Part shown: positions 1-64,000 of the stretch, piece by piece
How the letters are laid out: every line of letters begins with the position of its first letter
How positions within the stretch are numbered: the first letter of the stretch is position 1
From: Chelatococcus sp. YT9
Lineage (GTDB): Bacteria; Pseudomonadota; Alphaproteobacteria; Rhizobiales; Beijerinckiaceae
Direction of reading: 5' to 3'
NCBI RefSeq assembly: GCF_018398315.1
Contig: NZ_JAHBRW010000001.1
Coordinates: 1,236,001 to 1,300,000 of the forward strand
DNA: 64,000 nucleotides
The notes under the pieces: generated by a model
Databases searched by the model: none
Seen by the model: the letters and a program-made list of their open reading frames with translations, nothing else
Told to the model about the DNA's origin: nothing
Translations under genes and position numbers: made by a program

Positions 1-915
1 TGCTTCCTCGACACGGCGGCGTTGTGCGACGTCGAGCGAGCCATGATGGAGCGCGATGGCGAGATTGTCGTCGTTGATATGCCAGAGCTCCTGGAACAAG
101 AACTCTGCCTGCATGCGAGTGTTCACGAACACAAGGCTGAGCTTGTGCGCACGGATGGCTGCATAGATCTCGCGCATCGCGTGGCCAGCGGTGTGACCGG
201 CGAGTGGCGGCGCCACCTGTGTCTCCAGGATGCCGATGTCCGGCTGCGCGCCGCCCTTGACCACGACAATATCGGGAGGCGCATCCCCCGGGAGATAGCG
301 GGCGAGCACCTCCGGCTCCCGCACCGTGGCGGAAAGCCCGACAGCGGTCAGACCTGGCGCGAGCTTTCCGAGCCGCGCCAGGCCGAGCGAGAGTAAATCA
401 CCCCGCTTGGAGGTTACGAGCGCGTGCAATTCATCAAGCACCACGCGCTTCAGGCTTGCGAAAAAGGCCTCGGACTCGCGGTGGGCAAGGAGAAGCGCCA
501 GTTGCTCCGGCGTCGTCAGCAGGATGTCCGGTGGCCGCTCGATCTGGCGGGCGCGCTTGTGGGCAGGCGTATCGCCGGTGCGCGTCTCGATCCTGACCGG
601 CAGCCCCATCTCGCGCGCCGGTGTCTCCAGATTGCGGGCGACGTCGACCGCCAGAGCCTTCAGTGGCGAGATGTAGAGCGTGTGCACGCCGCGCGAGAGG
701 TCCGGATGTCGGCTGCGCGCGGTGAGCTCGACGAGACTCGGCAGAAAGCCGGCCAACGTCTTGCCGGCGCCGGTTGGTGCAACCAGCAGCGCCGATCGGC
801 CGGCCTCTGCCTTGGCCAAAAGTTCGAGCTGATGGACGCGCGGTGTCCAGCCCCGGGCGGCGAACCAGCCGGCAAAAGGCTCCGGCAAAGGGAATATGGG
901 CGGCGCATCGGGCAC
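1..915 (-). CDS. Ligase-associated DEXH box helicase (Lhr-like), C-terminus beyond the window
   Basis: This is the first 305 codons of an SF2 DNA helicase that runs off the left edge. A P-loop (APTGAGKT, residues about 46-53), a DELH box (161-164) and an SAT motif (195-197) are visible in the right order, and the N-terminus reads like the ligase-associated Lhr helicases. These are thought to act with a dedicated ATP-dependent ligase and MBL exonuclease in DNA damage repair, and both partners lie divergently next door. The start is a GTG; an in-frame TAG lies four codons upstream, so no earlier start is possible except the intervening ATT. About two thirds of the protein, including most of the second RecA domain, should lie outside the window. 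Confidence 0.88.
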   Translation of the reverse strand, partial: MPDAPPIFPLPEPFAGWFAARGWTPRVHQLELLAKAEAGRSALLVAPTGAGKTLAGFLPSLVELTARSRHPDLSRGVHTLYISPLKALAVDVARNLETPAREMGLPVRIETRTGDTPAHKRARQIERPPDILLTTPEQLALLLAHRESEAFFASLKRVVLDELHALVTSKRGDLLSLGLARLGKLAPGLTAVGLSATVREPEVLARYLPGDAPPDIVVVKGGAQPDIGILETQVAPPLAGHTAGHAMREIYAAIRAHKLSLVFVNTRMQAEFLFQELWHINDDNLAIALHHGSLDVAQRRRVEEA

Positions 916-1316
916 GGAGCCAATCTAGTGCATTGCGCTGAAAAGTGTATGCGGATTTGACGGATCTGGCCTCCATTGGACGCCGCCCTGATCCCTCTCC
1001 TCCAGGGGAGGGGGCGCCGCAGGCACCGCGTGGGGGGCCGGACGGCTGACCCCGGCCGGAGAACGGCGACAGCCGCATGGCCAGCACAGCATCGCTCTCT
1101 GCCTCGTTGCGCGCCCACCCGACCTCGCTGCGCGAGGCCACCCTCCCCTTGAAGGGAGGGATCAGCGGCAGCGGTTCCCTCGTGTCATTCCCGGCGAGAC
1201 GAAGCGTCGGAGCGGGAAACCAGGGCTGTCTTTTCAAAAGCGCTTCTCTCGACATGTATGCGACAATCACCCCTGCCCCTGTGCATGGCCGCAGAAAGAC
1301 TTATCTTTCGGGGAGC
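916..1316. other. Intergenic region between divergent repair genes
   Basis: This 401-bp gap separates the helicase start from the exonuclease start. It holds a repeat element with inverted ends (listed separately) and presumably both promoters. An open frame runs upstream from the exonuclease through the repeat, but its translation has no family character, so I read it as non-coding. Confidence 0.6.
989..1164. repeat. Palindrome-ended repeat element, copy 1 (intergenic)
   Basis: The left end starts TGATCCCTC and continues into a CCTCCAGGGGAGGG hairpin; the right end carries CCCTCCCCTTGAAGGGAGGG and closes with GAGGGATCA. The two ends are inverted repeats of each other, with a few mismatches over about 24 bases. 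The same ends, plus a shared CGCTGCGCGA internal arm, occur in the ligase gene 1.5 kb away. The layout looks like a small non-autonomous, REP- or MITE-like element. Confidence 0.65.
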
Positions 1317-2393
1317 ATGCGCCCCACCGATCTTCTCACGCTCACGCCCGAAGGGCTTTATTGTCCGCCTGGCAACTTCCACATCGATCCGCTGCGGCCG
1401 GTGCCGCGAGCGTTGATCACTCATGGCCATTCCGACCATGCCCGGCCAGGTCATGGCGCTGTGCTCGCCACGACGGAGACGCTCGCCATCATGGCGGTGC
1501 GGTGCGGCGAGGGGTTCTGCGGCACGCGGCAGGCGGCCGTGCTGGGCGAACCGATGCGGCTCGGTGGCGTCACCGTCACCTTCCATCCGGCAGGTCATGT
1601 GCTCGGATCCGCCCAGATCCTCATCGAGGCAGGCGGTTGCCGCATCGTCAATTCGGGCGACTACAAGCGCGAGCCGGATCCGACTTGCACCGCTTTTGAA
1701 CCGATCGCCTGCGATGTTTTCATCACCGAGGCGACCTTCGGCCTACCCGTGTTCCGCCATCCGCCGACGCGCGACGAAGTAGCGAAACTGCTCGATTCAG
1801 TCGCCCTGTTTCCAGAGCGCAGCCATCTCGTCGGCGCCTACTCGTTGGGTAAGGCGCAGCGGCTCGTCGCCCTCCTGCGTGAGGCGGGACACGATGCGCC
1901 GGTCTATATCCACGGCGCCATGGAACGGCTGATGGCTCTCTATGAGACGTTGGGCGTCCCTTTGGGTGATATCCGCAAGGTCCCTCTCGCCGAGGAAGCT
2001 GGCCGCGGCACCTTCGCGGGTTCGATCATCCTCTGCCCGCCGAGCGCGACGCAGGAAATCTGGTCGCGCCGCTTTGCCGATCCGGTCACTGCCTTCGCCT
2101 CAGGCTGGATGCGGGTGCGGGCCAGAGCACGTCAACGCGGCGTGGAGCTGCCGCTGGTGGTCTCCGACCACGCCGATTGGGAGGATCTCTGCACCACCAT
2201 CTGCGAGACCGGCGCCTCTGAGATCTGGGTCACTCATGGCGAGGCCGACGCCTTGGTCCACTGGTGCACGACCCGTGGCCTCAAGGCAAAGCCTCTGCAC
2301 ATGCTTGGCTATGGCGACGACGAGGAGGCGGCCGCAGCCGAGAACGAGATGCCGATTGCGAGCGAAGGAGCGACGGAGGGCAAAACGCCATGA
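1317..2393 (+). CDS. Ligase-associated DNA damage response exonuclease (MBL fold)
   Basis: A 358-residue metallo-beta-lactamase/beta-CASP-like nuclease. The metal-binding HGHSDH motif is at residues 36-41, followed by conserved FHPAGHVLGS and NSGDYKRE stretches and a late THGE segment. The family is the exonuclease partner of the ATP-dependent ligase and Lhr-like helicase in a DNA repair module, and both are adjacent here. I chose the ATG preceded by GGGGAGC rather than the longer in-frame start 80 codons upstream, because the extra segment is translated from the intergenic repeat and resembles nothing. The stop overlaps the ligase start (ATGA), so the two are translationally coupled. Confidence 0.9.
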   Translation: MRPTDLLTLTPEGLYCPPGNFHIDPLRPVPRALITHGHSDHARPGHGAVLATTETLAIMAVRCGEGFCGTRQAAVLGEPMRLGGVTVTFHPAGHVLGSAQILIEAGGCRIVNSGDYKREPDPTCTAFEPIACDVFITEATFGLPVFRHPPTRDEVAKLLDSVALFPERSHLVGAYSLGKAQRLVALLREAGHDAPVYIHGAMERLMALYETLGVPLGDIRKVPLAEEAGRGTFAGSIILCPPSATQEIWSRRFADPVTAFASGWMRVRARARQRGVELPLVVSDHADWEDLCTTICETGASEIWVTHGEADALVHWCTTRGLKAKPLHMLGYGDDEEAAAAENEMPIASEGATEGKTP

Positions 2394-4198
2394 ACCGCTT
2401 CGCCGAGCTGCTCGATCGCCTCTCCTATGAGCCACGCCGCAATGCCAAGCTCAGGCTGATGAGCGCCTATTTTCGCGAGACGCCTGATCCTGAACGTGGC
2501 TTCGCGCTCGCTGCGCTGACCGGCGCGCTCTCCTTCGCCAACGCAAAGCCCGGCGTCATTCGGTCCTTGATTGCCGAGCGCACGGATCCCGTTTTGTTCG
2601 CCCTGTCCTACGACTACGTCGGCGATCTCTCGGAAACCGTCGCCCTGATGTGGCCGGGGCCTGTCCCGGCTGGCATGGCGGCCATCGATCCCTCCCCTCA
2701 AGGGGAGGGTGGATCCGCGCGCAGCGCGGAGACGGGAGGGGGCGCCCCAGCCCCTCCGCTGCGCGAAGGGCCCTCCCGTGAAGGGGAGGGATCTTCGAGC
2801 CTTCCCACAAGTGGCCACAATCATCCGCCGGCTCCAACCTTGACCGAAGTCGTCGAGGCGCTCACGGCGACGCTGAAGCCCGACCTGCCGCCCCTCGTCG
2901 CCGGCTGGCTCGATGGTCTCGACGAGACAGGGCGCTGGGCCCTGCTCAAGCTCATTACAGGCGGCCTGCGCGTCGGCGTGTCCGCGCGACTTGCCAAGAC
3001 GGCGGTGGCAGAACTCGGCGCTCTCGAGGCGGACGATATCGAGGAGGTCTGGCACGGACTGGAGGCGCCGTACGAGGCCTTGTTCGCCTGGGTCGAAGGG
3101 CGCGGCGATAAGCCGGAAGCCACATCGGCGGTTCCCTTTCGCCCACCGATGCTGGCGCACGCGCTCGAGGAAGTGGACATCGACAAGCTCGATCCCGCCG
3201 ATTTCTCCGCCGAGTGGAAATGGGACGGAATCCGCATCCAGGCCGTGGCCGGCACGAGCCGCGGGCGGAACGACGCCCATCGCCAGGTGCGGCTCTATAC
3301 ACGCACGGGCGAGGATATTTCGGGTGCCTTTCCCGATCTCGTCGGAGCAATCCTCGCCGACGCCGGGTTCGACGGCGCCATCGATGGCGAGTTGCTCATC
3401 ATGCGAGGCGGGCTCGTGCAGAGCTTCAACGTGTTGCAGCAGCGGCTCAACCGGAAGTCGGTCACGCCGAAGCTGGTGGCGGAATATCCCGCCCATATCC
3501 GCGCCTATGATCTCCTGGCGGAAGCGGGGGAGGATCTGCGTGCGCTGCCGTTCAGCGAGCGCCGGCAGCGGCTCGAACGCTTCGTGCGCCGCCTTTCCGG
3601 CACCCGCATCGATTTGTCTCCTCTCGTCGTGGCGGCGAACTGGGACGCTCTGGCGGCGGCACGGATGGATCCCGCCTCCGCTGGTGGCGGCGCGGATGCT
3701 GCTGCCATCGAAGGCTTGATGCTGAAGCGCCATGACAGCACTTATGTACCCGGCCGTCCCAAGGGGCCCTGGTTCAAGTGGAAGCGCGATCCGCATACGG
3801 TGGATGCTGTCCTGATGTATGCTCAGCGCGGGCACGGCAAGCGATCCTCGCTTTATTCGGACTACACCTTCGGCGTGTGGCGCGGACCGGAAGGCGAGGA
3901 AGAGCTGGTACCGGTCGGCAAAGCCTATTTCGGCTTCACCGACGAGGAACTCACCAAGCTCGACCGCTTCGTGCGCCAGTCCACCGTCAATCGTTTCGGC
4001 CCCGTACGGGAGGTCGTACATGCACGCGACAGCGGATTGGTCCTGGAGGTTGCCTTCGAGGGCCTGCAATCGTCACCACGCCACAAATCCGGTATCGCCA
4101 TGCGCTTTCCGCGCATAAGCCGCATCCGCTGGGACAAGCCGCCGCGGGAAGCGGACCGCATCGAGTTCCTTGAAGCCTTGCTCAGAGGCAAAGATTAG
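2390..4198 (+). CDS. ATP-dependent DNA ligase (cisplatin damage response type)
   Basis: A 602-residue ATP-dependent DNA ligase of the type found with the helicase and exonuclease in this locus. The N-terminal DNA-binding domain (MNRFAELLDRL...) precedes the nucleotidyltransferase motif KWDG, with the adenylated lysine at residue 277, then an ELLIMRGG segment, a GLMLKRHDSTYVPGR stretch and a C-terminal OB domain. The start overlaps the exonuclease stop by four bases. Residues about 100-135 are low-complexity Pro/Gly/Glu/Arg sequence encoded by an inserted palindromic repeat that keeps the frame; it falls between the first part of the N-terminal domain and the rest. If this region is a surface loop the enzyme may be unaffected. 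Ligase identity is firm. Confidence 0.93.
   Translation: MNRFAELLDRLSYEPRRNAKLRLMSAYFRETPDPERGFALAALTGALSFANAKPGVIRSLIAERTDPVLFALSYDYVGDLSETVALMWPGPVPAGMAAIDPSPQGEGGSARSAETGGGAPAPPLREGPSREGEGSSSLPTSGHNHPPAPTLTEVVEALTATLKPDLPPLVAGWLDGLDETGRWALLKLITGGLRVGVSARLAKTAVAELGALEADDIEEVWHGLEAPYEALFAWVEGRGDKPEATSAVPFRPPMLAHALEEVDIDKLDPADFSAEWKWDGIRIQAVAGTSRGRNDAHRQVRLYTRTGEDISGAFPDLVGAILADAGFDGAIDGELLIMRGGLVQSFNVLQQRLNRKSVTPKLVAEYPAHIRAYDLLAEAGEDLRALPFSERRQRLERFVRRLSGTRIDLSPLVVAANWDALAAARMDPASAGGGADAAAIEGLMLKRHDSTYVPGRPKGPWFKWKRDPHTVDAVLMYAQRGHGKRSSLYSDYTFGVWRGPEGEEELVPVGKAYFGFTDEELTKLDRFVRQSTVNRFGPVREVVHARDSGLVLEVAFEGLQSSPRHKSGIAMRFPRISRIRWDKPPREADRIEFLEALLRGKD
2687..2793. repeat. Palindrome-ended repeat element, copy 2 (inside ligase CDS)
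   Basis: This 107-bp element begins GATCCCTCCCCTCAAGGGGA and ends with the inverted counterpart CCCGTGAAGGGGAGGGATC. It shares ends and the CGCTGCGCGA arm with the copy upstream of the exonuclease. Within the ligase it is read through without a stop and adds roughly 35 residues rich in Pro, Gly, Ser, Arg and Glu. Confidence 0.7.
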
Positions 4199-4241
4199 GG
4201 CAAGGACACTGTCCTATCGGATGGGGGATCGCGAAATTATC

Positions 4242-4260
4242 CCAATTTTTTGGTTTTTTT
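4242..4260 (+). terminator. Weak terminator-like sequence after the ligase
   Basis: A short CCAA/TTGG stem with a T loop is followed by seven T residues. The stem is too short to be convincing alone, but the T tract sits about 45 bases after the ligase stop and nothing else marks the end of the transcript. Confidence 0.3.
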
Positions 4261-4284
4261 AGAGTTACTCTTGCGCCGCAAGGC

Positions 4285-4986
4285 GTGACGCGAAACAATG
4301 TGGCAAAATTCGGGAGGCCCATTCCATTGAACGATCAGCCATCTGTGCAGATCGTCATCGCAGATGACCACCCGCTTTATCGCGGGGCTTTGCAGCAAAC
4401 CATTACGACGCTGATGCCTCAGGCGACGGTGATCGACGTCGGCACTTTTGATGACGCGGTTGCGGTCCTGGCGGAAAAAGGCGACGTCGATCTTGTCTTG
4501 CTCGATCTCGCCATTCCCGGAGCACAGCGCCTGTCCGGCTTGATGTATCTTCGTGCACAGCATCCCGGCACCCCGGTCGTCATCGTGTCCGGCAACGACG
4601 ACAGAACGGTCATTCGCGGCTGCATGGACTGTGGCGCCTCAGGATTTATCCCTAAGTCTCTCGGCGTCGCGAGCATCGGCGAGGCCGTGCGTTCCGTCCT
4701 CGCGGGACACACCTGGGTCCCGCCGGATATAGACCTTTCAACGGCCGGTGACGCGGCGCTGAGCGATGCTGCTAAACGCCTTTCCCGCCTCACGCCACAG
4801 CAGTTGCGTGTCCTCATGATGCTGACGGAGGGGCTGCTCAACAAGCAGATCGCCTATGAGCTCAGCGTGTCCGAGGCCACTGTGAAGGCTCATGTCTCCG
4901 CGATCCTGCAGAAGCTCGGCGTCGAGAGCCGCACGCAGGCCGTCATCCTGGCCGGCAGGGTTACCGGGACGGGAACCGCCGCCTGA
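4285..4986 (+). CDS. Two-component response regulator, LuxR/NarL type (orphan)
   Basis: A 233-residue protein with an N-terminal receiver domain (acidic pair in IADDHP, phospho-acceptor aspartate D74 in LLDLAIPG, conserved lysine K124 in IPKSL) and a C-terminal GerE/LuxR helix-turn-helix (about 169-208, NKQIAYELSVSEATVKAH). It should bind DNA after phosphorylation. No histidine kinase gene is nearby, so the partner and targets are unknown. A TTG at 4327 is an alternative start that would remove 14 poorly conserved residues. Confidence 0.88.
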   Translation: MTRNNVAKFGRPIPLNDQPSVQIVIADDHPLYRGALQQTITTLMPQATVIDVGTFDDAVAVLAEKGDVDLVLLDLAIPGAQRLSGLMYLRAQHPGTPVVIVSGNDDRTVIRGCMDCGASGFIPKSLGVASIGEAVRSVLAGHTWVPPDIDLSTAGDAALSDAAKRLSRLTPQQLRVLMMLTEGLLNKQIAYELSVSEATVKAHVSAILQKLGVESRTQAVILAGRVTGTGTAA

Positions 4987-5080
4987 GAGCGGCCCCTCCC
5001 TGTCATTCTCTGAGGGACCTGCCGGCACCTGTAAGAACCGATTGCCCCGGTCTACGCGGTCTTCTATGCAGCCGGAGAAC

Positions 5081-6022
5081 CTAGAACTCCGCCAGAAAAG
5101 CTTCGCTGCGGCTCAGGGCCCTTTCGGTCAGGGCGCTTGGGAAGCCGATGAAGACATGACATCCGCCGGGGTAGACCGCGAGTTCCGCGCGATTGCCGGC
5201 CGCTGTCCAGCGCGCGCTCATGAACAGGCTGTCGTCGAGCAACGCGTCGCGGGTACCGATGGTGAAAATCGCCGGGGGCAGGCCACGGAGATCGCCGTAA
5301 AGCGGTGAGATGTCGGGGGCCCGCAGATCTCCGCCGTTGCGCAAGAAGTTCTGGACGAAGAGATGAATGTCGAGCGTCCGCAAAATCAGCTTGTCTTCGC
5401 CGAACTGCCGGGCGCTCGGAGTCATCCCGAGGTCGAAGGCTCCAGCCACGAGATTGGCGGCGCGGAAGGGCGTGAGCCGATGTCGGTCGCGGAGGCGCAG
5501 CAAGGTCACGACAGACAGATGCGCGCCCGCCGATTCCCCGCCGATGAACAATCGCTCCGTGCCGAAGCGGTCCTTGGCTTCCCGCACGAGCCAGAGCGCC
5601 GCCGCCTCGCAATCGTCAGGCGCGGCGGGATAGGGATGCTCAGGCGCGAGCCGGTATTCGACGGAAACACACGCCAGTCCCGCTTTCTCGACCCAGCGCT
5701 CGAGACGGCCATCCTGCAGGTCCGCCCCACCGAACGTCCACCCTCCGCCATGGACATGGAAATAGACACCGCGCGGTTGCTGCGGCGCGATGATCCGGAG
5801 CGCGAGAGGACCACCCGGCCCGGGGATCGTCACGGTCTCGGCGCGCGGGCTTTTTGGCGCCAGGGGGAAGGCCCCGATGCCTTTGGCGCGCATGTCGCGA
5901 ATGACGGCCGGCGGCAGGCTCCACTGGTCTGGAGCCAAGTCGGCATTGGCGATGATCGTGGCATTGAGCGCCGCCGTCTCGGGGTCAACGGCGGCAGGAT
6001 CGAACAGGGCAGGATCAAGCAT
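5081..6022 (-). CDS. Alpha/beta hydrolase, hormone-sensitive-lipase family
   Basis: A 313-residue esterase/lipase-type hydrolase. The oxyanion-hole HGGGW motif is at 91-95, the nucleophile elbow GESAG at 162-166 (Ser164), an acid candidate in GTRDALLDD (259 or 263) and the catalytic His at 289 (GGCHVF). The layout is that of HSL-family carboxylesterases; the substrate cannot be told. I chose the start MLDPALFDP; a longer frame adds 38 Cys/Arg-rich residues without family character. It is transcribed away from the DUF6460 gene, which starts 47 bases upstream on the other strand. Confidence 0.88.
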
Positions 6023-6069
6023 GCGACAGACCGGTTGCGCTCGATGGACGGGCCTGCGATGAAACATCA

Positions 6070-6390
6070 ATGAGCGATTGTCGTCCAGCAGGCGGCAGCA
6101 TCGGCAACGGGAGCATGCGTATGGCCAATGGTTCACTGCAGCGTTTTCTCGGCGGTTCGCCGGGAGCGGTTCTGGTGCGGCTGGTCTTTCTGTCGATCCT
6201 TGTCGGCGCGCTCATGGCCTTTCTTGGGATCACGCCCTTCAGCCTGGTCGAAGGCATCGTCAGGTTCATCGATCGCATCTTCGGCCGAGGCCTGGAAACG
6301 CTGATGGAAGTCGGCCAATGGCTCGTCTACGGCGCCATCATCGTCGTGCCGATCTGGCTCCTGCTCCGCGTGACCAGCAGGGGGCGATAG
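6070..6390 (+). CDS. Small inner-membrane protein with DUF6460 domain
   Basis: A 106-residue protein with two hydrophobic segments: one after the [11 protein letters not shown] motif ([19 protein letters not shown]) and one near the C-terminus ([12 protein letters not shown]). The RFLGGSP signature followed by a short amphipathic stretch and a second membrane helix is what I recall for DUF6460 proteins of Hyphomicrobiales, whose function is not known. The start is uncertain: ATG codons at 6115 and 6121 would give a shorter N-terminus. Confidence 0.72.
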
Positions 6391-6404
6391 GCCCCCAGCG
6401 ATAG

Positions 6405-7487
6405 TCAGCCCGCGCGCGTCCAGGCGCTGGCGTCCTGGCCGACATGGTGGGCCAGCGTGCCTCCCTCGGCCGCGAGCCTGGCGATGAGGCCCTGCTGGAT
6501 GACGCCCACCAGCTCTAGGCCGTGATAAACCAGCGCGCTGTAGAGCTGCATCAATGTCGCGCCGGCGCGGATCTTCTGCCAAGCGGTCTCTGCAGATGAA
6601 ATGCCGCCGGCCGCGATCAACGGAAAGGCGCCCTCGACACGCAGGAAGGTCTCGGCAAGCATCCGCGTCGCGAGCGGAAACAGCGGCTGGCCGGAAAGGC
6701 CACCCGCCTCCGTCACCCGCGAATCCCGCAAGGTCGCGGGCCGGCTGATGGTGGTATTGCCGACGATCATGCCGTCGATGGCGCGGGCACGGGCCACCCT
6801 GACTATATCGTCGAGCTCGGCGAGGGTGACATCCGGCGCGATCTTGAGGATCACGGGGCGACGCGGGTCACTGGCGCCGTCGCGTGCCTCAAGCACGCGG
6901 GCGAGGAGATCATCCAGGGCGGCCGCCTGCTGGAGATCACGCAGTCCCGGCGTGTTGGGTGAGGAGATATTGACGGTGAAATAGCTGGCGTAAGGCGCGA
7001 AGGCCTTCACACCAGCCACGTAATCCGCCGCGCGATCGGCCGAGTCCTTATTGGCGCCGATATTGATGCCGACGATCGCCTCTGGGTGCGCCCTACCGCG
7101 TCGCGCTGCGAGCCGTGCCTCGGCGGCGGCATGGCCACCATTGTTGAAGCCGAGCCGGTTGATGACGCCCTGGTCGGCCGGCAACCGGAAAACACGGGGG
7201 CGCGGGTTGCCCTCCTGCGGCCGCGGGGTCAGCGTACCCGCCTCCACGAAGCCGAAGCCGAAGCCGAGCATCGCATCGGGCACCTCGGCGTTCTTGTCGA
7301 AGCCCGCGGCAAGGCCGACTGGGTTGGGAAAGCTCAAGCCGAAGGCCTCGACCTTGAGCTTCGGATCGCTCCGTGGTGGCCTCGCGGGCGGCAGCGCCGC
7401 CAATGCGCGGATGGTCAGGCGATGTGCCGTCTCGGCATCAAGCTGCGCCAGAAACGGCCGCGCGAGAGCGGCGAGCATCGACATCAT
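6405..7487 (-). CDS. pyrD: Dihydroorotate dehydrogenase (quinone), class 2
   Basis: A 360-residue enzyme that oxidises dihydroorotate to orotate in pyrimidine synthesis, passing electrons to membrane quinones. Class 2 character is shown by the N-terminal extension before the barrel, the [14 protein letters not shown] motif (55-68), INRLGFNN, and [11 protein letters not shown] (173-183) with the serine base of the class 2 enzymes, followed by the FMN-binding LIAAGGIS. Its start overlaps the DUF952 stop by four bases (ATGA), so the two are co-translated. The next pyrimidine gene, pyrE, is also in the window but separate. Confidence 0.96.
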
Positions 7488-7843
7488 GGGATTTCTTCCG
7501 GAAAGACATGCCCGCCATCGGCAGCGAGGGGCAGCGGCACGACGCGGCGCACCGCCGACAACGGCAGGGTGGCGTAAAGATGCGGAAAGAGGTCGCCCCC
7601 GCGTGACGGCTCAAAGCGCAGCGCAGCGCCAAGCGCGGCGGGATCGGTGGCGACCAGCAGAAGACCCTGCTGCCCGGCGAAGTGGCGGCGAGCGGTCTCG
7701 CGAACCTGCGCTGCCGTCGAGAAATGGATGAAGCCGTCGGCGTGATCCACCGGCGCGCCCGCGAAGACACCGTTACGCTCAGCCTCTCGCCACAAGGTCT
7801 CCGGGCAAATCTTGTAGATGCAGGATTCGTCGATGGTGGACAC
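7484..7843 (-). CDS. DUF952 domain protein
   Basis: A 119-residue protein with the DUF952 pattern: YKICP near the start, [13 protein letters not shown] (residues about 35-47), [14 protein letters not shown], and a Phe-Pro-His-Leu-Tyr stretch before the C-terminus. The biochemical role of the family is unknown, although the fold is related to ADP-ribose-handling enzymes. It is the first gene of a two-gene operon with pyrD, an arrangement I recall from other alphaproteobacteria. Confidence 0.85.
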
Positions 7844-8149
7844 AGGCGTCGCCTCCTCATCAGGTGGGTAGGGCAGGCGCGGTTAGAGATCAACCCGCTC
7901 AGTGCAGATCCGACTGCGCCGCAGGGGCGCTGATGCGTGGGATCAGGGCATCGCAACGTCGAGCTTCCTTCGTGAATTTCGGGATCAGGAGGCTTTTGGG
8001 GCGCCAGCGCGTTACCAGAAGTCCCGAGGCCTGGCGCCTCCCCCCCCCACACCAGGTTGAAGGTAGCCCCCGCTGCAACGGCCGGGAGCCGCCTGCCCTC
8101 TTGCAAAAAGGCATATTATCCTATAGTAAGGGAATTATCCTAGCCTTAC
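7844..8149. other. Intergenic region between DUF952 and the S24 regulator
   Basis: This divergent spacer contains a long C run near 8040 and, in its last 50 bases, an AT-rich segment with two direct repeats (listed separately). No gene-like frame was seen. Confidence 0.5.
8115..8142 (+). promoter_or_regulatory. Direct repeats ATTATCCTA upstream of the S24 regulator
   Basis: ATTATCCTA occurs twice (8115-8123 and 8134-8142) with 19 bases from start to start, about two helical turns, within a locally AT-rich stretch. The second copy ends eight bases before the ATG of a LexA-like regulator, so an autoregulatory operator is a reasonable guess. Confidence 0.4.
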
Positions 8150-8794
8150 ATGAAAGCCGCTTCGATGCTCTCGCATGATCAGATCTGGTCAGCCGTCGAT
8201 GGGCTCGCGGCACGTTATGGCCTCTCGCCTTCCGGTCTTGCCCGCAAGGCCGGGCTTGATCCGACGTCCTTCAACCGGTCCAAGCGCATCGGCCCGGACG
8301 GCCGCTTGCGCTGGCCTTCGACGGAATCGATTGCCAAGATCCTCGAAGCGACGGGGGCCTCCCTTGACGAATTTATGGCGAGCCTGGAGCGTGGCGGGCG
8401 CCGCGCTCCGCGCGGGCTGCCGCTCATCGGCTTCGCGCAGGCTGGCCATGGCGGCTATTTCGACGACGGCGGCTTCCCTGTCGGCACCGGCTGGGACGAG
8501 GTCGCCTTCCCGGACATGGGTGATGATCGGTTCTATGCGCTGGAGATTTCCGGCGAATCCATGCTGCCGCTTTATCGCGACGGCGATGTCATCATCGTTT
8601 CGCCCACAGCGGCACCACGCCGGGGCGACCGGGTGGTGGTGCGCACGACCGATGGCGAGGTGATGGTGAAAGAGCTCAAACGCCGCACGGTGAAGACCGT
8701 CGAGCTGCGCTCCCTCAACCCCGACCACGCCGACCGCGTGCTGTCACTCGCGGACGTCTCATGGATGGCGCGCGTGATGTGGGCGAGCCAGTAG
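8150..8794 (+). CDS. LexA-like transcriptional regulator with S24 peptidase domain
   Basis: A 214-residue protein with an N-terminal helix-turn-helix (about 12-75, GLSPSGLARKAGLDPTSFNR) and a C-terminal S24 domain. The GESM motif places the serine at 137, and a lysine lies 37 residues later (K174), the LexA spacing. The usual Ala-Gly cleavage site may be the AG in FAQAGHGG (98-99). It resembles phage-CI/LexA-type repressors common in Hyphomicrobiales chromosomes; whether it self-cleaves is unknown. An ATG five codons in (8165) is an alternative start. Confidence 0.88.
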   Translation: MKAASMLSHDQIWSAVDGLAARYGLSPSGLARKAGLDPTSFNRSKRIGPDGRLRWPSTESIAKILEATGASLDEFMASLERGGRRAPRGLPLIGFAQAGHGGYFDDGGFPVGTGWDEVAFPDMGDDRFYALEISGESMLPLYRDGDVIIVSPTAAPRRGDRVVVRTTDGEVMVKELKRRTVKTVELRSLNPDHADRVLSLADVSWMARVMWASQ

Positions 8795-8913
8795 CGCGCC
8801 ACACAACTTTGAGCCGTGGGTTTGATGCTCGCGCATGCTTTGAGATGAAAGCGTACAGCGTCGTGAGACGATCTGAGGGATCGCGGCCGCGACACACGTC
8901 ACCTGCTGCAAAG

Positions 8914-8946
8914 GACGAGCGGCGCCATTCATGGCCGCCGCTCGTC
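8914..8946. terminator. Long hairpin between convergent genes
   Basis: GACGAGCGGCG pairs with CGCCGCTCGTC (one base offset in the upper stem), and the inner GCCAT/ATGGC can extend the stem. TTCTTCG follows on the plus strand. It lies between the ends of the S24 regulator and lysS and could stop transcription from both sides, although the T tracts are poor. Confidence 0.55.
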
Positions 8947-8956
8947 TTCTTCGTTC

Positions 8957-10672
8957 TCAGGCGGCTCCGCGAGCGGCCAGGAAGGCTTGATGCTCGGCGA
9001 TGAGCTCGCCGTTCAGCGCCTTGGCAATGAGCGCGCGTGTCTCCGGAATGCCGTAGACGGCGACGAAGGAGCCGAAACGCGGCCCGCGCTCCTCGCCCAG
9101 CAGGATCTGGTAGATCGTGTTGAACCAGGCGTTGGACACGCCGGGCCGCTCGGGCGTCGCGTTCTTGGCGTTGAAGTCTTGATAGCGCGGGATCGGCCGG
9201 GCCACATCGTAGAGAACTTCCTGGATCTTTTCGGCTGATGCGTCCGCAGGAAGCGCCGAAAGCGCCGCCGAGAGGGCCTCAAGCGCTGCCTTCTCCTCGT
9301 CGTCGGCCAAGCGATAGGTTTTCGCCGGCTTCACAAAGTCTTGGAAATAGCGGATGGCGTAGCCGACCAGCGCGTCGAGCCGCGGATGCGTCTCCGGGCC
9401 GACACCCGGCGCATAGCGACGGATATAGCCCCAGAGCATGTCCTTGCTCTCGGCGTTCGCGACCGCCACGATATTCAGGAGCAGCGCGAAGGAGAGCTGG
9501 CTGCGCCCGCTGTTATCCCCGGCCGCCGCGACGGTCTCCGGCTCCGGCGGGTTGCCGGCGTGGATATGCCAGACGGGATTCGAGAGCCGCTGCGGCTCCG
9601 CCTGCTTCTGATAGGCGGCGAGATGGGCCGCATATTCATCGACCTGCCGCGGGATGACGTCAAAATAGAGCCGCTTGGCTTCACGCGGCTTCGAATACAT
9701 GAAGAGCGCGAGGCTCTCCGGCATCCCGTAGGACAGCCATTCCTCGATCGTGAGGCCGTTGCCCTTGGACTTCGAGATCTTCTGGCCCCTCTCATCCAGG
9801 AAAAGCTCGTAGTTGAAACCATCCGGAGGCACGGCGCCGAGCGCGCGCGCGATCTGGCCCGATAGCTTGACGGAATCGATCAGGTCCTTGCCGGCCATTT
9901 CGTAGTCCACGCCGAGCGCCACCCAGCGCATAGCCCAGTCGGGCTTCCACTGCAGCTTGGCATGGCCGCCCGTGACCGGCGTCTCGAAACGCTCGCCAGT
10001 CTCTGGATCACGCCACACGATCGTGCCCGCGTCGGGCTTTATCTCATCGAGAGGCACCTGCATGACGATGCCGGTCTTGGGATGAATGGGCAGGAAGGGC
10101 GAGTAGCTCTGCGCCCGCTCAGCCCGGAGGCTGGGCAGCATGATGGCCATCACCGCATCATAGCGCTCCAGCACCAGCTTGAGCGTGGCATCGAACACGC
10201 CCGACTTATACGTCTCGGTCGCCGACTGGAAGGAATAGTCGAAGCCGAAGGCATCCAGGAAGGCGCGCAGGCGCGCATTGTTGTGTTGCCCGAAGCTCGG
10301 ATGCGTGCCGAACGGATCCGGCACCTGCGTCAATGGCTTGCCGAGATAGGCGGCTGTCTGCTCCTTGTTCGGAATATTGTCGGGGACCTTGCGCAGGCCG
10401 TCCATGTCGTCGGAAAACGCCACGAGGCGGGTTGGAATCTTGTCTTCGGTCAGCACTCGGAAGGCATGGCGCACCATCGAGGTGCGCGCCACTTCGCCGA
10501 AGGTGCCTATATGCGGCAAACCGGAGGGCCCGTAGCCGGTCTCGAACAGCACCGATTTTTTCCCCGAGCGTTCCAGGCGTGCAACGAGCTTGCGGGCCTC
10601 TTCGAAAGGCCAGGCCTGTGATGCGTGAGCCGCATCGATAACGCCGCGATCGAGCGCGAGGGGGGTCGTCAT
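8957..10672 (-). CDS. lysS: Lysyl-tRNA synthetase, class I
   Basis: A 571-residue class I (archaeal-type) LysRS, often called lysK, which charges tRNA-Lys. The HIGH-type motif is HIGT (54-57) within [14 protein letters not shown], and the KMSKS-type motif is KISKSKGN (about 298-305). Many alphaproteobacteria use this class I enzyme instead of the class II LysRS, which fits the rest of the window. The length matches the family and both ends look complete. The gene stands alone, ending toward the S24 regulator. Confidence 0.96.
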
Positions 10673-10892
10673 GAACTCAACTTTCAGGTTTTCAGGATGT
10701 CAAAGGGGTCTGCCACCAGAAGCTCTATAGAGGCCAAACTGAGGCAAACGCGGCGGACACTAGAACATCGATCGCAAAAGTGCACGTGGTTTCTAGTGAA
10801 ATGCGTTGCTCGAACAAGAGGATAGCGTGTGAGACGCAGAAGCGCACCCGATACCTTCCTCACGCGGAACTCCCGACATCCGCTGGCGAGCC

Positions 10893-11807
10893 TCAGTAGA
10901 AGCTCACCGGAAAGTAGCGGAGGTAAAGCTCCGCATAGGTGCCATCTTCCCATACCTTCTGCAGGCCGTAGTCGAGCGCCTGGCGCAGGATGGGATCATC
11001 CCGCCGGGTGATGAATCCCACCCCCTCGCCGAAATACCGGCTCTCGGTGTAGGGCCCGCCGATGAAACGACAGCAGCCTGCCGCATCGCTCCCGTTCAGC
11101 CAGAGCGCCATGCTGAGACCGTCGGCGAAGACATAGTCGACCTTGCCATCACGCAGCGCATCCTGTGCCAGGCCGAGATTGATGAAGGTTTCGACCTTCG
11201 CGCCCGGAAAAGTCGCCTTGAGGTAGGCGCGGTGAGCTGAGCGCTCCACGACACCGACCGTGCGCCCGACGATCGCTTCCACCGTGGGCTCGGGCAGATC
11301 GCCGCCTGCCCGCGCCACGAAACGGGCGGGGGTCCTGTAGTACGGCGACGTCACCGAGAAGCGCTGACGCAAATCCTCCCGGATCGGGATGGCGGCGGCG
11401 ATGGCATCGCCACGGCTCTCGGCAAGCGACTCGAGAAGCGTATCGAAACGCCGGACCTGAATGGTGCAGGCAACCTGCAGGACGTCGCAGACGGCCCGCG
11501 CGAGATCCACCGAAAAGCCAGTCGGTAAGCCCTCCGCATCGGCAAAATGCAACGGCGGATACAAATCATCCGTGAGAAAACGGATGACCCGCAAACCAGT
11601 CAGATCCGGTTTGTTGGGGGAATTCTGCCGATTCCAGAAATTTGGAACAGCAACCTCGTCCGAGACGCCACGCGGCCGCCCTTCCTGAGCGGAAGAGATG
11701 CCCACACTCAAAGCCAGAACGAAGAAAGCCGTCATGGCAGCGGCAATCGCCGACGGCCGCCGCCACGACCAAACGATCCGGAGAATACAGGGCAGGAAGG
11801 GCTTCAT
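10893..11807 (-). CDS. Periplasmic solute-binding protein, family 3 (amino-acid type)
   Basis: A 304-residue secreted protein. An N-terminal hydrophobic stretch ends in ISSAQEG, giving a likely cleavage after residue 40. The mature part has family 3 features: FLTDDLYPPLHFADAEGLPTGFSVDLARAV, a central AAIPIREDLRQRFSVTSPYY, and a C-terminal DGTYAELYLRYF. Such proteins deliver amino acids or similar small ligands to ABC permeases; no permease is adjacent, so it is an orphan. I chose the ATG before KPFLPCIL because it places the signal peptide normally; a longer frame adds 45 residues. It is transcribed away from the glycosyltransferase. Confidence 0.82.
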   Translation of the reverse strand: MKPFLPCILRIVWSWRRPSAIAAAMTAFFVLALSVGISSAQEGRPRGVSDEVAVPNFWNRQNSPNKPDLTGLRVIRFLTDDLYPPLHFADAEGLPTGFSVDLARAVCDVLQVACTIQVRRFDTLLESLAESRGDAIAAAIPIREDLRQRFSVTSPYYRTPARFVARAGGDLPEPTVEAIVGRTVGVVERSAHRAYLKATFPGAKVETFINLGLAQDALRDGKVDYVFADGLSMALWLNGSDAAGCCRFIGGPYTESRYFGEGVGFITRRDDPILRQALDYGLQKVWEDGTYAELYLRYFPVSFY

Positions 11808-11925
11808 TCTGATCCAGGCATCGGATGGCCAGCGTCTATTCGACCATGGAATGAGTCGGATTTGACTCGCAATTGTTGCGAAAGTTCTAGCACAATGCGC
11901 TCCGGGGACAATTTGGGGGAAAACT

Positions 11926-13887
11926 ATGCATCGGGGCAGCAATGCCGGCGGGGAAGGCCGGCTGTTGCGTTATCGGTGGTCACCTGAGGGCGACAACGAG
12001 CCCTTGCCGCCTGAGATCGCCTTTCTGGCGGCGCACGGCGTGACCGTTCCGCAACTCATCAAAGCCAAGCGCTACGCGCTCCTGTGGGGTGTCACACCAT
12101 CCGAGGCCTTGCTGGCTTTGGGATTCCTTGACGAAGACACCTTCTATCGTGCGCTGGCCACAGAAACTGGCGTGCCACTCCTCCCTCATGACGTGGCCAT
12201 CAGCCCGCAAGCGCCCTACGACTTGGGAATTCGCGCCGGTATCGTGGCATTGCAACCGAACCGGCGCCACCTGGCCTTCGCCATCGCGCCACGGGGCAGC
12301 GCCGTGCAGGAATTGCTCCTGCGAGGACCCAAGTTCTCCGGGCAGCGAGTGGCTTTGATCGCGCCACGGCGTCTGGCCGAGCGGGTCATGGCGGCGTCCG
12401 CCGCCCGCATCGCGCGTCGTGCGGCCCACGAACTGCCCGATGAGGACCCTGCCCTTTCCGCGCGTGACGGCGCGACAAAGGCGCAGATCGCGTCCGCGGC
12501 GACTGCCGTGTGCGCCGCGAGCTTCATGGCAACGCTGGCCCCCGACATAGTCCAGCAGGTCATCGTCGGTCTCATCAGCCTTGTCTTCCTGGCAATGATC
12601 ACGGTGAGGCTCGCATGCTGCCTCGAGCGGGTACCGGTTCGGCCGCGGCGCAGGCCTTCACTCGCATGGGGCAGCGAACAGCACGGCGACGAGCACTTGC
12701 CGACCTACACCATCATCGTGCCGCTGTTTCGAGAGACGCGCGTGCTCGGCCAGATCGTCAGTGCTCTGCAAAACCTCGATTATCCAGCCGCCAAGCTGGA
12801 TATCAAACTTGTCCTCGAAGAAGACGACGAGCCGATGCGCGCCGCTGTCCGGTCCATGGAAATACCCAATTTCATCGAGGTCATCATCGCCCCGTCAGGG
12901 CAGCCCCGCACGAAGCCACGGGCGCTGAACGTCGCCCTGCCGCTCGCGCGCGGAGAATTTGTCGTCGTCTACGACGCCGAAGATGTGCCGGATCGCGACC
13001 AGCTACGCCTGGCCGTCGGGACCTTTGCCCGCATGCCGCGTTCCGTCGCCTGCCTCCAGGCGCGTCTCGTCATCGACAACTTCAAGGACGGCCTTCTCGC
13101 TTCCCTGTTCGCCATTGAATACATGGCGCTGTTCGACGTCATCAATCCCGGTCTCGCCAGCTACGGCCTACCGGTTCCGCTTGGCGGCACCTCCAACCAT
13201 TTTCGCACCGACGTGCTGCGCGACATCAGGGGCTGGGACGCCTGGAACGTGACCGAAGATGCCGATCTCGGAGTGCGGCTCGCGTGTCGCGGCTACGAAG
13301 TCGCCGATTTGCCCTCGGCGACCCTCGAGGAGGCGCCGATGCATCTTGGAGCCTGGATGCGCCAGCGGGCCCGGTGGATGAAGGGCTGGATGCAGGTCTG
13401 CATCACCCATAGCCGGGCGCCGCTCAATACGGCCAGGACACTCGGCGGGGCCGGTTCGCTCGGCGTCGTGACGATGGCCTTCGGCACTGTCGCAACCGCA
13501 TTGGCTTACCCGGTGTTCGCGACACTCGCCCTTATCGTGCTGACCAAGCTTATCGTGAATAACGGCACCATAGCGGTTTCCTCGATAGCGGACGCAGGTT
13601 TTGCCGCTCTGGCGCTTGTCGTCTTCACTGCAGGCTTCGTATCGATGCTGCTGCCGCCGATGATCGGCATCGCCCGGCGCGGCCCGTGGAAGCTGATGCT
13701 CTATGTGCCGCTGCTGCCCTTCTATTATGTCCTGGTGTCGGTCGCATCGTGGCGCGGTCTCGTCGGCCTCGTCACTTCCCCCTTCAACTGGAACAAGACT
13801 GAGCACGGGCTATCCGCCCGGCGCCGCAGCCTCCAGATTACAGGTAACTCAGCAGATCTTTCGCAGCGACGTCCGGTGCGCGCTTGA
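11926..13887 (+). CDS. Family 2 glycosyltransferase with MshEN-like N-terminal domain
   Basis: A 653-residue membrane glycosyltransferase. Residues about 40-95 (WGVTPSEALLALGFLDEDTFYRAL...) resemble the MshEN/GspE N-terminal domain, known to bind c-di-GMP in some proteins. A membrane segment follows near 190-230, then a processive GT2 domain with D-A-E-D (about 350), EDAD (444-447) and QRARW (480-484), and C-terminal transmembrane helices. This order fits synthases that polymerise and export a beta-glycan; the product is unknown. The last 50 bases overlap the end of the convergent SCO gene. There is no adjacent export or modification gene. Confidence 0.85.
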   Translation: MHRGSNAGGEGRLLRYRWSPEGDNEPLPPEIAFLAAHGVTVPQLIKAKRYALLWGVTPSEALLALGFLDEDTFYRALATETGVPLLPHDVAISPQAPYDLGIRAGIVALQPNRRHLAFAIAPRGSAVQELLLRGPKFSGQRVALIAPRRLAERVMAASAARIARRAAHELPDEDPALSARDGATKAQIASAATAVCAASFMATLAPDIVQQVIVGLISLVFLAMITVRLACCLERVPVRPRRRPSLAWGSEQHGDEHLPTYTIIVPLFRETRVLGQIVSALQNLDYPAAKLDIKLVLEEDDEPMRAAVRSMEIPNFIEVIIAPSGQPRTKPRALNVALPLARGEFVVVYDAEDVPDRDQLRLAVGTFARMPRSVACLQARLVIDNFKDGLLASLFAIEYMALFDVINPGLASYGLPVPLGGTSNHFRTDVLRDIRGWDAWNVTEDADLGVRLACRGYEVADLPSATLEEAPMHLGAWMRQRARWMKGWMQVCITHSRAPLNTARTLGGAGSLGVVTMAFGTVATALAYPVFATLALIVLTKLIVNNGTIAVSSIADAGFAALALVVFTAGFVSMLLPPMIGIARRGPWKLMLYVPLLPFYYVLVSVASWRGLVGLVTSPFNWNKTEHGLSARRRSLQITGNSADLSQRRPVRA

Positions 13888-14431
13888 GATCGAAGCCGTT
13901 TACGAAGCCCCCCTTGGCATCCATCAGATACACCATGGCGGTGTGATCCATGGTGTATCCGTCGCTGGTCGGCACCTTTCGCGCGTAGACCTTGTAGGAC
14001 TTGAGAACGGCGGCGATTGTCTCGGGCGAACCAGACAGGCCGATGATGCGTGGATCGAAAGCGCCGAGATAGCTCTTCAACACTTCGGGCGTGTCACGCT
14101 CGGGGTCGACCGTGACGAACAGGACGCGCAGCTTGTCGCCTTCGGGTCCCGCGGCTCTCAGCAGCTCGGAAGCCTCGAACAGCGTCGTCGGACAGACATC
14201 GGGACAGTGGGTGAAACCGAAGAACACCAGGAATGGCGCGCCGAGGAGATCCTTGTTCGTGACCGTGCGCCCATCCTGCGCGGTCAGGGCGAACGGCCCC
14301 CCAACGGACGAAATCACCGGCTCATCGCGCCGAAAATCAACAAGCGAGACGATGGCGATGCCGAGCACAATGACACTGAAGAGGAAAGCCGCGAGGGGCA
14401 GCGCCAGACGCCGGACACGGTCACGATTCAT
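13838..14431 (-). CDS. SCO family copper/redox protein
   Basis: A 197-residue membrane-anchored thioredoxin-fold protein. A single N-terminal helix (about 9-31) is followed by the copper-binding CPDVC (C76, C80) and a distal histidine (H163 in MDHTAMVY), the SCO/SenC pattern used in assembly of the CuA site of cytochrome oxidase. No oxidase subunit genes are in the window. I chose the ATG in MNRDRVRRL; a longer frame adds 26 residues without family character. Its 3' end overlaps the glycosyltransferase by 50 bases. Confidence 0.9.
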   Translation of the reverse strand: MNRDRVRRLALPLAAFLFSVIVLGIAIVSLVDFRRDEPVISSVGGPFALTAQDGRTVTNKDLLGAPFLVFFGFTHCPDVCPTTLFEASELLRAAGPEGDKLRVLFVTVDPERDTPEVLKSYLGAFDPRIIGLSGSPETIAAVLKSYKVYARKVPTSDGYTMDHTAMVYLMDAKGGFVNGFDLKRAPDVAAKDLLSYL

Positions 14432-14680
14432 ATGCGTTGCTCCCGTTACGCCACCCAAAGGCGGCGCCGATGCTCCAGAGCCAAGCTCCCGTCGACCAAG
14501 CTTCTCCACCAGCCCTCTTGTACCCAGACCTTCCGGACCAAGTTGGCGGAGAACCCCGGTAGCATCGCTATACCCGGCAGCGGCCTGGCAGGAGAAGGCG
14601 GCACATGGTCGCCTCTCGAAAACGTCATTTCATGGAAATGGTGGCTCTCGCCAATCTCACCACCGCCGACCCGCCCGGCT

Positions 14681-14863
14681 TCAAAAACAGCCAGCCACCG
14701 CCGCCGTGACCCAGGCGACGAAAACGCCGTCACCCTGGCTCGCCCACAGCATCGCCCCCGCGAAAAGCGTCAGCACAGCGGCCGCCGCTGACAGCGCGAC
14801 AACCAGCCGCCGGTTATCAGAAGGCGTTGCGGTCGTCCTGGTGACGGATTCAGACGAGGCCAT
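14681..14863 (-). CDS. Hypothetical small membrane protein
   Basis: A 60-residue frame with a polar N-terminus (MASSESVTRTT) and two hydrophobic stretches (LVVALSAAAAVLTLFAGAML and VFVAWVTAAVAGCF) that would make one or two membrane helices. I do not recognise a family. It lies upstream of the SCO gene on the same strand, with about 250 bases between them. The hydrophobic pattern is more protein-like than the overlapping frames, but no ribosome binding site decides the matter. Confidence 0.45.
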   Translation of the reverse strand: MASSESVTRTTATPSDNRRLVVALSAAAAVLTLFAGAMLWASQGDGVFVAWVTAAVAGCF

Positions 14864-15229
14864 GGCGAGAAGGATCCTCATGATCGGTCGGTTGCGGACC
14901 ACTCCTCATAAGATAGAGTGCGGCGGTACATTTTGCGAGCATTTTCAGCGCCTTCTTTCAAGCGGCAGGATTCATGACCCACAGCCGTCGACAGGCATTC
15001 GCGTCGCATGATTAGAATAACGCCCTGGAACCTGTATGATGACGCACGAATCATAATCATGATTCTGCATTCGAACGATCGCCCATAGGATTGAATGATA
15101 AGGTTTTATGACAGTTTCTATGAAGTTCATCAGAAAATAAGTAAATGTGACAGCTGCGACTCCTAGGACCATCGTAACACTTGTCATGCAAAACGTTCTA
15201 CGCCATGGAAAAGGCGCGGGAGAAGTTGA
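14864..15229. other. AT-rich intergenic stretch with a palindrome
   Basis: From about 15000 to 15190 the base composition is clearly lower in GC than the rest of the window. GAATCAT and ATGATTC (15048-15054 and 15059-15065) form an inverted repeat with a four-base spacer. A minus-strand frame from 15187 starts with a hydrophobic segment (VLGVAAVTFTYFLMNFI) but then loses protein-like character, so I do not call it a gene. Confidence 0.4.
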
Positions 15230-15472
15230 ATGACCGGCATATCACGAGGTGACATCGACGCGCTCGTTGGCACGATAGACGATATGATCGCGACCGAAAT
15301 GATCGGAACCGGTGCGAGCACGGCCGAACTCGTCGAGGCAATGGCGCGCCTGGACGAGCAGGCAGGGCGGACAATTCCAGGTTCCTTGCCCACCCGCCGG
15401 GTCCGGCGTCTGATCGATCTTCTGCTGGCTGTGGGCGTGCCGGCAGCGCAGCTGCAGCCGGAAATGACCTGA
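15230..15472 (+). CDS. Hypothetical protein, 80 aa
   Basis: A short acidic to neutral frame (MTGISRGDIDALVGTIDDM...) with predicted helices and no cysteines. GGGAGAAG lies six bases before the ATG, a good ribosome binding site, and the composition is protein-like. I do not recognise a family. It sits downstream of an AT-rich stretch that could carry its promoter, and it is convergent with pyrE. Confidence 0.5.
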   Translation: MTGISRGDIDALVGTIDDMIATEMIGTGASTAELVEAMARLDEQAGRTIPGSLPTRRVRRLIDLLLAVGVPAAQLQPEMT

Positions 15473-15649
15473 TCGCAGGCTCGTGCGGCGACACGTCAGC
15501 GCGCCGCACAATTCGCGCGATGGGCGAACCGGAACCCGCCCCTCGACCGTTACGTCTCGCCGAGCCAACAGAAAGCGAACAACAACCTCCCGGAATTGCC
15601 CAGCGCATTTCCGGGACGATGCGGCCTGGCCGTGCCTGTGCTTCGCTCT

Positions 15650-16372
15650 TTAGCTCTTCGGCCCGCCAAACTCGGATTTGCCACCGTGGGCGGCGGACCA
15701 CTGGGTCGGCTGATTGAGAAAAGCCTCCACCTCGGCCAATACGCCGGCATCGAAATGGCCGCTCGCCTTCGCGACCTCCAGCACATCCCACCACGTGACG
15801 AGCGCATGGAGATCGAGCCCAATGGCCTTCAGATCAGCGCGAGCCGTCGGGAATATGTCGTAGAAAAAAAGCACGAAGCAGTGATCGACAGTCTGGCCCG
15901 CGTTGCGGATGGCATCCGCAAAGGTCACCTTGCTGCCACCGTCGGTCGCCAGATCCTCGACCAGGAGCGTCCGCGCGCCCTCCACGACCTCACCCTCGAT
16001 CTGGGCGTTGCGGCCAAAGCCCTTCGGCTTCTTGCGAATGTACTGCATCGGCAGCATCAGCCGGTCCGCAATCCACGCGGCAAAGGGGATGCCGGCCGTT
16101 TCGCCCCCGGCCACACAATCGATCGATTCGTAGCCGATGTCGCGCAGGATGGTCGTCGCCGCGAAATCCATCAGCCCAGCGCGCAGCCGCGGATATGAAA
16201 TCAGCTTGCGGCAATCCGTGTAGACGGGACTCGCCCAACCAGACGTGAAGATGAATGGCTTTTCGGCGTTGAAATGAATGGCCTTGACCTCGAGCATCAT
16301 GCGGGCGGTCTGGTGGGCGATCGTTTGTCTGTCCGCCAACGAGGCTGCTTTCACCATCACTCTCTCCATCAT
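15650..16372 (-). CDS. pyrE: Orotate phosphoribosyltransferase
   Basis: A 240-residue enzyme joining orotate and PRPP to give orotidine monophosphate. The PRPP motif is [12 protein letters not shown], preceded by [17 protein letters not shown], the flexible loop region. The N-terminus ([35 protein letters not shown]) is typical of the longer alphaproteobacterial form. An ATG five codons in (16357) is an alternative start. It is a single-gene unit. Confidence 0.95.
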
Positions 16373-16806
16373 CCCGGCGCATCACGCCCTGCTGCCCGCC
16401 ACGGTGTTCCACCGCTTCATGATCGATAGCTCGACCGCAGGCCGCTTAAGAACACTGGTGGGCTCATCCTGACAAGCCCATTTGCTCAACAGCCTCGTCA
16501 ACATGCCTTGGCTTTGCGTGGTCCGCCCCCAATTTTGATCCTCCTCACCGGCGCCTGTGACAGGTCGCAGTTGCCTTGACCCTTATCTCCGCCTTCGCTA
16601 GACAGCCGCATAGGCTGGCCGGACGCATCGGCGTTCCTGTTCTCCGCGGCTGCCCGCTAGAGCGGTTCCGGCGGAGCAAGCGGCCATTGTTCTGCCCTTG
16701 CATCCGGGGGCGTAGCGGAGACGGAAGCGATGACCTGACTTAGGTTTTTTGGAGCTTCCCTACTGGCCAGATTTTTCTTGTCGAGACCCGAATCCGAGAA
16801 TCCCTC
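16373..16806. other. Intergenic region upstream of the polysaccharide exporter
   Basis: A 434-bp divergent spacer. It contains CTAGAGCGGTTCCGGCG near 16660, reminiscent of AGAGCGGTTCCG repeats that I recall as frequent in Hyphomicrobiales genomes, and a possible promoter. No gene was seen; the minus-strand frame covering it is the shadow of the downstream permease. Confidence 0.45.
16576..16604 (+). promoter_or_regulatory. Possible sigma-70-type promoter for the exporter genes
   Basis: TTGACC and TAGACA are separated by 17 bases, about 200 bases upstream of the permease ATG. The match is only moderate and would imply a long 5' leader. Confidence 0.22.
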
Positions 16807-17616
16807 ATGTCCTTGAGCCCGACACGTCGCGACTGGCGGCTTATGCTGAACGATGTCGTGCGCGGTATCGCCGCTTGGCACGTCTGGGTGCTGCTCGGCT
16901 TCAGTGACATTCGCCAGCGCTACAAGCGATCCAAATTCGGACAATTTTGGATCACGCTGAGCATGGGCATTTTTGTCGCAGGCATCGGCATCGTCTACGC
17001 TTTCCTGTTCAACCAGCCCGTTCGCGAATATCTGCCGTTCCTCGCGGTCAATATGGTCGTCTGGACCTTGATTGCGGGCATCATCAACGAGGCGACGCTC
17101 GCCTTCGTGCAGGCAACGGTCTATCTCCGCCAGGAGGCGATGCCGAAGACGGTTTTCGTCCTGCGCATCCTCGTGCGCAACCTCATTGCCTTTGCCCACA
17201 ATCTCATCATCATTCCCATCGTCTGGCTCTGCTTTCTGGTGGTGCCGAGCCCGGCCATGCTGCTCGCGATCCCCGGCCTGGTGTTGATGATGGTGGCAGC
17301 CTTCCTGGCTGCGATGATCATCGGTATCCTGTCGACACGCTTTCGCGACTTGCCGCAAATCATCCAGAACCTGCTGCAGATCGCGTTCTTCATGACGCCG
17401 GTCATGTGGCGCGTCGATCAGATGGGCGCCGCGGCCTGGTATATCGTGGGATTCAACCCCTTCGCGGTGTTCCTGCGCATTGTGGCCGAGCCGCTTCATG
17501 GCCGCATACCCGGCCTCGCGACCTATGCGAGCGCCTTTGTCGTCATCGCCGTGCTGGTACTCATCGCGGCGCCGCTGTTCGCCCGCTTCCGGGCGCGCAT
17601 CGTCTATTGGCTTTAA
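16807..17616 (+). CDS. Polysaccharide ABC exporter permease (Wzm/KpsM type)
   Basis: A 269-residue integral membrane protein with about six hydrophobic segments. The cytoplasmic entry segment DIRQRYKRSKFGQFW is the usual signature of ABC-2 permeases that export O-antigen or capsule chains. It is followed 21 bases later by its ATPase, making a two-gene exporter. The glycan genes that would build its substrate are not adjacent; candidates lie about 22 kb further on. Confidence 0.9.
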   Translation: MSLSPTRRDWRLMLNDVVRGIAAWHVWVLLGFSDIRQRYKRSKFGQFWITLSMGIFVAGIGIVYAFLFNQPVREYLPFLAVNMVVWTLIAGIINEATLAFVQATVYLRQEAMPKTVFVLRILVRNLIAFAHNLIIIPIVWLCFLVVPSPAMLLAIPGLVLMMVAAFLAAMIIGILSTRFRDLPQIIQNLLQIAFFMTPVMWRVDQMGAAAWYIVGFNPFAVFLRIVAEPLHGRIPGLATYASAFVVIAVLVLIAAPLFARFRARIVYWL

Positions 17617-17637
17617 GCTTTGAGATCGGACAGGGCC

Positions 17638-18396
17638 ATGCCGTCGATCGACCTCGTCAATGCCTCCGTGGAATTCCCCATCTACAACGCACGCGGGCGA
17701 TCGCTCCGGTCGAGCCTCCTGAAACGCGTCGGCGGCCAGATCGAAAGCGAGAACGGTGACGTGGTCACCGTGAAGGCACTGCGCAATATCAATCTATCGC
17801 TCAAGGCAGGCGATCGCCTCGCCCTCATCGGCCACAACGGTGCGGGCAAATCGACCTTGCTGCGGGTCTTTTCGGGTTCCTACGAGCCCTCCGACGGCAC
17901 CGTGGACATCGAGGGGCGCGTGTCCTCGCTGCTCGATATCAGCATGGGCATGGATCCCGAGCTTACGGGCGCCGAGAACATCATCCTGCGCGGCGTCATA
18001 GTCGGCATGTCCATCGCCGAAGCCCGTGCCCGCATCGGCGAGATCGCCGACTTCTCGGAATTGGGCGGCTATATCGACCTGCCCATGCGCACCTATTCTA
18101 CCGGCATGTCCCTCAGGCTGGCCTTCGCCATCTCGACGGCGGTGCAGCCGGACATCCTGCTCCTCGATGAGCTCATCAGCGTCGGCGACGCTGGTTTCGC
18201 CGACAAGGCATTGCAGCGCACCGAGGACATGATGAACAACGCCAGCATCCTCGTGCTGGCGTCACACGACAGCAACGCTTTGCGGCAATACTGCAACCGC
18301 GCTGTCATGCTGCGTGAAGGCCGCATTATCGCCGAAGGCGGTGTCGACGAGATCCTCGACGTCTATGCGTCCTCGCGGGCCACGCCAGCGGCCTGA
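17638..18396 (+). CDS. Polysaccharide ABC exporter ATPase (Wzt/KpsT type)
   Basis: A 252-residue ATPase with Walker A GHNGAGKST (65-73), a TagH/Wzt-type signature YSTGMSLRLAF (about 153-163), Walker B ILLLDE (173-178) and a switch histidine in LASHD. The N-terminal extension (VEFPIYNARGRSLR) is typical of the polysaccharide exporters. It ends soon after the nucleotide-binding domain, so the C-terminal carbohydrate-binding domain found in longer Wzt proteins is missing, as in KpsT. I took the ATG giving MPSIDLVNAS, six codons into the longest frame. Confidence 0.9.
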   Translation: MPSIDLVNASVEFPIYNARGRSLRSSLLKRVGGQIESENGDVVTVKALRNINLSLKAGDRLALIGHNGAGKSTLLRVFSGSYEPSDGTVDIEGRVSSLLDISMGMDPELTGAENIILRGVIVGMSIAEARARIGEIADFSELGGYIDLPMRTYSTGMSLRLAFAISTAVQPDILLLDELISVGDAGFADKALQRTEDMMNNASILVLASHDSNALRQYCNRAVMLREGRIIAEGGVDEILDVYASSRATPAA

Positions 18397-18606
18397 TCCG
18401 GCCCTCGTCCGCCATTGATGACGGTTGTTCCGGTGTCGGCCCCGAAGAGCGCGGCGACGCGGTATCAAACACGTGATGGCGCTGCTCTAATAAATGCCGG
18501 ATAATGGGTTCAGCGTCCCTTTTGGCGTTACATGAGCAAATGTTAACTTGATCGGCACGCGAGTTGCTTAGAGGATCCGGATCGCTCCGCAGCGGATGAG
18601 ACGAGA

Positions 18607-19737
18607 ATGCGAAAGTCGGTTTTGGCAGTTGTTGGTCTTGTCGCTCTGGCCTCTGCCGGCGCCTTCGCGCTCGACCGTGGTGGAACGGACTTTTCGGCCG
18701 AGGTCAAACGGCTGAAGGAAGCCGTCTTCGGCGAGGCGCGCGCGCGCGACCAAAGTGCCGCGCCAGCCCGGCAACAGGCCGCGGCCATGCCGGTTGAAGC
18801 GGTGCGGCCACGGCGTGGTGAAGCCACTTCCGATATACTGGCCGTCGGCGGGCTCCAATCCGATGAATCGGTGGTTGTCTCGTCGGAGATCGCAGGCCGG
18901 GTTGCCGAGATCCTTTTCAAGGAAGGCCAGCAGGTCAACGCGGGGGCGGTTCTCGTCAAGCTTGACGGCTCCCTGACGCAGGCCGAACTTGATGACGCGC
19001 AGGCGCGTCTCGATCTGGCGGATTCCAATTACAAGCGGACAAATGCGCTGGCAAAGGGTGGCAATGCGACCCAGCGCGCCAATGACGAGGCTTTCGCCGG
19101 TCTCGCGACTGCCAGGGCCGCCCTGTCCCTCATTCAAGCACGTTTCGACAAGCTGTCGATCCAGGCGCCATTCCCGGGCGTGCTCGGCATCCGCAAGGTG
19201 TCCGTGGGAGCCTATCTCAGCCCCGGCGCCGCCATCGTGAACCTGGAAAAAATCGACGCCTTGAAGGTTGACTTCAAGGTTCCCGAGATCTTCCTGTCGC
19301 GCGTGTCAGTGGGGCAGACGATCGAGCTGACGGTCGACGCCCTGCCGGGCCGCGTGTTCACCGGCACGATCTATGCTATCGACCCCATGGTCGATGTGAA
19401 CGGCCGGGCGCTCACCATCCGCGCTCGCCTGCCGAATACGGATCTGACCCTCCGGCCCGGGCTGTTCGCACGCATCACCGTGAAGGGACAAAGCGTGCAG
19501 AACGTCTCGCTCGTGCCGGAAGAGGCCGTCGTCCCGCGCGGCAAGGACTCGCTTATTTATCAGATCGTCGACGGCAAAGCGGTGGAGACCAAGGTTCGCC
19601 TTGGCAGCCGCAAGGCTGGCGAAGTCGAGATTCTCGAAGGCCTGATCGCCGACGCGCCGGTGGTGACATCGGGACAATCCCGCCTCCGCGACGGCGTCCG
19701 CGTCGAGGTCGTTGCCGGTTCATTGCGCCAGACCTGA
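18607..19737 (+). CDS. RND efflux periplasmic adaptor (membrane fusion protein)
   Basis: A 376-residue adaptor with an N-terminal signal/anchor (LAVVGLVALASAGAFAL), a lipoyl half-motif (SSEIAGRVAEILFKEGQQVNAG), a coiled-coil hairpin (about 125-180), the second lipoyl half (IQAPFPGVLGIRKVSVGAYL) and beta-barrel and membrane-proximal domains. It would link the RND pump to an outer membrane channel. The permease follows 91 bases downstream on the same strand; no TolC-like gene is nearby. The upstream 210 bases should hold the promoter and no dedicated regulator gene adjoins it. Confidence 0.92.
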   Translation: MRKSVLAVVGLVALASAGAFALDRGGTDFSAEVKRLKEAVFGEARARDQSAAPARQQAAAMPVEAVRPRRGEATSDILAVGGLQSDESVVVSSEIAGRVAEILFKEGQQVNAGAVLVKLDGSLTQAELDDAQARLDLADSNYKRTNALAKGGNATQRANDEAFAGLATARAALSLIQARFDKLSIQAPFPGVLGIRKVSVGAYLSPGAAIVNLEKIDALKVDFKVPEIFLSRVSVGQTIELTVDALPGRVFTGTIYAIDPMVDVNGRALTIRARLPNTDLTLRPGLFARITVKGQSVQNVSLVPEEAVVPRGKDSLIYQIVDGKAVETKVRLGSRKAGEVEILEGLIADAPVVTSGQSRLRDGVRVEVVAGSLRQT

Positions 19738-19828
19738 CCTAACAACGCATTGTTGCTGACTTTTACCCCCGCACCGCATTCAGACTACGCCCGACGCGTA
19801 CCAGGCACCATCGAAAGGCACGGCTGAT

Positions 19829-22800
19829 ATGGGTTTCTCCGAGCTCTGCATCCGCCGGCCGGTTTTCGCGACGGTGCTCAGCCTCATCATCGTGCTGATC
19901 GGCGCCGTCTCGTACCAACGTCTGACCGTACGCGAGTACCCCAATATCGACGAGCCCGTGGTCTCCGTGACCACCACTTATCCCGGCGCCTCGGCCACCA
20001 TCATGGAAAGCCAGGTGACGCAGGTGCTCGAAGGCTCGATTGCGGGCATCGCCGGCATCGACGTTCTGGAATCGACGAGCCGCTCGGAGTCGAGCCGTAT
20101 TACCGTTCGCTTCCGCCTCGGAATCGATGCCGACGTCGCGGCGAGCGATGTGCGCGATCGCGTCAGCCGTGTGCGCCGGCGCTTGCCGGACGAGATCGAC
20201 GAGCCGGTGATCGCGAAAGTGGAGGCTGATGCCCAGCCGATCATCTTCATCTCGTTCATGGCCAAGAACATGAACGCTCTGGAGCTGACGGACTATATCG
20301 ACCGCTATGTCACCAACCGCCTGAAAAACCTCACCGGTGTCGCAGATGTCACCATCTTTGGTGAGCGGCGCTATGCCATGCGTATCTGGGTCGATCGCGA
20401 ACGCCTTGCCGCCTATAATCTGACCGTCCAGGACATCGAGGCAGCGCTGCGAGCGCAGAACGTCGAGCTCCCATCCGGCCGCATCGAGAGCCGGGACCGC
20501 GAGTTTACAGTGCTCTCGCGCACGGGCCTGACGAATGCCCAACAGTTCGAGAATATCGTCGTTAAGCTGTCCGGAAATTACCAGGTCAAGCTGAAGGACA
20601 TCGCCCGCGTCGAACTCGGCGCGGCGGATGAACGGCGAGACGGGCGCTACAACGGCCAGACGAGCGTCACGGTCGGCATTGTCAAGCAGGCGGTCGCAAA
20701 CCCGCTCGACGTATCGGAAGCGCTCCGGGGTGTGTTGCCGGACATCAGCGCCTCGTTGCCTGATGGCGTGACCGCCGAGATCGCCAACGACAACGCGGTC
20801 TTCATCGATCGCTCGATCCAGAGCGTCTTTCACACCATTCTCGAGGCCATCGTCCTCGTCGTTCTCGTCATCCTGTTTTTCCTGCGCTCGCTGCGAGCCT
20901 CGCTCATTCCCATCGTGACGATCCCGATCTCACTGATCGCGACCTTCACGCTGATGTATGCGCTTGGATTCAGCATCAACACCCTGACCCTGCTCGCCAT
21001 GGTGCTGGCGATCGGCCTCGTGGTTGATGACGCCATCGTGGTGCTTGAGAACATCCACCGGCATGTCGAGCACGGCATGAAGCCGAGAGCGGCCGCAATC
21101 AAGGGCATCAAGGAGATTGGCTTCGCCGTCATCGCCATGACGCTCACGCTCGTGGCGGTCTACGCACCGGTGGCCTTCTCGCCGGGGCGCACAGGCCGCC
21201 TCTTCCTGGAATTCGCGCTGACACTCGCCGGTGCGGTTCTCGTGTCGGGCTTCGTCGCGCTGACCCTGACGCCCATGATGTGCTCGAAGATTCTCAAGCA
21301 CGAGCCCAATCCCGGCCTTCTCTTCAGAGTGCTTGAGCGCGGCTTCAATGCCTTCGAGAACGGCTATCGTCGGCTGCTCGTTGCCACGCTCAAGGTTCGT
21401 TTCCTCATCATCCTGCTCGCGCTCGGCGTCGCCGGCATGAGTGGCTATTATTTCACGCATCTCAGGGCGGAACTTGCGCCCGTCGAGGATCGCGGTGTCA
21501 TCATGATTCGCGGCAGCGGTCCGGAAGGCGCCACCCTCGCCTACATGAGCCGCTATTCCCGCCAGATCGAGGACTCGCTCCGTGAAGTTCCGGAGATGCA
21601 GTCGGTCCTGGTCATTCTCGGCTTCCCGGAAATTACAGATTTCATGATCGTTGGACGCCTGAAGGACTGGGATGTTCGACAGCGCAGCCAGCAGGAAATC
21701 GCCGCTTCCATGCGGGCCAAGCTCGCTCGCATTCCCGGCGTTCAGGCTTACGCCAACAATCCCGCCTCGCTTGGGCAGCGTGGTTCATCCCGCCCCATCG
21801 AATTCATTCTGCAGACCTCCGGGACCTACGAGGAACTGCAGGGCTATGTCGACACGTTCATCAAGCGGGTCGGCGACTATCCCGGGTTCATCAATCTGGA
21901 ATCAGACCTCAAGCTGAATAAGCCTGAATTCCGGATTGAGCTTGATCGCGCAAAGGTGGCTGATCTCGGTCTCGACGTGTCGGTCATTGGCCGGACGCTG
22001 GAAACGCTGCTCGGCGGACGCCAGGTGACGCGTTTCGAGGTTGAAGGTGAGCAGTACGACGTCTACGTGCAGATGGCGGCGGAGGATCGCGCCTCGCCAT
22101 CGACACTGTCCACCATCTTCCTGCGCGCCCCGAATGGAGAGATGGTGCAGCTCTCCAACATCGTGAAGGTGTCCGAATCGGTTGCGCCGAAGGAACTTCG
22201 ACGGTTCAACCAGCTGAGATCCGCCACCATTTCAGCCAACCTCGCGCCAGGCTACGCATTGGGTGACGGCCTTGCCTATCTGGATAAGGCCGCCCAGGAG
22301 GTTCTCCCCGCGACGGTACAGACCGACTTCGGCGGGCAGAGCCGTGAGTTCCATTCGTCCAGCCAGAGCCTAGCGGTCGTCTTCGTGCTGGCGCTTGGCT
22401 TCATCTACCTCGTCCTTGCCGCGCAATTCGAGAGTTTCCGTGACCCCGTCATCATTCTCCTGACCGTGCCATTGTCGATGACGGGCGCTCTCGCAGCGCT
22501 GTATTACGCCGGTGGAACGCTCAACGTGTATTCACAGATCGGTCTCGTGACCCTCGTCGGCCTGATCACCAAGCACGGCATTCTCATCGTCGAATTCGCC
22601 AATCAGCAGCAGGAGACCGGCAAGACCCGCCTGACGGCTGTCGTCGAAGCGGCGACGCTGCGCCTGCGACCCATCCTTATGACAACGGGCGCCATGGTGC
22701 TCGGTGCTGTGCCGCTCGCGCTCGCGGAAGGCGCGGGCGCCGAGAGCCGCCAACAGATAGGCCTCGTCATCGTCGGCGGGCTCACCCTCGGCACGCTGCT

Positions 22801-22939
22801 CACGCTTTTCGTGGTGCCCACCGTCTACAGCCTGGTTGGCCGCATTCACAAACCTCATGAAGAGCACGACGACGCCCATGCGCATCACCATCACCCCAAG
22901 GGCGCCGCGGGACCCGGGCATCTGACGCCTGCAGAGTAA
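19829..22939 (+). CDS. RND multidrug efflux permease
   Basis: A 1036-residue inner-membrane proton-driven pump of the HAE1/AcrB class. It starts with FSELCIRRPVFATVLSLIIVLIG, and the proton-relay pair DD is at 400-401 (GLVVDDAIVVLENIHRH). Two large periplasmic loops and twelve helices fit the family length. The C-terminal tail (1007-1031) has nine histidines among 25 residues, unusual for AcrB relatives and possibly metal-binding. The substrates cannot be told from sequence. GAAAGG lies upstream of the ATG. Confidence 0.95.
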   Translation: MGFSELCIRRPVFATVLSLIIVLIGAVSYQRLTVREYPNIDEPVVSVTTTYPGASATIMESQVTQVLEGSIAGIAGIDVLESTSRSESSRITVRFRLGIDADVAASDVRDRVSRVRRRLPDEIDEPVIAKVEADAQPIIFISFMAKNMNALELTDYIDRYVTNRLKNLTGVADVTIFGERRYAMRIWVDRERLAAYNLTVQDIEAALRAQNVELPSGRIESRDREFTVLSRTGLTNAQQFENIVVKLSGNYQVKLKDIARVELGAADERRDGRYNGQTSVTVGIVKQAVANPLDVSEALRGVLPDISASLPDGVTAEIANDNAVFIDRSIQSVFHTILEAIVLVVLVILFFLRSLRASLIPIVTIPISLIATFTLMYALGFSINTLTLLAMVLAIGLVVDDAIVVLENIHRHVEHGMKPRAAAIKGIKEIGFAVIAMTLTLVAVYAPVAFSPGRTGRLFLEFALTLAGAVLVSGFVALTLTPMMCSKILKHEPNPGLLFRVLERGFNAFENGYRRLLVATLKVRFLIILLALGVAGMSGYYFTHLRAELAPVEDRGVIMIRGSGPEGATLAYMSRYSRQIEDSLREVPEMQSVLVILGFPEITDFMIVGRLKDWDVRQRSQQEIAASMRAKLARIPGVQAYANNPASLGQRGSSRPIEFILQTSGTYEELQGYVDTFIKRVGDYPGFINLESDLKLNKPEFRIELDRAKVADLGLDVSVIGRTLETLLGGRQVTRFEVEGEQYDVYVQMAAEDRASPSTLSTIFLRAPNGEMVQLSNIVKVSESVAPKELRRFNQLRSATISANLAPGYALGDGLAYLDKAAQEVLPATVQTDFGGQSREFHSSSQSLAVVFVLALGFIYLVLAAQFESFRDPVIILLTVPLSMTGALAALYYAGGTLNVYSQIGLVTLVGLITKHGILIVEFANQQQETGKTRLTAVVEAATLRLRPILMTTGAMVLGAVPLALAEGAGAESRQQIGLVIVGGLTLGTLLTLFVVPTVYSLVGRIHKPHEEHDDAHAHHHHPKGAAGPGHLTPAE

Positions 22940-23075
22940 TGTCCTGCACAGGGGGACGCGGAAGATTTCTGCGTAAAGCGTCCGGGTTGACCATTGCCAT
23001 CGCACAAGCGGCGAATTATGGTCCGCCCCGCTCGCAAGACTTGCGTCGCCAAGGGTGACGAAGCGTGCACCGCGT

Positions 23076-23150
23076 TGGGGCGTCGCCAAGTGGTAAGGCA
23101 GCGGATTTTGATTCCGCCATGCGGAGGTTCGAATCCTCCCGCCCCAGCCA
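23076..23150 (+). tRNA. tRNA-Gln (anticodon TTG)
   Basis: The seven-base acceptor stem TGGGGCG/CGCCCCA, D arm, anticodon stem CGGAT with loop TTTTGAT (anticodon TTG), T arm GGAGG/CCTCC with TTCGAAT, and an encoded CCA end are all present. It reads CAA codons. The rest of the gap between the RND permease and the NTF2-like gene shows no other gene. Confidence 0.97.
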
Positions 23151-23291
23151 GCCTCTTCATTGATCTCAATGTCCCGAAGGCTCCGCGAGAATGCCCCGCC
23201 TCGGATCTCGTTGCCTTCGGGAGCGCTGATTGCGTGAAGGCGGCTTTGTACCGTGGCGCGCTCAAACCGCCCTCTTCACCGTGCTCATCCC

Positions 23292-23654
23292 TCATGCAGG
23301 CCCGGCGTCGAGGAAGCCGATGACGGTTGCAATACGGCCCTCGTGATCCAGACGCACAATATCCGTCCCTTCGGCGATGGTGTGTCCCTCGCCACCCTTC
23401 AACGACCATGAAAAGCGCACATGGTCATTGTGGCTGTCAGGCGTTCCCCGCAGCTCGAAACGGTGACCGGGAAATTGCGCGCGGGCGCCCTCTATCATCG
23501 CTGCAATTCCATCGGTTCCGGTCCCGGACATCAGCGGATCCACATAATGCGCATCCGTGGTCCAGCGCGCCGTGATGAGCTCTCGCCGCAGCCCGGCATC
23601 CGCTTCATTCCAGGTGGCAAGATAGATGTCCGCGATGTCTCGACTGTCGGTCAT
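23292..23654 (-). CDS. NTF2-like (SnoaL-type) protein
   Basis: A 120-residue single-domain protein with the NTF2-like pattern: an N-terminal helix with YLATWNEAD, then TTDAHYVDPLMSGTG, the GIAAMIEGARAQFPGHRF helix, and strands ending in VIGFLD. Members include small isomerases, hydratases and many uncharacterised proteins, so the reaction cannot be assigned. It is divergent from an XRE regulator, with a perfect palindrome between them, which suggests control by that regulator. Confidence 0.82.
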   Translation of the reverse strand: MTDSRDIADIYLATWNEADAGLRRELITARWTTDAHYVDPLMSGTGTDGIAAMIEGARAQFPGHRFELRGTPDSHNDHVRFSWSLKGGEGHTIAEGTDIVRLDHEGRIATVIGFLDAGPA

Positions 23655-23710
23655 GATTCGTCACTCCTGTGGTGGATATGACGATCCTGCCGTGTTGCGG
23701 AACCCGACGC

Positions 23711-23729
23711 GATTACCTCGGAGGTAATC
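23711..23729. promoter_or_regulatory. Perfect 19-bp palindrome between divergent genes (putative operator)
   Basis: GATTACCTC and GAGGTAATC are exact inverted repeats around one G. The site is 57 bases from the NTF2-like start and 34 bases from the XRE regulator start, well placed to control both promoters. Confidence 0.65.
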
Positions 23730-23762
23730 ATCCCGGCCGCGCCTTTTCGATATAGTCCTGCT

Positions 23763-24578
23763 ATGGAAACAACGATCGACAGCGTCGGCTCACTGTTGCG
23801 CGAATGGCGCCAGCGACGCCGCTTCAGCCAACTCGACCTCGCGAGCGAGGCCGCCCTGTCCACCCGGCACCTGAGCTTCGTCGAGAGCGGGCGGGCGTCG
23901 GCAAGTCGTGAGATGCTGCTCCGCTTGGCCGAACATCTTGCGATGCCGCTACGCATCCGAAACCGGCTGCTTCTCGCGGGCGGCTTCGCACCGGAGCACG
24001 CCGAACGTCCGCTTGATTCTCGCGATATGGCCGCAGCGCGCGAAGCGGTGGAGGCAGTCCTTGCCGCCCATATGCCGTTTCCCGCTCTTGCCGTGGATCG
24101 CCATTGGAATCTCGTGCTTGCCAATCCGGCTCTCGCGCCGCTTCTGGAGGGGATCGCCCCGCAATTCCTGGCGCCACCCGTGAATGTGCTGCGGCTCAGC
24201 CTCCATCCAGACGGATTGGCACCTCGCATCGACAATCTGGCCGAATGGCGCCACCATCTGCTCGAACGACTCACTCGCCAATGCGACGAGACAGGTGATC
24301 CGGTCCTGGCGGATCTGCTGGCCGAGCTCTCGGCGCTACCTTTCCGCGCGAGCAAGACCCGGCCGGGAGCGGCCAATCCCATCGCTGTGCCCTTGAGGCT
24401 CACTGTCGATGACGGTTCCTGTCTCTCGTTCCTCTCCACAACAACCGTCTTTGGGACGGCGACAGATGTGACGCTGGCGGAACTGACACTCGAATGCTTT
24501 TATCCGGCCGATGTCGCCACACGCGCGGCCTTGCTGGCCGCGCCCCTGTCCCCGGATGCCCTGGGAGCTTCATCATGA
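23763..24578 (+). CDS. XRE-family regulator with MmyB-like ligand-binding domain
   Basis: A 271-residue regulator. An XRE helix-turn-helix lies at about 10-65 (LLREWRQRRRFSQLDLA, STRHLSFVESGR), followed by an MmyB-type PAS-like domain (FPALAVDRHWNLVLANPALAPLL). The C-terminus (ELTLECFYPAD) is typical of the family. Such proteins often control an adjacent or divergent small metabolic gene. The last four bases overlap the start of a monooxygenase-like gene, so the two are co-translated. Confidence 0.9.
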   Translation: METTIDSVGSLLREWRQRRRFSQLDLASEAALSTRHLSFVESGRASASREMLLRLAEHLAMPLRIRNRLLLAGGFAPEHAERPLDSRDMAAAREAVEAVLAAHMPFPALAVDRHWNLVLANPALAPLLEGIAPQFLAPPVNVLRLSLHPDGLAPRIDNLAEWRHHLLERLTRQCDETGDPVLADLLAELSALPFRASKTRPGAANPIAVPLRLTVDDGSCLSFLSTTTVFGTATDVTLAELTLECFYPADVATRAALLAAPLSPDALGASS

Positions 24579-24904
24579 GCGTGACCTATCTCATCGAATT
24601 CGACGTCAAGCCGACGGAACGCGACCGCTTCCTTACTCTCCTCAATGGCGTCCTGGATGCCATGCGCGGTGAGGACAACTTCAGGAATGCAGTGCTGCAC
24701 CGCGACCCTGCCAATGACTATCATTTCATGCTGTACGAGACCTGGGCGAACCATCAGGACGTTGTCGACGTGCAACTCCAACGCCCGTACCGTGCCGCTT
24801 GGCATGCCGCACTACCCGAGTTGCTGCAGGAACCACGGCTCATCAACATGTGGGAGCCGATCAGGATCGATCCGCCGATCGCTGTCTCGGTGAAGAGTGG
24901 TTGA
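24575..24904 (+). CDS. ABM-family protein, putative quinol monooxygenase (YgiN-like)
   Basis: A 109-residue ferredoxin-like-fold protein with the ABM pattern: YLIEFDVKPTERDRFLTLL, FRNAVLHRDPAND, FMLYETWANHQDV, and a YRAAWHAALPELL helix. Relatives act as cofactor-free monooxygenases on quinols or aromatic polyketides; the exact role here is unknown. The start overlaps the regulator stop (ATGA), linking it to the XRE/NTF2 locus. Confidence 0.8.
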   Translation: MSVTYLIEFDVKPTERDRFLTLLNGVLDAMRGEDNFRNAVLHRDPANDYHFMLYETWANHQDVVDVQLQRPYRAAWHAALPELLQEPRLINMWEPIRIDPPIAVSVKSG

Positions 24905-24999
24905 GCACGCTTCTGTGCCAGCCTAGGCCGCTGGACCTTAAGTCCTCGCGGTCGAAAACGGCAGTGAAGGTGGCGCTAGGTTCCGTCACAGCCGCCCCG

Positions 25000-26019
25000 T
25001 CACGCGCCTGCCCCGCCCGACGGCGGCCTACCAGCGAGCCCCTGCTTGCCCGCAGGCCCATGGATGGCCGGCAGGCGTAGATCGGCGAGACTGTCCTTCA
25101 CATCACGCAACCGCTTGAGCAGAGGCTCCCCGAAATGAAGGGCAACGGCGGTCACGATGATGTCGAGCACCACCGCATGCGCGATCCGCGACGTCATTGG
25201 CGCGTAGACTTCCGTATTCTCATGCGCGTCGATTGCGAGCAGGATATCCGCCGCGGCAGCAAGCGCGGTGCCGGGCCTGGTGAGGCCGATGACGCAGGCG
25301 CCAACCTCCCTCGCCTTCATGGCCATCTTCACCGTGTCCCTGATCTCGCCCGTGTGGGAGAAGCACAGGACGATGTCGCGGGGCCCCAGCGTGGCCGCCG
25401 CCATGCGCTGTAGATGGGTGTCGACGTAAGCCATCACGGGCAGTCCCAGTCGCATGAGCTTGTGCTGCGCCTCAATGGCGAGGATGCTGGCCGCGCCAGC
25501 ACCGAAGCAGTCGATGCGCCGTGCTGCAACAATCATCTGCACGGCACGCATCAGTGCCTCGCGATTGAGCGACTGGCGGACCGTATTGAGGACATGGATG
25601 CTCGAGTCGAAAATCTTGTCCGCGACCTCGTCCAAAGTGTCCTGAGTTCGGACCTCGCTATGAAGATAAGGCGTGCCTGAGACGATGCTCTGCCCCGTGA
25701 GCAACTTGAGATCGGGATAGCGTGACAGGCCGAGCGAGCGCACGAAACGCAGCACCGTCGGCTGGCTCACCCCCACTGATGCCGCCAATTCTGCAATCGA
25801 CATGCGGATGATTCGCTCGGGATGATCGAGAACGAAATCGGCCACCCTCCGCTCAGAGGGGGACAATTGGGCCCTTTGGGCCGCGATCTTGTCCAGGAAA
25901 CGCGACGCGTCTTGCATCAACATCCCACTGGCCGTCTTGGTGCCAGCGCGCTGTTCAGGCGTAGCACCAGTGTCGTCCGATACCATGGCTTCACCCTGGC
26001 CCCGCGGCAAATTCATCAC
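25000..26019 (-). CDS. MurR/RpiR-family transcriptional regulator
   Basis: A 339-residue regulator with an N-terminal RpiR helix-turn-helix (LSPSERRVADFVLDHPERI, SIAELAASVGVSQPTVLRFVRSLG) and a C-terminal SIS sugar-phosphate-binding domain (FGAGAASILAIEAQHKLMRLG, CFSHTGEIRDTV). Family members sense phosphosugars or related metabolites. It is divergent from the PLP enzyme/deacylase pair across 590 bases. ATG codons at 25986 and further in are alternative starts. A tRNA-like or phage context is absent. Confidence 0.9.
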   Translation of the reverse strand: MMNLPRGQGEAMVSDDTGATPEQRAGTKTASGMLMQDASRFLDKIAAQRAQLSPSERRVADFVLDHPERIIRMSIAELAASVGVSQPTVLRFVRSLGLSRYPDLKLLTGQSIVSGTPYLHSEVRTQDTLDEVADKIFDSSIHVLNTVRQSLNREALMRAVQMIVAARRIDCFGAGAASILAIEAQHKLMRLGLPVMAYVDTHLQRMAAATLGPRDIVLCFSHTGEIRDTVKMAMKAREVGACVIGLTRPGTALAAAADILLAIDAHENTEVYAPMTSRIAHAVVLDIIVTAVALHFGEPLLKRLRDVKDSLADLRLPAIHGPAGKQGLAGRPPSGGAGA

Positions 26020-26248
26020 TGTTTTCGATATGAGCCCGTTTCATCGCCAGAAAACTCACGATTCCGCCGCCAGCAACGCCAAGGCCGCCCCTATAGGAAA
26101 AACTTTCGACCGCCGTGAGACGGATGTGTAATTTTTCTCCATTCAATGCCACCGATCACGATTTCTTCCTCGATATGAACTGCCGACGTAAACGCGGCTG
26201 GCGTCGATACATTCGAAATATTTTTCAAAAACAGAGTGACGTTTCAAT

Positions 26249-26268
26249 CCCGGATTGCACAATCCGGG
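26249..26268. promoter_or_regulatory. Inverted repeat upstream of the PLP enzyme
   Basis: CCCGGATTG and CAATCCGGG are exact inverted repeats with a two-base spacer. With so short a loop it fits a dimeric protein-binding site better than a terminator. Confidence 0.45.
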
Positions 26269-26399
26269 GGATTACCGTGCCTCTGCCATTGAAACACCAG
26301 TGAAATATCAACAGCGTCGAAAGAGAATGCGATTGCACCGATAAATAACCGATGCTTTTGAGCGGGAAGCGTGAATGATCCCGCAGGCGCCACGGTAAG

Positions 26400-26414
26400 C
26401 GTAATAAAGCTACA
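26400..26414. promoter_or_regulatory. RpiR/HexR-like box, copy 1
   Basis: The site reads CGTAATAAAGCTACA. It resembles the HexR-type consensus TGTAATnnnATTACA (9 of 12 defined positions). Its core GTAATAAArCTACAA is nearly identical to a second site upstream of the sugar-type binding protein at about 30.2 kb. Confidence 0.45.
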
Positions 26415-26609
26415 AAGCGCTCGCGGTCCCGCGCACCACGGTGTATGGTGATAGCGCCGCTAGAGGCCGCAGGAGTGACGTCTGGCCGGAATATGAATGA
26501 TGAGACCGGTTTCCCATCGGGCAAGGCCCCTACTAGCTGACGTACTGCCCACAGCATCGCACGGGACTTGGCTCCGCCCGGGAAAATCAGAACAATCCAG
26601 GAAACGACC

Positions 26610-27638
26610 ATGCCCGCCACACAGCGTGACCCGACCACAGGTCTTGACCGCCTCACCCTGTCTCACCTTCCGACCCCGCTGGACGACGCGCCCAGGCTGG
26701 CACGGGCGCTCGGTGTTGCGAGCCTTGCGATCAAGCGTGAGGACATGGCGGGTTATGCGCTGGGTGGCAACAAGCTGCGGCAGCTCGACTTCATTCTCGC
26801 GGAAGCGATAGCTGCCGGCGCAGACATGCTGGTTACGACGGCGGGGAGCCAGTCCAATTTCTGCAGGTCACTCGCCGGAGCTGCCGCCAAGCTTGGACTT
26901 GGCTGTCATCTCCACCTGCGAGCCGCGATGGGCACCGAGCGGGTGGGCAATCTTCTGCTGGATGACGTTTTCGGCGCCACGATCACCTTCACCGCCGTGA
27001 CAGACCCCTGGGACCGGACCGTCGCGAACGAACTTGACGCCATTGCCGCCGATTACGCCGCCGAGGGCCGCAAGCCATTCATCGTCCAACTGACGGGGGT
27101 AAGTGCCGCCGTTGGCGTCTGCGGGTGGATGTCAGGCGCAGCCGAGCTCATCGAGGATTTCGCTGCCCGCGGCTCGGTGCCGGACGTCATGGTGGCGGTC
27201 TGCGGGTCGGGCCTCTCACTGGCTGGCCTTGCTCTCGGCTTCAAGCATCTCGGTTGCCGCACGCGTCTCCTGGGCATCAGCGCGCAGCAGCCGGCGTCCC
27301 GGCTCAGGACATGGATTTGCGGCACCGCGGATGAAGCCTCGTCCCTGCTCGGCATTGATACCCGGTTGACGGAAGACGACTTCGATGTCCTCGACAGCGA
27401 AATAGCGCCGGGCTATGGCAAGCCCTCGCCGGCGAGCCTGGCGGCGGTGCGCCTCGCCGGCCGCATGGAAGGTCTGGTTCTCGACCCCGTCTACACCGGC
27501 AAGGGCATGGCCGGCATCGCCACCGCGGTAAGGACGGGCGCGATCAAGCCGGAGCATTCTGTCGTGTTCCTGCATTCCGGCGGCACACCCGGTCTCTTCA
27601 CCCATGCGGAAGCGCTCGCCAGGGGGGCGGCGGCGTGA
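26610..27638 (+). CDS. PLP-dependent D-cysteine desulfhydrase/ACC deaminase family enzyme
   Basis: A 342-residue fold-type II PLP enzyme. The PLP lysine is K55 in GGNKLRQLD, with TTAGSQSNFCR following and a C-terminal FLHSGGTPGLF phosphate-binding loop. The family contains D-cysteine desulfhydrase and 1-aminocyclopropane-1-carboxylate deaminase, and sequence alone does not separate them here. The start MPATQRDP follows a GGAAACG stretch; an upstream in-frame start adds 14 residues. It overlaps the next gene (GTGA), so substrates may be processed in sequence. Confidence 0.85.
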   Translation: MPATQRDPTTGLDRLTLSHLPTPLDDAPRLARALGVASLAIKREDMAGYALGGNKLRQLDFILAEAIAAGADMLVTTAGSQSNFCRSLAGAAAKLGLGCHLHLRAAMGTERVGNLLLDDVFGATITFTAVTDPWDRTVANELDAIAADYAAEGRKPFIVQLTGVSAAVGVCGWMSGAAELIEDFAARGSVPDVMVAVCGSGLSLAGLALGFKHLGCRTRLLGISAQQPASRLRTWICGTADEASSLLGIDTRLTEDDFDVLDSEIAPGYGKPSPASLAAVRLAGRMEGLVLDPVYTGKGMAGIATAVRTGAIKPEHSVVFLHSGGTPGLFTHAEALARGAAA

Positions 27639-28690
27639 GTCCAACGTCGAGTGCCCGCCAACCCGGGCCGGCACGGCTCGATATCCCGCTTGACCGACCA
27701 GGACGCACCATCGGCGCGTTGCGCCTGCCGTGGTCGCACGACCGTTCCGCGTATGGCCAGATCGTGATCCCGGTCATCGTGATCAACGGCGCCCCCGGGC
27801 CGACCGTGCTATGCACCGGGGGGGTCCACGGCGATGAATATGAAGGGCCTATAGTCCTTGGCGCGCTCGGTCGCGACCTCATGCCTGAAGATATCAGGGG
27901 CCGCCTCATCATCGTGCCCACCGCCAATCCGCCGGCGGCACTGGCCGGCCGACGCACCTCGCCCATCGACGGCGGCAATCTCGCGCGCCTGTTCCCGGGC
28001 GAGGCGAGCGGCAGTCCCACGAGCCAGATCGCCGAAGGGATCACCCGGCTTCTCCTGCCTGAAGCCGACTATCTCCTGGATTTCCACAGCGGCGGCAGCA
28101 CACTCGACTATCTGCCCTGCGCCTTCGGCCGTCTGCCAGAGGACAAGGCCCTGGCAACGCGCGTGCTGGATCTGCTCGCAGCCTTCGGGGCACCGGTGAC
28201 GGCGGTGGTGAAGCGTCCCGAAGCGAAGGGGACACTCGTAGCCACGGCCCTGGATCTGGGCATCGTCGCCATGGCGACGGAACTTGGCGGAAGCGGCGGC
28301 GTCACACAACAAACCGTGGCCATCGCAGCCGCCGGCCTGCGCCGTGCGCTTGCCCATGTCGGCATTCTCGTGAACAGCGGCTTAGGACCGGAAAGCGCAT
28401 CGACACGGCTCCTCGCGGTGGGCGGCGAGCATTTCCTGCGGTGTCCTGGCCGAGGCCTCTTCGCTCCCGCCTTCATGCTCGGCGATACCGTTGCGTCCGG
28501 CGCCGTGGCTGGCTGGCTGAGTGATCCCGAACGGCCCGAACGCGCGCCGGAACCGCTTCATTTCGCGGCGGCCGGCGTCGTCATCTGCCGGCGCGTCCCG
28601 ACGCTCGCTGAAGCGGGAGACGTTCTTGTCCATCTCGGCGAAGACACGAGCCCGGAGGCCCTGATCGAGGCGGCCTGCCCGTGCGCCTAA
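27635..28690 (+). CDS. Succinylglutamate desuccinylase/aspartoacylase family deacylase
   Basis: A 351-residue zinc carboxypeptidase-fold enzyme. The zinc ligands are H65 and E68 in GGVHGDEYE and H151 in LDFHSGG, and a glutamate in MATELGGSG could be catalytic. The family removes acyl groups from N-acyl amino acids (for example N-acetyl-diaminobutyrate in DoeB). Translation starts at a GTG that overlaps the preceding stop (GTGA). With the PLP enzyme it may form a short route for an N-acylated amino acid; this is inference. Confidence 0.86.
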   Translation: MSPTSSARQPGPARLDIPLDRPGRTIGALRLPWSHDRSAYGQIVIPVIVINGAPGPTVLCTGGVHGDEYEGPIVLGALGRDLMPEDIRGRLIIVPTANPPAALAGRRTSPIDGGNLARLFPGEASGSPTSQIAEGITRLLLPEADYLLDFHSGGSTLDYLPCAFGRLPEDKALATRVLDLLAAFGAPVTAVVKRPEAKGTLVATALDLGIVAMATELGGSGGVTQQTVAIAAAGLRRALAHVGILVNSGLGPESASTRLLAVGGEHFLRCPGRGLFAPAFMLGDTVASGAVAGWLSDPERPERAPEPLHFAAAGVVICRRVPTLAEAGDVLVHLGEDTSPEALIEAACPCA

Positions 28691-28694
28691 AGCA

Positions 28695-28731
28695 GGCGCG
28701 GCCATCCCGGTTAGCCGGAAACGACCGCGCC
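28695..28731 (+). terminator. Hairpin between convergent genes
   Basis: GGCGCGG pairs with CCGCGCC, and inside it CCGG-TTAG-CCGG can form a second stem. CTTCCCCCTCTTATT follows. It lies just after the deacylase stop and before the end of the convergent binding protein gene. Confidence 0.5.
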
Positions 28732-28757
28732 CTTCCCCCTCTTATTCCACCAGTTTC

Positions 28758-30041
28758 TCAGCCAACCAGCTTCTGGACCGTCACCGTCAGCTCATCCATC
28801 GCCTGCTGAGGCGTTTTCATGCCGAGCACGACCGTTTCCGCTTGCTCCTTGAACAAGTCGGCGGCGCGGGCGGCATTATCAAAGGCCGGTAGCGGCACGC
28901 GGGAGACCTGGAGCACCTTGCGCTCCGCTTCCGCATAGGGGAGAGCCTCCTTGATGCGCGGATCATCATAAGTGGAGCCACGAACCGGCCCGTTGCCGTT
29001 AAGCGCGGCTGCCAGTGTCGCCTCCTTCGAGGACATGGCCTTGATGAAGGCCCAGGCCAGTTCCTTGTTCTTGGAGTTCTTGGGTATCGCCATGCTCCAG
29101 AACTCGACCTTGGTGGGCGCCACCTCGTATTTGCCCTTGAGGGCCTCAGCGATCGGGAAGTAGGTCGTCTTGATCTTGCCGGCGACCTGCGACTTGGCCG
29201 GATCATTGTAGAGGCCGTTGCGGCTCATGGAGCTCGCGGCCATGGCCGCCCGCCCCTGCTGCATCCAGGTATTGGCGTCTTCGGCCTTCATACCCGTGAG
29301 GTTTTTTGGCACCGCACCGGAAGTGTAGAGGTCACGGATCATGGTCAAAGCCGCCACCATCTCCTTGGAATTGGCGACGACCTTCATGTCGGGCGTGATG
29401 AAATCCGCATCCCAGGCTCGAGCGAGTGCGATAACCTCGGGATAGGCGACGCCCGGCAGGATGAAACCGACGACCGGCGTGCCGTCCGGCCGGGTGTAGG
29501 TGCATTTCTTGGCGACCTCGACGAATTCCTCGATTGTTTGCGGCGGTCCCTTGATGCCACGCTCGGCGAAGATCTCCTCGTTATAATGGAGACCTGTCGA
29601 TGCATGCCGGAACGGCACCGCGTAAAGCTCATCACCAATGGTCACGCCCTTGACCAGGCCCGGAAACAGGTCCTTTGGATCCTCGACGGGATCCTTCGCC
29701 ATCCTAGGACCAAGCGGCTCGAACAGCGTGGCGATGCGCGGGGTCGCATAGGTGTTGAGAATGAAAGCCACGTCGACGGTGGATTCCGCGAGTGAAGCCT
29801 CGCGGAACAAGCGGTCGTGCAGGGGCCCTGTCTCGAAAGTCACCCAATTGACCGTGTCACCGGTCGCCTTGGTGAACGCCTGAGTGACATCACCCCCCTT
29901 TGTACCGTTGGACACGTTCTGCATCACGCGATGCGCGAAGACGTTGATCTGCTTGCCTTCAGCGCGCAGCGACCCCGCGAAGGGCAGAAGCGCCGCGGTA
30001 GCGGCACCCGTTTTCAGAATTGTCCGTCTCGTCAGGCTCAT
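28758..30041 (-). CDS. Extracellular solute-binding protein, family 1 (sugar type)
   Basis: A 427-residue secreted binding protein. The N-terminus (LTRRTILKTGAATAALLPFAG) has twin arginines and looks like a Tat-type signal. The mature protein has the family 1 pattern, with an ELYAVPFRHASTGLHYN strand and an AMAASSMSRNGLYND segment, and it should bind a sugar or related organic ligand. No ABC permease or ATPase lies next to it, so it is an orphan or works with a transporter elsewhere. The ATG follows GGGAGGGA; a longer frame adds 53 residues without signal-peptide logic. Two HexR-like boxes lie in its upstream region. Confidence 0.87.
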   Translation of the reverse strand: MSLTRRTILKTGAATAALLPFAGSLRAEGKQINVFAHRVMQNVSNGTKGGDVTQAFTKATGDTVNWVTFETGPLHDRLFREASLAESTVDVAFILNTYATPRIATLFEPLGPRMAKDPVEDPKDLFPGLVKGVTIGDELYAVPFRHASTGLHYNEEIFAERGIKGPPQTIEEFVEVAKKCTYTRPDGTPVVGFILPGVAYPEVIALARAWDADFITPDMKVVANSKEMVAALTMIRDLYTSGAVPKNLTGMKAEDANTWMQQGRAAMAASSMSRNGLYNDPAKSQVAGKIKTTYFPIAEALKGKYEVAPTKVEFWSMAIPKNSKNKELAWAFIKAMSSKEATLAAALNGNGPVRGSTYDDPRIKEALPYAEAERKVLQVSRVPLPAFDNAARAADLFKEQAETVVLGMKTPQQAMDELTVTVQKLVG

Positions 30042-30168
30042 ATTTATCCCTCCCGCAAGCTTCATAGACCGGCCCGTTCGCCCGTGGCGTGGCTTCATTT
30101 GCCTTACTTTGCCCGCACATCGCGAGATTATCCGGATGTTTGCGGTAGGGCCATTCAAGGGGTCGTGT

Positions 30169-30183
30169 CGTAGAATAATTACA
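30169..30183. promoter_or_regulatory. RpiR/HexR-like box, weaker copy
   Basis: CGTAGAATAATTACA matches TGTAATnnnATTACA at 9 of 12 defined positions. It lies 64 bases from the stronger box and about 130 bases upstream of the binding protein start. Confidence 0.35.
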
Positions 30184-30232
30184 TTCCAAAGCCGCTTCAA
30201 CGAAGAAATTGCGACGCGCGGTGCCGGATTTC

Positions 30233-30247
30233 TGTAATAAAACTACA
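30233..30247. promoter_or_regulatory. RpiR/HexR-like box, copy 2
   Basis: TGTAATAAAACTACA matches the HexR-type consensus TGTAATnnnATTACA at 11 of 12 defined positions. It shares GTAATAAArCTACAA with the site upstream of the PLP enzyme. It lies about 190 bases upstream of the sugar-type binding protein. Confidence 0.5.
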
Positions 30248-30295
30248 ATATGGAGCGGCAAGCCTAGATATGGGTCCACAGACCACAGCCTCGCA

Positions 30296-31333
30296 TCAGC
30301 GTCGAGCGAGCCTGCTCTCCCAATCCATGCGGTAACGATCCGGGGCGGCCGCCACGGCAGCCATGCCGAGCAGCACCGCTTTCTGCTCAATGACAAGCAC
30401 AGTCGCGATGCGGCTCATAAAACCATCAACCGGGGCCTTTTCGGCGAAGATGGCCGCGAAGACACCGGGATCAATCAATGAATGGATCCGCGGCAGGATT
30501 CCGCCAGAAAGATAGACACCGCCGCGCGCGCCGAATGTCAGCGCGACATCGCCAGCAAAGCGCGCCAAGATCGCGAGGAACAGTCGCACCGTGTCGCGCG
30601 CCGCCGGATCGCTGCCATCGATCGCCGCTTCGACAAGCGGGGGCGGCTCACCGTAGCGCGGCTCTAGTCCTGCAACCGCGCATTGCGCCTTATAAAGCCT
30701 TAAAAGGCCCGGGCCGGACAGGACGCACTCCGCCGTCACCCGACCATCAACCCGCTCGATATGCGGCCAAAGCGCATATTCCTCATCTGTGACCGGGCCG
30801 AAGTCGATATGACCGCCCTCGCTTGCAACGGGGATGAACTGGCCCGCGCTCTCGATGAGGCCTGCGACACCAAGACCCGTCCCGGGTCCCAGCACCACCC
30901 GCGTTCCCGCTCGCGGCGCGAGATCGGGCGTGATGCGATGCAGCGCCTCACGCGGCAAGGCGGGCAGCGAGAGGGCCTGCGCCTCGAAATCGTTGAGCAG
31001 CAGACACTCCTCCAGGCCAAGCTCCTCGAGTAACGCCTGCTGGTCGAGCACCCAGCCGGCGTTGGTGAGCTGAATGCGTCCGTCGACCAGCGGCCCCGCG
31101 CCACATACGATCATCGAGCGGGGCGCCGGCAAGGGCGGGGATGCCGTTTCAGGAAAACCACCGCGCATGGCAGCGATCGCCGCGACGACACCGTCGTGGG
31201 CACTCGCATGCTCGTGCGTATGCAGTTGGACGGAAGCTTCAAGCGGCGCGCCAGGGGCTTCGACCAGCGCGAAGCGCGCATTGGTCCCACCGATATCGCC
31301 CACTAAAACGGGGTGAGGAAATGTTGCCGTCAT
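30296..31333 (-). CDS. glk: Glucokinase
   Basis: A 345-residue ATP-dependent glucokinase of the bacterial Glk family. The phosphate-binding VGDIGGTNARFAL is at the N-terminus, LLNDFEAQA and VLGPGTGLGVAGL follow, and SEGGHIDFGP and GGVYLSGGI complete the pattern. It makes glucose 6-phosphate for the Entner-Doudoroff and pentose phosphate routes. I chose the start MTATFPHPVLVGD; the longest frame adds 54 residues. A binding protein lies 254 bases downstream on the same strand with the two boxes between them. Confidence 0.93.
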   Translation of the reverse strand: MTATFPHPVLVGDIGGTNARFALVEAPGAPLEASVQLHTHEHASAHDGVVAAIAAMRGGFPETASPPLPAPRSMIVCGAGPLVDGRIQLTNAGWVLDQQALLEELGLEECLLLNDFEAQALSLPALPREALHRITPDLAPRAGTRVVLGPGTGLGVAGLIESAGQFIPVASEGGHIDFGPVTDEEYALWPHIERVDGRVTAECVLSGPGLLRLYKAQCAVAGLEPRYGEPPPLVEAAIDGSDPAARDTVRLFLAILARFAGDVALTFGARGGVYLSGGILPRIHSLIDPGVFAAIFAEKAPVDGFMSRIATVLVIEQKAVLLGMAAVAAAPDRYRMDWESRLARR

Positions 31334-31594
31334 CGTTCCTGTTAAACGAGAGCGTTGCACTGAGGGTTCCGTGGCCAGCGGGATCTCCGGAAATCCGGCG
31401 ACATTGCGCGTCGGCGGACCTCTTGAGATGGCCTTGTCCCGCTTTGGCAGAGCGGGGTCAAGCGCGCGAGCCCGTCTCGTAGCGATCACCGCCATGCCGA
31501 AACAGATCAGGAAGACTTATGGCAAGACTGGTCGCAAGACCCTGGATAGGGCTATGCATGGCGCAGTATGGAGAGATGACAAGGACAGCGACGC

Positions 31595-31978
31595 ATGCCA
31601 TCCGGAACGACAGGCTCGAACCGCACGGTAGCCGCGCGATTTCTGAGCTTAGGCTTCACGACTCTGGTTGTCGGCTTGAGTCTCGCACCTGGCGCAGCGC
31701 AGGCGCAGGCGCAGGCCGGCACGCCCTCATGCAAGCGCGATCTCTTCGTTCTCGATTCAACGCTGCGCAACGCCTTGCGCAATCTGGAAGCCGTGGCTCA
31801 GGCGAGCGATGATGCCAAATGCAGCGCCTATCGCAAGCATGTCGATGTCATGCGTGAGGCGAGCAAAACCTTCGCCCGTTGCACGACAGGGCGTGAGCGC
31901 CAGGAGAACGTGGCTCAGATGGACGGGTCCGTCGCGGATTTCGAGGTGCTGATTCGCTCCCGCTGCACGAAACCTTGA
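31595..31978 (+). CDS. Hypothetical secreted protein with four cysteines
   Basis: A 127-residue protein with a signal peptide (FLSLGFTTLVVGLSLAPGAAQA) and a small mature domain of about 85 residues carrying four cysteines (CKRD, KCSAY, ARCTTG, RSRCTKP). These could form two disulphides in the periplasm. It is helix-rich and basic. I do not recognise a family. The neighbours, glucokinase and a PotF-like protein, give no clear clue. Confidence 0.65.
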   Translation: MPSGTTGSNRTVAARFLSLGFTTLVVGLSLAPGAAQAQAQAGTPSCKRDLFVLDSTLRNALRNLEAVAQASDDAKCSAYRKHVDVMREASKTFARCTTGRERQENVAQMDGSVADFEVLIRSRCTKP

Positions 31979-32036
31979 GAAGGACGGGATCCCCATGGGG
32001 CAAGCCCGCCTTCCAGCAGTCCGTACGGCCTCGCTC

Positions 32037-33134
32037 TCAGCGCCCTGTCTTGATGCGCGTCCACAGACGCGTCGCGGTGCGCTGGGCCTGCTCGTTATAG
32101 GCCGTGTTGGTGAAAAGGCGTGACATGGTCTGCTCATCCGGATAGATGCCGGGATCGTTCAGGATCGCTGGATCGACATCCTTCTTGGCGGCCAGATTGC
32201 CGCTGGCATAATGCACGGCATTGGCGTTCCGCGCCGCGATCTCCGGCCTGTTCATGAAATCGATGAAGGCATGCGCCTCCGCGACGTTCTTCGCGTCCGC
32301 GGGGATCGCCATCGAGTCGAACCACATCAGCGCACCTTCCTTCGGAATGACATAGCTGATGTTGACGCCGTTCTTGGCTTCCTCGGCGCGGGCCTTCGCC
32401 TGGACGATATCCCCGGAATAGCCGACAGCCACGCAGATATCGCCGTTGGCGAGCGCGTTGATGTATTCGGATGAATGGAACTTGCGGATGTTGCCGCGCA
32501 CCTTCATCAGGGCATCGGCCGCCTTGTTGAGATCCTTCGCGTCCTTCGAATCGGGATCGAGGCCGACGTAGTTCAGGACCCCGGGAAAGAGGTCCTCCGG
32601 GGAATCGAGCATATAGATGCCGCAGTCCTTCAATTTCGCCGCGACCTCAGGCTTCAGCACGAGATCCCAGGTATTCAGCGGCACATCGCCGAGCCGCTCC
32701 TTCACCTTGTCGACATTCAGGCCGATGCCCGTGGTGCCCCACATGTAGTTGACAGCATAGACGTTGCCAGGATCGAAGACGGTCAGCTTCTTGGCCACGT
32801 CCGGCCACATGTTGACCAGATTGGGGATCTTCGCCTTGTCGAGCGGCTGGAATACCTTGGCCTTGATCTCGCGCTGCAGGAACGGTCCGGACGGCACCAC
32901 GATGTCATAGCCGGATTTCCCGGCTAGCAGCTTCGTCTCGACGATCTCGTTGTTGTCGTAGGTGTCGTACACGACCTTGATCCCGGTCTCCTTCGTGAAC
33001 TCTTCGAGCACCGTCGGATCGATGTAGTCGGACCAGTTGTAGACGTTGACGGTCTTTTCCTGCGCCATGGCGACACCCGCCGCGGCGAGCGCGGCGATCG
33101 ATACCAAGGAGCGAAGCATCAGAGAACGGATCAT
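32037..33134 (-). CDS. Polyamine-type solute-binding protein (PotF/PotD-like)
   Basis: A 365-residue secreted protein. The signal peptide ends near AMAQEK (cleavage after about residue 24), and the mature N-terminus VNVYNWSDYIDPTVLEEFTKETGI is characteristic of PotD/PotF proteins, as are YDIVVPSG, FDSMAIPADA and YPDEQTM. The ligand is probably putrescine or spermidine. No potGHI-type genes are present, so it is an orphan. The ATG in MIRSLMLRS gives a normal signal peptide; the longest frame adds 23 residues. Confidence 0.9.
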   Translation of the reverse strand: MIRSLMLRSLVSIAALAAAGVAMAQEKTVNVYNWSDYIDPTVLEEFTKETGIKVVYDTYDNNEIVETKLLAGKSGYDIVVPSGPFLQREIKAKVFQPLDKAKIPNLVNMWPDVAKKLTVFDPGNVYAVNYMWGTTGIGLNVDKVKERLGDVPLNTWDLVLKPEVAAKLKDCGIYMLDSPEDLFPGVLNYVGLDPDSKDAKDLNKAADALMKVRGNIRKFHSSEYINALANGDICVAVGYSGDIVQAKARAEEAKNGVNISYVIPKEGALMWFDSMAIPADAKNVAEAHAFIDFMNRPEIAARNANAVHYASGNLAAKKDVDPAILNDPGIYPDEQTMSRLFTNTAYNEQAQRTATRLWTRIKTGR

Positions 33135-33199
33135 GCCGGCTGTTCCCAAGCTGGAGTGTGTTGCGTGTTTTGGAGTGTTGCCAAACAATGTGGGGCAGT

Positions 33200-34348
33200 T
33201 CAACGGCGCTGCACAAGCCCCTCCAACCGCTCCAGGGCGCGATCGAGGGTCGCGTCAGTCTTGGCGAAGCAGAAGCGCGCGACTGTGCGGACCGCGCCTT
33301 CCGCATAGAAGGCCGAAACGGGGATCGCGGCGACGCCACGCTCCGTCACGAGCCGCTTGCAGAAATCCACATCATCCGTCTCGCCGAGGGGAGCGATGTC
33401 CACATTGAGGAAATAGGTGCCGTGGCTCGGCAGCACGGTGAAGCCCCTCTCCTTGAGGCCATTGCTGAAACGATCCCGGCTGCGCTGGAAATCTGCCCGC
33501 ATGCCGGTGAAATAGTCGTCAGCCTTGCCAAGGCCAAAGGCGACGGCCGCCTGCAGGTTGGGCGCCGTGGTGAAGGTCAGGAACTGGTGCGCCTTGGCGA
33601 GCACCTTGAGGATGTCCGGCGCCGCGCAGGCAAAGCCCACTTTCCAGCCTGTCAGCGAAAAGATCTTGCCCGCCGAGCCAATCTTGACGGTGCGTTCGCG
33701 CATGCCTGGCTCTGCCATCAGCGGACGATGGCGGCGCCCGTCGAACACCACATGCTCCCAGACCTCGTCACAGACCGCGATGGCGTCATGCTTGACGCAG
33801 AAGCGGGCGAGCAAGGCGAGGTCCTCCTCCGGGAAAACAACAGCGGAGGGGTTCAGCGGATTGTTGAACAGAACCACCTTTGTCTTATCCGAGAAGGCCG
33901 CGGCGAGCGCCTCTTCCGTCAGGCGCCAGTGCGGCGGCTGCAACGTGACGAAGCGCGGCACGCCACCCGCGCGCCGCACGAGTGGCAGATAGGCATCATA
34001 CATCGGCTCGAAGAGCACGACCTCGTCGCCCGGTTCGATGAGCGCGAACAGGGCACCCGCAATCGCCTCCGTGGCGCCTGATGTCACCATCACCTCGTCC
34101 GCCGCAAGATCAAGGCCCTGATGATGGGCATAGTGCTGAGCGACCGCTTGCCTGAGCTCGGGCAGGCCCATCATCGGCGGATACTGGTTCCATCCGGAGA
34201 TCACGGCTTCCGCCGCCTTGGCCCGCACGTCATCCGGGCCGGCGCCGTCGGGAAAGCCCTGCCCTAGGTTTACCGCTCCCGTCTCGCGAGCGAGCTGCGA
34301 CATGGCTTCAAAGACAGTGGTAGGCAGGGAAGCGAAAATGCGGTTCAT
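33200..34348 (-). CDS. Class I/II pyridoxal-phosphate aminotransferase
   Basis: A 382-residue fold-type I aminotransferase. The substrate-side motif NLGQGFPDG is at about 27-35, the PLP aspartate lies in CDEVWEH, and the Schiff-base lysine is K228 in SAGKIFSLTGWKVGF. It resembles the YbdL/KAT-type methionine or kynurenine aminotransferases. The substrate is not certain. I chose MNRIFASLPTTVF; a longer frame adds 135 residues read through non-coding DNA. Confidence 0.92.
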   Translation of the reverse strand: MNRIFASLPTTVFEAMSQLARETGAVNLGQGFPDGAGPDDVRAKAAEAVISGWNQYPPMMGLPELRQAVAQHYAHHQGLDLAADEVMVTSGATEAIAGALFALIEPGDEVVLFEPMYDAYLPLVRRAGGVPRFVTLQPPHWRLTEEALAAAFSDKTKVVLFNNPLNPSAVVFPEEDLALLARFCVKHDAIAVCDEVWEHVVFDGRRHRPLMAEPGMRERTVKIGSAGKIFSLTGWKVGFACAAPDILKVLAKAHQFLTFTTAPNLQAAVAFGLGKADDYFTGMRADFQRSRDRFSNGLKERGFTVLPSHGTYFLNVDIAPLGETDDVDFCKRLVTERGVAAIPVSAFYAEGAVRTVARFCFAKTDATLDRALERLEGLVQRR

Positions 34349-34725
34349 GGAGCGGCGCCTCTTAATGGGGTCAGCCTTAGCACCGCTGAAGGGTAGGCGA
34401 AATGGCATTCGTCTCCCACAGCACGGGACGCGGCGCCGAAGTATCGACCCTCCTGCAACATTTCGCGTGAGATTGCACAGTAAACGCGGGCCAGCGTGTG
34501 CCAGCGCACAGCCTGCGCGGAACTTCGGTGCACGTCGCGCCCACAAGATGCAGGTTTGTTTGACTTCGGGAGCAATGGCGCCGAATGTTTGGCTGTCGGC
34601 TCGGCAGGGCCGTCTGGCTGGACCGTTCTCCGGTGCCCCCTCCCAGCCTCGCGGACTTGCCGGGCCGGTTCCCGTTCCGGGGACCACCCGCGATGCCTTG
34701 CATTGCCCCTGAGGTCGTGACACCA
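34349..34725. other. Intergenic region upstream of the cobalamin genes
   Basis: A 377-bp divergent spacer between the aminotransferase and cobU. I looked for a cobalamin riboswitch and did not find the conserved B12 box (AGCCAGGAGACC-like) in the right place. GC-rich inverted sequences near 34640-34690 can fold, but nothing identifies them. Confidence 0.4.
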
Positions 34726-35259
34726 ATGGGCATGCCCCTGGCCAGCGCACCACGCCCCTTCCTGTCCCTGATTCTCGGCGGCGCCCGCTCCGGCAAGAGC
34801 CGCACGGCCGAGGCCCGCATCACATCCCTGCCGCAGCCGTGGATTTATCTCGCCACCTGTGAGCCTCGCGATGATGAGATGGCGGAACGCGTCGCCCATC
34901 ATCGCGACCGTCGCTGCGGCGGATGGATCACCCGAGAGGAACCCATTGATATCGTCGAGGTGCTGGATGACGCCCCGCCCGGCGTCCCGATGCTCATCGA
35001 CTGCCTGACCCTCTGGCTCACCAATGTGATGCTGGCGGAATACGACGTCAGCGGTGAATGCGACCGGCTGATCACCCGACTGGAGGCCAATGACCGGCCC
35101 CTCGTCGTCGTCAGCAACGAGGTCGGCCTCGGCATTGTGCCGGACAATGCGTTGGCCCGCACTTTCCGCGACCAGGCGGGCCTCATCAACCAACGCGTCG
35201 CGGCCATTGCCGATGAAGTGGTGATGGTCGCCGCCGGCCTTCCCCTGAAACTGAAATAG
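34726..35259 (+). CDS. cobU: Adenosylcobinamide kinase / adenosylcobinamide-phosphate guanylyltransferase
   Basis: A 177-residue bifunctional enzyme (also named CobP) that phosphorylates adenosylcobinamide and then transfers GMP to it for assembly of the nucleotide loop of B12. The P-loop GGARSGKS is at 18-25, followed by YLATCEPRDDEMAERVAHH, IDCLTLWLTN and VSNEVGLGIVP, all family hallmarks. It begins a plus-strand cobalamin cluster, with cobO starting 52 bases downstream. The start is either of two ATGs two codons apart; the first is taken. Confidence 0.93.
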   Translation: MGMPLASAPRPFLSLILGGARSGKSRTAEARITSLPQPWIYLATCEPRDDEMAERVAHHRDRRCGGWITREEPIDIVEVLDDAPPGVPMLIDCLTLWLTNVMLAEYDVSGECDRLITRLEANDRPLVVVSNEVGLGIVPDNALARTFRDQAGLINQRVAAIADEVVMVAAGLPLKLK

Positions 35260-35311
35260 ATCCGTTCACGGCCCGGGCTGCGCGCGGCCCATCAGAAACC
35301 CCGAGGACACC

Positions 35312-35920
35312 ATGAGCCTGAACACCGACGATGCGCGCCATCGCGACAAGATGATCAAGCGGAAAGCCGCCCAGGATGCAGAGGTTGCCTCCAAGACCAT
35401 CGAGAAAGGGCTCCTTATCGTCCACACGGGCAAGGGTAAGGGCAAGTCGACAGCCGCCTTCGGGCTGATGCTGCGGGCGCTCGGCCACGGCTGGCGGGTC
35501 GGTGCCGTGCAGTTCATCAAGGGCGCCTGGTCAACCGGCGAGCGCAAGGCGCTGGAGGCATTCGGCGACCAATTGCACTGGTACAGCATGGGTGAGGGCT
35601 TCACCTGGGAAACGCAGGACAAGGCACGCGACATCGCCGCCGCGACCCGCGCCTGGGCAAAGGCCCGAGAACTCATGGCGGACCCGGCCGTTCGCCTCGT
35701 CGTCCTCGATGAGCTCAATATCGCGCTGCGCTATGACTATCTTCCGCTGGACGAGGTGGTGACGACGCTCGCTGCGCGCCGCCCAGACTTGCACGTGATC
35801 GTCACGGGCCGCAATGCCAAGCCGGAACTCATCGCAGCCGCCGATCTCGTCACCGAGATGACCCTCGTGAAACACCATTTCGAGGCGGGTGTGCGCGCAC
35901 AGGAAGGCATCGAGTTCTGA
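35312..35920 (+). CDS. cobO: Cob(I)yrinic acid a,c-diamide adenosyltransferase
   Basis: A 202-residue ATP:corrinoid adenosyltransferase of the CobA/CobO family. The modified P-loop TGKGKGKST is at 39-47 (VHTGKGKGKSTAAFG), with VGAVQFIKGAW, VVLDELNIALRYDYL and the C-terminal VKHHFEAGVRAQEGIEF, all conserved. It adds the upper adenosyl ligand. It sits between cobU and a VOC-family gene. Confidence 0.95.
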   Translation: MSLNTDDARHRDKMIKRKAAQDAEVASKTIEKGLLIVHTGKGKGKSTAAFGLMLRALGHGWRVGAVQFIKGAWSTGERKALEAFGDQLHWYSMGEGFTWETQDKARDIAAATRAWAKARELMADPAVRLVVLDELNIALRYDYLPLDEVVTTLAARRPDLHVIVTGRNAKPELIAAADLVTEMTLVKHHFEAGVRAQEGIEF

Positions 35921-35973
35921 TTCCATCCTGACGTCGCTGATACCAGTCGCGGCGTTCGACAGGGGCCATCGCC

Positions 35974-36381
35974 ATGCGTTTGCTGGTCAATATAGACGTG
36001 CCGGATCTCGTGCAGGCCGTGGCTTTCTATACGGCGGCCTTCGGCCTTACGCCTGGGCGCCGCCTCGGAAAGACTGTAGTCGAGCTCGATGGAGGCCCGG
36101 TTCCGATCTACCTTCTCGAGAAAGCACCGGGCACGTCCGGCGCCGCCAACGATGCCCGGCGTTACGAGCGCCATTGGACGCCGATACATCTCGATATCCA
36201 GGTCGATGACATCGACATTGCCCTTGCCCGCGCCGTCGCGGCTGGTGCGACCGTGGAAAACGGCGTCAATACAACCGTCTGGGGCAAGATCGCCATCTGC
36301 GCCGATCCTTTCGGACATGGCTTCTGCCTGATCGAGTTCCAGAATCGCGGCTATGACGAAATCGTCGAAGCCGATGGCTGA
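35974..36381 (+). CDS. VOC-family (glyoxalase/bleomycin-resistance fold) protein
   Basis: A 135-residue protein with the two halves of a vicinal-oxygen-chelate fold: [18 protein letters not shown] near the start and [19 protein letters not shown] plus [12 protein letters not shown] later. Metal ligands could be the His in WTPIHLDIQ and the Glu in LIEF. The substrate is unknown. It lies between cobO and cobQ and overlaps the cobQ start by eight bases, so it is translated with the cobalamin genes; a role in B12 metabolism is possible but unproven. Confidence 0.82.
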
Positions 36382-37867
36382 AATGTCCTCTACCCCGGCC
36401 ATCATGATCCAGGGCACCGGCTCCAATGTCGGTAAATCGCTCTTGGTCGCCGGCCTCTGCCGGTACTTCGTCCGCCAGGGCCTCAGGGTGCGGCCGTTCA
36501 AGCCGCAGAACATGTCGAACAACGCCGCCGCGGTCGAAGGGGGCGAGATCGGGCGGGCGCAAGCCCTGCAGGCGCGGGCGGCCAGGGTGGCGCCAACAGT
36601 CCATATGAACCCGATCCTCCTGAAGCCGGAGAGCGAGCGCGGCTCGCAGCTCATCGTCCATGGCCAGCGCTTCGGCCGGCTGGAGGCGCGCGATTTTACA
36701 TCGAAGCGTGAGCGGCTGATGCCCTTCGTCATGGAGAGCTTCACGCGGCTTGCGGGTGAAGCGGACCTCGTGATCGTCGAGGGAGCAGGCAGCCCGGCGG
36801 AAACCAACCTCCGTGCCGGCGACATCGCCAATATGGGCTTTGCCCGCGAAGCCGGGGTGCCCGTCGTTCTCGCCGGCGATATCGATCGTGGCGGAGTGAT
36901 CGCCAGCCTCGTCGGCACCCACGCGGTGCTGGACGGGGCCGACAGGACGATGATCCGCGGCTTCCTCATCAACAAGTTCCGCGGAGATCCGACCCTGTTT
37001 GCCGCCGGTCTCGACACCATCGCGGCGCGCACCGGCTGGCCATCCATCGGCGTCCTGCCTTGGTTTCCGCACGCGGGCCGCCTGCCCGCTGAGGATGCGA
37101 TGGACCTCCGGCAAGGGCCGCCGAACACGAACGGAACCATCCGCATCGCGGTCCCGGTGCTGCCACGCATCGCAAATTTCGACGATCTCGACCCGCTCCG
37201 GCTTGAACCATCGGTGAGACTGACATTCGTCGAACGCGGTCTACCGCTGCCGGGTGATGCCGATCTCATCATCCTGCCTGGCTCGAAGACGACGATTGCC
37301 GACCTCGCGGTATTCCGGGAGGAAGGCTGGGATGTTGACCTCGCGGCCCACATCCGGCGAGGCGGCGCGGTTCTCGGCCTATGTGGCGGCTATCAGATGC
37401 TCGGGCGGACGATCGCCGACCCCGACGGCCTCGAAGGTCCTCCCGGCATGGTCGACGGCCTCGGGCATCTCATCGTCGATACGGTGCTGGGGGGAGACAA
37501 GACGGTTCGGCCCGTCAGGGCGCTCGCCCTGGACCACTCTGAGCCACTCGAGGCCTACGAAATCCACCTTGGCCGCAGCGGTGGCGCCGATTGTGCCCGC
37601 CCTCTCTTCCAGATCGACGGACGGCTTGAAGGCGCTCGCTCGCCAAACGGCCGAGTGCTGGGCACCTATCTGCACGGACTATTCACGGCAGATGCCTTCC
37701 GCCGCGCATTTCTAAGGTGGCTTGCGGACAGGCCAGCAGACGGACCGGGCACGCCGCCACTCGCCTATGAGGCGACGATAGAGTCGACGTTGGATGAATT
37801 AGCGGCCCATATGGGCCGCCATCTCGATACCGACGCCCTGCTCTCGATCGCGCGCAGCTGGAGATGA
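36374..37867 (+). CDS. cobQ: Cobyric acid synthase
   Basis: A 497-residue ATP-dependent glutamine amidotransferase that amidates four carboxylates of adenosylcobyrinic acid a,c-diamide. The N-terminal dethiobiotin-synthetase-like domain has [11 protein letters not shown] (12-22), and the C-terminal triad-type glutaminase has the nucleophile C337 in [11 protein letters not shown] and H434 in YLHGLF. The start chosen overlaps the VOC gene by eight bases; an upstream ATG (36353) would add seven residues. The gene closes the cobalamin cluster. Confidence 0.95.
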
Positions 37868-37885
37868 TCCCGGTGTTGCGGGATC
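37866..37885. terminator. Hairpin between convergent cobQ and opgC
   Basis: GATCCCG pairs with CGGGATC across a six-base loop, spanning the cobQ stop and the last codon of the convergent gene. There is no T tract, so efficient intrinsic termination is doubtful. Confidence 0.4.
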
Positions 37886-39008
37886 AAGCGATCTTGGCTT
37901 TGGGCGGTTCCCCCGTGGCGACATCGCGACGGTCGCTGAGATACAGTGCGATGGCATAGAGCAGGAGCAGACCCCCGCCGATGAACAGAAGATCATCGAT
38001 GAAGCCGGTGTTCCGCATCCCGATCACGATCTGGCCAATCGCGCTCAGGATCGAGCCCGCGGCGAAGACCGGCAGGCTCTGACGGCCGATCACGCACAGC
38101 GGCGCAAACAGGCTACCGCTCTTTGCCATGAGGGTCAGGCCCGAGTGGTAAAGCACATAGGCGAGCGCCAGGAAATGGATCATCCGGATCGGCGCCAGAT
38201 TGGTCTTGCTCATGTCGACCACGCTGTTGAGCTGTTCCGGCAGCAGCGGCAGAAACCCGAATGCTTTCGTGATCACAAAGGCGGAGGCGGCCAGGATCAC
38301 GACGCTCGCGGCAAAGATGCGGCGATCGAAACTGATGTCCTCACCCTGGCGCAGGCGCAAGCCGATGAAGACACCCGCCGCGAACAGGAATTGCCAGGTG
38401 AAGGGATTGAAGAACCATCCGCCGTCGACTGGCCAGGTCGGGAAGTTCCAGCCATATTCACGGGCGAAGAGATAGATCAGCGCCGCGGAGCCCAGCATCA
38501 AGCGATCATCGACGCGCGCCAGGAGAAGCAAGGCCGGAGCCCACAGCAGGAAGACGATATACATCGGCAGAATGTTGAAATAGCCGAGCTGGTGGCTCAG
38601 GCCGGTGACGGCCACCACAGCGCGCATCGGATTGGACAGGAAGAGATCCCGCCCATGTTCGTGCATGATCGTGTCATCGTCGAAAATCAGCGCGCCTATG
38701 GCAAAAATGGCGATGGCCATAAACGACATGGCGATCTGCACGCCATAGAGGGTCACCGCCCGGCTCACGATGGCGCGAAGTCCTCGCCACGACTGGTTCC
38801 CCAAGAAACGCCCGCCGTAAGCGAGCGCTACCGAAACGCCGGCCAGAAACACGAACGCCTCGGCGGAATCGCTGAAGCCGACGTGGCGATGGGTCATAAT
38901 CTCGAAACCGTTGCCAGGCACATGATTGATGAAAATCATTGCGAGGACGATGCCACGCCAGAAATCAATGCCGTCAATCCGCTTCGATCCGCTCATCACC
39001 ATGTCCAT
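37884..39008 (-). CDS. opgC: OpgC-type membrane acyltransferase
   Basis: A 374-residue integral membrane protein with about ten hydrophobic segments. It opens with the family motif RIDGIDFWRGIVLAMIFINH and has GFSDSAEAFVFLAGVSVALAYG soon after, both typical of OpgC (MdoC) proteins that transfer succinyl groups to periplasmic glucans in alphaproteobacteria. It reads complete and stands alone on its strand. Its neighbour on the other side starts a glycan locus. Confidence 0.87.
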   Translation of the reverse strand: MDMVMSGSKRIDGIDFWRGIVLAMIFINHVPGNGFEIMTHRHVGFSDSAEAFVFLAGVSVALAYGGRFLGNQSWRGLRAIVSRAVTLYGVQIAMSFMAIAIFAIGALIFDDDTIMHEHGRDLFLSNPMRAVVAVTGLSHQLGYFNILPMYIVFLLWAPALLLLARVDDRLMLGSAALIYLFAREYGWNFPTWPVDGGWFFNPFTWQFLFAAGVFIGLRLRQGEDISFDRRIFAASVVILAASAFVITKAFGFLPLLPEQLNSVVDMSKTNLAPIRMIHFLALAYVLYHSGLTLMAKSGSLFAPLCVIGRQSLPVFAAGSILSAIGQIVIGMRNTGFIDDLLFIGGGLLLLYAIALYLSDRRDVATGEPPKAKIA

Positions 39009-39303
39009 TTTAACAATAGGTTAACGAGCGCCCAGCTTCGCCTTGGCAAGTTACGCACGCCGTATCGCGTAGGACGCAGAACACCTATCGAAATATTTCC
39101 AGTTCAGTTTGGTTCCCGCCGTCGAATCGGGCTGGACGCTTCAGCTGGACCTTTAGACTCAGAAATCCGGCCAGGGGAAGGCGAGAAAAGGTGAATGGAC
39201 TCAATAAGCTCGTTCTTGCACGCGATGCGTGGCAAACAACGTCGCCACGGGCTGCCTCCAACATTGACAAAAGCGTGTTGTGAGCGGATATCCCGCACGA
39301 CCC

Positions 39304-41349
39304 ATGGCCCGGCTTGAACTCATCCCTTCCCTCAAGAAGACGTTGATCGTCATCCACGATCTCGTCGCGACGGCGCTTGCCGTCACGCTGGCCTTCGTCA
39401 TCCGCTTCGAAGGGGGGCGGCTCGCCACCCGGCTCGACTTGTTGCCGTCGATCCTACCTGTCTTCCTGATTTACGCCGGCGCGATCTACTGGCTGTTCTC
39501 GCTCTACAAATCGAAGTGGCGCTTCGCGTCACTGCCGGACCTGTCGAACATCGTACGCGCCTCGACGGTGCTGGCGCTGACGCTGCTGGTGGTGGACTAC
39601 GTGCTGGCGTCGTCGACGTTCTACGGCTTCTTCTTCTTCGGCAAGATCACCATCGCGCTCTACTGGTTGCTGCAGGTCGCGCTGCTCGGCGGCCCGCGCC
39701 TTGCCTACCGCTATATGAAGTACGAACAGGCCAAGACCCATGCGAAGGATGGCGCCCATCCGGCGCTTCTGTTGGGGCGCGGCACGGACATCGAGGCGCT
39801 GCTGCGCGCGATAGAGTCCGGGGCGTTCCGCAAGATCGCGGCGGAGGGCATCCTCTCTCCGCGCCAGGGCGATCTCGGCCAGGCTATCAGGGGTGTGCCC
39901 GTGCTCGGCAGCTTCGCGGACCTCGAACAGGTGGTCGCAGAGGCTCAGGAGCGCGGTGTCGCCATCCGCAGGCTCGTGCTTACGCAGAATGCCCTCACCG
40001 GGGAGCATGGCAGCGACACGGAAGGCAGTGACCTTCTCCTGCGCGCCCGGCGCCTTGGACTGCCGCTGTCGCGCATGCAGGACGTCGAGGAGGGTATGAG
40101 CGCCGCGGCGCTGCAGCCCGTTGAGATCGAGGATCTCTTGCTGCGCCCGACCGTTGAGATCGATCGTGCCCGGCTCGCCCGCTTTGTCCGTGGGCGGCGT
40201 ATCGTCGTCACCGGCGGCGGGGGCTCCATCGGCAGTGAGCTTTGCCTGCGCTCAGCCGCCTTCGGTGCCTCCGATATACTCGTCATCGAGAACTCCGAGC
40301 CTGCCCTTCACCAGATCACGGAAGCGCTCGCCAATCTCGGCACCGAGACGAAGGTGGAAGGCGCCATTGCCGATGTGCGCGACCGCCTGCGCATGGACAT
40401 GCTTTTCGCCCGTTTTAAGCCGGATGTGGTCTTCCACGCCGCAGCATTGAAGCACGTGCCCTATCTGGAACAGGACTGGGGTGAGGGTATCCGCACCAAC
40501 GTCTTCGGCTCCGTGAACGTCGCCGACGCCGCCGTTGCGGCGGGTGCCAGAGCCATGGTGATGATCTCCACCGACAAGGCCATCGAACCAGTATCAATGC
40601 TCGGCGCAACCAAGCGCTTCGCCGAAATGTACGCCCAGGCCCTCGATGCGGAGATGGCCGGCGCCGACGACGGGCGCGGTCATCACGACGGTGGCACGCG
40701 CCTCATTGCCGTGCGTTTTGGCAATGTGCTGGGATCGAATGGCTCCGTCGTGCCAAAGTTCAAGGCGCAAATTGCCCGCGGCGGCCCTGTCACGGTCACG
40801 CACCGCGCCATGGTGCGCTACTTCATGACCGTGCGCGAAGCCGTGGACCTTGTCATCACGGCCGCGTCGCACGCCGACGGCGAGGGTCGCGTTGCGAGCG
40901 GCACCGTGCCCACCTCGAGGCCAGGCAACACTGCGCCGCGTGAACAGGCTTCCGTCTACGTGCTCAAAATGGGACAGCCCGTCCGCATTTATGCGCTCGC
41001 CGAGCGCATGATCCGTCTGGCCGGCTTCGAGCCAGGGGCAGATATCGATATCGTCGAGACCGGCATCCGGCCGGGCGAGCGGCTGCACGAGATCTTGTTC
41101 AGCCAGCAGGAACCCATGGCGGAAACCGGCATCGATGGCGTCATGGCCGCCAAGCCGCTTTTCGCCGACCGGCAGTATCTCTCCGCGCGCCTTGCGGCAC
41201 TCGCGGAAGCGATCGCCAGCGGCGACCGCCTGGCGGCGGAAGCCATTCTCGAGGATGCTATCCCCGAGTTCGCGGCGCGCAAGAACCCGCCGCTAAAAGA
41301 CGCAGCTGTAGTCGGGTCTGCAATTGTGGCACAAAGCCGGATTGCCTGA
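39304..41349 (+). CDS. Membrane NDP-sugar dehydratase/epimerase (CapD/WbpM/PglF-like)
   Basis: A 681-residue protein of the long FlaA1 family. Four N-terminal transmembrane segments are followed by a linker and a catalytic SDR domain beginning TGGGGSIGSELC (about 303-314), with an STDKA catalytic segment (about 422-426), MLGATKR and FGNVLGSNGSV. Such enzymes typically dehydrate UDP-GlcNAc for O-antigen, capsule or glycan synthesis. The ATG before ARLELIPSL is taken; a GTG start adds eight residues. The last 92 bases overlap the end of the convergent epimerase gene. Confidence 0.9.
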   Translation: MARLELIPSLKKTLIVIHDLVATALAVTLAFVIRFEGGRLATRLDLLPSILPVFLIYAGAIYWLFSLYKSKWRFASLPDLSNIVRASTVLALTLLVVDYVLASSTFYGFFFFGKITIALYWLLQVALLGGPRLAYRYMKYEQAKTHAKDGAHPALLLGRGTDIEALLRAIESGAFRKIAAEGILSPRQGDLGQAIRGVPVLGSFADLEQVVAEAQERGVAIRRLVLTQNALTGEHGSDTEGSDLLLRARRLGLPLSRMQDVEEGMSAAALQPVEIEDLLLRPTVEIDRARLARFVRGRRIVVTGGGGSIGSELCLRSAAFGASDILVIENSEPALHQITEALANLGTETKVEGAIADVRDRLRMDMLFARFKPDVVFHAAALKHVPYLEQDWGEGIRTNVFGSVNVADAAVAAGARAMVMISTDKAIEPVSMLGATKRFAEMYAQALDAEMAGADDGRGHHDGGTRLIAVRFGNVLGSNGSVVPKFKAQIARGGPVTVTHRAMVRYFMTVREAVDLVITAASHADGEGRVASGTVPTSRPGNTAPREQASVYVLKMGQPVRIYALAERMIRLAGFEPGADIDIVETGIRPGERLHEILFSQQEPMAETGIDGVMAAKPLFADRQYLSARLAALAEAIASGDRLAAEAILEDAIPEFAARKNPPLKDAAVVGSAIVAQSRIA

Positions 41350-42190
41350 GCGCCGCTGCGTCGACCTCCAGTGATCTCGTAAGGCGTGTCCAAGCCTCAG
41401 AGCGCCCTGTGATCATGCAGAGCGAACGGGAAAGCCCCTCCGGCACTGTGAAGAGGCCCGGCCGCCGCCCCATTCCTTCCCGCAGCGCCGCGACGATCTC
41501 TCCAACGGTGACCGACTGCGGGTCGGCAACGATGAAGGCAGACCTTGGCGCCGCCGGCAGGGCGAGGCAGTGGCGCACGGCGCCCGCGAGGGTCTCGACC
41601 GCCACAAGGGAGCGGCGTCCCTTGAGGCCGTTCACCGGCAAGGGAATGGGAAGGCGCGCCAGCCACAGCAAGGCGCCCATGTTACCGCCCACCCCCTGCC
41701 CATAAACCAGCACCGGCCTGAGCGCGACCCAGTCCCCCCCGAGTTCGGCTAATGCTTGCTCCGCGGCAAGCTTGGAGCGGCCATAAGCGTCCTCGGGGCG
41801 CGGCACATCAGCTTCCGTCAGGACGTGCGTGGCCGTGGGGCCGCTCTGGGCACGGATAGACGAGATGAAGAGGAAGCGTCGCGACGGCCCGGCTGCTTTC
41901 GCCAACGCCACCGTCGCTTCCGTATTCACGCGGTGATAGCGCTCCTCGGCAATGCCCGGCCCGGCGTGCGCAATGCCCGCCGCATGGACAACCGCGTCCA
42001 CTCCGGCTAGCGCTTCGCTCCAGTCGACAGGGCGGTCGAGGTCGCCCACGACGACCTGCTCGACCCCCGCCGGCAGGGCGGCAGGCCGTCGGGTAGCGGC
42101 GCGGACGATGATCCCCGCGCCCATGAGATCGGTGATGAGATGGCGGCCGACGAAGCCCGTCGCCCCGGTGAGGAGAACCCGGCGCGCCAT
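41258..42190 (-). CDS. NAD-dependent epimerase/dehydratase (extended SDR)
   Basis: A 310-residue nucleotide-sugar SDR with GATGFVG (9-15), SSI at 110-112 and the catalytic YxxxK (Y136, K140 in DAYGRSK). It probably acts as a UDP-hexose epimerase or 4-ketoreductase for surface glycan synthesis. Its ATG overlaps the stop of the WecA-like gene (TGATG), so they form one unit. The C-terminus extends 92 bases into the convergent dehydratase gene. A longer N-terminal frame exists but only reads the neighbouring gene out of frame. Confidence 0.88.
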   Translation of the reverse strand: MARRVLLTGATGFVGRHLITDLMGAGIIVRAATRRPAALPAGVEQVVVGDLDRPVDWSEALAGVDAVVHAAGIAHAGPGIAEERYHRVNTEATVALAKAAGPSRRFLFISSIRAQSGPTATHVLTEADVPRPEDAYGRSKLAAEQALAELGGDWVALRPVLVYGQGVGGNMGALLWLARLPIPLPVNGLKGRRSLVAVETLAGAVRHCLALPAAPRSAFIVADPQSVTVGEIVAALREGMGRRPGLFTVPEGLSRSLCMITGRSEAWTRLTRSLEVDAAALRQSGFVPQLQTRLQLRLLAAGSCAPRTRG

Positions 42191-43224
42191 CAGCCTCTCC
42201 GTTCCGCGACTGTCGCGCGCGGCCGGCCGAAACGGGCCAGCACGATGGCCACCGCGACAAGACCAGCTATCAGGAGCCCGGTGGGGATAAAAATCCCCTC
42301 GGCGAGAACCGCGGCTGTCGCCAGCGCGGCCAGCACCAGATTGAGCACGAAGACCGTTCCGACGACATCCATCACCGTGAAGCCATTGTCCGTGGCACGT
42401 TGGTAGAAATGGCTGCGATGCGCCTGCCAGACCTTCTCGCCGCGCCTGAGGCGCATGAGAAGCGTGAGCGTCGCGTCCGCGAGATAATAGAGCGGTAGGA
42501 GAAGCGCCGCCGTGAGATGCCCTTCCCCCGCGAGGCGATAAAGGAGGAACCCAAGGATAAGGCCGATGGGAAGCGAGCCGACGTCGCCCAGAAACAGCTT
42601 GGCGACGGGACGGTTGAAGGGCGCGAAGCCGAGCATCGCGCCACACAGCCCCATCGCAACGAGCCCAGCATCAAGGGGAAGGGTGCCGAAAAGCGATAAC
42701 AGCGCTAGCGCGGCCGAAACCGGCACGACTTCGGCCACCGTGATCCAGTCCAGCCCATCCATGAAATTGACGAGATTGACGAACCAGACACCAGCCAGGA
42801 CGACCAGCGCGAATTCCACGGGAGCGGGAAGAAGAGCAGGAAACAACCGGATCTCGCCCACCGCGGCCACGGCAAGGGCGACGGCGCCGAATTGGAGCAG
42901 CAGGCGCGGAAGAACCGGCAACGGCCGGATGTCGTCGAAAGCGCCAATTAGGGCCAAGACCACGGCGCCAATCGCGGCCGGTGTGAACACGGCAATCGAG
43001 CCTGGTGCGAGAACCCAGACGCCGGCGCCTGCCGCCAGGAGCAGCGCGGCCAATACGGCAATGCCCCCTCCCTGTGGCGTCGGCACGCGATGGCTGGAAC
43101 GGGCATTCGGACGGGCCAGCGCATAGCGCCGCATGAGGGGAAAGAGAAGAAAAACGAGCGCTGCGGAGAGCACCGCCGCTACGAGCCCGACACTGGCGAG
43201 GCTTACCAGAAGTGATATCGTCAT
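42190..43224 (-). CDS. Undecaprenyl-phosphate sugar-1-phosphate transferase (WecA/WbpL-like)
   Basis: A 344-residue polytopic membrane enzyme. SHRVPTPQGGGIAV near the N-terminus, the aspartates in GAFDDIRPLP, VNFMDGLDWI, FLGDVGSLPIG and the later HRSHFYQRA are family hallmarks. It transfers a sugar phosphate to undecaprenyl phosphate, the first step in O-antigen or exopolysaccharide assembly. The start MTISLLVSLASVG gives a leader that becomes the first helix. Coupled to the epimerase, it may prime the glycan for which the dehydratase supplies the sugar. Confidence 0.92.
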   Translation of the reverse strand: MTISLLVSLASVGLVAAVLSAALVFLLFPLMRRYALARPNARSSHRVPTPQGGGIAVLAALLLAAGAGVWVLAPGSIAVFTPAAIGAVVLALIGAFDDIRPLPVLPRLLLQFGAVALAVAAVGEIRLFPALLPAPVEFALVVLAGVWFVNLVNFMDGLDWITVAEVVPVSAALALLSLFGTLPLDAGLVAMGLCGAMLGFAPFNRPVAKLFLGDVGSLPIGLILGFLLYRLAGEGHLTAALLLPLYYLADATLTLLMRLRRGEKVWQAHRSHFYQRATDNGFTVMDVVGTVFVLNLVLAALATAAVLAEGIFIPTGLLIAGLVAVAIVLARFGRPRATVAERRG

Positions 43225-43374
43225 GCCCCGCCAGTCCTTGCCCGCGACAATGGAGAGTTGCTGGCCGGACAATAACGACCGGTTTCCCGATCGCAAGAGA
43301 CGGGCGCCGCCTTTCCGCAAGGCAATGCGCTGATCTGATATCGAGGGGAGGAAGCGGCGGTAGGCCCAATCCCG

Positions 43375-44244
43375 TCAGGCAGGCACTTCCGCTGCCACCG
43401 GAGCAAAGACGAGAGATTGCCCCTGGCGTGCCACGAATGAGCCGGGCATAGCCTTCGTGAGATCCGCTTCCATGTCGAGCAGGAAGGCATCATTGTGCAT
43501 CGGGTGCATGTGGAAAGCAGCCAGCTGCTTCACGTCAGCGCGGCGGCACAGCTCCACACCCGCCCTGATCGTGGAATGCCCCCACCCGCGACAATGGCTG
43601 TATTCGTTCTCGCAGAACATTGCGTCATAGATGACGAGGTCAGCGTCCCGCACGAACTCGACAAGGTTCTCCGGCGGCCAGTTTTCGCCATGCTCGATAT
43701 CGCTGACATAGCAGACACTGCGGCCGCCATGGTCGAATCGATAGGCAGTCGCCCCCGACGGGTGGTCCAACAGGCAGGTACGAACGGTCTGGCGCCCGAA
43801 TGACAGCGTCTCACCGGCTCTGAAGCCGTTGTAGATGAACTTGGCCGGCAGCTGCGCGAGCGTAACGGGGAAAATCGGCGGCGAAAACAGCCGCTCAAGC
43901 GGCTTCTCCGCAGTTTGCCCATCGAGGTTGCCGCAAGACAAGCGGATTGTCTTGTCCGGATAAAGGGCTGGCTTGAAGAATGGCAGGCCCATCACATGGT
44001 CGAGATGGAGATGGCTCAGCAAAATCTCGATCTGTGGCGGCGCAGTCTCCTTGATGGCCAAGCCGAGATTGGTGATCCCCGTACCCGCATCAATGATGAA
44101 AAGCTGATCACCGCAGCGGACTTCGACGCAGGGTGTATGGCCGCCAAAGATGACGTGATCCGTTCCGCAGACCGGAATAGAGCCGCGAACGCCCCAAAAC
44201 TTGACGAGGAGCGCATCATCGGCTGGAGCAGGATAGGCGCACAT
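43375..44244 (-). CDS. MBL-fold metallohydrolase
   Basis: A 289-residue metallo-beta-lactamase-fold enzyme with VKFWGVRGSIPVCG at the N-terminus and the metal motif HLHLDH (78-83), plus a late FHMHPMHND. The FWGVRGS opening resembles phosphodiesterase- or PhnP-like members. The substrate is unknown. It is 150 bases upstream of the WecA-like gene on the same strand and could share its transcript. Confidence 0.85.
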   Translation of the reverse strand: MCAYPAPADDALLVKFWGVRGSIPVCGTDHVIFGGHTPCVEVRCGDQLFIIDAGTGITNLGLAIKETAPPQIEILLSHLHLDHVMGLPFFKPALYPDKTIRLSCGNLDGQTAEKPLERLFSPPIFPVTLAQLPAKFIYNGFRAGETLSFGRQTVRTCLLDHPSGATAYRFDHGGRSVCYVSDIEHGENWPPENLVEFVRDADLVIYDAMFCENEYSHCRGWGHSTIRAGVELCRRADVKQLAAFHMHPMHNDAFLLDMEADLTKAMPGSFVARQGQSLVFAPVAAEVPA

Positions 44245-44541
44245 CGACTACTGATACCTCAAAAACGCCGCAAATTCCGTGCGCTAACACACATAAGGGA
44301 ATTTTTCGCCGCAATTGCCACAATTAGATCCGTCCTGCGATCTCATTCAGCCTTATCAGCACCATGAAGATCGCCGCGTGGCAACTGCCTTCTCACATCG
44401 GAGCGGCTTTCAGGTACCGAATATGGTGGTGCCAGACCCCGAATTCCACGCCATATGGGGATACGAGGCGCCGTTAGCGCGAAATTAGCGTTGAATTCCA
44501 GCATTCTTAATCGCTGCGTGTGCGAGCGCACACGAGGAGGC

Positions 44542-47124
44542 TCATCCCTCCGCTGGAATGACTGCAGCACCCCCGCCAGTGGTAACAGGTGCCGAACCGC
44601 CGGGGATCTCCACGCGATCCTGCGCCGTGAGGACATGGTCACCCTCGAAACGGATGATCTGCGAGAAAGCGCTCAGATCGAAGGTGGAAGGCACCACCGC
44701 GATGAGGCTGCCGTTCGCCATGAACAAATCCAGGCGCTCCATCAGGGCGGCGATCTCGGCGATGGAGAGACCGTTGAAAACTCCATCGAGAACAAGAAGA
44801 TCCGGACGGCGGACGAGGCAGCGCGCCAGATCGATCAGTGCGACGTTCAGGTGCTGGAGCCGCTCCGCCCCGTGGCTGACATGGGCAGACAGGCCGAGAC
44901 GCAGCACGTCCTCATCGAGGCCGAGATTGCTGAGAACGCGCCGCGCGGTCGCGTGAACCTTGTCCTCCGCGCCGGCCACGTCATAGGCGATGCGCCCGAA
45001 TAGAAGGTTATCGCTGAGCGAGGCGGCGGCGCAGATCGCATCCGCTTCATAGAACGAGATCGCCGGCCTGAGGCTAGGTGGAAGCAGCCGCGCAAAAGTG
45101 TGCCGAGCTGCAACGAGGCGTTTTTCCATCGCCTCGTCGAGAACGCCGAGACGATGCCGCGCTTCACAGTAGCGAAGTGCGAGGGCTATCTGCCGGTCAC
45201 GATCACGCCCGGTCTCTGCCGACCGCCGACGCTCCGATCGACGCGCCACCATGTCGGCGCAGAGGCCACGCTCGGCGGCGCTGAAGAAGGCGAAGCGCTG
45301 GAAGAGCGGATGCCCGTCCGGCACGCCGTCGAAGATCTCCACGAGGCTGGAGGCAATGGCAAACCCCATCTCCGCGAGCGGGCGCGTCAGATCCTCGGCT
45401 TCGAGCACAGCCCGCAGGAAGGGGTTGGAGGCAAGATGGACCTCTCGGAACGTGTCGCCGACGGGTACCCCATGCAGAATGTTCTCAGCGACGGTGCCGT
45501 AGCGATTGTAGCGATTGGGCTCGAAGGGATCGACCAGGTCGCCCAAACCGTTGGAGCTGAGCTCCGCCCGGATAGCACGGCGGACCTCCACCACCCGCTC
45601 CGCCAGTCTGGGCGCCGTCTGGCTGCTGACACTTGTGGAGAGGCCAAGGGCATAGGCATCATCATCGATGCCGGCCGTGCGCATGACATCGCAGAGCACC
45701 GCATCGATGTCCTCTCCGCCAAGATCGGGGGCTCCATAGAGAATATTTTGACGCAAGGTGCCGTCGAGAATGATGGGTGTATGGCCCGCGAGCGCAACGC
45801 GTCGGGCACGGCGAGCGGCCGGCACCGTAAGAAGATTGATGCCGTCCAGCTTGATCTCACCCGAGGAGGGCTCAAGCGCTCCACCGAGCGCCGCCGCAAT
45901 GATATGTCCGCCTCCCTCATCATCCGTCACCAGAGCCGTGCGTGTCGGCAAAGGAATATCGAGGTCGACAGCAGATAGCCGATGGCTGGTCAGCGGATCG
46001 AAAATCGACGCCCGGTCGATACGGAGCTGGCTCCAATTTTCCGGCAAATCTGTATCGGAAAAACGCCGGGCCCGCGCCTTGAGGTCGCCGATCGACCGCG
46101 CGATCTCGTCGAAGAGTTGCGTTGCGGCATGCCGCTCGCGCGTCCAGAGCGCCATGGCCTCGACGGGGCGGATCAGCAGGAATGCCGCGCTGACGGCGGC
46201 CAGCAGACCACCGGGTGTGAGCTTGCCCTGCATCATCAGCCAGCCCCCCACCATGAGCATCAGCACCGGCATGCCATCGCGCACGATGCGCAGGGCGATG
46301 CCCAGAAGCGTTAGCTGGCCTAGCGGCGGCCGGTGCTTGTGCGCGACATTGGCCAGACGCTCGGCGAAATGCTCGGCCTCGCCGTCAGCCGTGCCGTGCA
46401 CGCGAATCGCGGGCAGGCGCTCGACCGCGTGACGCCCCATCTGGATCGCCTCGGTCTCGCCCGCGCTCATGCGCCTCACCATCGTGTCCCGCTCGGCCTC
46501 CCGTGCCGGGACGAGCATAGCGTCGAGCATGGCCGCCACCATCAAGGCCACGCCAAGCCAGAGGTTCAGCGTGAAGACGAACAGGATGACGATCACGCCT
46601 TCGGCGAAAAACAGCGCGGGCGCCGCCAATGCCCGCCCCAGGAACGGCGTGACAGTCGCAACGCGATGACCGAGCGAGGTGATCGCGTTCTCCACGGCCT
46701 CGCTGGTGGTGCGTTCAGCCACCAGATGGCGAAAGAGAAGGAGCCTGAGGTCGTCGGCAAGGCTAGGCCCGAGGCGCGCGCTGATCAGCCGGATGGACAC
46801 CCTGAGCACCGCCCTGAGGAGGACGAGCGCGGCAATGACCATCAACCCGACCGTGAAAGCCTGGTCCCGGCTCAGCGGAAAGCCGGAGAAGAGCACCCGC
46901 TCGCCCCCGAAGTGCCACGACAGGGGCAAGGCGAGCCTCAGGAAGGCATCGACCTGACCGTCCGCGCCCGCGTTGCCGATGAAGACCATATCGACGAGTT
47001 CGCGCGGCACCAGCAACAGCAGCCATACCACCGGCAACAGCACGGCGACGATGAGGAAAGCCAGACAATGGACGCCCCGGCTGCGAGTCCAGACATATCG
47101 GATCGGATTGCGTTCCATCAACAA
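44542..47124 (-). CDS. Degenerate ABC exporter-like protein (no Walker A lysine)
   Basis: An 860-residue protein with an N-terminal six-helix exporter-like membrane domain (about 15-320) followed by a nucleotide-binding-like region. The place expected for Walker A reads TDDEGGGHI (400-408), with no lysine or following Ser/Thr. The signature region is SHGAERLQ rather than SGGQ-like, and Walker B LLVLDG (776-781) lacks the glutamate. Between them lie three copies of an ENIL-type module (about 459-464, 547-552, 705-710), whereas a normal exporter has one. A large insertion (about 510-690) is not part of a standard ABC domain. The frame is intact, so it looks like a maintained, non-hydrolysing relative. 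An ATG two codons in is an alternative start. Confidence 0.8.
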   Translation of the reverse strand: MLMERNPIRYVWTRSRGVHCLAFLIVAVLLPVVWLLLLVPRELVDMVFIGNAGADGQVDAFLRLALPLSWHFGGERVLFSGFPLSRDQAFTVGLMVIAALVLLRAVLRVSIRLISARLGPSLADDLRLLLFRHLVAERTTSEAVENAITSLGHRVATVTPFLGRALAAPALFFAEGVIVILFVFTLNLWLGVALMVAAMLDAMLVPAREAERDTMVRRMSAGETEAIQMGRHAVERLPAIRVHGTADGEAEHFAERLANVAHKHRPPLGQLTLLGIALRIVRDGMPVLMLMVGGWLMMQGKLTPGGLLAAVSAAFLLIRPVEAMALWTRERHAATQLFDEIARSIGDLKARARRFSDTDLPENWSQLRIDRASIFDPLTSHRLSAVDLDIPLPTRTALVTDDEGGGHIIAAALGGALEPSSGEIKLDGINLLTVPAARRARRVALAGHTPIILDGTLRQNILYGAPDLGGEDIDAVLCDVMRTAGIDDDAYALGLSTSVSSQTAPRLAERVVEVRRAIRAELSSNGLGDLVDPFEPNRYNRYGTVAENILHGVPVGDTFREVHLASNPFLRAVLEAEDLTRPLAEMGFAIASSLVEIFDGVPDGHPLFQRFAFFSAAERGLCADMVARRSERRRSAETGRDRDRQIALALRYCEARHRLGVLDEAMEKRLVAARHTFARLLPPSLRPAISFYEADAICAAASLSDNLLFGRIAYDVAGAEDKVHATARRVLSNLGLDEDVLRLGLSAHVSHGAERLQHLNVALIDLARCLVRRPDLLVLDGVFNGLSIAEIAALMERLDLFMANGSLIAVVPSTFDLSAFSQIIRFEGDHVLTAQDRVEIPGGSAPVTTGGGAAVIPAEG

Positions 47125-47491
47125 TACCGGTGTTCAGCGGCAGTGGCCGGGTTCCCGCCGCCTAAATCGCATCCGGCCCCCACAACTTCAAATCCCATTG
47201 GGTGATGCGGTCAATAAGTTGCTATCGGATCGGCAAATTGAAAGAGGCTGCGGCAAGAATGCCCGCCAAGCCTGCATGCCCGCCAGGCCTGAATGCCCGC
47301 ACCAAGCCTGAATGCCCGCTTGGCCCGCTTCCCCGCGGTTGGCCTTGTGGACCCTCTGGATGGCTCGCGGCTTAGTTTAATGCGTCAGTTCGACCTTGAC
47401 TCGCGCACGGCCAATGCCGACAACGCCTTGCACCCGGTTTCGCCCACCGGATGTCGCCCGTGCCGTCCACAGCTGCCAAGGATCTTGATTT
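47125..47491. other. Intergenic region upstream of dapD
   Basis: A 367-bp divergent spacer. It includes four ATGCCCGC-containing repeats (listed separately). No gene was seen. Confidence 0.5.
47255..47319. repeat. Short tandem repeats, four ATGCCCGC units
   Basis: ATGCCCGC occurs at 47259, 47276, 47293 and 47312, three of the units preceded by AGGCCTG- or AAGCCTG-like sequence. The period is 17, 17 and 19 bases. The array lies about 170 bases upstream of dapD. Confidence 0.6.
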
Positions 47492-48343
47492 ATGAGCACT
47501 GAACAACTCGCTTCCGTCATCGAGACCGCCTGGGAGGCGCGTGCCGAGATCAGCGCCGCGACACAGGGCGAAGTTCGCGACGCGGTGAACGAGTCGCTCC
47601 TCCTCCTCGACAGCGGGAAAAAGCGCATTGCCGAGAAGGACGCCGCCGAAGCGACGGGCTGGCGCGTTAATCAATGGCTGAAGAAAGCCGTCCTTCTTTC
47701 CTTCCGCCTCAACGACATGGCCGTCATCCCGGGCGGGCCGGGCGAGGCGGTCTGGTGGGACAAGGTTCCCTCCAAGTTCGACGGCTGGGGGGCGGGTGAG
47801 TTCAAGGCGGCCGGCTTCCGCGCCGTGCCGAATTGCACTGTGCGCCGGGGGGCCTACATCGGCCCGAACGTCGTGCTGATGCCCTCCTTCGTCAATCTCG
47901 GGGCCTATGTCGACGAAGGAACTATGGTCGACACCTGGGCGACCGTCGGCTCCTGCGCGCAGATCGGCAAGAACGTGCACCTCTCGGGCGGCGTCGGGAT
48001 AGGCGGCGTGCTCGAGCCGCTGCAGGCGGGGCCCGTGATCATCGAGGACAATTGCTTCATCGGCGCCCGCTCGGAGGTGGTCGAAGGCGTGGTCGTCGGA
48101 GAGGGCGCCGTACTGTCGATGGGCGTTTTCATCTCGTCGTCCACCAAGATCGTGGATCGCGCCACCGGCGAGGTGTTCTACGGCCGCGTGCCGCCCTATT
48201 CGGTCGTGGTGCCAGGCAGCCTGTCCGGCAAACCCTTGCCGGATGGAACGCCGGGCCCCTCGCTCTACTGCGCCGTCATCGTCAAGCGCGTCGATGCCCA
48301 GACCCGCTCCAAGACGGCGATCAACGAGCTGCTGCGGGACTGA
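47492..48343 (+). CDS. dapD: Tetrahydrodipicolinate N-succinyltransferase
   Basis: A 283-residue enzyme of lysine and diaminopimelate synthesis. The helical N-terminal domain leads into a left-handed beta-helix of hexapeptide repeats ([52 protein letters not shown]). The typical WWDKVP and VPGSLSGK stretches are present. It is monocistronic here; downstream dap genes are not in the window. Confidence 0.96.
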
Positions 48344-48357
48344 GCTGAGTTGATGCT

Positions 48358-48378
48358 CGCGCGGATTCAATCCGCGCG
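48358..48378. terminator. Hairpin at the convergent ends of dapD and the DSD1-type gene
   Basis: CGCGCGGA pairs with TCCGCGCG across a five-base loop. It begins just after dapD and overlaps the stop of the convergent gene. There is no T tract, so it may act only weakly. Confidence 0.45.
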
Positions 48379-49533
48379 GCCGCGTCCCTCGACGGCCCAT
48401 TGCGCCACAAGCCTGTCGCCATCGACCACATGCAGAACATCGTGCATGTTGATGGTGGGATCGCAGTGCGGAACCGTGCATTCGACGACCGTGCCAATGG
48501 GCAGGGTGGCGCAGCCGGAGGCTGGAAGGATGCGGCCGAATTCATCGCCGCACCATTCGATCGTACCGACAAGCCGCTCGCCTGAAGGTCCCGGAAGCAG
48601 CACGCGCGGCGGCGGTCCGTCCCAGGCGAAGCTCTTGCTGCCCCCATCGGTGATGGCGAAGCCTGCCGATGAATGGCCGATGACGGTGACAGCGATGCGC
48701 AGGGCCGAGCCGAAAACGAGCTCGCCGCTGCCCGCGATATCGACCGAATTGTAAGCCTCATCCATGAAGACATAGGAACCCGGCTGCACCTCCGTGAACA
48801 GGCGGCGCTCGGCATCCAGCACATGGCTGCCGGTGCCGCCGCCGGAGATGATGGCAGGGGCGAGCGAGGCAGCAGCGAGGGCGTCCAACATCGGCACCAG
48901 CCGCCGGGCAACCTCGTTGTTGGCCGCACGCCGCTGGTCAAAATCATCGATATGCTGGACACGCCCCTGATAGGCCTGCACCCCGGCAAAACGCAGATAA
49001 GGGTGGTCAGCCGCGGCACGCGCCAGCGCAACGGCATGGGCGGGCTCCGCCACGCCACTGCGCAGCAGGCCGACATCGAGATCAACCACCAGATCGATGC
49101 GCGTGTCATGCCGCCTGGCGGCGTCTCCATAGGCGGTTATGAGGTCCGCCCGGTCCGCCACCACCATCAGGCGAGCTCCGCGTGCGGATGCCTGCGCCAG
49201 CGCGTCGATCTTGGCGAAACTCGCCACAGGCGCTGTCAACATCAGATCGTCGATGCCGGCCCCGAACAGGGCGAGCAGCTCACCTGGCTTGGCGCAACAA
49301 ATGCCGAGCGCGCCTGCGGCGAGCTGCCGCCGCGCTATCTCTGCTGACTTGTGTGACTTGGCATGGGGCCGCATGCCGACACCCGCCCGCCGGCACGTCT
49401 CCGCCAGCGTTGCGAGGTTGCGCTCAAAGATCGGCAGGTCGAGCACCGCGGCCGGGGTTTCAAGATTTGCGCGGCTCGCCCCAATCCCCAATTTCGGCGC
49501 GTTCAACGCCGCTGCACCCACGCTGTTCATCAC
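48367..49533 (-). CDS. DSD1-family PLP enzyme (D-threonine aldolase / D-serine dehydratase-like)
   Basis: A 388-residue fold-type III (alanine-racemase-like) PLP enzyme. The PLP lysine is K59 in MRPHAKSHKS, and the C-terminal metal site typical of the family is H356-C357 in VPHCDPTINMHD. Members cleave D-threonine or 3-hydroxy-D-aspartate, or dehydrate D-serine, with a divalent metal. It is the last gene of the long leftward operon; its ATG overlaps the hydantoinase B stop by four bases. This suggests that a D-configured hydroxy-amino acid is released or used by the pathway. Confidence 0.87.
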   Translation of the reverse strand: MMNSVGAAALNAPKLGIGASRANLETPAAVLDLPIFERNLATLAETCRRAGVGMRPHAKSHKSAEIARRQLAAGALGICCAKPGELLALFGAGIDDLMLTAPVASFAKIDALAQASARGARLMVVADRADLITAYGDAARRHDTRIDLVVDLDVGLLRSGVAEPAHAVALARAAADHPYLRFAGVQAYQGRVQHIDDFDQRRAANNEVARRLVPMLDALAAASLAPAIISGGGTGSHVLDAERRLFTEVQPGSYVFMDEAYNSVDIAGSGELVFGSALRIAVTVIGHSSAGFAITDGGSKSFAWDGPPPRVLLPGPSGERLVGTIEWCGDEFGRILPASGCATLPIGTVVECTVPHCDPTINMHDVLHVVDGDRLVAQWAVEGRGRAD

Positions 49534-51293
49534 GATTGTCGCTCCTGTCGGAGACGCCTTGTTGCGGCTGCGTCTACGGAGAGATCATCGTCGACGATGA
49601 CCCCGTAGTCACGCAATGCCCCCTCACGGGTCACCTTGCCCTCGCGGATGTCGTCGAGGACGCGCGACGCTTCCCGCAGGAACGGATTGCCATAACCACC
49701 GCCGCCAGCGCCCGTGAGGCGAAAGACATCGCCGGCCTTAGCCGTGAAGCTCTCCATCGGCATGGTCGGCAGATTGTGTGTGGTGCCGTCCAGCCTGATC
49801 AGGAGGTGCTCGGACGAAGAGCCCGTACCGCCACCCTCGACGCCGTAGGGCGGATGCGCACGCCGATCCCCACGCAAGGTGAAGCGCGCGTCTGTGAGAA
49901 ACTTGAAGCTGCGCACGAAGGCAAGGCCGCCTCGGAACTCGCCTGGCCCGCCGGAGTCCGGCACCAGGCCGTAATCGAGCACCTCGATCGGCATGTCCGT
50001 CTCGATCATCTCAACTGGCTGGTTCGAGAGATTGGCGGCGGGGTTCGAAATACCCTCGATGCCATCCTTGGTGGCGCGGGCACCCCAGGTCCCGACGACC
50101 ATCTCATTGAGCACGAACGGCCGGCCTTGGTGTATGCCACCCGATGCGAGCAGATACGGCCCGCCTTCCGAGCCACCAATGGCGCGTTCGGGCACCACCT
50201 GCGCCAGCGCCTGCATGATCGCATCGAAGACACGATAGCCGACGACCCCGCGGGCGCCGCAGGCCGCGGGATAGCGCGGATTGACCAGACACCCTTCCGG
50301 CGCGTGCACGGTGATAGGCCTGAGATAACCCTCGCAATTGGGAATATCCTGCTGCGACAGGCAGCGAATGGCGCTGAAGGCCGCCGATTCGGGAAGCGAA
50401 ATCGGACAGTTGATGCTGGCAGCCACCTGGTCAGCCGTGCCGGCAAAGTCGATGTCGATCGTATCATCGTTGACGGTGACGGTCGCCACGATGGGAAGCG
50501 GCGCCGGGTTCTCGCCCACGCCGTCAATATAGTCCGTCGCGCGATAGACGCCGTTCGGCAGATCGCGGATCGTCTCGCGCATCATTGCCTCGGCATGGTC
50601 ATGAAGGGCCTCGATATAGCTGTCGAGTTGCGCTTGCCCGTAACGGGCAACGAGGGCTTTCAGTCCCTCCTCCGCCACGTTGCATGCGGCGATCTGCGCG
50701 CGGATATCTCCGAGCACCTCGACCGGCGAACGCGTGTTCGCCTCCAAGATGCCGAGGACGGCTTCATTTGGTTTGCCGGCTTCATAAAGCTTGAGCAGTG
50801 GAAGTCTCAACCCTTCCTGCTGAATCTCTGTGGCATAGATGGCTACACTCCCGGGTACAATTCCGCCGAGGTCGGTGTGATGAGCGACGGTCGCCGCGAA
50901 GCCGGCCAGCACGCCGTCGGCGAAGATCGGTTTGAGAATATAGACATCCGGGAGATGTTGCCCGCCCGACCCGTAGGGATCGTTGGCAATGAGCACATCG
51001 CCCTCCTTGAGCGAGGCGCCGAAACGCTCTCGCACGAACTGCATGATACGCGGGAATGAACAGAGCTGGATCGGCAGCGTAAGACCCTGCGCGATGACCC
51101 TGCCCTTCGCGTCGCAAAGGCCGGTCGAATAATCCATGATGTCGCGCACGACCGGGGAATAGGCGCTGCGCATGATGATCAGCGCCATCTCGTCAGCGGT
51201 GGAGGCGAGCGCGTTGCGGATGACCTCGAGGGTGATCGGGTCGATCGCGCAGGCAGCGCGCGCCCCGGCAGCGCTCATGTCAGCTTCGCTCAT
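49530..51293 (-). CDS. Hydantoinase B / oxoprolinase family subunit
   Basis: A 587-residue HyuB-type subunit. It begins near DPITLEVIRNALASTADEMALIIMRSAYSPVVRD and has GDVLIANDPYGSGGQHLPD, EGCLVNPRYPAACGARGVVGYR and a Gly-rich C-terminal GAGGGGYGNPFLR, all hallmarks of the family. With HyuA it forms an ATP-dependent amidohydrolase acting on hydantoins, oxoproline or similar cyclic amides. It overlaps HyuA upstream and the DSD1-type gene downstream by four bases each. Confidence 0.93.
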   Translation of the reverse strand: MSEADMSAAGARAACAIDPITLEVIRNALASTADEMALIIMRSAYSPVVRDIMDYSTGLCDAKGRVIAQGLTLPIQLCSFPRIMQFVRERFGASLKEGDVLIANDPYGSGGQHLPDVYILKPIFADGVLAGFAATVAHHTDLGGIVPGSVAIYATEIQQEGLRLPLLKLYEAGKPNEAVLGILEANTRSPVEVLGDIRAQIAACNVAEEGLKALVARYGQAQLDSYIEALHDHAEAMMRETIRDLPNGVYRATDYIDGVGENPAPLPIVATVTVNDDTIDIDFAGTADQVAASINCPISLPESAAFSAIRCLSQQDIPNCEGYLRPITVHAPEGCLVNPRYPAACGARGVVGYRVFDAIMQALAQVVPERAIGGSEGGPYLLASGGIHQGRPFVLNEMVVGTWGARATKDGIEGISNPAANLSNQPVEMIETDMPIEVLDYGLVPDSGGPGEFRGGLAFVRSFKFLTDARFTLRGDRRAHPPYGVEGGGTGSSSEHLLIRLDGTTHNLPTMPMESFTAKAGDVFRLTGAGGGGYGNPFLREASRVLDDIREGKVTREGALRDYGVIVDDDLSVDAAATRRLRQERQS

Positions 51294-53371
51294 GCCGCGT
51301 CTCCACTGAGCGTGATGGCAATGTTGCCTGCCTCGTCGAGGCTCGCCGCCTGGCCCGGCCCGATGACACAGGTGCTGTCGTAGTCCTCGATCACGAAAGG
51401 TCCGCGCCGGGGCGTAGCGTCCAGGTCGCCGCGGCCGATGACCGCAACGGTCGCGGGTGTGCTCTCGGCGGCGAAGACGACGCTTCGATCGGCCCGCCGC
51501 AACGGCGTGTCAGGATGGAAATGCGGAGGCGGCGCGACGAGCGGCAGGCGCACGGTGAGGCGCGCATTGACGAGATGCACCTCATCACCTGCGGAGCGAT
51601 GACCGTAGGTGCGCTCATGCTCGCGATGGAACAGCTCCCTCAGCTCATTCACGGCAAGTCGTTCAGCCGGCACGGTGAGCTCATAAGCTTGCCCGACGTA
51701 GCGCAGATCGGCGGCCCGATGAAACGTCGCGGCCGCCTGATCATAGCCTTCCAGCGTCATGATGCGGCGGGCGTCTGCCACGAGCTCGTCGAACAAGGCT
51801 GCAAGCGCCGCGTCATCGATCTCCCCCGGCCGATGTCGAGACGGCCGCACGAATTCCTGCTCCACATCGGAGCGCAGCAGCCCGAGCGCGCTGAACACAC
51901 CGGCGCCGCGCGGAATGATGACGCGCCGGATCCCGAGCGCCATCGCAACCTCCGCTGCCACTACCGGCCCGTTACCTCCGAATGCCACAAGCGTCGACTG
52001 ACGGGGATCTCGACCGCGATAAGTGGACACGGCTTTGACAGCCCGCGTCATGGTGGTGACCGCGAGGGTCAGAACACCACGCGCCGTGCGCGACAATTCC
52101 AGCCCGAGCGGTCTCGCGACCTGATCGTTCAGCGCCGCGCGTCCAGCCTCCGCCTGAAGCGGAAAGGTGCCACCCGCGAGCGCCTCATTATTGATGTAGC
52201 CAAGCGTGAGAAAGGCGTCAGTCAGCGTCGCCCGTGTGCCACCAAGCCCGTAGCAGACAGGCCCGGGATAGGCGCCGGCGCTCTGTGGGCCGACCGAGAC
52301 CTGATTCATGCGGTCGATCGCAATAATGCTGCCGCCGCCGGCCCCGATCTCCGAGACATCGATGAACGGCATCTTGATGGGGTAGCCCCCGCCCTTGACG
52401 AGCTTGCTCGACAGATTGATGCCGGCGCCCACTTCGTATTCGGTTGTGCGCGCGGGCTGGCCGTCCTCCACCAATGCGGCCTTGGCCGTCGTGCCTCCCA
52501 TGTCAAAACTGATGATGCTGGGTTCAGCTTGGCCCGGAAAGAGGCGGGCACAGGCGATGACGCCGGCAGCCGGCCCCGACTCCACGAGCGACGCGGCGCG
52601 CCGGACCGCCGATTCCAGCCGCATGATTCCGCCGCCGGAATGCATCATGTCCACCGCGCAGGTGACGCCGATAGAGGCGAGCCGCGCGGTCAGGGCGCTG
52701 GCGTAGTTGCGAACCACCGGGCCGATATAGGCATTCACGACAACCGTGCTGGTACGCTCGTATTCTCGAATCTCGGGAAGGATCTCCGATCCCCGGCAGA
52801 TGTAGACATCCGGGCCGAGTTCGCGCCGGAGGATTTCCTCTGCCGCGATTTCGTGAGCGGGATTCGCGTAGGCATGCAGGAAGCTGATGGCAACCGCCTC
52901 AGCGCCGGCTTCGCGGAAGTGCCGCGCGGCGGCAACGACATCGTCCTCCGACAACGGCAGCCTCACGCCGCCGTCGGCGCTCAGTCGCTCGCGCACTTCA
53001 AGCCTGAGCCGCCGCGCCACGAGCGGTTTCGGCTTGTCATACTGAAGGTCATAGAGCACGGGGATGCGCAGCCGGCGCATCTCCAGCACGTCGCGGAAGC
53101 CGGCCGTCGTCAACAGGCCCGTGCAGGCGCCCTTGTATTCCAGGATCGCATTGGTCGCGACGGTCGTCGCGTGGACTATGCCGGTGATACGATCGGGCGT
53201 GGTCTGAAACTCCTCGACCAGCGCCTTGATCGCCATGGCGATACCACGACTATAATCGTCAGGCGTTGAGGGCACCTTGCGCGTTTCTATCAAACCATCG
53301 TTGCGCGCAACAACCACATCGGTGAACGTGCCGCCGATGTCGACGCCTATCCTATAACTATGTTGGGACAT
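51290..53371 (-). CDS. Hydantoinase A / oxoprolinase family subunit
   Basis: A 693-residue HyuA-type subunit with the actin-like ATPase N-terminus RIGVDIGGTFTDVVV, then STPDDYSRGI, VNAYIGPVV, MHSGGGIM, SFDMGGTTAKAAL and AFGGNGPVVA, typical of the large family. The exact substrate (hydantoin, N-methylhydantoin, oxoproline, related cyclic amides) cannot be set from sequence. It is 32 bases downstream of an ABC transporter ATPase and overlaps HyuB by four bases. Confidence 0.93.
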   Translation of the reverse strand: MSQHSYRIGVDIGGTFTDVVVARNDGLIETRKVPSTPDDYSRGIAMAIKALVEEFQTTPDRITGIVHATTVATNAILEYKGACTGLLTTAGFRDVLEMRRLRIPVLYDLQYDKPKPLVARRLRLEVRERLSADGGVRLPLSEDDVVAAARHFREAGAEAVAISFLHAYANPAHEIAAEEILRRELGPDVYICRGSEILPEIREYERTSTVVVNAYIGPVVRNYASALTARLASIGVTCAVDMMHSGGGIMRLESAVRRAASLVESGPAAGVIACARLFPGQAEPSIISFDMGGTTAKAALVEDGQPARTTEYEVGAGINLSSKLVKGGGYPIKMPFIDVSEIGAGGGSIIAIDRMNQVSVGPQSAGAYPGPVCYGLGGTRATLTDAFLTLGYINNEALAGGTFPLQAEAGRAALNDQVARPLGLELSRTARGVLTLAVTTMTRAVKAVSTYRGRDPRQSTLVAFGGNGPVVAAEVAMALGIRRVIIPRGAGVFSALGLLRSDVEQEFVRPSRHRPGEIDDAALAALFDELVADARRIMTLEGYDQAAATFHRAADLRYVGQAYELTVPAERLAVNELRELFHREHERTYGHRSAGDEVHLVNARLTVRLPLVAPPPHFHPDTPLRRADRSVVFAAESTPATVAVIGRGDLDATPRRGPFVIEDYDSTCVIGPGQAASLDEAGNIAITLSGDAA

Positions 53372-53403
53372 TGATGTCGTCTCGACATTCCATTGATCTG
53401 TAT

Positions 53404-54312
53404 TCAGATGCGTTCAGCCAACCGACGGCTGGTAAAGATCTCAGGCTTCAAATCCGGCGATTTCTGCCGGCGAGTGCTTGCGCCAAGGCTTGAACCGGGA
53501 GCTCCGGAGCGACGTCCCGCAAGCCCCTTCGGCACAGCCGCAATCAGAAGCCGTGTGTAGTCGTGTTGCGGATTGTCCAGCACCTCACGGCATGCGCCCT
53601 GTTCCACGATGGCGCCATTGCGCATGACGATAAGCCGGCTACATAACGTGCGGACGAGCGCGAGGTCGTGGCTGATGAACACAAGCGTCAGGCCGAGCTC
53701 CCGCGTGAGCCGCGCCAGGAGATTGACGACCTGCGCCTGCAGCGAGACATCGAGCGCCGACACCGGCTCATCGGCAAAGAGGATGTCCGGCCGCATCGCG
53801 AGCGCCCGCGCGAGCCCGACGCGCTGTCGTTGGCCGCCGGACAGCTCGTGCGGCAAGCGTGGCGCAAGTTCCGCGCCCAGCCCGACCAGCGCGAGCAACT
53901 CATAAGCCTCCGCGGACCGCTCGTCGCGCGGCACACCCCGCAGAGCCAGGGTCTCGGTAAGGCAGAGCTCCACTGTCTTGCGCGGATTGAGCGCGCTGCT
54001 CGAATCCTGGAACGCCATCTGAACGCGCCGACGCCATGGCCCCGCATGGTCGCGCATCAGGTCGGCGAGGTTCTCACCGTCGAGCAGGATCTCGCCCGAC
54101 GTCGGCGCAATCAGCCCGACCGCGAGGCTCGCCAGGGTCGATTTGCCCGATCCGCTCTCGCCAACGATGCCTACCACGTCGCCGCGATGAATATCCAACG
54201 ACACATTGTCGAGCGCGACAAACGGCTTGGCGCGGGTGAGCACCCTGTCGATCAGGCCGCCGCGCGGATAGGATTTGGTCACGCCTCGAAGGGACAGAAG
54301 GGCCGCGCTCAT
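53404..54312 (-). CDS. Peptide-type ABC transporter ATPase (OppF/DppF-like)
   Basis: A 302-residue ATPase with Walker A GESGSGKST (51-59), signature LSGGQRQRVGLARAL, Walker B ILFADEP and the switch region SHDLALV. The sequence VQMAFQDSSSALNPRKTV identifies the OppF subgroup. It overlaps the OppD-like gene by four bases. The C-terminal tail after the family region is Arg/Ser-rich. I took the start MSAALLSLRG. Confidence 0.92.
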   Translation of the reverse strand: MSAALLSLRGVTKSYPRGGLIDRVLTRAKPFVALDNVSLDIHRGDVVGIVGESGSGKSTLASLAVGLIAPTSGEILLDGENLADLMRDHAGPWRRRVQMAFQDSSSALNPRKTVELCLTETLALRGVPRDERSAEAYELLALVGLGAELAPRLPHELSGGQRQRVGLARALAMRPDILFADEPVSALDVSLQAQVVNLLARLTRELGLTLVFISHDLALVRTLCSRLIVMRNGAIVEQGACREVLDNPQHDYTRLLIAAVPKGLAGRRSGAPGSSLGASTRRQKSPDLKPEIFTSRRLAERI

Positions 54313-55289
54313 TGCGGCCTCCAGCAGGCCAAGCGATGCGCGGTACCGGCCACCAGCGGCGGCATGTCCGTCGCGCACACAGCGTCGGGGTGCGGACAGC
54401 GCGGCTGGAAAGGACAGCCGGCCGACATGCGGCCGAGACGTGGTGGCGTCCCCTCGATGGTCGCGAGGGGTCCGACCGGTCCGTCGAGCCGCGGCACGCA
54501 GGAGCGCAGCAATCGGGTATAAGGATGGCGCGCGCCGAGCTCGATGGTTTCAACGGGCCCGTCCTCGACGACCTTGCCGCCATACATGACAACGACGCGG
54601 TCCACGATTTCCGACACGAGTTGCAGGTTGTGGGAGATGAAGACAACGGCGAGACCCAGATCCCGGCGCAGTTCCGCGATCAGGTCAACGATCTGCGCCT
54701 GCACCGTGACGTCAAGCGCCGTGGTGGGCTCATCCGCGATCAGAAGGCGTGGGCGGCAGGCGATCGCCATGGCGATCAGCGCGCGCTGGCGCATGCCACC
54801 CGAGAATTCATGGGGATAGGCATCGAGCCGCCGCACCGCATCACGAATGCCGACCCGTTCCAGCGCGTCGGCGGCCACTCTCCGCGCTTCGGTTTGTCCG
54901 ACCCCACGATGGGCACGGACCACGTCCGTGATCTGCCGACCAATGGTGAGTGCCGGATTGAGCGAACTTTGCGGATCCTGGAAGACCATCGCCAGCTCCC
55001 GGCCGCGAAGGCTGCGCATCTCCGCCTCGCTCATCTCCGTCAGATCGCGGCCGTCGAACGTGATGCGCCCGCCGGTGATGCGGGCCGTACTGCCGAGCAG
55101 GCGCATCGCCGCTAGCATGCTGAGGCTCTTGCCGGAACCCGATTCACCGACGATGCCGACAGCCTCGCCGGGCGCCACCCTGAGATCCACCCCACGCACC
55201 GCCTCGATCACGCCCCCGCCGGCGGCACGGAAGCCGACACGCAAGCCTTCGATGGCAAGAAGCGGAGCGTTCATGGCAACCGCACTCAT
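54309..55289 (-). CDS. Peptide-type ABC transporter ATPase (OppD/DppD-like)
   Basis: A 326-residue ATPase with Walker A GESGSGKS (48-55), VFQDPQSSLNP, signature FSGGMRQRALIAMAI and Walker B LLIADEPTTALD. The C-terminal domain ends with GCPFQPRCPHPDAVC, the conserved Cys-rich segment of OppD/DppD proteins. It overlaps the permease upstream and the OppF-like gene downstream by four bases. Confidence 0.93.
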   Translation of the reverse strand: MSAVAMNAPLLAIEGLRVGFRAAGGGVIEAVRGVDLRVAPGEAVGIVGESGSGKSLSMLAAMRLLGSTARITGGRITFDGRDLTEMSEAEMRSLRGRELAMVFQDPQSSLNPALTIGRQITDVVRAHRGVGQTEARRVAADALERVGIRDAVRRLDAYPHEFSGGMRQRALIAMAIACRPRLLIADEPTTALDVTVQAQIVDLIAELRRDLGLAVVFISHNLQLVSEIVDRVVVMYGGKVVEDGPVETIELGARHPYTRLLRSCVPRLDGPVGPLATIEGTPPRLGRMSAGCPFQPRCPHPDAVCATDMPPLVAGTAHRLACWRPQ

Positions 55290-56170
55290 GCGACCAATGT
55301 CCTTGTTTCACTGCGCGGATCGAACAGATCGCGCACGGCGTCGCCCAGCAGGTTGAAGCCAACGACAGTGATTGATATCGCGAGCCCGGGAAAAACCGGC
55401 AGCCACCACTCACCGGAATAGATGGCGCTTCGAGCATCGGAAAGCATGGTGCCCCAGCTCGGGCTCGGCGGTTGAACGCCCAACCCCACGAAGCTAACAG
55501 ATGCCTCGATGACGATGCCGATCGCGACGAGCAGCGTCGCCTGGACGATGATCGGCGACAGGCAGTTGGGCAGGATGTCGCCGAGCACGATTTCCCTGTG
55601 GCTTGCACCCTGGAGCAGACGCGCCTTGACGAAATCGGCGCGCACCACCCGTTGCGCCACCGCATAGGTGACCCGGCCAAACACAGGCGAAAAGAGAACT
55701 CCCACGAGCAGCACGATCTTCGCCTCGTTCGGCAGGGCGAGAGGCCCCAGGTGCAGGGGCCCCACCCCCAGGATGCCGACAATAGCGATGGCCCAGACGA
55801 GGAGCGGGATGGCCGCGATGCCATCGATGATGCGCATCACCAGCTGATCGCCCAGGCCGCCCTTATAAGCCGCGAACAGACCTGCGGACACGCCGATGAG
55901 GGCGCCGATGAGGACCGCCCCAATTCCCACGGTGAGCGAAGCGCGGGCACCATAGATGATGCGACTGAGGACATCCCGCCCCGCCTGATCCGTGCCCAGC
56001 CAATGCACGGCGTCCGGCGGCGTCAGCCTGTCCTCCAGGATCACCTCCACAGGATCGAACGGCGCGATCAGGGGCGCGAGCAGCGCGCTGCCAAGCATCA
56101 GCGCCACGAAAGCGGCGCCGAGCCAACCCGTCCAATCCACGCTGCGCAGGGCCAGGGACCAGCGGTTCAT
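55286..56170 (-). CDS. Peptide-type ABC permease (DppC-like)
   Basis: A 294-residue permease with about six hydrophobic segments. The N-terminus is extended before APFDPVEVILEDRL, and WLGTDQAGRDVLSRIIYGARASL and the later EAR-type coupling loop around EASVSFVGLGVQPPSPSWG are typical of DppC/OppC. I took the start MNRWSLALRSVDW, which overlaps the other permease by four bases. Confidence 0.93.
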   Translation of the reverse strand: MNRWSLALRSVDWTGWLGAAFVALMLGSALLAPLIAPFDPVEVILEDRLTPPDAVHWLGTDQAGRDVLSRIIYGARASLTVGIGAVLIGALIGVSAGLFAAYKGGLGDQLVMRIIDGIAAIPLLVWAIAIVGILGVGPLHLGPLALPNEAKIVLLVGVLFSPVFGRVTYAVAQRVVRADFVKARLLQGASHREIVLGDILPNCLSPIIVQATLLVAIGIVIEASVSFVGLGVQPPSPSWGTMLSDARSAIYSGEWWLPVFPGLAISITVVGFNLLGDAVRDLFDPRSETRTLVA

Positions 56171-57114
56171 GCCGCGCTCCTCTGGCGCGGATCCAGCGTG
56201 CGGTTGACGAGGTCTGCAGCAAGATTGGCCATGACGAAGATGACCGTGAACAGGAAGACGATGCCCTGCAGCAGCAGGAAATCGCGCTGCGAGATCGCGT
56301 TCAGCAGCGCCCGCGACAGCCCGGGGATGTTGAACACCTGCTCGATGATCAAAGCCCAGCCGAACATGTAGCCGAAGGAAAGCGCAGCCAGATTGATGAC
56401 CGGCGGCAACGCGTTGACGAGCGCATAAGCGACAACTTTCCACGCCGGCAGGCCCATGGCGCGCGCCGTGCGCACATAGTCTCCTCGCAACGCCTCCTGC
56501 AGGCTTGCCTGCGTCATGCGAGCAAGAACCGCGACATAGTAAACCGCCAGCGAGACAGCGGGCATCAGAATGGTCTGGAGGTGCAACATCAAGCCTGCGG
56601 AAGGCGGCGCATAGCCACCCGGGGGTAGCAGGCGCAGATCCACCGCGATGAAGCGTATAAGGATGATCCCCAGCCAGAACGCCGGGATCGACAAGCCGAC
56701 GACGGCCCCCAGCCGCGCCAGCCTGTCGAACACACCCCCCGGTTGCAAGGCTGCCGCGATGCCAATGGCGAGGCCGAAGACCACTGCGATAACAAAGGCA
56801 AAAAGAACGATCGACAACGTAACCGGAAGTGAGGCCATGATTTCCCCCGCCACATCCCGCCCCGTGACGAACGATTTTCCGAAGTCTCCATGCGTGAAAA
56901 CGTCGTTAAGCCAGGCGCCGTACTGGACCAGAACGGGCCTATCAAGGCCGTGGCTCTGCTCGAACTGGGCGATTTGCTGCACGGTGGCGTCCGTTCCCAG
57001 GACGACCCGGGCGGGGGAGCCCGGACCGGATCGCGTCAGGATAAACAACGCCAGCCCTACGAACAGCAACGTGCCAATAGAAGAGACTATTCGGCCGGCG
57101 ATCAGGCGGAACAT
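56167..57114 (-). CDS. Peptide-type ABC permease (DppB-like)
   Basis: A 315-residue permease with six predicted helices. It opens with the DppB pattern (an N-terminal helix, then GSPARVVLG), followed by LSIPAFWLGIILI and, at the C-terminus, FNIPGLSRALLNAISQRDFLLLQG. It lies 15 bases after the binding protein gene and overlaps DppC by four bases. Confidence 0.93.
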   Translation of the reverse strand: MFRLIAGRIVSSIGTLLFVGLALFILTRSGPGSPARVVLGTDATVQQIAQFEQSHGLDRPVLVQYGAWLNDVFTHGDFGKSFVTGRDVAGEIMASLPVTLSIVLFAFVIAVVFGLAIGIAAALQPGGVFDRLARLGAVVGLSIPAFWLGIILIRFIAVDLRLLPPGGYAPPSAGLMLHLQTILMPAVSLAVYYVAVLARMTQASLQEALRGDYVRTARAMGLPAWKVVAYALVNALPPVINLAALSFGYMFGWALIIEQVFNIPGLSRALLNAISQRDFLLLQGIVFLFTVIFVMANLAADLVNRTLDPRQRSAA

Positions 57115-57129
57115 GGGTCCAGACCGCGT

Positions 57130-58689
57130 TTAAACTTTGGTCTCGCCGACATACATCGTCAAACCCTGGTTGACCTTGAAGTCTTTCACCCGGTCGCGCC
57201 AGAGATTCGATGCGTGCACGTAACCGAGCACGCCGATTGGCGCATCACGCGCGACGATAGACTGGATCTTGCCATAGATCTCCTTGAGCTTGGCCTGCTC
57301 CGTTTCGGCGAAGGCGGCTGCGAGCAGCCCGGTAAGTTCCGGGTTGTCATAGCCCGTGCTCTTTGACAGCACCTGACCTGGCGTCAGCGTCACCTGCACG
57401 ATATAGCTCGCCTCGCCCGGCGACATGAAGACCTGCAGCGCCATCTGATGCTCACCGCGCGCGATCTGCTGGATGAGCACTGAGAATTCATAGACCTTCA
57501 GGTTGACCTTGATTCCAATTTTGGCGAGCTGCGACTGTACGAAGATCGCTGCGTCCTTGGTATCGAGCAGGTAAGGCTCGGCCTGGATGCTGAGATCAAC
57601 CTCAGCGCCGTTCGGATACTTGGATTTCGCGAGAAATTCCTTGGCACGATCAAGGTTATACCCAAGCTCCTTGTCGGCCTCCGCGTTGTACCACCAGCCA
57701 CGCGGCGGCGCCGGGACGGAGGTTGGATCAAGGAGCCCGTAGTAAACCTTGTCGCCGATGACCTTGCGATCCAGCGCAGCCGAAATCGCCTTGCGGAAAT
57801 TTACATCGTCGAGCGGCGGCTTGAGATTGTTCGTGAACATGAGCAGCGCACCGCCCAAGGTGGGCCGTGAGGCGCCGGTGACGCCGGGCATATCCTTGAG
57901 CTTGCTGAACTCACGTGGTGGGGGCGCGCTGATGATATCCACCTGCCCCGTCAGGAGATAGGCGACACGCGTCGCATCCTCCTGGATCATCTTGACGACG
58001 AGCCGGTCCCAATGTGGCAGCCCCTTGCGCCAGTAATTCGGATTCTTCTTGAAGCTGATGTAGTCGTTCGGCTTCCACTCCTCGAAAATGCCGAAACCTG
58101 TTCCGACGCCGGCCGGCCGCGACTTGAAATAATCGTCGCCATGCTCCTTGCGCGATCCCGCCGGGAAAATCCCCATATACTTCGTCAGGAAGTAGAGCCA
58201 GGGCCCGTAGGGCTCGCTGAGCTCAAACTGCACCTTGTCCGGCGCAAGCGCCGTCACCTTGGCGATACGTGTGAAAAGCGAACGCCGCGCGGCCTTGTTC
58301 TCCGGATCGAGCAGATAATCGAAACTGTATTTCACGTCCTCGGCTGTCATCTTCTTGCCGTTCTGGAACGTGACGTCATCGCGCAGTTCGAAGACGTAGG
58401 TCTTCTTGTCAGCGGAAATCGTCGGCAGCGCCTTCGCGAGCTGCGGCTTCAGCACACCATCGACATCATACTCGACCAGGTTCTCGAAGACCGTCTGGCC
58501 GAGCACCATGGCGTCATGATTGAGCTGGTTGATCGGATCCATCGTGATCGGATTGCTCGGCAACACGATCGTCAGCGTCTTGCCCTCGTTGGGCTGCGCA
58601 TGGAGCAAGCTGGCCGGGAGGAAGGAGGCCAGGGCACCCGCGGCGCCGCCGGCAAGCAAGCGGCGGCGGTCAGTCTGAAAACGATCCAT
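57130..58689 (-). CDS. Peptide-type ABC solute-binding protein, family 5
   Basis: A 519-residue secreted binding protein. The N-terminus has a Tat-like RRR followed by LLAGGAAGALASF, with cleavage likely after LLHA (residue 31). The family 5 signature LRDDVTFQNGKKMTAEDVKYSFDY is clear, as is the distal FRKAISAALDRKVI. Family 5 proteins bind di- and oligopeptides, nickel chelates and other compounds. It is the first gene of the leftward operon, divergent from a LysR gene. An upstream in-frame start adds five residues. Confidence 0.93.
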   Translation of the reverse strand: MDRFQTDRRRLLAGGAAGALASFLPASLLHAQPNEGKTLTIVLPSNPITMDPINQLNHDAMVLGQTVFENLVEYDVDGVLKPQLAKALPTISADKKTYVFELRDDVTFQNGKKMTAEDVKYSFDYLLDPENKAARRSLFTRIAKVTALAPDKVQFELSEPYGPWLYFLTKYMGIFPAGSRKEHGDDYFKSRPAGVGTGFGIFEEWKPNDYISFKKNPNYWRKGLPHWDRLVVKMIQEDATRVAYLLTGQVDIISAPPPREFSKLKDMPGVTGASRPTLGGALLMFTNNLKPPLDDVNFRKAISAALDRKVIGDKVYYGLLDPTSVPAPPRGWWYNAEADKELGYNLDRAKEFLAKSKYPNGAEVDLSIQAEPYLLDTKDAAIFVQSQLAKIGIKVNLKVYEFSVLIQQIARGEHQMALQVFMSPGEASYIVQVTLTPGQVLSKSTGYDNPELTGLLAAAFAETEQAKLKEIYGKIQSIVARDAPIGVLGYVHASNLWRDRVKDFKVNQGLTMYVGETKV

Positions 58690-58864
58690 CGAAGTCCCCC
58701 TCATTCTTGGACGCTGCCGCGCGGGACAGGAAAGCGCGGCAGATCAGGCGAGCGTAGCACCAAGAGCCGCTCGAATTAAAATAAGAAGCCTTGGCCACTT
58801 GATTGCATTTCGCTATCATCTTGGGTGTCGACCCATGTCGGCAGCAATAGGTCTCTACCGTCCC

Positions 58865-59752
58865 ATGCGCTACACTTTCGGTCAGGCCGAAGCCTTCTAT
58901 TGGGTTGCCCGTCTCGGTGGCTTCCGCGCGGCGGCGGCGCATCTCAACCTCTCCCAGCCGACGGTAAGCCTGCGGGTGAAAGAGCTCGAGCGCATTCTCG
59001 GCGGTGATCTTTTCGATCGCTCCCTGTATCGCCCGGTGCCGACCTCACTGGGCGCCAGCATCTACAGCGACGTGGAGCGCATGCTCGCCCACGCGGAGCT
59101 CGTGCAACGCCGCTCGAGAGAGGACATGCCCGGCCACGGCCTCCTGCGCATCGGCGCCGCCGATTCATTTGCGGCGCGCATCCTTCCGGATCTCCTGGCG
59201 GCGCTCGCGGCCCGCCACCCGAGCCTGCAGGTCGACGTGACCGTTGATTTCAGTACACGGCTGGAGCAGCTCCTGCTCGACCGGGCTATCGATATCGCCT
59301 TCCTGTCGCAGCCGCGCGCTCACGAGAAGATCGTGATTACCCCGCTGTGGCAGATCGATCTCGTCTGGGTGATCGGACGAAATTTGGCCTTCGATGGCGA
59401 TATCGCCACGCCGGAGAAGCTTGTTGGGCTGCCCATCTTTACCAACAGCCCACCTTCCGGGCTGTTCACCACCATACAGATGTGGTTCGGCACCCGCGGT
59501 CTGAAACCGCTGAGACTGAATACGTGTAATCCGCTGACGGTGATTGCGCGGCTGGCGAACGCCGGCACGGGCGCGGCCCTGCTGCCGCGGGAGATTCTCG
59601 GCTTTTCAGGCGAGGGGCTCGATCTCAGGGTGCTGGAAGCAGACCCGCCGGTCGCGGGCCATCACCTCTGTGCCATGTGGTGGGAAGCCGAGACTTCGGG
59701 CGAATATGCCTATTTGGCCGACATGGCCCGGCAGATCGCGCTACGCAACTAG
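58865..59752 (+). CDS. LysR-family transcriptional regulator
   Basis: A 295-residue regulator whose N-terminus carries the LysR helix-turn-helix (AEAFYWVARLGGFRAAAAHLNLSQPTVSLRVKELE) and whose C-terminal half is a substrate-binding-protein-like effector domain. It is divergent from the long transport and hydantoinase operon (175 bases to the first gene) and very probably controls it. Starts at 58835 and a TTG at 58799 would lengthen the protein; I chose the ATG that puts the helix-turn-helix at the usual distance from the N-terminus. Confidence 0.9.
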   Translation: MRYTFGQAEAFYWVARLGGFRAAAAHLNLSQPTVSLRVKELERILGGDLFDRSLYRPVPTSLGASIYSDVERMLAHAELVQRRSREDMPGHGLLRIGAADSFAARILPDLLAALAARHPSLQVDVTVDFSTRLEQLLLDRAIDIAFLSQPRAHEKIVITPLWQIDLVWVIGRNLAFDGDIATPEKLVGLPIFTNSPPSGLFTTIQMWFGTRGLKPLRLNTCNPLTVIARLANAGTGAALLPREILGFSGEGLDLRVLEADPPVAGHHLCAMWWEAETSGEYAYLADMARQIALRN

Positions 59753-59908
59753 CGCGAGCCACAAGACAGGGCGTGGGGCAGCTGCGCGTCGGCGCGTGTC
59801 CCGCCTCTCTCACATGAGCGTGGCGCGTCAATCCCGATCGGCGGTCCCCGGCTGCGCTCTTGCCCGACGCACCTGCGAGCAACCTCAGCAGTCCAGGCCG
59901 AAGCGGGA

Positions 59909-60325
59909 TTACGAAGTCGGGCGCTGGTCGGCGGCAGCCTTGACGATCTTCTGGACCGTTCGGAAAGACATTCCGGATGTGCGCGCCAGCTTCCGAATCG
60001 ACCAATTCGTTCCTGACGCATCGGAATCCCGGTGCGAGAAACGCAGGCTGACGACCTGCTCGACAGTGTCCGCGCCGAACTTCGGCAGCCGGCCGCGGCG
60101 TGGCTCCTTGATGCCATCGAGGCCCATCTCGGCATAGCGCTTCCGCCATTTTCCGACGGCCTGCTGAGAGAGCTTCATGGTTTCGCTGATGGCGTTGTTG
60201 CGGGCTCCAGCGGCCGCCAGGAGAATGCACTGCGCTCTCAGCCGTTCATCCGGCGAGGCAGTCTGCATCCATTGTTCGAGTTCAAGGCGGGCGGCTTCAG
60301 ACAGCGTGATCGGCTGCGCCTTCAT
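59909..60325 (-). CDS. IS630-type helix-turn-helix protein (transposase N-terminus only)
   Basis: A 138-residue frame matching the DNA-binding half of IS630-family transposases: an N-terminal helix with LSEAARLELEQWM, then LRAQCILLAAAGARNNAISETMKLSQQAVGKWRKRYAEMGLDGI and a WSIRKLARTSGMSFRTVQKIV helix-turn-helix. The DDE catalytic half is absent, and nothing recognisable follows downstream. It could be a decayed insertion sequence or a domesticated regulator. No terminal inverted repeats were found. I took the ATG in MKAQPITL. Confidence 0.68.
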   Translation of the reverse strand: MKAQPITLSEAARLELEQWMQTASPDERLRAQCILLAAAGARNNAISETMKLSQQAVGKWRKRYAEMGLDGIKEPRRGRLPKFGADTVEQVVSLRFSHRDSDASGTNWSIRKLARTSGMSFRTVQKIVKAAADQRPTS

Positions 60326-60399
60326 GACTTCCTCCGGTGCGGGGATCGCCTGCGGCGACCGGTGCGGCCTCAATCGGAAAGTCGACATGCACGGTAATG

Positions 60400-60431
60400 A
60401 AAAATAGGACCCGGCGCGTACGCCGGGTCCC
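60400..60431 (-). terminator. Rho-independent terminator of the RTX gene
   Basis: GGACCCGGCG and CGCCGGGTCC form a perfect ten-base-pair stem with a four-base loop. On the minus strand it is followed by TATTTTT. It lies about 40 bases after the stop codon of the RTX gene and is the clearest terminator in the window. Confidence 0.88.
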
Positions 60432-60471
60432 GAATGGCAGCCATCCAAGGGGATGGAGGATCTCCGACCGA

Positions 60472-63400
60472 TCAGCCAGTGAAGACCAGATCGTCCTGAG
60501 AGATACCCGTGACGCCTGTCAGCTCGACAACATCAACGATGTTAAAGTTGTAAGCGGTGACTGGACCAGCCGACTCCGTAGCAACCTGGGCAAGGCTGAT
60601 GTGGAAGTCGCCGCCGGTATCGCGCCAGCCGATCAGGAAGGCATCGCCGACATCAACGTCGTTGTCTGCGATGATCGCCTGCATGCTGCCGATGTTTAGC
60701 GCTGAAGCAACTGCGTTGTGATTGGCGAACGTGCCGGTCACATCGATGAAGGAAGGCGTGGACACGAGGCTCCCCAAGTTGCTGAGCACGTTGTCGAGCG
60801 TCAGGAAGTCAGCCTGGATATAGTCTTCCGTGTCGAAAGCCGAGCCGACGACATCACCATGGGTGTTGACGAGATCGCCCGGGAGGTAGTTGTTCATCGC
60901 GCTGATGTCGATGACAATCTTGTCGTTACCATCGTAATTGAAGTCGGTAATGACGTTGTGCGAGACAGTCTGGCCGCCACTGTTCGTCTGGCCGACGTTG
61001 TTGAGATAAACCCAATCGTTCCCAGCGCCGAGCGTGATCGAGTTCTTCCCGGTCGTCGCGGTAACGATGTAGTCGTTGCCAGCGCCAGCATCAACGACGT
61101 TGTTGCCGGCACCTGTGAAGACGAAATCATTGCCCCCACCGGCGTCGATGTTGTCGTTGCCAGAGCCAGCTTTGATCCAGTCACCGGTAACTTGACCGAT
61201 GTGGTCGTCATTATCACCGAAGCCGTCTGCGCCTTCATTGTTGAAGTTGTAGAAATTCTCCGGCTGGCTGCCGTCGACATGATCGTTGCCGACCGGGCCA
61301 AGGCTCACGAAGCTCTGCGAGACATCGCTAATCGATGCATAATCTTCAACGTCGTTGTCCGTTCCGATGAAGTTGACACCGCCCTTGTCGTTAAAGAAGT
61401 CAACATGGACCGTATCTTCGGTAAGGCCGGAATAGTCCTGGTTCTTGATCGCCTGATTGGCAAACGTGAACCAGTGACCGCCGTCACCGCGATCGCTTTC
61501 CTGCCAATCACCTTCTTCGAAGATGCCGGCGCCGGACGCGGTCAACGTGCCGAGGCTGGAGCCTTCCGAAAGGTTGTTAGCGAGGATCCAGGTGCCGACA
61601 CCGACCGAGCCGCCATTGGCGATCGTGATCGTGGTCTTCTCGACATCGCCGGCGCCGAGGTACCAGAGGTTGGTCTCGGAGTCGTTCTCTGCGGACAGCG
61701 TGATCTCCGAGATCGTAGCGCCATTCGAAAGAACCGGGCTGCTCAGATCGCCAAGAGCATTGATGAGGTTGACGTTGGTCGTGGAGCCCTGCGCCGAAGA
61801 GAGATGGATCTCGTCGAGGTAACGGGCCGCATCAAACGGAGGCGGGTTCTGGAAGCCCAGAGCAAGACCCACACCAACGGAGTTGATGTAGATATCGCCG
61901 CTCGCCGTCGCATGGGCGTCAAAACGCTCCAGCGCGTCAACGTTGCGGATGTCGCGCAGCATGATGTCGCCGGTGTCCTTGGTCTCGAAGGACATGTCGG
62001 TAACAGCATTGGTGCCGCCGATATCGGCAAAACCGCCCATATAGTAGTAGGAGTCGGAATAGTCACCACCCGCCCATTGCGGATAGGCACCCTTATAACC
62101 GAGGATCAGGTCGCCCTTGCCGCTGTTCTCAACAGTCAGAACACGCGTCACCGGGTGAGCTGCGTCGGTGATGTCAAACTGCCAGGCGTCGCCCGAAAGA
62201 TCAGGCTGCTGGTTATTGAAGTACGTGTCGAACTGGCCTTTCGACTCGAAGTGGAACTCGCCGGCGCGCTTCACGCCGAGAGCACCCGCGTCGTCATTGG
62301 CCTTGTTGTTCGCCCAGGTGACCTTCAGGTTGCTGTCGGAGACACCGGGAGCGTACTCGATAAGGTGATAGGCGTTGGCCTGCGTGCCGAACACGTTCAG
62401 GTTCGCCACCGTCGAGTCCATGTTGATCAACGCGAAGCGGTTGCTGCTCTCGTTGACATTCACGGTCTTGACGTCATCGACCTTGGCGAAGTTGAGCGTC
62501 GCATTGGCCTTGAACGTGAGGTCGAAGGTCTCGATCTCGGTGCTCGTCGGCGCGCGCGTGCCACCCGTGGTGAAGGTCGCATAGAGCGTGTCGTTGCCGC
62601 CGTTCCCATCGAACACGTCGCCGTTGGAGAGCGTGTCGCCGGTGTAGAGCTTGTCGTTGCCCGCGCCGAGCTTGACATTGATGTCAGTGGTCGAGTCGGA
62701 GATGTTCAGCGACAGGTTCGACTTGGCAGCCGAGGCGTCGATGCTGGTGAGGCCAGCGTCGAGGGCGTTCTTGATGCGGAAGTCGAGGCCGGCCGTGCCG
62801 CCGTCGATCGTCAGCTTCGTGGTGCCCTGGGAGTGGAACGAGTTGACGTCCGACGTGAAGCCCGCCGTGTCGTTGATGGTCAGCGCGACCGTCTCGATCT
62901 TGGCACCGGCGTCAGCCGTCAATTCGACATCGCCGCGAACTTCCTTGAGGCCGAGCTTCACAACCTTGCCGGCACCGACAGCCTGAGCGTCAAAGTCGAG
63001 CGTGGTGTGCAGCAGGCCGTTCGACGAGACATCGTCGTCGATGCTGTAGACGGTGTCCGAGCTCTGCAGATTGCTGAGCTTGGTGTCGACACGCAGCGTG
63101 TCGAGAGCGATCGCGTCGATCTCGGTCCAGCGGCGGGTGTCAACGGTGACCGGGCCCGTGCCAGCGGCGTCGCTGGTGCCGACCGTGATGAGGTCGACGT
63201 TCTTGATCGTCTGGCCGTCATAACCACCCGAGGTGAACTCGAGCTCGACCGAGCCGGAATTGCCGGTGATGATGTCGCCAGCCGTCAGCGTGCCCGTGCC
63301 ACCACGAACGACGTCGCCGTCATGGATGTTGAGGATGTCGACGCCCGAGGTCAGCGGAATGGTCTCCGGCTCCGGCTGCGGCTCCGGCGGCAGGAAGTCC

Positions 63401-63978
63401 GGATTGAACAGCGTGCCGGTGTAGACGGGCTCGCCATCAGCAGCGGCCTCGAGGAAGCCGGCGATGTATTCCTGCGCCGCGTCGGTAAATTCCGGCGACT
63501 GTGAGAACGACAGGACGAGGCGGGCGAGAGCTTCCTCGCGGCCGACTTCCTGGGTCCACTGGCCAAGAGCGGCGGTCCAGAACTGCACGCCAGCAGGCTC
63601 ACCTTCGCGGCCGAGCACGTTGACATACATCTTCGCGACGACAGCTGCGTCGGGAAGATTGTCATACTGGTCCTGGAACTCCTGGCTGACTGCGAAAGCG
63701 GTCGACAGATTGCCGAGCGTAAGCGTGCCGCCGACGTTCGCCTGCGTGTAGTTCTGCACCCAGAAGTCGAGACCAGCGCTGTCCGGCACGCGACCGAACA
63801 CAGCCTGGTAGAGCTGAACGACGGGGTTAACGCTGCCGCGAGCGGCGGTGATCAGAACATCCTGCAGCTCCTGCACGGTGTCGTAAGAACCGGCAAGCGC
63901 ATTCACTTGGGACTGGGTAGGCGTAACACGAAGAATTGCTTTGTAGTTGGCAGCAACTACTGCGGGATCAAGAGCCAT
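60472..63978 (-). CDS. DUF4214/RTX protein, probable S-layer-like secreted protein
   Basis: A 1168-residue acidic protein in which I saw no cysteine. The N-terminus has two DUF4214-type motifs (about 50-80 with LYQAVFGRVPDSAGLDFW; about 105-135 with YVNVLGREGEPAGVQFW), then a Pro/Glu-rich linker and a long beta-rich region. RTX-type GGxGxD nonapeptides occur at about 433-467 and more densely at about 933-990 (AGSGNDNID, AGAGNDYIV, LGAGNDWVY). There is no signal peptide, and the C-terminus is hydrophobic and acidic, as in type I secreted proteins such as Caulobacter RsaA. The GTG upstream of the ATG is unlikely; GAGAGGA precedes the ATG. Calcium binding and type I secretion are inferred. Confidence 0.87.
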   Translation of the reverse strand: MALDPAVVAANYKAILRVTPTQSQVNALAGSYDTVQELQDVLITAARGSVNPVVQLYQAVFGRVPDSAGLDFWVQNYTQANVGGTLTLGNLSTAFAVSQEFQDQYDNLPDAAVVAKMYVNVLGREGEPAGVQFWTAALGQWTQEVGREEALARLVLSFSQSPEFTDAAQEYIAGFLEAAADGEPVYTGTLFNPDFLPPEPQPEPETIPLTSGVDILNIHDGDVVRGGTGTLTAGDIITGNSGSVELEFTSGGYDGQTIKNVDLITVGTSDAAGTGPVTVDTRRWTEIDAIALDTLRVDTKLSNLQSSDTVYSIDDDVSSNGLLHTTLDFDAQAVGAGKVVKLGLKEVRGDVELTADAGAKIETVALTINDTAGFTSDVNSFHSQGTTKLTIDGGTAGLDFRIKNALDAGLTSIDASAAKSNLSLNISDSTTDINVKLGAGNDKLYTGDTLSNGDVFDGNGGNDTLYATFTTGGTRAPTSTEIETFDLTFKANATLNFAKVDDVKTVNVNESSNRFALINMDSTVANLNVFGTQANAYHLIEYAPGVSDSNLKVTWANNKANDDAGALGVKRAGEFHFESKGQFDTYFNNQQPDLSGDAWQFDITDAAHPVTRVLTVENSGKGDLILGYKGAYPQWAGGDYSDSYYYMGGFADIGGTNAVTDMSFETKDTGDIMLRDIRNVDALERFDAHATASGDIYINSVGVGLALGFQNPPPFDAARYLDEIHLSSAQGSTTNVNLINALGDLSSPVLSNGATISEITLSAENDSETNLWYLGAGDVEKTTITIANGGSVGVGTWILANNLSEGSSLGTLTASGAGIFEEGDWQESDRGDGGHWFTFANQAIKNQDYSGLTEDTVHVDFFNDKGGVNFIGTDNDVEDYASISDVSQSFVSLGPVGNDHVDGSQPENFYNFNNEGADGFGDNDDHIGQVTGDWIKAGSGNDNIDAGGGNDFVFTGAGNNVVDAGAGNDYIVTATTGKNSITLGAGNDWVYLNNVGQTNSGGQTVSHNVITDFNYDGNDKIVIDISAMNNYLPGDLVNTHGDVVGSAFDTEDYIQADFLTLDNVLSNLGSLVSTPSFIDVTGTFANHNAVASALNIGSMQAIIADNDVDVGDAFLIGWRDTGGDFHISLAQVATESAGPVTAYNFNIVDVVELTGVTGISQDDLVFTG

Positions 63979-64000
63979 GGACGGATCCTCTCGAGACACA

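Follow-up and report, generated by a model that had tools for sequence, protein, structure and literature searches.

A putative ATP-independent pseudo-ABC exporter family of Alphaproteobacteria with a rebuilt nucleotide-binding domain and a frequent cyclic nucleotide-binding partner

The ATP site is the defining feature of ABC proteins. To our knowledge, SbmA has no nucleotide-binding domain (NBD). The accessible part of PMC13316013 describes SbmA as a proton-driven transporter akin to ABC transmembrane domains, single degenerate sites are well known in heterodimeric exporters (accessible part of PMC7756269), and HetC is reported to combine an N-terminal cyclic nucleotide-binding (CNB) domain, which binds ppGpp in vitro, with a peptidase domain and an ATPase with an essential catalytic residue (accessible part of PMC10986499). 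The open reading frame analyzed here, a pseudo-ABC exporter (pABC), was compared with these systems together with its relatives; no description of the pABC family was recognised in the literature searched, a search thin on subscription journals. The following features were located in the window, i.e. the whole 64 kb stretch of DNA under analysis (clade A is defined below):

42190..43320, minus strand: WecA/MraY-type sugar-phosphate transferase (Glycos_transf_4)
43375..44244, minus strand: MBL-fold hydrolase, downstream of pABC (Pfam Lactamase_B_2, 1.3e-15)
44542..47124, minus strand: pABC open reading frame, 860 codons, clade A paralogue
44782..44799, minus strand: Walker B, LLVLDG (residues 776-781)
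44845..44859, minus strand: signature column, LQHLN in place of LSGGQ (residues 756-760)
44872..45150, minus strand: segment copy 3, leading into the X-loop (residues 659-751)
45328..45624, minus strand: segment copy 2, inserted (residues 501-599)
45628..45819, minus strand: segment copy 1 (Q-loop/helical-subdomain) in the canonical place, with AGHTPI (residues 436-499)
45901..45927, minus strand: Walker A position, TDDEGGGHI, without Lys (residues 400-408)
46075..47124, minus strand: transmembrane domain (residues 1-350; Pfam ABC_membrane at 90-321)

A previous, sequence-only reading of this locus had proposed an exporter homologue with a destroyed ATP-binding site, kept open over 860 codons by selection for a different role. 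The open frame proved to be real; its first possible start is TTG, with an in-frame ATG at codon 3. The membrane half is indeed exporter-like: Pfam ABC_membrane was matched at 32.3 bits, above the cut-off of 28 (ABC_tran reached 15.7 bits, under its cut-off of 25), and six long helix regions were seen across residues 1-350 of the predicted model. When this model of the whole protein (pLDDT 81.7, pTM 0.70), structure prediction being among the checks that the same reading had suggested, was searched against the PDB with Foldseek, all 50 listed rows were ABC exporters, the superpositions being loose (TM by query 0.32-0.47, rmsd ~10-35 Å). Based on ABC_membrane, the model and Foldseek, window pABC belongs to the exporter superfamily with the type IV fold.

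Motif columns in the window protein were fixed by alignment to three intact exporters from its own genome. The claimed lysine-free Walker A aligned with their P-loops, and the loss of the catalytic glutamate from Walker B was likewise confirmed, with the Asp retained and the Glu replaced by Gly. The claimed loss of LSGGQ stood, but its assignment to SHGAE was six residues too far upstream, since SHGAE (residues 750-754) falls in the X-loop stretch of the alignment and the true column reads LQHLN. The Q-loop and H-loop regions read AGHTPI and VVPS, respectively (alignments inspected by eye). Window pABC is therefore devoid of three hallmarks of an active ATPase, namely Walker A GxxGxGK[ST], LSGGQ and the Walker B catalytic Glu, and its motif losses were common to three congeners at 92, 92 and 85% identity.

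Walker A and Walker B are ~370 residues apart in the window protein because an insert, located between the Q-loop and the signature, splits the NBD. When compared by hhalign with the same segment of three canonical exporters, copy 1 of the segment gave 98.0%, copy 3 88.0% and copy 2 25.8% (weak), while comparisons between copies gave 97.2% (1-2), 96.4% (1-3) and 99.3% (2-3), and the 30 remaining control pairs were all at or below 4.0%. By hhalign and in the model, the helical-subdomain segment is thus triplicated in window pABC; at the level of alignments and predicted structures, the family NBD is shown to have been rebuilt by two added copies of this segment. The insert modelled alone (pLDDT 90.4, pTM 0.87) displayed an identical order of elements in both copies; none of its 77 listed matches in the PDB had an E value of 0.001 or better (best 0.54), and insert members had zero matches above noise in Pfam. 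The insert profile also hit the phycobilisome linker CpcN (summed E 1.2e-6), a match discarded as chance, as it consisted of four weak stretches, each with an i-Evalue of at least 7.8.

Family members were found at E 1e-40 or better in 21 of 60 relative genomes (the window's own one counted), and fell into two groups, clade A (the window type, ~860 aa) and the rest (~900-1130 aa). Clade A was present in nine of the 60 genomes, eight of which also held the other type; in the window's own genome, the second member is a CNB-linked open frame of 941 aa (G000:C1:3124013-3126640). The insert profile was positive in 98 of 289 sampled alphaproteobacterial genomes (E 1e-10), and in 31 of 398 genomes of a phylum-wide draw (E 1e-6), all of them labelled with the same family, order or class as the window. 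Contigs of named genomes gave zero matches when scanned with the single window protein; scanned with the alignment, at least 574 of 595 stretches were confirmed relatives, and the best 80 of these were all alphaproteobacterial by title, one being titled only Proteobacteria. Other phyla were covered solely by the named-genome scan. Carriers of the family also include rhizobial replicons, Sinorhizobium meliloti pSymB among them. The pSymB copy of S. meliloti 1021 (L227:15001-17235) aligns only from query residue 136, and most other listed strains of the species align from query residue 2; judging from this alignment, the 1021 copy may be shortened or frame-shifted.

In order to describe the state of the ATP site, motifs were counted in 169 aligned relatives (171 unique family ORFs minus two incomplete ones) and three controls. 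The Walker A Lys was present in 43 of the 169, followed by Ser/Thr in 3 and by Asp/Glu in 36; Walker B retained Asp in 64, Glu in 35 and both in 5; the H-loop His was found in 17 and SGGQ in 1, with three rows gapped at signature and Walker B. Both Lys and Glu were missing from 118 members, and a complete ATP-site set from all 169, so that the exporter frame is kept across a family without one complete site. The conservation of the motif losses in orthologues, on which the sequence-only reading depended, was thus observed in congeners and in the wider family alike, and the normal Walker A (GK[ST]) that would have spoken against it was limited to 3 of 169 relatives, all distant. In these K+S+D+E rows (L190, L202 and L203), Asp takes the place of the fourth Walker A Gly, and the signature reads VSQT. 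The view, based on 28 relatives, that the whole family had simply lost the Walker A lysine was abandoned since distant members show GK[DE]. Separately, a member from Methylobacterium crusticola (L070:8758-11832) has LSGGQ together with a Walker A without Lys and a Walker B without Glu, which is, by its motifs, a canonical-looking signature within an otherwise dead site.

A quick-method tree of 102 members plus three controls (the control branches were long and flagged by the program) required at least 11 changes between presence and absence of the Lys. Clade A was recovered as a single long branch (1.13, support 100), and 56 of 58 rows were without Lys in the branch holding Hyphomicrobiales and the window. 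As far as these alignments indicate, the decay of the ATP site in this alphaproteobacterial family is old and graded. Given that 43 of 169 members keep the Walker A Lys, and three keep K, S, D and E, certain relatives may still bind ATP. A non-hydrolysing switch, in which ATP would be bound weakly via residual contacts and the CNB unit would modulate the response, agrees with the GxxxxGK[DE] found in 36/169 and the Walker B Glu found in 35/169, among them many distant members; yet it is very unlikely, as the Mg-binding Ser/Thr has been replaced by acidic residues and the window protein has no K, no signature and no Q-loop Gln.

Selection, a further check proposed by the previous reading, was estimated as dN/dS by the Nei-Gojobori method (own script) in six congener pairs. 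Values for clade A were 0.087-0.115 over the whole protein, 0.071-0.158 in the membrane domain and lowest in the insert (0.026-0.076), and those for the CNB-linked paralogue were 0.046-0.099 overall and 0.023-0.058 in the membrane domain, regional ratios being rough where dS exceeded 1. At the codon level, these values show that the pABC family is under purifying selection. Considering that the same losses recur in congeners and across a large family, and that dN/dS is ~0.1, selection for a role without ATP hydrolysis is well supported, and the same three lines (congeners, wider family, dN/dS) rule out a sequencing error or a pseudogene. There is only a very slight chance that clade A is a redundant, lineage-specific paralogue in early decay which has been kept by chance so far: its branch is long, its NBD is the most altered and a second, better conserved member exists in the same genome, but four congeners, as well as other genera of the family, keep the frame open, dN/dS is low, and the MBL and WecA-type neighbours are conserved in 8 of 9 loci. 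Rather unlikely, too, is an ATP-independent secondary transporter similar to SbmA/BacA, with a membrane domain powered by the proton gradient and an NBD remnant that serves only as a structural lid. This possibility draws on the SbmA precedent, on the strong conservation of the membrane domain in the CNB-linked paralogue, and on three charged columns conserved above 90% in fairly hydrophobic stretches (K93, D152 and D304 of the paralogue, whose placement in the bilayer is putative); nevertheless, the NBD is enlarged and conserved instead of lost, and the membrane domain of clade A evolves faster than the insert.

Gene neighborhoods were compared in 109 loci (the window plus L032-L139), of which 105 were unique after discounting four duplicates (the same gene obtained by two routes), and in which 1565 genes were called mechanically. 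The CNB profile matched 82 called genes, 81 of them being same-strand genes directly 3' of pABC and one a fusion, and a six-frame scan of the remaining loci added 12 further loci with CNB. Overall, 90 of 105 unique loci had CNB, either fused or directly downstream, or 90 of 96 once clade A was set aside. Nearly half of the separate CNB genes overlapped pABC by 4 bases (38/81), and the phosphate cassette GE...R was conserved (81 sequences). The distinct CNB fusions (14) were C-terminal and came mostly from members chosen for divergence; three divergent members, each with a fused C-terminal CNB, occur together in a single 4.2 Mb genome (G212: L196, L197, L198). With such partners, the role of the family points to a signal-linked device. 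The 15 unique loci without CNB comprised all nine clade A loci, including the window, where the whole 64 kb was scanned, and all six loci of a Methylobacterium group, and therefore the window protein should not be taken to be under CNB control. Going by gene order, its CNB link is historical, clade A having lost the CNB gene from the locus. Elsewhere in the same genome, a canonical ABC exporter lies less than 3 kb from a 607-aa frame with a CNB match (G000:C2:246649-249657; L222, L235), a pair that is possibly a second, ATP-competent CNB-linked exporter.

Other neighbors were counted within at most 9 kb on each side of pABC, so that the counts are lower bounds. The MBL hydrolase family lay downstream in 8 of the 9 loci of clade A and was present in 10 of 96 others (18 of 105 overall), with HxHxDH conserved in the 18 sequences; the MBL protein encoded in the window matched a cyclic-nucleotide phosphodiesterase model weakly (54.9 bits vs. 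a cut-off of 400), and ribonuclease Z models scored higher. From its domain content, the MBL protein is the sole signalling-like partner remaining at the window locus. Of the nine clade A loci, eight had the WecA/MraY-type transferase close to pABC and seven a Polysacc_synt_2 gene, while glycosyltransferase clusters were present in at least 68 of the 96 non-A unique loci and in none of the nine of clade A. Cyclases were found near pABC in at least 22 of 105 unique loci (Fer2-cyclase in at least 18, others in at least 6). In 20 Fer2-cyclase sequences, the four Fe-S cysteines and both metal Asp were conserved, and the Asn and Arg only at 60-90%; the window genome encodes, at another location, a Fer2-cyclase 54% identical to that of L049. 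The annotated order in Rhizobium etli CIAT 652 is adenylate cyclase, oligopeptide ABC importer (four genes), redA, redB, glycosyltransferase, pABC and regulator, and it is repeated in Rhizobium acidisoli, where the final gene is annotated as cyclic nucleotide-binding. Oligopeptide ABC importer genes recur beside CNB-linked paralogues (L060-L139, cluster 2/6/7/8), and the importer ATPase cluster, a broad family that maybe includes several different importers, was found in 67 of 109 loci. In the window itself, a BhcC-like aldolase (48367-49533) and hydantoinases B (49530-51293) and A (51290-53371) occupy 48367-53371 of the minus strand, in what looks like a small operon for amide or hydantoin degradation, judging by these genes. 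A mapped transporter phenotype of Agrobacterium (accessible part of PMC9790009) was dropped, as the genes concerned were not linked to the pABC family.

No canonical exporter half was detected among the 1565 called genes of the 109 loci, in a search that recovered 6 of 6 canonical exporters of the window's genome as positive control. This counts against the regulation of a neighbouring exporter, one of the roles previously put forward. It also weighs against pABC as the regulatory half of a heterodimer with its ATP-competent half encoded elsewhere (cf. TmrAB, TM287/288, TAP), a possibility that would fit the degenerate sites of known heterodimers and the several canonical exporters of the same genome. 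Moreover, the loss of both Walker A and signature in one chain would cripple both sites, and we regard such a heterodimer as quite improbable.

Sequences and predicted models together establish an old family with an exporter fold, an impaired ATP site, a rebuilt NBD and, outside two groups, linkage to CNB. On this basis, we hold it moderately probable that pABC is an ATP-independent, second-messenger-linked pseudo-exporter in an envelope-glycan pathway. The frame would be a type IV (ABCB/MsbA-like) ABC exporter that has given up ATP hydrolysis, arising from an alphaproteobacterial family with a rebuilt NBD and a CNB protein encoded directly downstream or fused C-terminally. The enlarged NBD and CNB would form a relay by which cyclic nucleotide controls membrane-domain conformation in place of ATP; the membrane domain would serve as a gate, a flippase/scramblase or a scaffold for a glycan that is lipid-linked or at the surface, in a process concerning envelope glycans and perhaps also peptide import. 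A glycan substrate is proposed because glycosyltransferase genes are the commonest neighbors. A more specific version, in which cyclic nucleotide acting via the CNB subunit is read by the enlarged NBD relay and operates a ligand-operated channel, gate or lipid-glycan flippase, is put forward tentatively, as is its extension that the window clade stands one step beyond and operates without a CNB unit. Besides the Lys kept by some relatives, the lack of CNB in clade A and the Methylobacterium group, and the loose Foldseek superpositions, two further observations run counter to the proposed pseudo-exporter role: cyclase genes are near just 22 of the 105 unique loci, and the glycan neighbors of the two clades are not alike. 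As for the window copy, which is a derived, family-restricted clade A paralogue devoid of CNB, with MBL hydrolase and WecA-type transferase genes beside it, a related ATP-independent job in the glycan pathway is most likely, performed alone or with the CNB-linked paralogue. The label "ATP-binding exporter" given to pABC members in databases is probably misleading, and the family offers a natural test of whether a ligand other than ATP can drive or gate an exporter fold; if the tentative version is true, the NBD of a whole exporter family would have turned from an ATP motor into a second-messenger relay.

Among the known systems compared, components of Pycsar (PADLOC PycTIR and PycC) share with the pABC loci a homologous CNB domain (2.1e-17) and a class III cyclase (8.6e-26), a resemblance expected from general homology and treated as a lead only; pABC loci differ by having no TIR effector, a broad distribution and a stable operon order, and pABC itself had zero matches to PADLOC models at 0.001. 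SbmA/BacA (SLiPT; accessible part of PMC13316013) appear similar to pABC in having an exporter-type membrane domain without ATP drive, but pABC retains an NBD, enlarged and split, which places it outside the SLiPT group as defined by the absence of an NBD. Exporters with degenerate sites (TmrAB, TM287/288, TAP) resemble pABC in that the exporter frame tolerates the loss of catalytic residues, although, in the accessible part of PMC7756269, they keep one canonical site, whereas no canonical half was found near the 109 pABC loci. HetC, like the pABC family, ties a CNB domain to an ABC exporter, and differs by its N-terminal CNB, its peptidase domain and its working ATPase (accessible part of PMC10986499). 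Finally, type IV ABC exporters (MsbA, Sav1866, TmrAB, P-glycoprotein) are alike in membrane domain, NBD fold and domain order; compared with them, pABC appears to be without a working ATP site, as judged from its motifs, its NBD is split by two extra copies of the helical-subdomain segment, and most of the relatives examined have a CNB partner or fusion.
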